From positions 1 to 23,599 of IMG/VR virus record IMGVR_UViG_3300021605_000012: a stretch of DNA of 23,599 bases, one strand, 5' to 3'. The stretch is from a virus. The translations under genes were made by a program, and so were the position numbers. Shown here piece by piece: positions 1-23,599 of this stretch (within the stretch, counting starts at the first letter, position 1; each line of letters starts with the position of its first letter). The notes under the pieces are model-generated. The model was not told where the DNA came from. It saw nothing but the letters and a program-made list of their open reading frames with translations, and made no database searches.

Positions 1-5
1 TTCCG

Positions 6-407
6 TCAGCCAGCCAGCAACCGGGCTGCCACGACGCGCTTGCGGATCGTGTCGGAAACGAACTGGGTCGGCTGCTCGCCGTCGAGGATCACGCCGTAAT
101 TCCCCTGTGCCTGCGCGTAGGCGAGCGCGGAGCGGATTTTCTGCACGATCTGGTCAAGGTCTTCCGCATTGTCGGCGGGGTATTTGAAATAGACCTCGAT
201 TGCCACGGTCAGGTTGAAGAGTCCGGCGCCTGGGGAGATTTCCTTGCCGACGGTGGCGACGACGGCCAGCCGGGGGAGCTTCTGTTTGCTGTCATCGTTC
301 TGCTTCTTCGGGAACAGCGCACGGAGCGACTTGTCGGAGACGAGTTCGGAAATGATCTGGGCCTCGGCCCGTTCCTTAAGTGTCATGCTGGCGGGGTCGG
401 AGGTCAT
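6..407 (-). CDS. Phage minor structural protein, possible tail-completion/connector protein
   Basis: This is a 133-residue protein with no motif I can name with certainty. A helical, charged N-terminus is followed by an alternating hydrophobic middle (VAVVATVGKE, FNLTVAIEVYFKY) and a helix-rich segment with DAEDLDQIV-like character. That pattern resembles small tail-terminator or minor tail proteins that follow head-closure proteins in siphovirus operons (inference from position). Its ATG overlaps the stop of the upstream gene by four bases (404-407) and has a strong AAGGAG Shine-Dalgarno about 7 bases upstream. The stop lies only 6 bases from the window edge, so the rest of the tail operon is not visible. 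Confidence 0.75.
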   Translation of the reverse strand: MTSDPASMTLKERAEAQIISELVSDKSLRALFPKKQNDDSKQKLPRLAVVATVGKEISPGAGLFNLTVAIEVYFKYPADNAEDLDQIVQKIRSALAYAQAQGNYGVILDGEQPTQFVSDTIRKRVVAARLLAG

Positions 408-718
408 TGGCCTTCTCCTTGGGTTGCGAGCCGGATGTCGGGGTCTGCCACGTCGAACGAAATGGATTTGACGACGAAGGTTTTCCCGGCCAGTTCGATC
501 TTGTCTCCCTGCTTGAACGTGCGGCCGGCTGGCATGTCGCTTTTCAGCACGGTGAACGACGGATTTTCTCCGTCAACGACGCCTCCGTTGGAGAGCATTT
601 CGAGCGATATCCCGCTGCCTTGCATCGCGCGGATTTTCTTGCCGCGCCATGTGATGATGACGCCCGCGTCTACCATCGCTTCTTTCAACCCGTCAGCAAC
701 ATCGTCAGCCCATGCCAT
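404..718 (-). CDS. Putative head-tail joining / head-closure protein
   Basis: This is a 104-residue protein starting MAWADDVADGLKEAM. I chose the ATG at 718 because it sits just after the stop of the upstream gene (721-723) with a GGGA element upstream; longer versions would run far into the upstream gene. A short N-terminal helix is followed by a beta-rich segment (VIITWRGKKI, GDKIELAGKTFVVKSI), the general layout of small head-closure proteins of the lambda gpFII kind. That assignment rests on fold impression and on its place after the capsid genes, so it is weak. The existence of the gene is well supported by stop/start coupling with both neighbours. Confidence 0.75.
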   Translation of the reverse strand: MAWADDVADGLKEAMVDAGVIITWRGKKIRAMQGSGISLEMLSNGGVVDGENPSFTVLKSDMPAGRTFKQGDKIELAGKTFVVKSISFDVADPDIRLATQGEGQ

Positions 719-720
719 AA

Positions 721-1353
721 TCAGTAGGTCCCTTCGATCGGGTAGCGCACACTGCCCTCGTGCTGAGCTGTAATCTTCTGATCGACCATGATCTTGATGC
801 CGTGGGCGCGGCATAGGTCGCAAAAGGCAAAGTCCTCACTGTTGCCACCGGGGAGGGTTTTCCAGAAAACCCATTGGTCGCGCCCGGTCTCCGCGCATGT
901 GATCTTTTCGACGTGCGGCTTTAGTTGCTCAAATACTGACCGATGGACGCGCATGAATCCGCGTGCGACGCGGGCGACTTCCACAAGATCCGGCCCATCT
1001 TTGGTGAACGGGTGGGCTTCTGTCAGGCTGACAACCGGAAATATCAAGCCGGGGCATTTCTTCGGGTATAGGCCGAAAACAAGCGGCACATCGTGCGAGA
1101 GGAGCTTTTGAACGTGCGTTGGATGGAAGATGATGTCTGTGTCGATGACGATCATCTCGTCGGCTCCTGATTCCAAAAATACCTGCGTGGCGATATTCAT
1201 TGCCCCGCAGGGATATGGGTATGAAATGCTGTCTGCCTGTATCTCGTAGCCGTCCAGCACAGGGGAGAGCGCCAGAGAGAATGCGCTTAGTGCCCATGAG
1301 GTTCTTGAGATCCCCATGCCGTTATCAATGAACGGTAAGAATAGTTTTTTCAT
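721..1353 (-). CDS. Phage glycosyltransferase, GT-A fold
   Basis: This 210-residue protein looks like a small GT-A glycosyltransferase of the type found in phage genomes. A hydrophobic strand leads to a DxD metal/nucleotide-sugar motif (V-I-D-T-D-I-I-F, D71-T-D73). It has a helper motif N-S-E-D-F-A-F-C (172-178), typical of the 'ED' acceptor-side loop, and a late His (A-Q-H-E-G, H198) where this fold often binds metal. The sugar and target are unknown; a capsid or tail protein, phage DNA or host surface glycan are all possible. It is set apart from the head genes by a strong terminator only about 12 bases before its start, and I see no Shine-Dalgarno, only the AT-rich leader TATTCTATG. Confidence 0.8.
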   Translation of the reverse strand: MKKLFLPFIDNGMGISRTSWALSAFSLALSPVLDGYEIQADSISYPYPCGAMNIATQVFLESGADEMIVIDTDIIFHPTHVQKLLSHDVPLVFGLYPKKCPGLIFPVVSLTEAHPFTKDGPDLVEVARVARGFMRVHRSVFEQLKPHVEKITCAETGRDQWVFWKTLPGGNSEDFAFCDLCRAHGIKIMVDQKITAQHEGSVRYPIEGTY

Positions 1354-1358
1354 AGAAT

Positions 1359-1392
1359 AAAAAGGGGCCGCATGATTTTACTCATGCGGCCC
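1359..1392 (-). terminator. Rho-independent terminator between head genes and glycosyltransferase
   Basis: A perfect 11-base-pair inverted repeat (1365-1375 with 1382-1392, arms GGGCCGCATGA/TCATGCGGCCC) encloses a 6-base loop. Read on the minus strand it is followed by C-C-TTTTT-A-TT. This is the strongest terminator in the window. It lies 10 bases after the stop of the 90-residue gene, and its T-run sits inside the leader of the glycosyltransferase gene. Confidence 0.85.
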
Positions 1393-1402
1393 ATTCGGGA
1401 AA

Positions 1403-1675
1403 TTAGGCCCGGTCAAAGAGGAGCCGGAACTCCGCTTCGGTGTGCTGCCGGAAGTGGATTGAATTTTTCAGCGAGTGAGTGCGGAAGTAATCGTCTGCCT
1501 CGTGGATTGCCAGCGCGTAGAGTTCGCCGTCCTCTTTGCACTTGAAAAACCCCTTGGTATACTTGTCGTCGGTCGGGGCGTTGAATGATTCCTTCAGCGT
1601 GGATTCTTTTGCCTCAACCACCGGGAGTCCGGTCCCGGTGGTTTTGACTGTATCTTTTGAGTCTTGCTTTGCCAT
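1403..1675 (-). CDS. Small hypothetical phage protein downstream of the capsid gene
   Basis: This is a 90-residue, hydrophilic protein with a Lys/Thr-rich N-terminus and an aromatic, His-containing second half (GFFKCKEDGELYALAIHEA, then FRQHTEAEFRLLF). No known family is recognised. It follows the major capsid gene by about 17 bases, starts at ATG 1675 after an AGGA element, and is the last gene before the terminator at 1359-1392, so it belongs to the head operon. A minor head or neck role would fit its place, but nothing in the sequence proves it. Confidence 0.75.
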   Translation of the reverse strand: MAKQDSKDTVKTTGTGLPVVEAKESTLKESFNAPTDDKYTKGFFKCKEDGELYALAIHEADDYFRTHSLKNSIHFRQHTEAEFRLLFDRA

Positions 1676-1692
1676 AGAATGTCCTGTTCGGA

Positions 1693-2757
1693 TTAGACGT
1701 ATTGGGTAGCGATCAGGTCGCCGCCGCGTGTGTTGCCCAGGTAAGGCCGATTGCTCATCTTGACTCGGAGAACCATCGAATCAATCGACAGGTCGGGGTA
1801 GGATTCGACATAATTGCCGCCCGCGAATTTGAGCGAGAGGTCGGTCGCCTTGATGACGCCGCCCTGTTCGTAATCTTCCCAGAAGATGTTCGCGCCGACG
1901 CCGGCCAGTTGAGGAACTGCGATCCCGGTCGATGTCTCTGCGCCGGTCGAGGCTTTGCCCGACTTGCCCACCCATATATAGGTGTTGCTCCAAACCTGCG
2001 AGAGTGAAGCCGTGGCCTGATCCGCCGCGTTGTTGTAGTAGGCGTCTCCGACGAGAACCTGCTTGATGCCGAAAGGCGCAAGCGCCTTGGCGAACAGGTC
2101 GGGGGTGACTTCCGCGATCGGTCCATACATGCCGCGAACAAACTGGAGCGTGTTCTGGCAGGTGTAGACGCGTTCCGCGCCGGGGCCGCTCATCACAACC
2201 GTGTCTGGGCGCTCGCCCTTGGCTTTGACGCGCCGGGTGGCGGCGATGATGTCTTGAATCGGGTTCATGCCCGAGGCGCCTTGCACGTCGCGGTTTGCGA
2301 CGGTGTAGGCAACTCCAGAGTTCGTTCCAGCGCCGAAGTTCGACGTGTTGAAGATCTGGGCCGCGATCAGCTTCTCTTTGGTGAGAGCCGAGGTCTGCCC
2401 GAAACGGCCGGCGTAAAACGCCTCGATGTCGAGGAACTGCGCGTAGTCGAGGCTGGTTTCGTTCGGGACAACGATCTCCTGCCCGCGGAGGTCCACGGTC
2501 AGAGTGTCATCGCCAAAAGTTGCAACCATGCGCTCGAACTTCGTGCCGGGGGCGTGGATGAATTTGGCGTCGTCAATAACGCGGAGAGCCTGGCTGTTGG
2601 CGAGAGTCGCCTTGACCAAGTGCGCGGTGCGCTTATTGATCGGGAACGGAGGAAGAATCTGTTCGCCGATAAGGTTTTCAACTGCTCCCTCCCCTTCAAG
2701 GATTGCGAGCGCGAGTTCCTGCCGGGGCAGGGCCGAGGTTGTGCTAAATACGGGCAT
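1693..2757 (-). CDS. Major capsid protein (HK97 fold, gpE-like)
   Basis: This 354-residue protein carries the features expected of a phage major capsid protein. An N-terminal arm is followed by an APGTKFERM stretch, a long helix-rich core with DTVVMSGPGAERV (typical of the A-domain region where a peptide is picked by position), and a C-terminal WEDYEQGG...NYVESYPDLSIDSMVLRV segment resembling the gpE family ending. It sits immediately after the decoration protein and protease-scaffold, as in lambda-like head operons. There is no clear Shine-Dalgarno before the ATG at 2757 (leader CATAACACACC), which is notable for a gene that must be highly expressed. Confidence 0.92.
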   Translation of the reverse strand: MPVFSTTSALPRQELALAILEGEGAVENLIGEQILPPFPINKRTAHLVKATLANSQALRVIDDAKFIHAPGTKFERMVATFGDDTLTVDLRGQEIVVPNETSLDYAQFLDIEAFYAGRFGQTSALTKEKLIAAQIFNTSNFGAGTNSGVAYTVANRDVQGASGMNPIQDIIAATRRVKAKGERPDTVVMSGPGAERVYTCQNTLQFVRGMYGPIAEVTPDLFAKALAPFGIKQVLVGDAYYNNAADQATASLSQVWSNTYIWVGKSGKASTGAETSTGIAVPQLAGVGANIFWEDYEQGGVIKATDLSLKFAGGNYVESYPDLSIDSMVLRVKMSNRPYLGNTRGGDLIATQYV

Positions 2758-2776
2758 GGTGTGTTATGTTTGAGGG

Positions 2777-3151
2777 TTAGGCGACAGAGAAGAGTTCGAC
2801 TTCACCAAGGACGCCGTCGCCGGAAGCGGCGAGAGTCCAGCGGCCAACGAGAACCGCATTGGTGGAGGTTTTTGAGAATTTGCCGGAAGCTGCGGAATAG
2901 GCCAAATCGCCTACGGTTGTTGCTTCACTTGCAAGTGCAGGGATTTTTCCGCCACCGCTCATGCTGGCTGCGGTTCCCGTGCTGCTGGCCGCGATGTCTT
3001 GCAGTGTGACATAATCGCCACGGCTAGAAGCTGCGGCGACGGCAGTTGTTCCGCTGGAGTCGCGAGTCACGCGAGTTCCACGGGATTGCGCGACGTTGGT
3101 CGCGGTGATTGTGCGGGGCTCGATCCCGATGTAGGTTGCTTGGAGTGCCAT
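2777..3151 (-). CDS. Capsid decoration (cement) protein, DUF2190-like
   Basis: This 124-residue protein is rich in Ala, Ser, Thr and Gly, with almost no charged helix. The C-terminal half (TTVGDLAYSAASGKFSKT, then VGRWTLAASGDGVLGEVEL) matches the pattern of DUF2190-type proteins, which sit between the protease and capsid genes of many siphoviruses and stabilise the head surface. Place and composition both fit. ATG at 3151 has the leader CCTAAATAAA and no Shine-Dalgarno. Confidence 0.85.
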   Translation of the reverse strand: MALQATYIGIEPRTITATNVAQSRGTRVTRDSSGTTAVAAASSRGDYVTLQDIAASSTGTAASMSGGGKIPALASEATTVGDLAYSAASGKFSKTSTNAVLVGRWTLAASGDGVLGEVELFSVA

Positions 3152-3172
3152 TTTATTTAGGTGGTTAGAGGG

Positions 3173-4189
3173 TTAGAAAAGGCCTTTTGCGCGGGCGTCG
3201 TTGTAGATTTCCGGTTTGTCTTTCGCGAGGCGGGCGATTGCCGTCGGGCGGTCTTTCGCGCCGGCCTCGAGTTGGGTTTTGATTGCCGTCTCGAAGGAGG
3301 TCTTGGAATCGTTCGTAGCGACGAATCCCGCCCCGCTGCCGGGTGCACGCCTGATGCCGATCTCGGCGGTGAACTTGGTAATCTTGCTGTCGGCGATTTT
3401 CTCGGCGAGGGCGGTCATCTTGTCCTCGTCCGCTTTCGCCTTTTCGTCAGCGGCCGCTTTTTCGTCCGATTCGAGTTTCGCCTTCTCCTCTTCGGTCGGC
3501 TCGGCTTTCGGAGCGGTCGCCTCTTCGAGCTTCTTCAGCCGGTCCTCGACCGAGGGCTGCTGTTCTTGGACGGCTTCAACAATCGCGTCGAGCACGTTGT
3601 CGAGCTGGTCGCCTTCCTCCAAGTTGAGGGCTTTGACGAAGTTTGCGAGGGCGGTTTTGAGTTTGCTCATTTTGGTGCGGGTTGCTGTTTTTGGCTTGGT
3701 GTCAAATTTGCGGGCGGAAAATAATCCCGATTTATTTGCGGCCGGCCGGGGGACGAGGGCCACGGCGTCAACGTCGGTGCAGCGGAAAAGTTTTCCCTTG
3801 CCGTCCGGGTTGTCGGCGTGGTTGCCGTCGCATTCGATCGAGAGCCCAAATTCGCTGGCGAGCTTGGTTGCGATCTCCAGCACGCGGGCACGCATCGGGT
3901 GAGTGTCGAGGAGCGCGGCATCCGCCCTTACCTGGTCGCCTTCGATTCGGAAGTTGGAGAGTGAGCCCACGATTCCGTCGAACTCTGCATCGTGGCGGTC
4001 AATCAGCTTCACGTTTCCCCGACGCTCGCAAGCGGCAAGACATTGTTTCAACCCTTCCTCGTCAATCGTGATGCCGTGGCCGAGGGCCGGGCCGATGGAA
4101 AGCACGGAGACGCCCTTGATCGTTCCGGCGTCGTGGTCAACGGTCCCGGTGGGGAGAACTTGAAAATATGTCAGACGCGCTTTCTTCAC
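3173..4189 (-). CDS. Prohead protease fused to scaffold domain
   Basis: This 338-residue protein appears to have two parts. Residues about 1-160 resemble an HK97-type prohead protease: R-H66-D-A-E with downstream G-L-S117-I-E, the His and Ser expected of the S78/U35-like fold, and then the typical end-of-domain V-A-L-V-P-R-P-A. Residues about 175-270 are a Glu/Lys/Ala-rich coiled coil, typical of a scaffold that fills the prohead and is then digested. The C-terminal 60 residues are compact and could bind capsid. The GTG start at 4189 lies in the loop of an 8-bp hairpin and has no Shine-Dalgarno; an in-frame TGA just upstream rules out a longer form. An internal ATG (Met174) could give a free scaffold, but it too lacks a ribosome site. 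Confidence 0.88.
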   Translation of the reverse strand: MKKARLTYFQVLPTGTVDHDAGTIKGVSVLSIGPALGHGITIDEEGLKQCLAACERRGNVKLIDRHDAEFDGIVGSLSNFRIEGDQVRADAALLDTHPMRARVLEIATKLASEFGLSIECDGNHADNPDGKGKLFRCTDVDAVALVPRPAANKSGLFSARKFDTKPKTATRTKMSKLKTALANFVKALNLEEGDQLDNVLDAIVEAVQEQQPSVEDRLKKLEEATAPKAEPTEEEKAKLESDEKAAADEKAKADEDKMTALAEKIADSKITKFTAEIGIRRAPGSGAGFVATNDSKTSFETAIKTQLEAGAKDRPTAIARLAKDKPEIYNDARAKGLF

Positions 4190-4198
4190 GAGAAAGCG
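4178..4198 (-). promoter_or_regulatory. Hairpin with the protease-scaffold GTG start in its loop
   Basis: CGCTTTCT (4178-4185) and AGAAAGCG (4191-4198) form a perfect 8-bp stem around the 5-base loop TCACG. On the mRNA this presents the GTG start codon (4189-4187) exactly in the loop. No Shine-Dalgarno precedes it. The arrangement could set the translation rate of the gene; that function is inferred. Confidence 0.5.
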
Positions 4199-4200
4199 GG

Positions 4201-4211
4201 GGTGTCAAAAA
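4201..4211 (-). repeat. TTTTTGACACC motif, copy 1
   Basis: Minus-strand TTTTTGACACC lies directly after the portal stop codon. It is followed by 11 bases and then the GTG start of the protease-scaffold gene. The same motif with the same 11-base gap to a GTG precedes the gpW-like gene. Confidence 0.55.
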
Positions 4212-4213
4212 AA

Positions 4214-5809
4214 CTAGGGCGCGACGGGCTTAGCCACGGATGCAGAAGATGACGGGACCAAAGCATCGCTGGCGGTCGGGAGCTTGGCCGTCGTGTCCGC
4301 ATTTGCCGGGTCTTGGCTCGGGTTGTCGCTGTTGGCGTAAATCTCATCCGGCAACACAACCTGCTCCGGGTATCCGAGGCGGGCGAGTTCCTTGGTGGCT
4401 TCTGCCGCTGCAACCCGGCGGGCGATGGCTTCGGCGGCGAGGATCTTCACTTTCTTTCGGAAGCTGCCGCCCTGCATTGCCCATTCGCCCGTGCGGGTGG
4501 AAAGCCCGGAGCGGACTTCCCTGATTGAAATGTCGCTTTCCCTCTGGATGTCGGCGGTCGGCGGCGGCGGGAACATCCAGAATCCGTTCCTGAAATTCTT
4601 ATGTCGTGAAATCAGCCTGCGTTCCATGGCGTCTGCGAGCGCAATCGTGCGGATTCGGTTCAGGTTCGGAGTGAGGATGTCATTGCGGATGCGCTCAAAC
4701 TCACGATTGGCGACGTGGGCAATCAAACGGACGGAGGCCCCGCCAACGTCGCTCGGGTCAACAAGGAACCCATAAGGCAGGTTTAAGCCCTGGCAATCTT
4801 CTAGGTCAAGCGTCTTAATGAAGCCCTGAAAGGTCGGGCTCGGACGGTTGTGTTGCACAACCTCGAACCGCTCCCCTACCCCACGGTATTCCTGCACTCC
4901 GCTTTCCTTGTGCTGAATGAAGGAAACATTCCCGTCGGCCCCGGTCTGCGTGTCGTCATAGTCGAACTCATCAGCCCGCCCGGTCTGCGTGTAGGTGATT
5001 ACGCCACGGGTGGAGATGTCTTTGACGATGATTTTTTCGTATCCAAGGATCTCGAATTTATCGCGGATGTTTTGGATCGAGGTCTCGTATGCCGTGATTC
5101 CGCGCACCGATGCGCGGAGCGGGTCGTAAAAGAAAACCCCGTCGTGCGACGGGATAATTTGCCCGTTCGCATACTGCAAGTCTCCGATCCTGTCATAGAT
5201 GTGGTATCCAGCCCTGCGAGGTCCATCCATGTAGATTCCTTGGATGTAATTCTCGCGATTAACGAAGCTGAACAACTCGCCAATTTGGTCGGCTTCAACG
5301 AGCTGTAGCTTCAAAGAATTATCGTCATCTCTGCAGAATACCAGCAGGCTGTCACGGTCGCGGGTCATTCCGACAAGCGCCAACTGGATTAGCCGTGTGA
5401 GTGTGTGCTCCCCGCCAACATGGGCGGTCGCGTTGAAATTCTCCATGAAGCCATGAATTTCTGAGTCCATTCCCGCATCTCCGGTCTCTGGCTCGTAGGA
5501 GAGAGTTCCGGCTCCGTAAAGCTGAACTTTTCGGAGGTGACCTTTTACGAATCCGACATTTTCGGAAAGGTCGCGAGCCTCGAACATCAGCGTAACTGCA
5601 TCCCGCATGGTGAGGGCGGAGTTCGGATGTGGACCGCGCCGGGCTATTTCCCTGTCGGCGGACGGTTGAGCTGCCCTCAAGCGGAACTTAGTTGCTGCAG
5701 CCCTGGCTTTCATGCGGCTGAGGTATACGCCGGGCGCGAATGTCTCGAAGATGGAATCAACCTTTGATCCTATCCAGTTTCGGGAAATGTCAGGGGTTGC
5801 TGCTTTCAT
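4214..5809 (-). CDS. Portal protein (lambda gpB-type)
   Basis: This 531-residue protein is the dodecameric portal through which DNA enters the head. It starts with an RNWIGSKVDSIFETFAPG N-terminus and has an early Arg/Ala-rich helix, a central clip/wing region with LVEADQIGEL and the signature G-Y-H-I-Y-D-R, and a long C-terminal helix region ending in a Ser/Ala/Pro tail. The length and the D-Q-I/Y-H-I-Y pattern match lambda-type portals (phage_portal_2 family). The start at 5809 overlaps the gpW-like gene's stop in an ATGA and has a strong GGAGTAAG ribosome site, one of the few in this phage. It follows gpW and precedes the protease, the canonical order. Confidence 0.93.
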   Translation of the reverse strand: MKAATPDISRNWIGSKVDSIFETFAPGVYLSRMKARAAATKFRLRAAQPSADREIARRGPHPNSALTMRDAVTLMFEARDLSENVGFVKGHLRKVQLYGAGTLSYEPETGDAGMDSEIHGFMENFNATAHVGGEHTLTRLIQLALVGMTRDRDSLLVFCRDDDNSLKLQLVEADQIGELFSFVNRENYIQGIYMDGPRRAGYHIYDRIGDLQYANGQIIPSHDGVFFYDPLRASVRGITAYETSIQNIRDKFEILGYEKIIVKDISTRGVITYTQTGRADEFDYDDTQTGADGNVSFIQHKESGVQEYRGVGERFEVVQHNRPSPTFQGFIKTLDLEDCQGLNLPYGFLVDPSDVGGASVRLIAHVANREFERIRNDILTPNLNRIRTIALADAMERRLISRHKNFRNGFWMFPPPPTADIQRESDISIREVRSGLSTRTGEWAMQGGSFRKKVKILAAEAIARRVAAAEATKELARLGYPEQVVLPDEIYANSDNPSQDPANADTTAKLPTASDALVPSSSASVAKPVAP

Positions 5810-6057
5810 CTTACTCCTTTGCTGAAGTCTGCTTTAACCCTGCGGACAATAGGATTGCCGGTGAGTTGCCGTAGTCGGTAGTTGCACTCTGCAAGAACCT
5901 GATCAACCGGCATTGTGAACTGTTTCCCGCCGCCTTTGCCTTCCCCGGACCAGCTCATTACGGTCTTCCCCTCGGCAAGCATCGCGGCGGCTTTGGCATG
6001 GATCGCCTGAACCTGCGCGAGCGTGAAAAATTCAAATAAACCGGATGGAAGAGCCAC
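5806..6057 (-). CDS. gpW-like head-tail joining protein
   Basis: This 83-residue protein begins with a short helix (FEFFTLAQVQAIHAKAAAMLAEG), a beta hairpin region (KTVMSWSGEGKGGGKQF) and a second helix (MPVDQVLAECNYRLRQL). Two helices around a beta hairpin is the layout of lambda gpW, the small protein that plugs the portal vertex and readies it for the tail. Its position between terminase and portal also matches gpW. The start is GTG at 6057, without a Shine-Dalgarno but 11 bases after a TTTTTGACACC motif. Its stop overlaps the portal start. Confidence 0.8.
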   Translation of the reverse strand: MALPSGLFEFFTLAQVQAIHAKAAAMLAEGKTVMSWSGEGKGGGKQFTMPVDQVLAECNYRLRQLTGNPIVRRVKADFSKGVR

Positions 6058-6059
6058 GC

Positions 6060-6078
6060 TTTTGACATGGTGTCAAAA
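6060..6078 (-). repeat. TTTTTGACACC motif, copy 2, within a palindrome
   Basis: TTTTGACA (6060-6067) and TGTCAAAA (6071-6078) form a perfect inverted repeat around TGG. The minus-strand TTTTTGACACC lies 11 bases before the GTG of the gpW-like gene. It sits between the tRNA and that gene, so it could be an RNA hairpin or a protein-binding site; function unknown. Confidence 0.5.
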
Positions 6079-6095
6079 AATTGGCGCTGGGCGAT

Positions 6096-6173
6096 TGGTT
6101 GCAGGGGCAGGATTTGAACCTGCGATCTCCAGCTTATGGGGCTGGCGAGATAACCAACTTCTCCACCCTGGCA
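6096..6173 (-). tRNA. Phage tRNA, anticodon CAT (initiator-like tRNA-Met)
   Basis: A full cloverleaf can be drawn on the minus strand: D stem GAGA/TCTC with loop AGTTGGTTA, anticodon stem CCAGC/GCTGG with loop CCCATAA, variable loop AGATC, T arm GCAGG/CCTGC with loop TTCAAAT, and an encoded CCA (6096-6098). The anticodon is CAT. A11:T24 in the D stem is an initiator feature, as is the overall likeness to initiator tRNAs around the T arm and CAACCA end. It differs from an initiator in that the anticodon stem lacks three G:C pairs and pair 1:72 (T:A) is formed. Two oddities are seen: a bulged C in the acceptor stem (TGC-C-AGGG against CCCTGCA) and C instead of T at position 33. It could also be read by TilS as tRNA-Ile2, or be decaying. 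Confidence 0.8.
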
Positions 6174-6201
6174 ATTTTTTTGCCCCGTTCCGTGGATCGC
6201 G

Positions 6202-6257
6202 CGGGCAGCGGGGCGGCTGCCCGGTATGAACGCCTCCCGGCAAAATCAGGCGGGAGG
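6202..6257 (-). other. Two GC-rich hairpins between the zinc-protein gene and the tRNA
   Basis: The 131-base gap 6174-6304 holds no gene I can support. It contains CGGGCAGC/GCTGCCCG (6202-6209 with 6216-6223, loop of 6) and CCTCCCG/CGGGAGG (6233-6239 with 6251-6257, loop of 11). Neither is followed by a T-run on the minus strand, so they are not classic terminators. They could serve as processing signals that free the tRNA from a long operon transcript (inference). Confidence 0.45.
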
Positions 6258-6300
6258 GCTTACTCGCTCGGCTCTCACGGCTTACCCTTGGTTTGGCGGT

Positions 6301-6311
6301 GGTGTCAAAAA
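6301..6311 (-). repeat. TTTTTGACACC motif, copy 3
   Basis: The third copy of minus-strand TTTTTGACACC contains the TGA stop codon of the 84-residue gene. No start codon lies 11 bases downstream here, unlike copies 1 and 2. Confidence 0.5.
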
Positions 6312-6559
6312 GTGTCTCTTTCAGCAGCGCATTCCGGGCACATACAGGATGTTAAATTTATCCTCCATCCTCCATCAGTTAAAAGTTTTTCCTGATAAAT
6401 CACGTTCCCGCATTCGACGCACTTAACTTGGCCTTTCGGGACTATCTCATCCACTGAAACACCCCTTAGCCTTGCGTTTCGCCGACGACGAGACATCAGG
6501 TTTTTTTCTGGATTCTGTCGTCTCCATTGTTTCATTCTTTCAGAAGCTGTCATATTCAT
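6305..6559 (-). CDS. Small zinc-ribbon-like protein, possibly HNH-related
   Basis: This 84-residue protein has a basic N-terminal half (WRRQNPEKN, SRRRRNARLRG) and two Cys pairs, C-V-E-C-G and C-P-E-C, separated by about 25 residues, as in a zinc ribbon. The NPEK/RRRNARLRG region is reminiscent of the N-terminus of small phage HNH endonucleases, but no HNH core is present. It could be a relic of one or a stand-alone zinc protein. The ATG at 6559 overlaps the terminase stop (6556-6559) and follows a GGGAG ribosome site. Confidence 0.75.
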   Translation of the reverse strand: MNMTASERMKQWRRQNPEKNLMSRRRRNARLRGVSVDEIVPKGQVKCVECGNVIYQEKLLTDGGWRINLTSCMCPECAAERDTF

Positions 6560-8400
6560 TTCTCCCTCTCAAACGTGTGTCCCAGACATCCGCCGATTCC
6601 GGCCATGACGTTGAGCATGCAGAGCGCGTCGCGGTAGTGGTCCGGTCGTTTTCCGATGCGAATCCATTTGGAAACCTTTCTGCCGGTATCCTTGTTCTCG
6701 CGCATCACTTTTTGATTTGCCCTCATCTGTGGCCAGAATCCGGTCGGCTTCTGGGTCGCTGGGTCAACGTAAGCGGCCATGTCCTCGATGTCTCCCGGCA
6801 CTTTGTAGGCCAGCGGCCCACCCATGAGCTTCTGGGCGTGAAGGTCGTGGAAGTAGTCGTTGCTCCATGATGCCCGCCAGCAGGCGTCGCGCACGCCGCC
6901 GATCCGTTCCGGCCTGCTCCACGGCTGGTAAAAAACCTGCCTCCCTTTCGTGTGCGGCCAATCCTTCCGGTCGCTCCCCAAGAGTTCCAGCCAATCGAAT
7001 TTGCTGCAAATCGCGTTCACGTCGGGCGTGTTGTCGGCACAGTCTATCCCGACGCGCCGGCCGCTGATCCCGAGTTCGATCTGTTTCGCGCGGAGGTCGT
7101 CGGCTGAGTTCAGCCGGCCAGCCCAGAGGATTTTCGGAATCCCGCTCTTGCTGAATGCCGCGGCCACCGCGACGAAATACTTGCCGTCGAGTTCCTGGTA
7201 GTCAGCCACGAGGAAACGCTGGTATTCGTCTTCCCAAGGAAATCCGGCGGGAAGTCCGGGAAAGCGGTCGTTGTTCTCGACAATCACGAAATCAGATGGC
7301 GGCGCGTCTGACTTGAACCCGCTGAATCTGTGCTCGGTTTCCTCCCAGAACTCTGCAAAATCTTTTTGGATGAGGATTTTCAGTTTCTCCAAATCACCAA
7401 GCCGCTTGGCAACATTCGCGCGCTTCCACCGCAATGCACGCTCGCCCCATGGGACGTAGTAAAGCGCATATCCGTGGACGTGGAACCCGGCGTGCTTCGG
7501 AAGGGCACGGTCGTTGGTCGGCACATAGATCGAGCTTTGCGCCAACTGTCGCCGCACTTCTGGCTTGTCTGGGAACTCGGTCGCGCATGGGCCGGGGCAT
7601 TTGTAGCGGGCGCTTTCCACGATGGCCTTTTCGTCAATCTCGCCGTCGGGTGTCTCGGCATTCTCCCAGCAGAGGTTTGCGTGCTTCCATGCTTCAACGT
7701 GCCCGCACTCGGGGCACACCATCGAGAACTCGCGCCGGTCTGTCCGCGACCATGCCTCTTCGAGTTCGGATAGGACGATTTCCCCGTTGCGTTCGACGAA
7801 GCGCGTTCCACCTTGCGAGACGATGACAACGCGCTGGTTCCAGCAGTCATGGGTGCGGGCGCGGGCTTCGCCGATGAAACCGTGAGGCATCATCCAGGCT
7901 TCATCGAGGAAAACATATCGGACAGATTTTCTTTGAAGCGCCTTCCATTTGGCCGAGCTGCAATAGAGGGTCATGTGGGGAAAGGCGATAAACCCGCGCT
8001 TGCGCTTATTTCGCGGGAGCCCGCGAATCATCCGGCGCAACTTGTCGATTCCGTCAATGATCGGGATCAGCCGTTCCTCCCAATAGGCGTCGGCTTCAAC
8101 GTCGTTTTGTAAAGTGAGAAGTATTCCGCCGGGGTCGGTATCAATCGCGCGGGCAATTGAAACATCAAACACGGTCGTTTTTCCCGCTCCGGTCGGCATG
8201 ATCAAAACAATCTCCTTGAATCGGTTGTCTGGAATCAAGTTTATCGGATCGCGTAGCCAAGGAGTTGCCGAAACGTCAAACTGGCTTGACCTTGCCGACT
8301 GTGGAGGTCTCACGAATTCCGCTCCCCACTCGCAGGCTGGGCGGCGGTCTTCCGGTTCCCATGCAGCCGCGTAAGAATCAATCAGTGCCTCCGCGCTCAT
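6556..8400 (-). CDS. Terminase large subunit, GpA family
   Basis: This 614-residue protein is the packaging motor and nuclease. The N-terminal ATPase has Walker A M-P-T-G-A-G-K-T (about 68-75) and Walker B V-F-L-D-E-A (163-168). A Cys-rich insert (CPECG near 230 and CPGPC near 270) can bind zinc, as seen in GpA-type terminases. The C-terminal nuclease half includes G-I-D-C-A-D-N-T-P-D-V, with acidic residues for metal. The length is close to lambda gpA (641). Its ATG overlaps the stop of the small subunit gene (8397-8400), and it is followed at once by the zinc-ribbon gene. Confidence 0.95.
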   Translation of the reverse strand: MSAEALIDSYAAAWEPEDRRPACEWGAEFVRPPQSARSSQFDVSATPWLRDPINLIPDNRFKEIVLIMPTGAGKTTVFDVSIARAIDTDPGGILLTLQNDVEADAYWEERLIPIIDGIDKLRRMIRGLPRNKRKRGFIAFPHMTLYCSSAKWKALQRKSVRYVFLDEAWMMPHGFIGEARARTHDCWNQRVVIVSQGGTRFVERNGEIVLSELEEAWSRTDRREFSMVCPECGHVEAWKHANLCWENAETPDGEIDEKAIVESARYKCPGPCATEFPDKPEVRRQLAQSSIYVPTNDRALPKHAGFHVHGYALYYVPWGERALRWKRANVAKRLGDLEKLKILIQKDFAEFWEETEHRFSGFKSDAPPSDFVIVENNDRFPGLPAGFPWEDEYQRFLVADYQELDGKYFVAVAAAFSKSGIPKILWAGRLNSADDLRAKQIELGISGRRVGIDCADNTPDVNAICSKFDWLELLGSDRKDWPHTKGRQVFYQPWSRPERIGGVRDACWRASWSNDYFHDLHAQKLMGGPLAYKVPGDIEDMAAYVDPATQKPTGFWPQMRANQKVMRENKDTGRKVSKWIRIGKRPDHYRDALCMLNVMAGIGGCLGHTFEREK

Positions 8401-9011
8401 GGCTTGGCGTAGATTTTCGAGAGGGCGTCATTGAGGGATTTGCATATCGAATCGTTCAAGGTTGATACCCGTCTTTCCATTTCGGCGGCCGGCAGTCCTT
8501 CCCATGTCGGAACATCGGCCTTGAATCGCAGGAGTTCGGATCTGGTTGCCGCTCCGATCCGCATTCCCTGTTCTCGTAGGAGGTCGTTGTGCGTGTAGGT
8601 TCCCCGTTCCACCTCGTTCTGGAATTCCAGCTTTTCGCACTGGGCTAGGAGGCGGCGGCATTCGAGAGAGGACTTCTCATCACCTCCAAGTGCGTCCCGG
8701 TTTTCGTCCAACCAAGGCCGAAGTTCCGAGATGCACACGCTCCCGTTGGACCGAAAGCCTGGGGCTCCGTTTTTCTTTGCCCGCTTCAAGTCCACCGGAG
8801 AGCAATCCATCATTGCCGCGGCAGCCGAGATGGATGCTGCCATGAGCCCGCCTTTGACTCTTTCGGGGGCCTCTTTCGTGGCGGCTTTGAGCATGTCGCT
8901 TTCCCGTTTGGTCGGGACTCCTCCGGCTGCCACTTTGTCCACAATGTTTTTGATCGTTGCCGCGTGGATCTCCTCGGCCTGCTTCGGGGTGATGCGGACG
9001 CGGGTTTTCAT
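8397..9011 (-). CDS. Terminase small subunit-like DNA-packaging protein
   Basis: This 204-residue protein lies directly before the large terminase gene and overlaps it by four bases. A central region (AAAMMDCSPVDLKRAKKNG, then G-S-V-C-I-S-E-L-R-P-W-L) looks like the winged helix of Nu1-type small terminases that read the packaging site. A helical C-terminal part (CEKLEFQNEVERGTYTHN) is typical of small subunits that bind the large subunit. I chose ATG 9011, which overlaps the upstream stop in an ATGA, over the GTG/ATG further upstream at 9032. Confidence 0.85.
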   Translation of the reverse strand: MKTRVRITPKQAEEIHAATIKNIVDKVAAGGVPTKRESDMLKAATKEAPERVKGGLMAASISAAAAMMDCSPVDLKRAKKNGAPGFRSNGSVCISELRPWLDENRDALGGDEKSSLECRRLLAQCEKLEFQNEVERGTYTHNDLLREQGMRIGAATRSELLRFKADVPTWEGLPAAEMERRVSTLNDSICKSLNDALSKIYAKP

Positions 9012-9643
9012 GGGATCAGTTTGGCGATCCATTCCCGGTGGAAGTCGTAAAGTTCAACATCATGGACGGCGGTGATTTGCTCGATGTTGTCGCTGCTCCG
9101 CAGGTTCGCGCTCGTTTCGATCACGAGTCCGCAATCGAATAGCGCAACTTTCGCGTGGTTTCGCGCTTTCGCGATTTTCCATTTTCGCCCGATTGCGGCT
9201 TGTTCCATCGCGCCCATGATCGGCTTGTTCACGTTCGCGAAATAGTCGGAGATGAGAAAATCCAGTTGGCGGATTCGTCCATCGTCAATCGCGAGTTTGA
9301 GCGCGTCCACGTTCCCGACGCTCAGGCTCAAGGTCGCGAGCGTGAGCTTCTTCGGTTTGATGGCCGTGCAAAGTTGGATCAGGAGTTCGCAGAAAACGAA
9401 GTTTCCTGGCGTCACCGCGTGGAGTTGGCTGCCGGGTTCAAGGTCGGAAATTGCGAGGCAAAGCGTTCTGGCATTTTCTGCTTTGATCAGCATCCGGCGA
9501 GCGGCCCGCTTCCGCGCGTTCAGCGCGTCGTAAACTTTTCGCACGATGTGTCGCGGTGCAACTTCAAAAGCAAAGTCGCGCGGGCGGCTGAGTCTGGATA
9601 ATGACTCGGCCAATGTCGTTTGACTTTGTTTCTTTTTGCTCAT
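9008..9643 (-). CDS. Phospholipase D-like (HKD) protein
   Basis: With ATG 9643 the protein has 211 residues. It ends with one HKD motif: R-N-H163-A-K165-V-A-L-F-D170, followed by E-T-S-A-N-L-R-S-S-D-N-I-E-Q, the glycine/asparagine strand usual in the PLD nuclease family. Single-HKD proteins act as dimers and are often DNA or RNA nucleases. Its place just before the terminase genes suggests a role in packaging or DNA processing (inference). A longer version from TTG 9682, with GAGG only 3 bases upstream, is possible. Confidence 0.82.
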   Translation of the reverse strand: MSKKKQSQTTLAESLSRLSRPRDFAFEVAPRHIVRKVYDALNARKRAARRMLIKAENARTLCLAISDLEPGSQLHAVTPGNFVFCELLIQLCTAIKPKKLTLATLSLSVGNVDALKLAIDDGRIRQLDFLISDYFANVNKPIMGAMEQAAIGRKWKIAKARNHAKVALFDCGLVIETSANLRSSDNIEQITAVHDVELYDFHREWIAKLIP

Positions 9644-9757
9644 CTTGGTGGGTGATTTCGGATTTTGCAGCTTTTTATACAAAACCTCATCGTCTTCGCG
9701 GGCACTTGCTGGCTAATAGGGGTAAAAAGAGAGTCCCCATGACGGTGTAGTGTTGTT

Positions 9758-10675
9758 TTATATACACAATGCGAGATGTAATTGAGGTTGAGTGATCGAG
9801 TCTGACTTCTCCATGTTGTCCTTGGCTGGTAGCGGGCGCAGATTCATCCAATTACAGGCAAGTATGAGGTGATTTCTGTCAGCGAGGTTGAATGAGGCCA
9901 ATGGCTGGATGTGATCTATATGCCAAAAAGATCCGTAGTTTTCCCACGTCATGCCCCTCTTGAATTGTGCTTCGATGTATTGCTTTAGCTGTTTTCCCGT
10001 GCATCCAATGAGTGAATTGAACGAATGAGATTCTAGTCTGACAATTTTGCGGATTCTCGCTCGCAAATTATGGCGGACCTTGCTTGTTGGCTGTTTTCGT
10101 CCTCTCCTTGCATATTCTCTTTTCCTTTCAGGAGAGAGTGTTGCTCTCCATAATTTGGCTAGCTCTTTACGGCGAACCGGGTTGTTTCGATACCATTGCC
10201 TGTTTTGCTCTAATTTCCTTTCTTTGCGCTCAGGGTCCGACTTTACTTTCTCCCACGTTCTGCGGGCGCTTGCCCGGCTTCTCGCCTTTGATTGCTCGTG
10301 ATTTATCCAGTAGCGCGCCATTCCGTCAGATAACGATTTATCAAGACCAAATCTGGCCGCGTTTATCCCCGTCCAGTAATTGTCGACCACGCCGCTCCAT
10401 TCGCGATTGAAGTCCGCTTCCATTTCTCGCAGTTCCGTTTTTGTGTATCCACAAGGTAGAACTTCAGCAATCCTGCCGCCTCCACGTCTCGGGATATTTG
10501 CCGTTTTATACAATCCTCTGCGTTTCAGTAAGGCTTCGCAAAATTTCTTCGACACAGGGAGGCGCTTTGCGATCAGTGCTGAACCAATCAATTCGTCGCA
10601 ATACATCCGTACAATCTCATCCCCGTGCAGGACTTCCAATTCTGACGGCTTACTGATGTATCGTCCGGTCGGCAT
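9758..10675 (-). CDS. HNH endonuclease
   Basis: This 305-residue protein has a basic central region full of Arg/Lys (residues about 130-215) and a C-terminal HNH module. The module reads W-E-N-Y-G, then W-H-I-D-H-I-Q-P, and later C-N-W-M-N-L-R-P-L, with K-D-N-M-E-K. That is the HNH order, H-I-D-H as the first His pair, N-L-R as the Asn. The N-terminal half could hold DNA-binding helices. ATG 10675 is preferred over 10732 because a very strong GGGGGGAAGG ribosome site lies 6 bases upstream and it avoids overlap with the upstream gene. A free-standing homing endonuclease or a packaging-linked HNH nuclease both fit. Confidence 0.88.
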   Translation of the reverse strand: MPTGRYISKPSELEVLHGDEIVRMYCDELIGSALIAKRLPVSKKFCEALLKRRGLYKTANIPRRGGGRIAEVLPCGYTKTELREMEADFNREWSGVVDNYWTGINAARFGLDKSLSDGMARYWINHEQSKARSRASARRTWEKVKSDPERKERKLEQNRQWYRNNPVRRKELAKLWRATLSPERKREYARRGRKQPTSKVRHNLRARIRKIVRLESHSFNSLIGCTGKQLKQYIEAQFKRGMTWENYGSFWHIDHIQPLASFNLADRNHLILACNWMNLRPLPAKDNMEKSDSITQPQLHLALCI

Positions 10676-10676
10676 T

Positions 10677-11210
10677 TCAAACCTTCCCCCCTGCCTGTAT
10701 GAAAAGCTGCACGATGGGCTTTGCCTTCTCAATGAACGTGACCCGGCGCATCTCGTCCCACTCTTTGAGCGGGTTGTGTTCGATGGCTGCGGTCAGGCTA
10801 CCGGTTGCCCTGAGAAGGAGTGATAGCCACTGCTGCTTCTCCTCCTTTGCGTTCTGCTCGATGCGCTCTGGCTTCGGCAATGCTCCGCATTCCACCATCA
10901 GCGCCTTGAGTGAACCGATGCCGCCGGCAATGTCCTCGATTGGTTCCGGGTTTGCCTTGGCGAATGACATGTAATTCCTCGCCGTCTGGTCGGTGAAATT
11001 CAAAACGGGATTTGAATTTGAATTGCTGGCGAACATGCCGAGCCACGACCCATGAGGCGTTGCCTCCTTGAGTTCGAGGAGATAGATCCCTGTCTCGCGC
11101 ATCTTGTTTGCGCCTTCAACCAGGTTTGATTTGAGAGATTCGCCACACTGCATTGCTGCGCTGTGGGCAGTGTTGATCTTTGTTACGAGTGATGTTGTGA
11201 GTTCGTTCAT
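10677..11210 (-). CDS. DUF3102-like phage protein
   Basis: This 177-residue protein has an N-terminal INTAHSAAMQCGESLKSN helix and the E-G-A-N-K-M-R-E-T-G-I-Y-L-L-E-L-K / H-G-S-W-L-G-M-F pattern typical of DUF3102-type proteins, found in phages and plasmids near ParB-like genes. A C-terminal helix pair follows. The function of the family is unknown; a DNA-binding or regulatory role is usual speculation. The start overlaps the upstream stop by four bases (11207-11210). Confidence 0.8.
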   Translation of the reverse strand: MNELTTSLVTKINTAHSAAMQCGESLKSNLVEGANKMRETGIYLLELKEATPHGSWLGMFASNSNSNPVLNFTDQTARNYMSFAKANPEPIEDIAGGIGSLKALMVECGALPKPERIEQNAKEEKQQWLSLLLRATGSLTAAIEHNPLKEWDEMRRVTFIEKAKPIVQLFIQAGGKV

Positions 11211-11602
11211 TGGAGTTGTGACTTTCTGGTTTTGTGATAAGTGGCGCGTGCTTCGGTTTTCTTCTGCCCATCGAGAATGTCCATGTGGTTGTTTCGCTGG
11301 AATGCCTTGACGTGATGATTGGCAATCTGGCGATCAACCTTGTGCATCTTGGGAAGATCATTGAACCCGAGTCCATCCACAGTGACGTGACGTAATGCGA
11401 TGCACGCTATGTCGAGCCTTAGCCCGCGCTCTGTGTCTGTCTTGGCGTCCTTCAGGTATTGCAGAACGCCCTGCATGAATACGATGACTTGTATCTTTGC
11501 GTCCCTGATTGGATTTGGAGTTATCGCGAACGGTTCGATGGTATCAATGGGATCATCTCTGAATGATGCGATCTCTGAATCTTCTTCGAGCTGGGTGAAC
11601 AT
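11207..11602 (-). CDS. Unknown phage protein
   Basis: From ATG 11602 the protein has 131 residues. It has an acidic N-terminus (QLEEDSEIASF), a hydrophobic helix (VIVFMQGVLQYL), a further helix (LDIACIALRHVTVDGLG) and a basic C-terminus that may contain an HTH-like pair (KVDRQIANHHVKAFQRN). I do not recognise the family. A TTG at 11680 would extend it by 26 residues, and neither start has a good ribosome site. It is coupled to the next gene by a four-base overlap. Confidence 0.72.
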   Translation of the reverse strand: MFTQLEEDSEIASFRDDPIDTIEPFAITPNPIRDAKIQVIVFMQGVLQYLKDAKTDTERGLRLDIACIALRHVTVDGLGFNDLPKMHKVDRQIANHHVKAFQRNNHMDILDGQKKTEARATYHKTRKSQLQ

Positions 11603-11703
11603 ATTGGTCGGCGGTTGCGGAGTGCTGGACGAAAGTTTGAATTGCAAGCTATTTTTTGCGAATCGTCTAAATTCCCTCAACTTCGATCACCGTGCGCTCT
11701 TCC

Positions 11704-12186
11704 TCATAAATTATTCCGGCGGGACCATTCCCCGATCAGCGCCGCATCCACGATCCCGTCATGGGCGACACGGCAGCGATCTGAGGCGAGGAAGGATTCA
11801 CTCGGCCAGAGCTGGCGTGCGGCGGCCAGCGCCCTCGGTTTGCTATCCCCCGCCTTGCATCCGGGGAGCAGTTCCTTCTGCCATGCCTGGGGGGTGATGC
11901 GGTGCCACCTGAGCCCCTTGAGCACGCACAAGGAGCGCAGTGCGTGGAACGATCCCGCCATCGAGGTGGCGGCCTTGGCGCTCTTGCTGCCTCCCGGCTC
12001 CTCGATCGTGACCGTGAGCTTGTGCCGGCCTAATCCCTCCAGCCACTGCCAGACGGAAAGGATGTCGATCTCGTTTCCTTTTCTGGACTTGAGTGTCGGC
12101 ATGGGGAGGACAGAGACGATCTGGGAGTGTGGGGAGATGGCGGCCAGAGCGCCGCTGACACCATTGTCGATGCCGATGTAAGTCAT
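11704..12186 (-). CDS. RuvC-like Holliday junction resolvase
   Basis: This 160-residue protein has the RNase H fold pattern of phage RuvC-type resolvases. G-I-D7-N-G-V-S-G-A-L-A is the first strand with the catalytic Asp, V-T-I-E62-E-P the second acidic site, and H142-D143-G-I-V-D147-A-A-L the C-terminal acidic pair. Such enzymes cut branched DNA before packaging. ATG 12186 overlaps the dnaB stop as ATGA; a GTG/ATG 15 bases upstream is less likely. Position after the helicase fits a replication-recombination operon. Confidence 0.9.
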   Translation of the reverse strand: MTYIGIDNGVSGALAAISPHSQIVSVLPMPTLKSRKGNEIDILSVWQWLEGLGRHKLTVTIEEPGGSKSAKAATSMAGSFHALRSLCVLKGLRWHRITPQAWQKELLPGCKAGDSKPRALAAARQLWPSESFLASDRCRVAHDGIVDAALIGEWSRRNNL

Positions 12187-13460
12187 GGCATTGGCTCCCA
12201 TTCAAAGCGAAACTGGCTTCCAATCATGCGAGCGGAAGTGCTTTTGTCGCGCTCACCGTTGCGGTTCTTCTTGGTGACAATCGAAGTCTTCCCGGCATCG
12301 TGGAGAATCAGCAGGACGTAATCCGCGTGCATCCCGATTGCGCGGGACTCGCGGAGAAGGCCATCGTCGTTGAGTTGCGAAGCGGTAGCAACGGCGACAT
12401 TGTGCGACAGCGAAAGGAGTTTGAGCCTACGGCAAACCTCGCTCACCTGCTGCTCCCGGTTGTCGTTCTTTCCCTTGGCCGTCGAACTGGCGAGCTGGAT
12501 GTAATCGACAACGACAAGATCGACGCCGGTTGTCGCCTTCAAGTCGGAAATGTCGGCCTCGATGTCCTCGATGCTGCTGATGTTGTCGCGGATGTGGAGT
12601 TTTAATCCGGCGAGCTTGGTGATCGCGTTACGGATCGCGACGTTCTCTGCGGTAGTCTTGATTTCGTCGGGCCGTAGGATCTGGCACTTACCGGCGCAGG
12701 AAGCCATGCGGTTGATGACCTGATCTGCGGACATTTCGAGCGAGTAGATCGCGACGGACTTGCCTTCGATGGCGGATTCCAATGCAAGCTGCAGTAGCAG
12801 AATCGACTTTCCGCCAGAAGTCTCGGCGGCAACGACTGCCAGCGTCTTGCGCTCGATGCCTCCTTTCAAGACGAGTTCGTCCAGGCCATAGACGCCGAAG
12901 CCGAAGCGTTCAGGAGCTTCTTTGGATTCCAGCTTTGTGACGAAATCGGAAAGCTGATCCTTGAACGTTGCAACCGGAGCGTCGTCACCAGAAGCGGCGA
13001 GGAGTTCTGAAGCGATGGCAGCGAGGTCGGCGCGTCCTGTGGCGATGTCGCGCTCGTTACCGGAAGTGACGGCCAGCGCCTTTCGGTAGGCTCTCGCCTT
13101 CGCCAAGTCCTGCCGGAAGTCCGAAAGGATGCCTGAGCTGGGAGTCGGGTAGGCGATGAAGACTTCCGTCAGGTAGGACGGTCCACCGGCATCTGCGAGC
13201 TTGCCGTTGTCTTCCAGCATGGCCTGAAGCGCGAACAGATCGCCATTCGGCTTTCCTTGGTTTTTGCAGGCGCGGATGGTTCGGAGGATGAGCTGGTGGG
13301 CCGGGTTCAGGAACAGGTCTTCCGTCCATGTGGAATTGAGTAGTCGCCAATCCTGACAGAGAATCGAAATTGACGCCATTTCTGCCGCCTCGTTTCTCGG
13401 AAGTGGTTTTGGTGATTCCTGCCGGTTGTCCTGGCGGGTGAAATTGTTTTCGGTTTTCAT
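12183..13460 (-). CDS. dnaB: Replicative DNA helicase (DnaB family)
   Basis: This 425-residue protein has an N-terminal helical domain (about 20-110; shorter than bacterial DnaB) and a RecA-type motor. Walker A is A-E-T-S-G-G-K-S (212-219), a slightly atypical form with S-G-G-K-S. The L-E-M-S box follows at about 241, then Walker B V-V-V-D-Y-I-Q-L (316-323), and a sensor stretch with A-T-A-S-Q-L. It unwinds DNA at the phage fork. The gene lies directly after a candidate origin and after a replisome-organiser-like gene, as in lambda-type O-P modules. No Shine-Dalgarno is seen before ATG 13460. Confidence 0.93.
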   Translation of the reverse strand: MKTENNFTRQDNRQESPKPLPRNEAAEMASISILCQDWRLLNSTWTEDLFLNPAHQLILRTIRACKNQGKPNGDLFALQAMLEDNGKLADAGGPSYLTEVFIAYPTPSSGILSDFRQDLAKARAYRKALAVTSGNERDIATGRADLAAIASELLAASGDDAPVATFKDQLSDFVTKLESKEAPERFGFGVYGLDELVLKGGIERKTLAVVAAETSGGKSILLLQLALESAIEGKSVAIYSLEMSADQVINRMASCAGKCQILRPDEIKTTAENVAIRNAITKLAGLKLHIRDNISSIEDIEADISDLKATTGVDLVVVDYIQLASSTAKGKNDNREQQVSEVCRRLKLLSLSHNVAVATASQLNDDGLLRESRAIGMHADYVLLILHDAGKTSIVTKKNRNGERDKSTSARMIGSQFRFEWEPMP

Positions 13461-13480
13461 CGGTGGTTTTTGGAGTGGTC

Positions 13481-13542
13481 GGCGCTTGCGATGCGCCTCT
13501 TGGCGCAGCGCGAAAGCGCTACTTCCGAAGGAAGTATCCTTC
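13481..13542. promoter_or_regulatory. Chain of alternative hairpins ahead of dnaB
   Basis: Five short inverted repeats lie side by side: GGCGC/GCGCC (13481-13485 with 13493-13497), TGCGCC/GGCGCA (13492-13497 with 13502-13507), AGCGC-GAAA-GCGCT (13507-13520, a GNRA-type loop), ACTTCC-gaa-GGAAGT (13521-13535) and GAAGGA/TCCTTC (13527-13532 with 13537-13542). The first two share an arm, as do the last two, so only one of each pair can form at a time. This could be part of a replication origin or an attenuator in the dnaB leader. Confidence 0.5.
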
Positions 13543-13559
13543 CTTCTATCTCAAGAGTG

Positions 13560-13600
13560 TAGGTTACATTTAGGTTATACATTAGGTTATGGTTAGGTTA
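13560..13600. repeat. Four TAGGTTA iterons, candidate replication origin
   Basis: TAGGTTA is repeated at 13560-13566, 13571-13577, 13583-13589 and 13594-13600, with start-to-start spacings of 11, 12 and 11 bases, close to one helical turn. The stretch is AT-rich compared with its surroundings. It lies between the organiser-like gene and dnaB, where an initiator would be expected to bind. An origin function is inferred. Confidence 0.6.
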
Positions 13601-13611
13601 TTTTACTCTGT

Positions 13612-14010
13612 TCAGAGTCTGAAATTCTTGGCCGGATTCTTGTCCTTTTTCGGCTTTTCCTGACGCTCTTTTTCGGCCTGTTTTTCGCTCTGTTTTGGGC
13701 GGCCTCCAAACCGTCCGTTTTGAGACGAAGAAAACAGCTTTTTGTGGACATCCTTCCAGCCGCGCATGGTGATATTTTCTCCGTCTCTCTCAATGAGCCG
13801 CAAAGCCGTCAAGGTGCCCTCGAAGGCGTCAACCTTGCCGTTGAGCCCGGTTATCGCTTTTAGGATGTCTGGCGTGGCCCTGAACGTCTCAGCGCGGCGC
13901 TCGTAGCAGTGCGCCCATAGCCGGATTAGCGCCAGCACGCCTTCCGTCCCGTGCTCGGCCTGCAACGTCACTGTTTTCCAGTGGTGGAAGAAGTCGGGGG
14001 AGAGGATCAT
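13612..14010 (-). CDS. Replisome-organiser-like protein (winged-helix initiator candidate)
   Basis: This 132-residue protein has an N-terminal winged-helix-like domain (PDFFHHWKTVTLQAEHG, ATPDILKAITGLNGK, RLIERDG) similar to the N-terminal part of phage replisome organisers, and a highly basic, Lys/Glu-rich tail from about residue 100. The stop is 12 bases from the nearest iteron, and the helicase gene is next, so it is a good candidate for the protein that binds the TAGGTTA repeats and loads DnaB. Loader function cannot be read from the sequence. The start overlaps the upstream stop by four bases. Confidence 0.78.
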   Translation of the reverse strand: MILSPDFFHHWKTVTLQAEHGTEGVLALIRLWAHCYERRAETFRATPDILKAITGLNGKVDAFEGTLTALRLIERDGENITMRGWKDVHKKLFSSSQNGRFGGRPKQSEKQAEKERQEKPKKDKNPAKNFRL

Positions 14011-14288
14011 GGATCGCTAGGCGTGATATTGAATTGTGTGTCGCCATCCGCGAGGGTGGCGTAATTGAACGTCTCATCCGGCATCCGGGGGAGTTGCCCC
14101 CGGATGATGCGTGTGCAGGTTCCTGTCATCGCGATGTCGATTGCCTTTTGATTTGCGGACTTCTCATCCGTGGCAATCTTTGCAAATGTCCAGGTGAAGC
14201 TCCCCACCGGCCTCTCCATAATCAGGAAATAATCACGGATAGGGTCAAGGGTTGCTTGGTAGGCTATAAGCTCGGAGTGGGTTTTCAT
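14007..14288 (-). CDS. Small unknown phage protein
   Basis: This 93-residue protein starts MKTHSELIAYQATLDPIRDYF. ATG 14288 overlaps the stop of the upstream ParB-like gene as ATGA, so the longer reading frame back to 14387 is not used. It has an aromatic stretch FTWTFAKIATDEKSANQKAIDIAM and a polar end. No family is recognised. The stop overlaps the organiser-like gene start. Confidence 0.75.
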   Translation of the reverse strand: MKTHSELIAYQATLDPIRDYFLIMERPVGSFTWTFAKIATDEKSANQKAIDIAMTGTCTRIIRGQLPRMPDETFNYATLADGDTQFNITPSDP

Positions 14289-15151
14289 TTGCGGAATTTG
14301 TCTGGAGCCGGGACTTCCTTCATTGTTGCAAGCTTCACCGATCGGCGTTCTTCTCCCCGCATGAAAGTATTCCAGAATGCTACGCACACGGAGTAGATCG
14401 CTTTCGCTCTATCCGGCCCGCCTCCCGTGGCGCTTCCGCCCACTTCGTTTTTCAGCAACTGGTCACGGAGCGTTCTCGTAGAACCACGAATGTTGTCCCC
14501 GGTTTTCAGCGCCCACCAAAAAGACTGCGCTTCTTCCGCATTAGCCCGCCAGGTTGCGATCATAGCCGCAACAACAGGGACTTTCATCAAGTGCCGCTCA
14601 TCAGAGAACTGGTGAACCCAAATAACGGCATCTTCGTTCTCGATCACAAGCTCGGGCTTTCTCTCTTTATGCGTAGGCTGTCCGCTGAATCGCGGAGAAT
14701 CCCCGTCCCCAAGAATATGCAATGCAGACCCGCAACACTGAAGTGTCCGTAACGGCATTTCTTGAAGCCCTTCGTTGAAAAACCCACGCGCCGCACACAT
14801 AATATGCTGCTCGGTTCTGGTGCCGTGGACATCAAAGCTCGCGAACAGGTGCCAGGCATCTTCATTCGTTTCACACTTCCAGTGGGACACTGTAGCGGGG
14901 AAAGGCTTCCCATGCAGAATGATTGCCTGGGCACAGTGCTGGCCGTTTGCGAGATATTTAGACCCACAGGGCAGCGTCATAATCGAAAACTCAACAGGCC
15001 GCATTCTGCGAGAGTGCATGAGGTCTGCATAGTGCCTTGCCTTGAGAGGGTGAAGCCTCCTTTGTCCAGGGAAGTTGTTGATTGCAAGAAGTTCCCTAGC
15101 CTCTTCCGGCGTGACGTTTCTGACTTGGATTTGATTGGTTAGTTTGAACAT
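14285..15151 (-). CDS. ParB-like nuclease-domain protein
   Basis: This 288-residue protein carries a ParB/sulfiredoxin-like motif: L-A-N-G-Q-H-C-A-Q-A-I (68-77), which matches the 'NGQHRL.A' box, with a preceding R-R-L-H-P-L-K-A-R-H-Y-A-D-L-M segment as the usual first part. The C-terminal helical domain is unlike plasmid ParB and has no clear HTH. Stand-alone proteins of this kind in phages often act as DNA-binding regulators or nucleases. It lies 7 bases after another ParB-like gene. ATG 15151 has an AT-rich leader. Confidence 0.82.
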   Translation of the reverse strand: MFKLTNQIQVRNVTPEEARELLAINNFPGQRRLHPLKARHYADLMHSRRMRPVEFSIMTLPCGSKYLANGQHCAQAIILHGKPFPATVSHWKCETNEDAWHLFASFDVHGTRTEQHIMCAARGFFNEGLQEMPLRTLQCCGSALHILGDGDSPRFSGQPTHKERKPELVIENEDAVIWVHQFSDERHLMKVPVVAAMIATWRANAEEAQSFWWALKTGDNIRGSTRTLRDQLLKNEVGGSATGGGPDRAKAIYSVCVAFWNTFMRGEERRSVKLATMKEVPAPDKFRK

Positions 15152-15158
15152 ATATTTT

Positions 15159-16013
15159 TTATTGGTTGTTTGAGATTTTTATTAGCCTCTTTGCAGTAGA
15201 CGCCGCTAAATCTCTTGCGGCGGTTTTGTGTGCATGGTCAACAATGATGGAGTTTAGAGAATCGCATTCGACTGCGATCTGATCGCAGATGTCGCGAAAC
15301 TCTACCCATCCTTCATAGCTGCCTCGTTTCTTTGCCGGTTCTTCCGGCGAGATTGGTTCTACGACTGGAGCGGGGTATTGCTTCCCGTCCTTGCCTGTGC
15401 GGGTCCGCTTTTCGGACTGCTCTTTCCATCGGGATTCGTGCTCTGTTTGGTATGCCTCGGATTTCTTCCATTCTTCGTGCTCCGGGTGTTCGGGATGAGC
15501 TGGAAGCATTTCCTTTGCGTCCATTTGCCTCTCAAGCCGGTCTTGGAGTTCTTTGGGCGTCTCAGGTGCAACATTTATGCACCTATCTTTTCTCACCCTT
15601 GAGACCGTCATGTCAGACACCCCGCACCAGTCCGCCAGCGCACGGTCGGAGAGGTCGGGGTATTCTTTAAGCGCGATCTCCACGCACTTACGCTTGTCCT
15701 TGTTTGTGCGGAGAACGCTGCCGACATGGTTGGCTTGGATAGCAAACTTCACGGCCTCTCTGCGCGTTCCAAAGTTCACAGTGGCCAGTATGTCGAGGAA
15801 CCCTGCGGCCTTCGCTGCGTGGCAACGGTGGAACCCGTCCGCGAGCCAATAGTTTGATCCGTCATAAAACAGGACGATGGGCGGGAATTTAGCGGCGGCT
15901 TGCATCGCTTCCGAATAGCTAGACACAGCATCCTCGTTTAGCGCGGCGCGGGTTTGTGTTCCGCCGTCCATTGTGATGTCGGCGAGTTTTACTGATTTAG
16001 TTTCTGGTTTCAT
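15159..16013 (-). CDS. ParB/RepB/Spo0J-family protein
   Basis: This 284-residue protein has the N-terminal ParB domain, with L-A-D-G-F-H-R (58-63, the G-x-H-R nucleotide-binding box) and the later N-H-V-G-S-V-L-R-T-N, then an HTH (L-S-D-R-A-L-A-D-W-C-G-V-S-D-M-T-V-S-R-V, about 121-140). The C-terminal third is a charged, Glu/Lys-rich linker and a helix. No ParA gene is nearby, so a regulatory or nuclease role is likelier than partition. The 54-residue gene upstream overlaps its start by 17 bases. Confidence 0.88.
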   Translation of the reverse strand: MKPETKSVKLADITMDGGTQTRAALNEDAVSSYSEAMQAAAKFPPIVLFYDGSNYWLADGFHRCHAAKAAGFLDILATVNFGTRREAVKFAIQANHVGSVLRTNKDKRKCVEIALKEYPDLSDRALADWCGVSDMTVSRVRKDRCINVAPETPKELQDRLERQMDAKEMLPAHPEHPEHEEWKKSEAYQTEHESRWKEQSEKRTRTGKDGKQYPAPVVEPISPEEPAKKRGSYEGWVEFRDICDQIAVECDSLNSIIVDHAHKTAARDLAASTAKRLIKISNNQ

Positions 16014-16161
16014 TTTTCTTTTTAGAATCCTGCTGTTTGTTTGCGTGATAGATCCGAGCTTCCGTGGAACAGTTGCAATATGGGAAATACGGAATGTCTG
16101 CTGCCCATATGTGGCGCGGATTAACCTGGCATGTTTTGATAACCGTCTTCTGTTTCTTCAT
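15997..16161 (-). CDS. 54-residue Cys-rich small protein
   Basis: A complete small reading frame runs from ATG 16161 to TAA 15997. It begins MKKQKTVIKTCQVNPRHIWA and has Y-C-N-C-S at its centre, so Cys and His residues could bind a metal. A CGGAG ribosome site lies 8 bases before the ATG, better than that of most neighbours. It fills most of the otherwise empty gap between the DUF669-like gene and the ParB gene and overlaps the start of the latter by 17 bases. No family is recognised. Confidence 0.65.
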   Translation of the reverse strand: MKKQKTVIKTCQVNPRHIWAADIPYFPYCNCSTEARIYHANKQQDSKKKNETRN

Positions 16162-16212
16162 AAAAAATTCTCCGCGTTCTTCGGATGCGCGGCCCCCGGT
16201 TTTGGGTGGAAG

Positions 16213-16695
16213 CTAAAACGGAATATCCTGATCTTCCTTGTCCACCTTGACCGGCGAAGCCACCTTGGCCTGCATGGCCTTGGCGCGGTTCGTCCTCAGC
16301 CACTCGTTGCGCTCGTCACCGAAGATCCAGCGCTCGATGCAGTTGAACTTGTCGGACGGGTTCTTTGCTCCCGGTTCCTCTCCGATGATTGCGACCCCTT
16401 CTGCGCCGACGAGCTGGTCGGCCTCGACGTTCGTCTCCTCTCCTGGGACGACAGCGCGTCCGATGCTGGCGAGAACCTGGTCGATCTTCCAAGCCGCCTT
16501 GGGAGTAAAGACGAGATTGTCCCAGACGGTTGGCCCGATCTTCCCGTTCCCGAGTTGGATTTCGCAGGTGAGCGAGATCATCGGGTTTCCGTTCTGGCTG
16601 GTCTTTTCGATAGCCTTGACGATCTCGACGGCGTATGTGCCGGGAGGGACGAAGAAGGCTCCGCTTTTGGGTTCTGATTGTTTGTAGCTTGGCAT
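16213..16695 (-). CDS. DUF669-like protein with SSB-type C-terminal tip
   Basis: This 160-residue protein has the G-T-Y-A-V-E-I-V-K-A-x-E-K-T-S-x-N-G-N-P-M pattern of DUF669, found in phage recombination operons. It ends in an acidic stretch closing with D-I-P-F, the same tip that single-strand DNA-binding proteins use to recruit partners. With the Sak4-like ATPase and the Cas4-like nuclease upstream, it probably coats single strands or helps annealing (inference). ATG 16695 lies 2 bases after the previous stop; longer starts upstream run into the nuclease gene. Confidence 0.82.
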   Translation of the reverse strand: MPSYKQSEPKSGAFFVPPGTYAVEIVKAIEKTSQNGNPMISLTCEIQLGNGKIGPTVWDNLVFTPKAAWKIDQVLASIGRAVVPGEETNVEADQLVGAEGVAIIGEEPGAKNPSDKFNCIERWIFGDERNEWLRTNRAKAMQAKVASPVKVDKEDQDIPF

Positions 16696-16696
16696 A

Positions 16697-17707
16697 TTAT
16701 TTCTTTTTCTTTTCTTGGCGGAGTTGGGTTGTCGGCTCCCCGCGCTTGATGGCCGTCTCGTCAAGCACGACACCGAGATTCGATGTCCACTCGCGAAATT
16801 GTTTTCCGCTCATCTTCCCGCCCATCGCGAGAATCAGGCTTTCGGCGCTGATCTTGGTTTCGTTGGCGACAGCGGCGATGGCGGGAGTCTCGGCGTATTC
16901 GCGGCCAGTGACCTGGACTAAGCGCCATCCGGGAGCCTGATCGAGCGCGGCCAGTTCCTTGAGCCTTTCAAGGATAGGTTCCGCGATGTCCTTTTCGGCC
17001 TGTTTCCACTGGCGTGCAAACTCGCAGACATTCTCTGGCGTCGAAAGGATGTGATCGCGGATCTTGGTCAGGCTGTGATCGCTTGTGGCGATGGCGATAG
17101 CCTCCGTGTTCTGGCGGACGATTGCCTTGCAAGTGTCCTTGCGGGCGCACCAGCCGCAATACTCGCACGGGTTAGGCTCGGCATCCTTGCTGGTAGCCTC
17201 CGCGATGGTGGCGGCGACGATGGCCTGAGCGTCCGTGTATGTGAAATCGTAGGACCGCCTTACTCCCGCGTCACAATAAAGAACGTGGGCCGTCCAGCTT
17301 TCGGTGAAATGGTCGTTCATGCACGCGAGCGCATAAGCAGCCATCTGTTCCCGGTAGTTGCGGACTTGTCCTGTCTTCAGATCCGCGAGCCACGATCCGC
17401 CGATGCACAGCGCGTCAGCGGTCCCGACTGTCGAGAGTCCAGGCACGGCCATTGCGAGGTATTCCTCGCGTGTTTCGACAAAGTTTCCGTTGGCGAGAGT
17501 CTCGGACTCGGCGACAGCCCAGATGACTGCGGCCTTTTCCGACTCTTCCAGCGTGTCGAGAGTCGTGCTGAGTCCATGCAGCCGTTCACGGTATGCAACG
17601 TCGAGTTTTGTCCCGCGCGAGGCCGCTGCCGATGCCTCGCCGGATGTCCCATCAAACAATGGGCACTCGGCGAGCTTTGGAAGGCTGGAAGCGCGGAGTT
17701 CCTTCAT
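16697..17707 (-). CDS. Cas4/RecB-like nuclease (DUF2800-type)
   Basis: This 336-residue protein has the PD-(D/E)XK core: G-T-A-D98-A-L and L-A-D109-L-K111-T-G, followed by the Q-M-A-A-Y helix (Q121). Cys15 (E-C-P) and the late C-x2-C-x2-C-x5-C group (181, 184, 187, 193) would hold an iron-sulfur cluster, as in Cas4 and AddB. The function is likely 5' resection to make single strands for the Sak4-type annealing protein. ATG 17707 overlaps the upstream stop in an ATGA. Confidence 0.88.
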   Translation of the reverse strand: MKELRASSLPKLAECPLFDGTSGEASAAASRGTKLDVAYRERLHGLSTTLDTLEESEKAAVIWAVAESETLANGNFVETREEYLAMAVPGLSTVGTADALCIGGSWLADLKTGQVRNYREQMAAYALACMNDHFTESWTAHVLYCDAGVRRSYDFTYTDAQAIVAATIAEATSKDAEPNPCEYCGWCARKDTCKAIVRQNTEAIAIATSDHSLTKIRDHILSTPENVCEFARQWKQAEKDIAEPILERLKELAALDQAPGWRLVQVTGREYAETPAIAAVANETKISAESLILAMGGKMSGKQFREWTSNLGVVLDETAIKRGEPTTQLRQEKKKK

Positions 17708-18621
17708 GCGGCCTCCTGCCGGCTTCTGAGCCACTCTGAAACGGTGCGAAGGAACTGCTCAGTGCGCTGTCCGATGCGGGCGAGATAGTCGGGCTTCGCA
17801 TCGCGCCATGTCTGCCCGGAGCGGATGACCTCCCGTGCCGTCAGGAATGCGTTCACATCGGCTTCGTGCTCTCCGATCTGCTCCTCAAATATCGACTTGG
17901 GGAGCGGGTTGCTGCGCTTCCCGGCGAATATGCGCGAGACGCTGGCCCACTCCATAGGAAGCTCCTCTTCCAACCCGCTCCTTGTCTTGGCGTCGAAAGC
18001 CGCAGAATGAGTCGTGAGAAGCACGCGGATCTTCCCGCCGGTAGCCTTTGTCTTTCCGTTGTCGCTCTCGATGAGCTTTGTTTTGAACTGCGCGAACCAC
18101 AGTTCATCCGCCCACTCCTTGACGAGCGGCGCGGTCTGTTTCGCGAGCTTCAGCTCGTAGCGGTCATACGCGGACATGAGGTCGGGCGGCTCGACGCGCT
18201 TAACCTGAGAATGGCCGATCAGGATCACGTTCTTTCCGGCCTCGATGAGACCGTCCAGGCTGGTGAGAAACCGGCTCATGCGCTCGGCGACCTGCACCCA
18301 TCCCTTGCCGTAGGGAATGGATTCGATGGACTCTTTTTTTGCGTCCTTCAAGAACTGCTCGATGCAGAGCCGCTCGGCCCAGTCGATGCTGTCGATGACG
18401 ACGGTTGAGTAATCGAGCCGGTGGCATTCGGCCACGGCGTCGGTGAGTTCCTGCCACGATCCGATGTCGGCGCGAGGAACGTCCAGATGGTTGGTCCCGC
18501 CTTCCACATCGAGGAAGATTGGCCGTGGAGAGTTAGCGGCCAGGGTTGTCTTTCCGACGCTCTCGACGCCGTAGATGACAACGCGCTGTGCGCGTGCGAT
18601 TTTTCCTTGTGTTATTTTCAT
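17704..18621 (-). CDS. Sak4-like RecA-fold ATPase, single-strand annealing protein
   Basis: This 305-residue protein has a Walker A loop G-V-E-S-V-G-K-T-T (18-26), a Walker B strand S-T-V-V-I-D-S (72-78) and the I-G-H-S-Q-V-K sensor-like stretch. It is the phage nucleotide-binding protein type (AAA_24/Sak4) that works in recombination with a DUF2800 nuclease and SSB-like protein, which is exactly the neighbourhood here. It could also be described simply as a RecA-like ATPase. ATG 18621 has no Shine-Dalgarno. Confidence 0.88.
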   Translation of the reverse strand: MKITQGKIARAQRVVIYGVESVGKTTLAANSPRPIFLDVEGGTNHLDVPRADIGSWQELTDAVAECHRLDYSTVVIDSIDWAERLCIEQFLKDAKKESIESIPYGKGWVQVAERMSRFLTSLDGLIEAGKNVILIGHSQVKRVEPPDLMSAYDRYELKLAKQTAPLVKEWADELWFAQFKTKLIESDNGKTKATGGKIRVLLTTHSAAFDAKTRSGLEEELPMEWASVSRIFAGKRSNPLPKSIFEEQIGEHEADVNAFLTAREVIRSGQTWRDAKPDYLARIGQRTEQFLRTVSEWLRSRQEAA

Positions 18622-18634
18622 TTGGTATTGGTTG

Positions 18635-18844
18635 TTAGTTTCTGTGCGGAAATTGTGTCTTGCTGGCTGAGTCGATGTCTCGGAAGAATTTCTCCGTATC
18701 GACCTGCTGCTTGCAGGCGTCGAACGTCCCGCGCTGGTGTCCCTCGCGGTAGCCGGTCTGGTAGGCGTCCTTGCAGAGTGCGTATGTCACCGCGCCGATC
18801 CCGGCGGCAAACAAAGTGCCTGATAGAATGAAGATGGGGATCAT
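18635..18844 (-). CDS. Small single-pass membrane protein
   Basis: This 69-residue protein starts MIPIFILSGTLFAAGIGAVTYAL, an N-terminal membrane segment (about 2-23) without a cleavage site, followed by a charged soluble tail with two Cys (CKDAYQTGYREGHQRGTF). It is the last of five coupled small genes: its ATG overlaps the previous stop (18841-18844). No family is recognised. Confidence 0.75.
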   Translation of the reverse strand: MIPIFILSGTLFAAGIGAVTYALCKDAYQTGYREGHQRGTFDACKQQVDTEKFFRDIDSASKTQFPHRN

Positions 18845-19011
18845 CGTGTGCGGACGTAGTTGGTTGACGGCGGGACCGTGGAAGCGTCAACAGCCGCATG
18901 CAGCCGCGCGTTTTCCCGTTCCAGTTTGTTGACGGCCAGCCCGCACACGAAAACCGTGATGAGGCAAACGGCGATCAATAGGCCGATGAATTTCTTGTCG
19001 TCGGCGTCCAT
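18841..19011 (-). CDS. 56-residue small membrane protein
   Basis: A complete frame runs from ATG 19011 to TGA 18841, starting MDADDKKFIGLLIAVCLITV. One membrane segment (about 8-28) is followed by a short charged, coiled-coil-like stretch (NKLERENARLHAA) and a Pro/Ser/Thr end. It shares one base with the upstream stop (TAATG) and four with the downstream start (ATGA), so it is part of a coupled cassette. Its pairing with the next membrane protein may mean that the two work together. Confidence 0.72.
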   Translation of the reverse strand: MDADDKKFIGLLIAVCLITVFVCGLAVNKLERENARLHAAVDASTVPPSTNYVRTR

Positions 19012-19232
19012 TAGTCTTCCTCGGTTGAGATTCCACCGTCGCGCATGTCATCGAACCGGCGGCGTGCGTCCCTGGCTTCCTTCCGGTATGCCTCGTCGTG
19101 AGTGTCGTCCCGGTCCATGTTCTCTGCGGCCCTTGCGAGCGGCAGGACTTCCATCGCCCATTCGTAGGCGCGGCGGGTTCCGAAAACTGCGGCGAGCAAA
19201 ACGACGCAGCGCGGTAGGTTATAGGCGCTCAT
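19011..19232 (-). CDS. Small unknown protein of the coupled cassette
   Basis: From ATG 19232 (ATGA overlap with the upstream stop) the protein has 73 residues, starting MSAYNLPRCVVLLAAVFGTRRAYEWA. A weakly hydrophobic first third could associate with the membrane. The second half is strongly charged (RKEARDARRRFDDMRDG). No family is recognised. Confidence 0.7.
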   Translation of the reverse strand: MSAYNLPRCVVLLAAVFGTRRAYEWAMEVLPLARAAENMDRDDTHDEAYRKEARDARRRFDDMRDGGISTEED

Positions 19233-19393
19233 TTGCACGGAGTTCCTTTGAGTTCCTTGATTGCCGCAACATCTCTCCGGATGATTTTCATCCAGAAATC
19301 ACGGTGCTCCTTGTGCTCCCGGTGGAACTTTGCGGAGTTCCTCAAGTCGAGTTGAAGCGCGATCAAGGCCGCGCATTTAGTTTCGGCGCTCAT
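19229..19393 (-). CDS. 54-residue unknown protein of the coupled cassette
   Basis: From ATG 19393 this protein starts MSAETKCAALIALQLDLRNS and is mostly one or two amphipathic helices with many His, Glu and Lys (KFHREHKEHRDFWMKIIRRD). Both ends overlap neighbours by ATGA. No family is recognised; the charged helix could be a small DNA- or protein-binding module. Confidence 0.68.
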   Translation of the reverse strand: MSAETKCAALIALQLDLRNSAKFHREHKEHRDFWMKIIRRDVAAIKELKGTPCK

Positions 19394-19539
19394 TTCTGTT
19401 TGGCCTTCCTCCACGGATGCGGGTTGACTAGGCCGCGCTTGACGAAAAAGTCATGCAGGGCTTGGTTTGTGCTTCGGAATGGAACCGGCGCGGGTGGGGC
19501 GTCGGTCGTTCTCACGGACTGGCGGGTAGGTCTGTTCAT
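19390..19539 (-). CDS. 49-residue unknown protein, first of the coupled cassette
   Basis: The frame from ATG 19539 to TGA 19390 gives a 49-residue basic protein starting MNRPTRQSVRTTDAPPAPVP. It has a short aromatic helix near the end (ALHDFFVKRGL). The leader reads TATTCTATG, the same sequence found before the glycosyltransferase gene and nearly that of the 90-residue gene. There is no known family; it is supported mainly by coupling and leader. Confidence 0.6.
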   Translation of the reverse strand: MNRPTRQSVRTTDAPPAPVPFRSTNQALHDFFVKRGLVNPHPWRKAKQK

Positions 19540-19565
19540 AGAATAGGTTTCACGTTTTGCGCGGC

Positions 19566-19802
19566 CTAGATCGCCCCGCGCTTGGCGAGCCCGCGCTCGG
19601 CCGGGTTCCCGCAGATGAGGCTCATGGCGAGTTCGGTCTTCTCGACGGCGATCTGCCAGCGGGAGCCGATCCGGCGGGCGACGACGGGAGGGAGCGCCTT
19701 GTTGCGGTCCTTGTCCGGGAGCATCGAGTTGCGGCACCAGCTCTGCACCGTCTCCGGGTGGACGCCGATCTGCTTCGCGTAGCTGCGGGCGGATAGTCTC
19801 AT
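19566..19802 (-). CDS. Excisionase-like HTH protein (AlpA/MerR type)
   Basis: This 78-residue protein begins MRLSARSYAKQIGVHPETVQ and continues S-W-C-R-N. The A-K-x-I-G-V-H-P-E-T-V-Q-S-W-C segment is a typical winged-helix-turn-helix of the MerR/AlpA/excisionase kind, and the later R-I-G-S-R-W-Q-I is the matching wing. It could be the excisionase that partners the integrase or a regulator of early genes. ATG 19802 overlaps the Rha-type gene stop as ATGA; longer frames lie inside that gene. Confidence 0.8.
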   Translation of the reverse strand: MRLSARSYAKQIGVHPETVQSWCRNSMLPDKDRNKALPPVVARRIGSRWQIAVEKTELAMSLICGNPAERGLAKRGAI

Positions 19803-20368
19803 TGGCCGTCCCCGAGTTGAGGCAGGAGTTGAAACCCCGGCAGATACTGGTCGAGAAGCATGAGCGCCGAGGCGACTTCCAAAGCGGCACTCGTTTTGTT
19901 CCCTGTTGCCGTATAGGTCGGCTTGCGGAACTTGTCCCGCACCCGTCCGTCTTTGGTCCTCGCGCCATATTCGCAAGCTGGGCGGGCATTTTTCAAAAAC
20001 TTGCTGACAGCCCAGTTGCTGATCTGCTCGTCGGTCATCGGCGAGTTCCGCAACCGGCGCTTGGCATCGGAGAACGCGGCGACCAGCGCAAACTTGAAAT
20101 CAACGACCTTTTCCGTGTTCTGGAATAGCGTGATGAACGCGGTTGCCTGATCTTCTGTCAGGTGGGCAATGCGGGTTGATTTCGCAAATCCACCGTGGGC
20201 GAGCGGGGAACCCTTCCGCATTTCAAATGCGATTGGGCCAAACTTGGATTGCAGTTTGGGACCGTGAGTTTTGAGCAACTGCAACGCGGCCCGGTGCTCG
20301 ATCCCGCACTGCTCTGCCACCGTGACGGAATCAACGGTCATGTCTTCGCGGATCGTGAGGGAGTTCAT
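19799..20368 (-). CDS. Rha-type phage regulatory protein
   Basis: This 189-residue protein has the pattern of the phage Rha family. An N-terminal winged-helix-like half is built on the phrase A-E-Q-C-G-I-E-H-R-A-A-L-Q-L-L and F-G-P-I-A-F-E-M, and the diagnostic L-T-E-D-Q-A-T-A-F-I-T-L-F-Q-N-T-E-K-V-V helix pair is followed by F-K-x-A-L-V-A-A-F. The C-terminal part is basic. Rha proteins interfere with phage growth or lysogeny choice in a host-dependent way. The start overlaps the RHH stop by four bases. Confidence 0.85.
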   Translation of the reverse strand: MNSLTIREDMTVDSVTVAEQCGIEHRAALQLLKTHGPKLQSKFGPIAFEMRKGSPLAHGGFAKSTRIAHLTEDQATAFITLFQNTEKVVDFKFALVAAFSDAKRRLRNSPMTDEQISNWAVSKFLKNARPACEYGARTKDGRVRDKFRKPTYTATGNKTSAALEVASALMLLDQYLPGFQLLPQLGDGQ

Positions 20369-20556
20369 TTCCGCGATCCTTTCTTTGCGGTATTCAATTT
20401 GGTGTTAACACCCGTTTTGAAGGTGTTAACACCTTCACGGAGTAAACGGCGGATCATGTGAGAAACGGAGCGGTCTTCAAGACGTGCGAGTGTCTCAATT
20501 TGTTTTTTTAACTCGGGTTCGATTTTTGCTGATAGGTGAATTGTTGCAGTTGCCAT
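20365..20556 (-). CDS. Ribbon-helix-helix regulator 2
   Basis: This 63-residue protein starts MATATIHLSAKIEPELKKQI, the beta strand and first helix of a CopG/Arc-type ribbon-helix-helix, and follows with L-E-D-R-S-V-S-H-M-I-R-R-L-L-R. The tail has G-V-N-T twice (42-45 and 49-52). These two repeats are encoded by two copies of the palindrome GGTGTTAACACC inside the gene, so the gene carries binding-site sequence within its own coding region. The first 62 bases overlap the end of the preceding RHH gene. Confidence 0.8.
   Translation of the reverse strand: MATATIHLSAKIEPELKKQIETLARLEDRSVSHMIRRLLREGVNTFKTGVNTKLNTAKKGSRK
20401..20412. promoter_or_regulatory. Palindromic operator GGTGTTAACACC, site 1 (inside RHH gene 2)
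   Basis: A perfect 12-base palindrome, identical to the sites at 20422-20433 and 20726-20737. It starts 21 bases from site 2, two helical turns, so a protein could bind both on one face of the DNA. Confidence 0.7.
20422..20433. promoter_or_regulatory. Palindromic operator GGTGTTAACACC, site 2 (inside RHH gene 2)
   Basis: Identical to site 1. The flanking bases extend the palindrome to a perfect 16 bases (20420-20435, GA and TC outside). It lies in codons 42-45 of the RHH gene. Confidence 0.7.
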
Positions 20557-20707
20557 ATTTCTTTATTGAGATTTCGAGTAGATGTTTAACGGCGTCGCTT
20601 TGATGCGACATGCCGAGTTGGTTTTGAATTGCCCGGATTTCATCGGCAAGTTCTCCATCAACCCATGAGTTGATCTGCACTTTTCCGTCTGCTCTCTTCC
20701 GTGGCAT
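20495..20707 (-). CDS. Ribbon-helix-helix regulator 1, probably leaderless
   Basis: This 70-residue protein has a basic start (MPRKRADGKVQINSWVDGEL), the strand K-V-Q-I-N-S-W-V and a helix pair L-A-D-E-I-R-A-I-Q-N / S-D-A-V-K-H-L-L-E, as in CopG/Arc-type RHH proteins. The C-terminal 20 residues are basic and encoded over the start of the second RHH gene. Its ATG (20707) lies about 7 bases past a -10 element, so its mRNA would start at or next to the ATG. It is a good candidate for the repressor of this region, playing the part that Arc or Mnt plays in P22 (inference). Confidence 0.8.
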   Translation of the reverse strand: MPRKRADGKVQINSWVDGELADEIRAIQNQLGMSHQSDAVKHLLEISIKKYGNCNNSPISKNRTRVKKTN

Positions 20708-20713
20708 GTCGCG

Positions 20714-20742
20714 AATATGTCACAAGGTGTTAACACCGTCAA
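20714..20742 (-). promoter_or_regulatory. Leftward early promoter with operator between -35 and -10
   Basis: On the minus strand TTGACG (20737-20742) and CATATT (20714-20719) are 17 bases apart, with 5/6 and 4/6 matches to the usual bacterial elements. The spacer is almost entirely filled by the palindrome GGTGTTAACACC (20726-20737). Transcription would start around 20707, the start codon of the first RHH gene. Confidence 0.65.
20726..20737. promoter_or_regulatory. Palindromic operator GGTGTTAACACC, site 3 (promoter spacer)
   Basis: This is the third perfect copy. Its position over the -35/-10 spacer of the leftward promoter, and over the -35-like TTAACA of a rightward one, is what a repressor site for both divergent transcripts would look like. 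Confidence 0.75.
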
Positions 20743-20759
20743 CAATTATTTTCAATTAT
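20730..20759 (+). promoter_or_regulatory. Possible rightward promoter for the membrane protein gene
   Basis: TTAACA (20730-20735) lies inside operator site 3 and is followed after 18 bases by AATTAT (20754-20759). This gives 5/6 and 4/6 matches. Transcription would start near 20766, giving a leader of about 37 bases before the GTG at 20803. The two CAATTATTTT repeats here (20743-20752, 20753-20762) make other choices possible. Confidence 0.4.
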
Positions 20760-20802
20760 TTTTCTGCGTGACTTTTCTTTGTAAGAAAGGGAACGTTTCC
20801 GC

Positions 20803-21249
20803 GTGGAAATATTCTGCGCAATTCTTTTTTGGTTTTGCATGATCGTTATTGGACGGATCATATCCCACGCGAAGGGAAGAGGCAGCATGGGGGAGTGGCT
20901 TGCTTTCCTTCTTGGCCCGTTGGGAGTCTTGATCATTTTGGCGATGACGAATCTCAAAAAAGAAGAGGAAGAGAAATCGAAGAAATTTCAAGCCGCTCGT
21001 CAAATGCAGCTTCAGCAAGCGCAACTTCGAGCAATGGAAAATCTCAACATGATTGCGATGGCCCCTCTTCCACCGCGCGAGATTTCAAAAAATCTTCGCA
21101 TCGCATCCGGCGGGGTTGACTTGGGGGAAATGCCCGCGGCAACCGTCAAAATGATGCTGCAAAGTGGGAAGCTGAATTTGCAGGATCATTACTTCGACCG
21201 CGATGCGAACGAGTGGATGCCGCTCGATTGTTGCACGGCGCTCGCCTAA
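20803..21249 (+). CDS. Membrane protein with GYF-2-like C-terminal domain
   Basis: This 148-residue protein is the only plus-strand gene. Two hydrophobic segments (about 2-20 and 32-47) are followed by a charged coil rich in Glu, Lys and Gln (about 50-80). The C-terminal 45 residues resemble the GYF-2 fold: L-R-I-A-S-G-G-V-D-L-G-E-M, V-K-M-M-L-Q-S-G-K-L, then D-A-N-E-W-M-P-L. The start is GTG 20803. It is divergent from the RHH operon and ends 4 bases inside the integrase gene. Expression from the prophage and a role in protecting or altering the host cell surface fit, but are not shown. Confidence 0.78.
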   Translation: MEIFCAILFWFCMIVIGRIISHAKGRGSMGEWLAFLLGPLGVLIILAMTNLKKEEEEKSKKFQAARQMQLQQAQLRAMENLNMIAMAPLPPREISKNLRIASGGVDLGEMPAATVKMMLQSGKLNLQDHYFDRDANEWMPLDCCTALA

Positions 21250-22271
21250 ATCCCCCACCACTCCCGCGCCGCCTGCTTGGTGACGGCCCGAGCGTAGTTG
21301 GAGAAAACAGTCTGGCTGGAAGTATGCCCGAGAAAGTGGGCCGTCTTCCCGGCATCCTCCCCAGCGGCGAGATGATAAGATGCCGCTGAGTGCCGCAGGC
21401 AGTTCCTCGGCCAGTGCTTTTCACCCAGGATGCCCGCCAGCCGAGCCGCATGAACGAGGAATGTTGTCTTGCTCACCGGGATAACACGGCCTTCCCTTGG
21501 CAGCTTTTTGAGCATCCGCAGGGCATTTGCGGGAATTGCGACATACCGCTCGCGCACTCCACGCGTGCGCTTGATGACGCCGGGGGCAACGTGTATCTCC
21601 TTCGTGCGGACATTTACGGCGCCCCAATCCATGCGAAACATCTCTTCAGTCCGAAGCCCGCAGAAGCCCCCGAGGACGATCCAGGCACGCATGTAGTGCG
21701 GCTCGTTCGTCTTGAGTAGCGACCGCATCTGCCCCGGCGCCAGGATCGCCTTGGGAGCCTCGCCCTTGGCAACGAACTCCATCTTGTCGAACGGAGAGCG
21801 GTCCGCGTAGTCGTATCTGACCGCCCAGCGCCAGAACGAACGGCAGAGCGCAAAAACCCCGTGGCGGGTGCGCTGTGCGCAATCCATTGCATCCAGCCAA
21901 TCCCGGCAGTCGAGAGCGCGGACCCCGTTGACAGGGTAGGAGCCGAAACGTGCGACCAGCTTCCCCAGGTGGATGCGGGCGAGCTTGTGCTGTCCCGGCC
22001 CAACGGCGGATTTCTTCGCGGCCAGATAAAGCGCGACGATTGCCCGAACGGTCGATTCTTGGCCGGTCGGATTCTCGGCCACCTTCGCCGGCTCTCCGGT
22101 CGCACGTTCGATTGTCCGCTGGGCAACCCAGACTTCCGCCGCCGTCTCATCGGGGAAAAATCTCCTGATTCTTTTCCCGTTGCCGAGTGCCGGCGGGACA
22201 TCAACGCGCCACGCCTGCCGTGCTTCGTCGTATCGCACGGACATCTTTTTTGTTGTCGGTCGGCCAATCAT
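21246..22271 (-). CDS. int: Tyrosine recombinase / phage integrase
   Basis: This 341-residue protein has a core-binding helical domain (about 70-160) and a catalytic domain with R207 (C-G-L-R-T-E-E-M), K234 (V-I-K-R-T), N290-C-L-R293-H294 in place of the usual H-x-x-R-H, H316 (L-G-H-T-S) and the nucleophile Y326. All but the first box residue are standard. The start ATG 22271 is chosen because the longer frame (TTG 22310) runs through tandem repeats; ATG 22244 is another option. The gene lies 150 bases from tRNA-Asn, pointing away from it, which is the usual arrangement for integration into a tRNA 3' end. It overlaps the plus-strand gene by 4 bases at its end. Confidence 0.93.
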   Translation of the reverse strand: MIGRPTTKKMSVRYDEARQAWRVDVPPALGNGKRIRRFFPDETAAEVWVAQRTIERATGEPAKVAENPTGQESTVRAIVALYLAAKKSAVGPGQHKLARIHLGKLVARFGSYPVNGVRALDCRDWLDAMDCAQRTRHGVFALCRSFWRWAVRYDYADRSPFDKMEFVAKGEAPKAILAPGQMRSLLKTNEPHYMRAWIVLGGFCGLRTEEMFRMDWGAVNVRTKEIHVAPGVIKRTRGVRERYVAIPANALRMLKKLPREGRVIPVSKTTFLVHAARLAGILGEKHWPRNCLRHSAASYHLAAGEDAGKTAHFLGHTSSQTVFSNYARAVTKQAAREWWGI

Positions 22272-22274
22272 CCA

Positions 22275-22308
22275 GTGCCAAAAAGTGCCAAAAAGTCGGC
22301 CTTTTGGC
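22275..22308. repeat. Tandem GTGCCAAAAA repeats plus inverted half copy at the integrase start
   Basis: GTGCCAAAAA occurs at 22275-22284 and 22285-22294, and TTTTGGC (22302-22308) is an inverted copy of the GCCAAAA core. The 10-base period and the place next to the integrase and attachment site suggest arm-type integrase sites or an operator (inference). It is one base different from the TTTTTGACAC motif elsewhere. Confidence 0.5.
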
Positions 22309-22337
22309 AATGCTTATTCCTTTTCGTTCCTGTATAT

Positions 22338-22358
22338 CCGTGCATACAGTATGCGCGG
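22338..22358. promoter_or_regulatory. Palindrome in the integrase upstream region
   Basis: GCATAC-A-GTATGC (22342-22354) is a perfect inverted repeat with a 1-base centre, extended by CCG and CGG on both sides with one mismatched pair. It lies about 70 bases before the integrase start, where an operator or recombination-directing protein could bind. The rest of the gap 22311-22421 holds no gene. Confidence 0.5.
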
Positions 22359-22421
22359 AAGTCATTTGTGTGACTTGGTTTGCTGGAGGTTTACTCTGAA
22401 AATCAACGTTTTAAAAAACCG

Positions 22422-22446
22422 CTCCTGAGGTAGGACTCGAACCTAC
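22422..22446. other. Inferred attachment site at the tRNA-Asn 3' end
   Basis: The tRNA 3' half faces the integrase gene, so the crossover probably lies within this stretch and keeps the tRNA intact. The matching copy at the left end would lie beyond base 1. No second copy is present in the window. Exact core borders cannot be set from one junction. Confidence 0.5.
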
Positions 22447-22493
22447 GACCAATCGGTTAACAGCCGACCGCTCTACCACTGAGCTACTCAGGA
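22422..22493 (-). tRNA. tRNA-Asn (anticodon GTT)
   Basis: A standard 72-base cloverleaf is present on the minus strand: acceptor TCCTGAG/CTCAGGA, anticodon arm with loop CTGTTAA giving GTT, and T arm GTAGG-TTCGAGT-CCTAC. The discriminator is G and CCA is not encoded. Unlike the phage tRNA at 6096-6173, it has no unusual feature. It is the last host gene before the phage. Confidence 0.95.
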
Positions 22494-22574
22494 ATCTCGT
22501 TTGAGGATCTGGGATTTAACAGCAGCCGGGACGCAGGGGCAAGCGGAAATTCCGGAAACGGATTTCAAGGCTGT

Positions 22575-23599
22575 TCAGTAATCCCGCTCGTCGGGCTCCG
22601 GCACGGCATCGAGAAGTTTCTTCACGATCTTGTCCGTATCCATGCCTTCGGAATCAGCCGTGAAATTCGTGAACATCCGGTGGCGGAGGACGGGGCTCGC
22701 GGCAGCGCGCACGTCATCCGATGTTACCAGGAGCCGCCCGTCCACGACGGCGCGGGCTTTTGCTGCGATGACGAGGTACTGGGTCGCGCGGGGACCGGCA
22801 CCGCAGTGGATCCATTTCTTAATGAAGTCCGGTGCGCGGGGGTCGGACGGACGGGTCGAACGCGCGAGCCGGGTGGCGTATTTGATAACGTGATCGGAGA
22901 TCGGGAGATCGCGCACAACGCGCTGGAGTTCCAGGATTTCATCCGCGCGGAGGATTTTTTCGAATGTCACGTTTTGCGGCCGCGTGGTCACCCTGGCGAT
23001 CGTTTCCTCGTCGGCTTCGCTGGGGTAATCGACATGGATGCTGAACATGAACCGGTCGAGCTGCGCTTCCGGCAAAGGATATGTCCCTTCCTGCTCGAGT
23101 GGATTCTGGGTCGCGAGTACAAAAAACGGCAGGTCGAGCGGATACGTCTCCCCTGCGGCTGTCACGCGGTGTTCCTGCATGGCCTCGAGCAGAGCGGCCT
23201 GAGTCTTTGGCGGAGTGCGGTTGATTTCGTCGGCGAGCAGGATGTTTGTAAAAATCGGGCCTTTGATGAACCTGTATTCCTTGTGCCCGCTCGACTCGTC
23301 CACCTCAAGGATATCGGTTCCGGTGATGTCCGATGGCATGAGATCCGGGGTAAACTGGATGCGGCGGAACTGCAGGTCCAGCACCTCGGCAACGGTGCGA
23401 ATCATCATCGTTTTGGCCAGCCCCGGCATGCCGATCATCAGAACATGCCCGTTGGAAATAATCGCGGTCAGCAGCTCGGACACGATCTCCTTTTGCCCGA
23501 TGATCGCCTTGGAAATCTCGGTTTTGAGACGTTCCGTCTTCGCGCTCATCTCGCGCACCGTCGCCCGGATTTTCTCGTCTTCCGGGGTGGCGGGGCGGG
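22575..23599 (-). CDS. MoxR-family AAA+ ATPase (host, 5' end beyond window)
   Basis: The visible part has at least 327 residues from a GTG at 23558, and the same frame stays open to base 23599, so the true start is probably outside. It shows the MoxR pattern: G-H/N-x-V-L-M-I-G-M-P-G-L-A-K-T (Walker A), L-L-A-D-E-I-N-R-T-P-P-K-T-Q (Walker B), A-T-Q-N-P-L-E-Q-E-G-T-Y-P-L-P-E-A-Q-L-D-R-F (sensor 1 to arginine finger). These chaperone-like ATPases usually work with DUF58 and VWA proteins in membrane or metal-insertion roles. It is host chromosome beyond the attachment site. Confidence 0.93.
   Translation of the reverse strand, partial: RPATPEDEKIRATVREMSAKTERLKTEISKAIIGQKEIVSELLTAIISNGHVLMIGMPGLAKTMMIRTVAEVLDLQFRRIQFTPDLMPSDITGTDILEVDESSGHKEYRFIKGPIFTNILLADEINRTPPKTQAALLEAMQEHRVTAAGETYPLDLPFFVLATQNPLEQEGTYPLPEAQLDRFMFSIHVDYPSEADEETIARVTTRPQNVTFEKILRADEILELQRVVRDLPISDHVIKYATRLARSTRPSDPRAPDFIKKWIHCGAGPRATQYLVIAAKARAVVDGRLLVTSDDVRAAASPVLRHRMFTNFTADSEGMDTDKIVKKLLDAVPEPDERDY

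Follow-up and report, generated by a model that had tools for sequence, protein, structure and literature searches.

A putative Arc/Mnt-like control module with candidate operators inside its second repressor gene in a temperate phage

Three perfect copies of one palindrome had been described at a pair of overlapping ribbon-helix-helix (RHH) genes in a viral sequence, one copy at a promoter and two within the coding region of the second gene. The locus raises the question whether the in-gene copies act as DNA control sites or are no more than a repeated stretch of coding sequence. The window, i.e. the whole stretch of DNA that was analysed, is a 23,599-base IMG/VR virus record, of which 23,588 bases are identical, in reverse orientation, to one end of a 52,712-base record. 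Nearly all genes in the window run leftward, and the leftward set includes an integrase, the RHH pair (RHH_A and RHH_B), rha, a Sak4-type recombinase, an exonuclease, a DnaB-type helicase, a terminase-like gene and a portal gene. A MoxR-type AAA gene at the right end of the window is probably host DNA. The two RHH genes are arranged in tandem and overlap by 62 bases, as originally reported, and the start of rha in turn overlaps the stop of RHH_B (Table 1). The region has a single rightward gene, which faces the switch and could be a lysogenic one; the tail of its product resembles GYF_2-type domains.

Table 1. Features of the RHH locus and its surroundings in the window
Feature	Position	Strand	Evidence and remarks
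Tyrosine integrase	21246..22310	-	PF00589, E 6e-12; PHROG search
Probable membrane protein, divergent, 148 aa	20803..21249	+	Sole rightward gene of the region; without Pfam family
Possible rightward promoter, TTAACA-18-AATTAT	20730..20759	+	-35 within O1; 9/12, consensus match only; not conserved in L121
Sigma-70-type promoter, TTGACG-17-CATATT	20714..20742	-	TG before -10; 9/12 matches; O1 in 17-bp spacer
Candidate operator O1, GGTGTTAACACC	20726..20737	.	Fills promoter spacer
RHH_A gene, 70 aa	20495..20707	-	First gene of leftward operon; counterparts in L097 (23% identical), L057 and L121
RHH_B gene, 63 aa, Arc/CopG-like	20365..20556	-	PF01402, E 3e-7; PHROG Arc-like repressor, E 2e-7
Candidate operator O2, in RHH_B tail	20422..20433	.	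Read GVNT; centre 45 nt after first base of Arg codon, RSVS
Candidate operator O3, in RHH_B tail	20401..20412	.	Read GVNT; 32 bp 5' of rha start codon
rha-like regulator/antirepressor gene	19799..20368	-	PF09669, E 3e-10; PHROG 2657, E 1e-16; anti-repressor PHROG 373, E 7e-4
Small HTH-like gene 3' of rha	19566..19802	-	Weak Pfam match, E 0.01

The three exact copies of GGTGTTAACACC were recovered in the window at the RHH locus, and the 52.7-kb record holds no further exact copy of the 10-base core GTGTTAACAC. In 300 first-order Markov simulations of the window, a 12-bp perfect palindrome occurred three times within 500 bp in none and twice in one. O2 and O3 are 21 bp, or 2 turns, apart, and each is the codon series GGT GTT AAC ACC, encoding G-V-N-T. 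O1 fills the spacer of the leftward promoter and is overlapped by the possible rightward -35, which agrees with the preliminary description on both points. A promoter scan at 9 of 12 matches found two promoters, compared with a mean of 0.6 in shuffled sequences, and both overlap O1. In the open-access literature no report of GGTGTTAACACC as an operator was found, the matches being primer-type papers on animal cells, and none of RHH operators within the repressor's own gene.

Both genes had been described as RHH genes. For RHH_B this is borne out by a PF01402 match of 30.5 bits against a cut-off of 20.5 and by the Arc-like PHROG 3431 (E 2e-7). RHH_A alone has no significant match in Pfam or PHROG, and its assignment as a putative RHH protein rests on a profile of four counterparts, which reaches Arc in the PDB at E 0.026, and on a low-confidence single-sequence structure model (pLDDT 67) with the two expected helices but no significant fold match. 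The RHH_A counterparts match the Arc-like PHROG 582 at E values from 9e-6 to 2e-3. One of them, in the viral locus L057 (2658-3020, minus strand), contains its entire RHH unit twice in tandem, the two internal copies being nearly identical.

The anatomy of the locus, namely an operator in the promoter spacer, an overlapping RHH pair and an operator inside the second gene, is shared by three diverged systems: L057, the Akkermansia phage DTMo-2021a (L097) and L121 (G001:40001-52712). With the window, these make up the four systems from which the double-RHH anatomy is known; the repeat played no part in the choice of L097 and L121. L057 was found in a scan of viral contigs for a promoter-like TTGAC with the palindrome, i.e. 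through its promoter copy only, and DTMo-2021a by a protein search with the RHH_A of L057 (39% identity), not by the palindrome. Scans of viral contigs with the RHH_B and Rha proteins returned the same virus only, and an RHH_B search of the phage collection gave no match. Terminase relatives were discarded as a comparison set, being 31% identical and too distant for use.

In L057 the promoter TTGACG-GTGTTAACACC... is followed by RHH_A and then by an RHH_B that overlaps it by about 56 bases. The core GTGTTAACAC occurs exactly three times in this 33-kb record: in the promoter, in the RHH_B tail, where it falls in another frame and is read KVLTP, and just past the RHH_B stop. In DTMo-2021a the promoter spacer contains GGTGGTTAACCACC, and the tail of the overlapping RHH_B contains two copies of GGTGGTGAACCACC, each read GGEPP; GTGTTAACAC is absent from the 10-kb stretch checked. 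The in-gene copies of DTMo-2021a differ from its promoter copy by one central base, with a longest shared run of 7 nt. Because of this difference an exact-match simulation is uninformative, and support comes from a 14-mer search allowing up to 2 mismatches, which found operator-like sequence nowhere else in the 31.9 kb. The promoter layout of the window recurs in L057 and L097, and in all three the ATG of RHH_A, followed by CC, lies 6 nt past the -10 (20707-20720 in the window), so the RHH_A message would start at or beside the A of the ATG and is probably leaderless. The circular Akkermansia muciniphila plasmid pJ30893 (L110, NZ_AP021899.1) is 97.9% identical to DTMo-2021a over the switch, and the element may be a phage-plasmid; the substitutions between the two miss all three operators and are too few for significance.

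At its far end the 52.7-kb record contains a further, related prophage-like region, L121, which is oppositely oriented and has an integrase, a Sak4-type gene and an RHH switch of its own. Here the promoter is followed by RHH_A, the overlapping RHH_B, another RHH-like gene and a Bro-N antirepressor (Bro-N Pfam, E 6.5e-23; Ant PHROG, E 2e-41). The operator, GGTTAAGTGAACC, is an imperfect palindrome, and a 15-nt sequence, GGGTTAAGTGAACCT, is identical in the spacer and in the RHH_B tail, where it is present in one copy and read GLSEP; sharing of this length occurred in none of 2000 simulations. The promoter upstream of the operator, TTSAAAATAATTGTTGACGG, is almost the same as in the window, and its flank (TTGAAAATAATTGTTGACGG and TTCAAAATAATTGTTGACGG) is kept almost unchanged; the operator alone differs. 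One record thus holds two phages with the same layout and different operators, as would be expected if they belonged to different immunity groups.

In DTMo-2021a and L121, then, promoter operator and in-gene operators occupy the positions seen in the window but have shifted together to a new sequence in which they match each other. The position inside the gene is fixed as well. The motif R-S-V-[S/N] occurs in each of the four RHH_B proteins close to where the second helix ends, and measured from the first base of the Arg codon the centre of the first in-gene operator lies at nt 45, 44, 43 and 43.5 in the window, L057, L097 and L121, respectively. The peptide read there is a different one each time. 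The central argument is this fixed position combined with a changing frame and peptide, which a constraint on the DNA can produce and one on the protein cannot; selection is therefore on the DNA. Since promoter and in-gene copies have changed in step in the relatives, those inside the gene are probably genuine control sites, not coding sequence that resembles an operator by chance. This covariation is the strongest support for the original proposal of an Arc/Mnt-like RHH switch in which the in-gene copies matter as DNA; in addition, none of the three relatives has lost the in-gene palindrome while keeping the RHH genes. That the tail repeats are instead a GVNT protein motif or a spreading short repeat with no role in control is hardly credible. 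Palindrome-coded GVNT/VNT-type repeats do occur in a non-RHH protein (L005) and in structural genes, and 21-bp arrays exist elsewhere (L010), but in all four systems the peptide differs while the DNA matches the promoter copy at a fixed position, and the phage genomes hold no other copies.

A very improbable reading makes the sites a centromere, or a replication or recombination site, for an RHH protein with a partition or accessory role. Plasmid partition does employ RHH proteins, the RHH_B of L057 matches a PHROG named partition protein ATPase, and DTMo-2021a exists also as the plasmid pJ30893. Against this, one copy always fills the promoter spacer, there are only two to three copies, ParA was not identified among the scanned genes of the window, and the host record, which includes an integrase, looks like an integrated prophage. 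A restriction site (GTTAAC), integrase arm sites and iterons were likewise considered and set aside.

The reading that we favour and regard as likely is that of a temperate-phage control module, an Arc/Mnt-like autoregulated RHH switch whose intragenic operators would separate expression of the repressor from that of the antirepressor and the lytic genes. In the model that we infer, which takes in the lysogeny role, a single leftward promoter, probably leaderless, would drive RHH_A, RHH_B, rha and the early or lytic genes. A dimer or tetramer of RHH_A and/or RHH_B, the presumed binder, would occupy O1 and block initiation, giving autorepression and immunity; since O1 overlaps the promoter, a bound repressor must hinder initiation. 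The same protein on O2/O3, at the junction of RHH_B and the antirepressor-type gene, would hold back transcription into rha and the lytic genes, whether it formed a roadblock or a loop to O1. In all four systems these sites border the next gene, at distances of 32, 7, 33 and about 15 bp from its start codon in the window, L057, DTMo-2021a and L121, respectively. In this way the repressor could be topped up while no antirepressor was made and the lytic operon was not released. A stronger form of the proposal, which we advance tentatively and regard as less likely than not, is that the repressor gene has a 3' end that doubles as an operator, at which bound repressor stops the polymerase that has just transcribed the repressor's own message before it arrives at the antirepressor, and that this defines a class of phage switches.

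The preliminary description had suggested looping over about 300 bases, and this part did not find specific support. In such a scheme an RHH tetramer or octamer would hold a DNA loop of about 300-480 bp, through which O2/O3, as auxiliary operators, would strengthen repression at O1; we consider this possible but doubtful, at roughly one chance in three. In its favour, promoter and in-gene copies match in each of the four systems, tetramers are formed by some RHH proteins, e.g. Mnt (PMC3325190), and in the window both the O1-O2 and the O2-O3 distances are close to whole turns (28.95 and 2.0). However, the O1-O2 distances of 304, 483, 333 and 359 bp in the window, L057, DTMo-2021a and L121 correspond to 28.95, 46.0, 31.7 and 34.2 turns and have no common helical phase, and the O2-O3 spacing varies (21 bp in the window, 57 bp in both L057 and DTMo-2021a) or is absent (L121). 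The sites keep a constant place with respect to the end of the gene and the start of the following one, but not with respect to O1. With no common phase, a transcription roadblock where repressor and antirepressor genes meet explains the data at least as well as looping.

Another explanation is that O2/O3 are operators of a separate internal promoter for rha or ant and not roadblocks. In its favour, the O2/O3 sites of all four systems lie 7-33 bp before the start codon of the next gene, and in the window a weak TTCAAA-18-TTGAAT, identified by eye, flanks O3. The promoter scan at 9 of 12 matches nevertheless found no promoter on the rha strand near O2/O3 in the window, and by eye none is shared in the other three systems, which makes this explanation unlikely.

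A function at the RNA level, in which the two in-gene palindrome copies would pair with each other and the resulting long hairpin would govern how well rha is translated or how stable the transcript is, is less probable still. A 13-bp stem of -22.1 kcal/mol (z -3.8) is predicted in the window, and hairpins are also predicted in L057 (z -4.5) and L097 (z -3.7). Any tandem palindrome gives such a stem, however, and L121, with its single in-gene copy, has no hairpin (z +0.6); a hairpin predicted in three systems and missing in the fourth cannot be the common function. The promoter copy, moreover, is not transcribed, yet changes together with the in-gene copies. The O2/O3 hairpin could be an added effect. 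An intrinsic terminator at O2/O3 was set aside, as the minus strand has no U-run.

The preliminary description had claimed that no CI-type repressor is seen in the window. Peptidase_S24 (PF00717) had no match in the record of the window, the record of L057, DTMo-2021a or pJ30893, whereas it matched in both control Akkermansia phages, Chambord and Chantilly. The record of the window gave only a sub-threshold HTH_3 match of 13.7 bits. Chambord and Chantilly, whose hosts are sister hosts, carry their CI/S24 switch in the same place as here, between the integrase and the Sak4/exonuclease early operon, but it consists of a single S24 repressor of 262-266 aa, and protein searches with RHH_A and RHH_B relatives gave no match in either phage. 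The claim thus held up, with four systems lacking a CI/S24 match compared with two sister phages that have one, and this suggests, within small numbers and records that may be incomplete, a role for the RHH pair as the main switch. An antirepressor-type gene follows the RHH module in both prophages of the 52.7-kb record, Rha in the window and Bro-N/Ant in L121; the downstream gene of L057 and DTMo-2021a is not an antirepressor by family search.

In P22 the Arc operator lies between the -35 and the -10 of Pant. An operator within the repressor-antirepressor promoter is likewise found in the window and its three relatives. The immunity I region of P22 also resembles the present locus in having two RHH repressors and the antirepressor gene ant, with Arc regulating its own operon. 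The arc, mnt and ant genes are discussed in PMC2629481. Gene content and promoter layout are therefore those of the Arc/Mnt-Ant kind, whereas the divergent arrangement of mnt and arc in P22, whose region also includes the sar antisense RNA, is replaced here by tandem genes that overlap. The operators, unlike those of P22, recur inside the second repressor gene, and the module seems to stand in for a CI repressor and not to add to it.

Operators inside a structural gene that match the promoter operator occur in lac and gal. Those repressors are of the LacI/GalR type, the operator lies in the target gene and not in the repressor's own, and there are no overlapping repressor genes. In mycobacteriophage L5/TipsytheTRex one repressor binds at the promoter and at further sites in the operon, where it is proposed to halt elongation (PMC9283540). 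An L5 genome has more than 20 such sites, asymmetric 13-mers in short intergenic spaces to which a monomer of HTH type binds, whereas here two to three palindromes lie at one locus, inside a repressor gene and beside RHH genes. Membership in the stoperator class was rejected, as the three copies in the window are palindromic and all at the RHH locus, not spread over the genome. Judged from its sequence, the module would belong to a known kind, a P22-like arc-ant operon with a likeness to stoperators, and would be new in its operators within the repressor gene, its tandem overlap and its lack of CI.

If the module works as proposed, it would be a CI-free lysogeny switch in Verrucomicrobiota-type phages, including those of Akkermansia, and it would make testable how a phage keeps transcribing a repressor that is the first gene of the lytic operon. 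Operator copies that change together would supply natural repressor/operator pairs for studying how RHH proteins choose DNA, and the module would offer a route to predicting immunity groups from sequence. Should the 3'-end operator class prove real, repressor specificity, promoter operator and in-gene operator would change as one cassette and yield new immunity types. For annotation, short repeated peptides of the GVNT kind in small DNA-binding proteins may be disguised operators.

Palindromes with the GTGTTAACAC core were also found in or near promoters of unrelated RHH genes, namely in L004, L009 (Microbacterium), L061 (related to an inovirus), L079, L100, L103, L109 and L111; since all except L111 were picked by the palindrome, they document recurrence and not an unbiased frequency. 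In-gene copies 21 bp apart occur in L095, L099, L101 and L102 as well, and the same in-gene arrangement in these other RHH families would make the class widespread. In these four loci synonymous codons were kept at 43 of 44 positions in the palindromes versus 129 of 287 elsewhere, which is not counted as proof because the loci were chosen by the palindrome. Among 399 Bacillota genomes the L099-type RHH gave one weak partial match. In many Pseudomonas-like prophages (L015, L016, L019 and others) TTGGTGTTAACACCAA stands in the promoter spacer (TTGACA-17-AACAAT) of an 86-aa XRE-type gene. With the same core before an XRE-type gene, the sequence alone is no proof of an RHH binder.

Related repeats were seen in other settings. 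A phage PAPS-reductase-like protein contains WVNTKSGVNTKSGVNT, coded by 18-bp tandem GGTGTTAACACC units (L005:456-503). Upstream of a HAD-like gene in a Chitinophagaceae genome, GGTGNNNNCACC quasi-palindromes form a 21-bp array in which the arms are conserved and the centre is variable (L010:3926-4105). Two copies of GGTGTTAACACC exactly 21 bp apart lie in apparently corresponding intergenic regions of two actinobacterial genomes (L011:3129-3161 and L013:338-370). An alphaproteobacterial RHH gene family on a Devosia plasmid (L112) and a Bradyrhizobium plasmid (L111) has operator copies before and over the start, about 33 bp apart, and the operator sequence differs between the relatives (TGTGTTAACACA, ATCCTAGG-type). 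In bajarodino virus 53 (L116), two GCAG[A/T]TA[A/T]CTGC quasi-palindromes lie around the promoter of an inovirus RHH gene.
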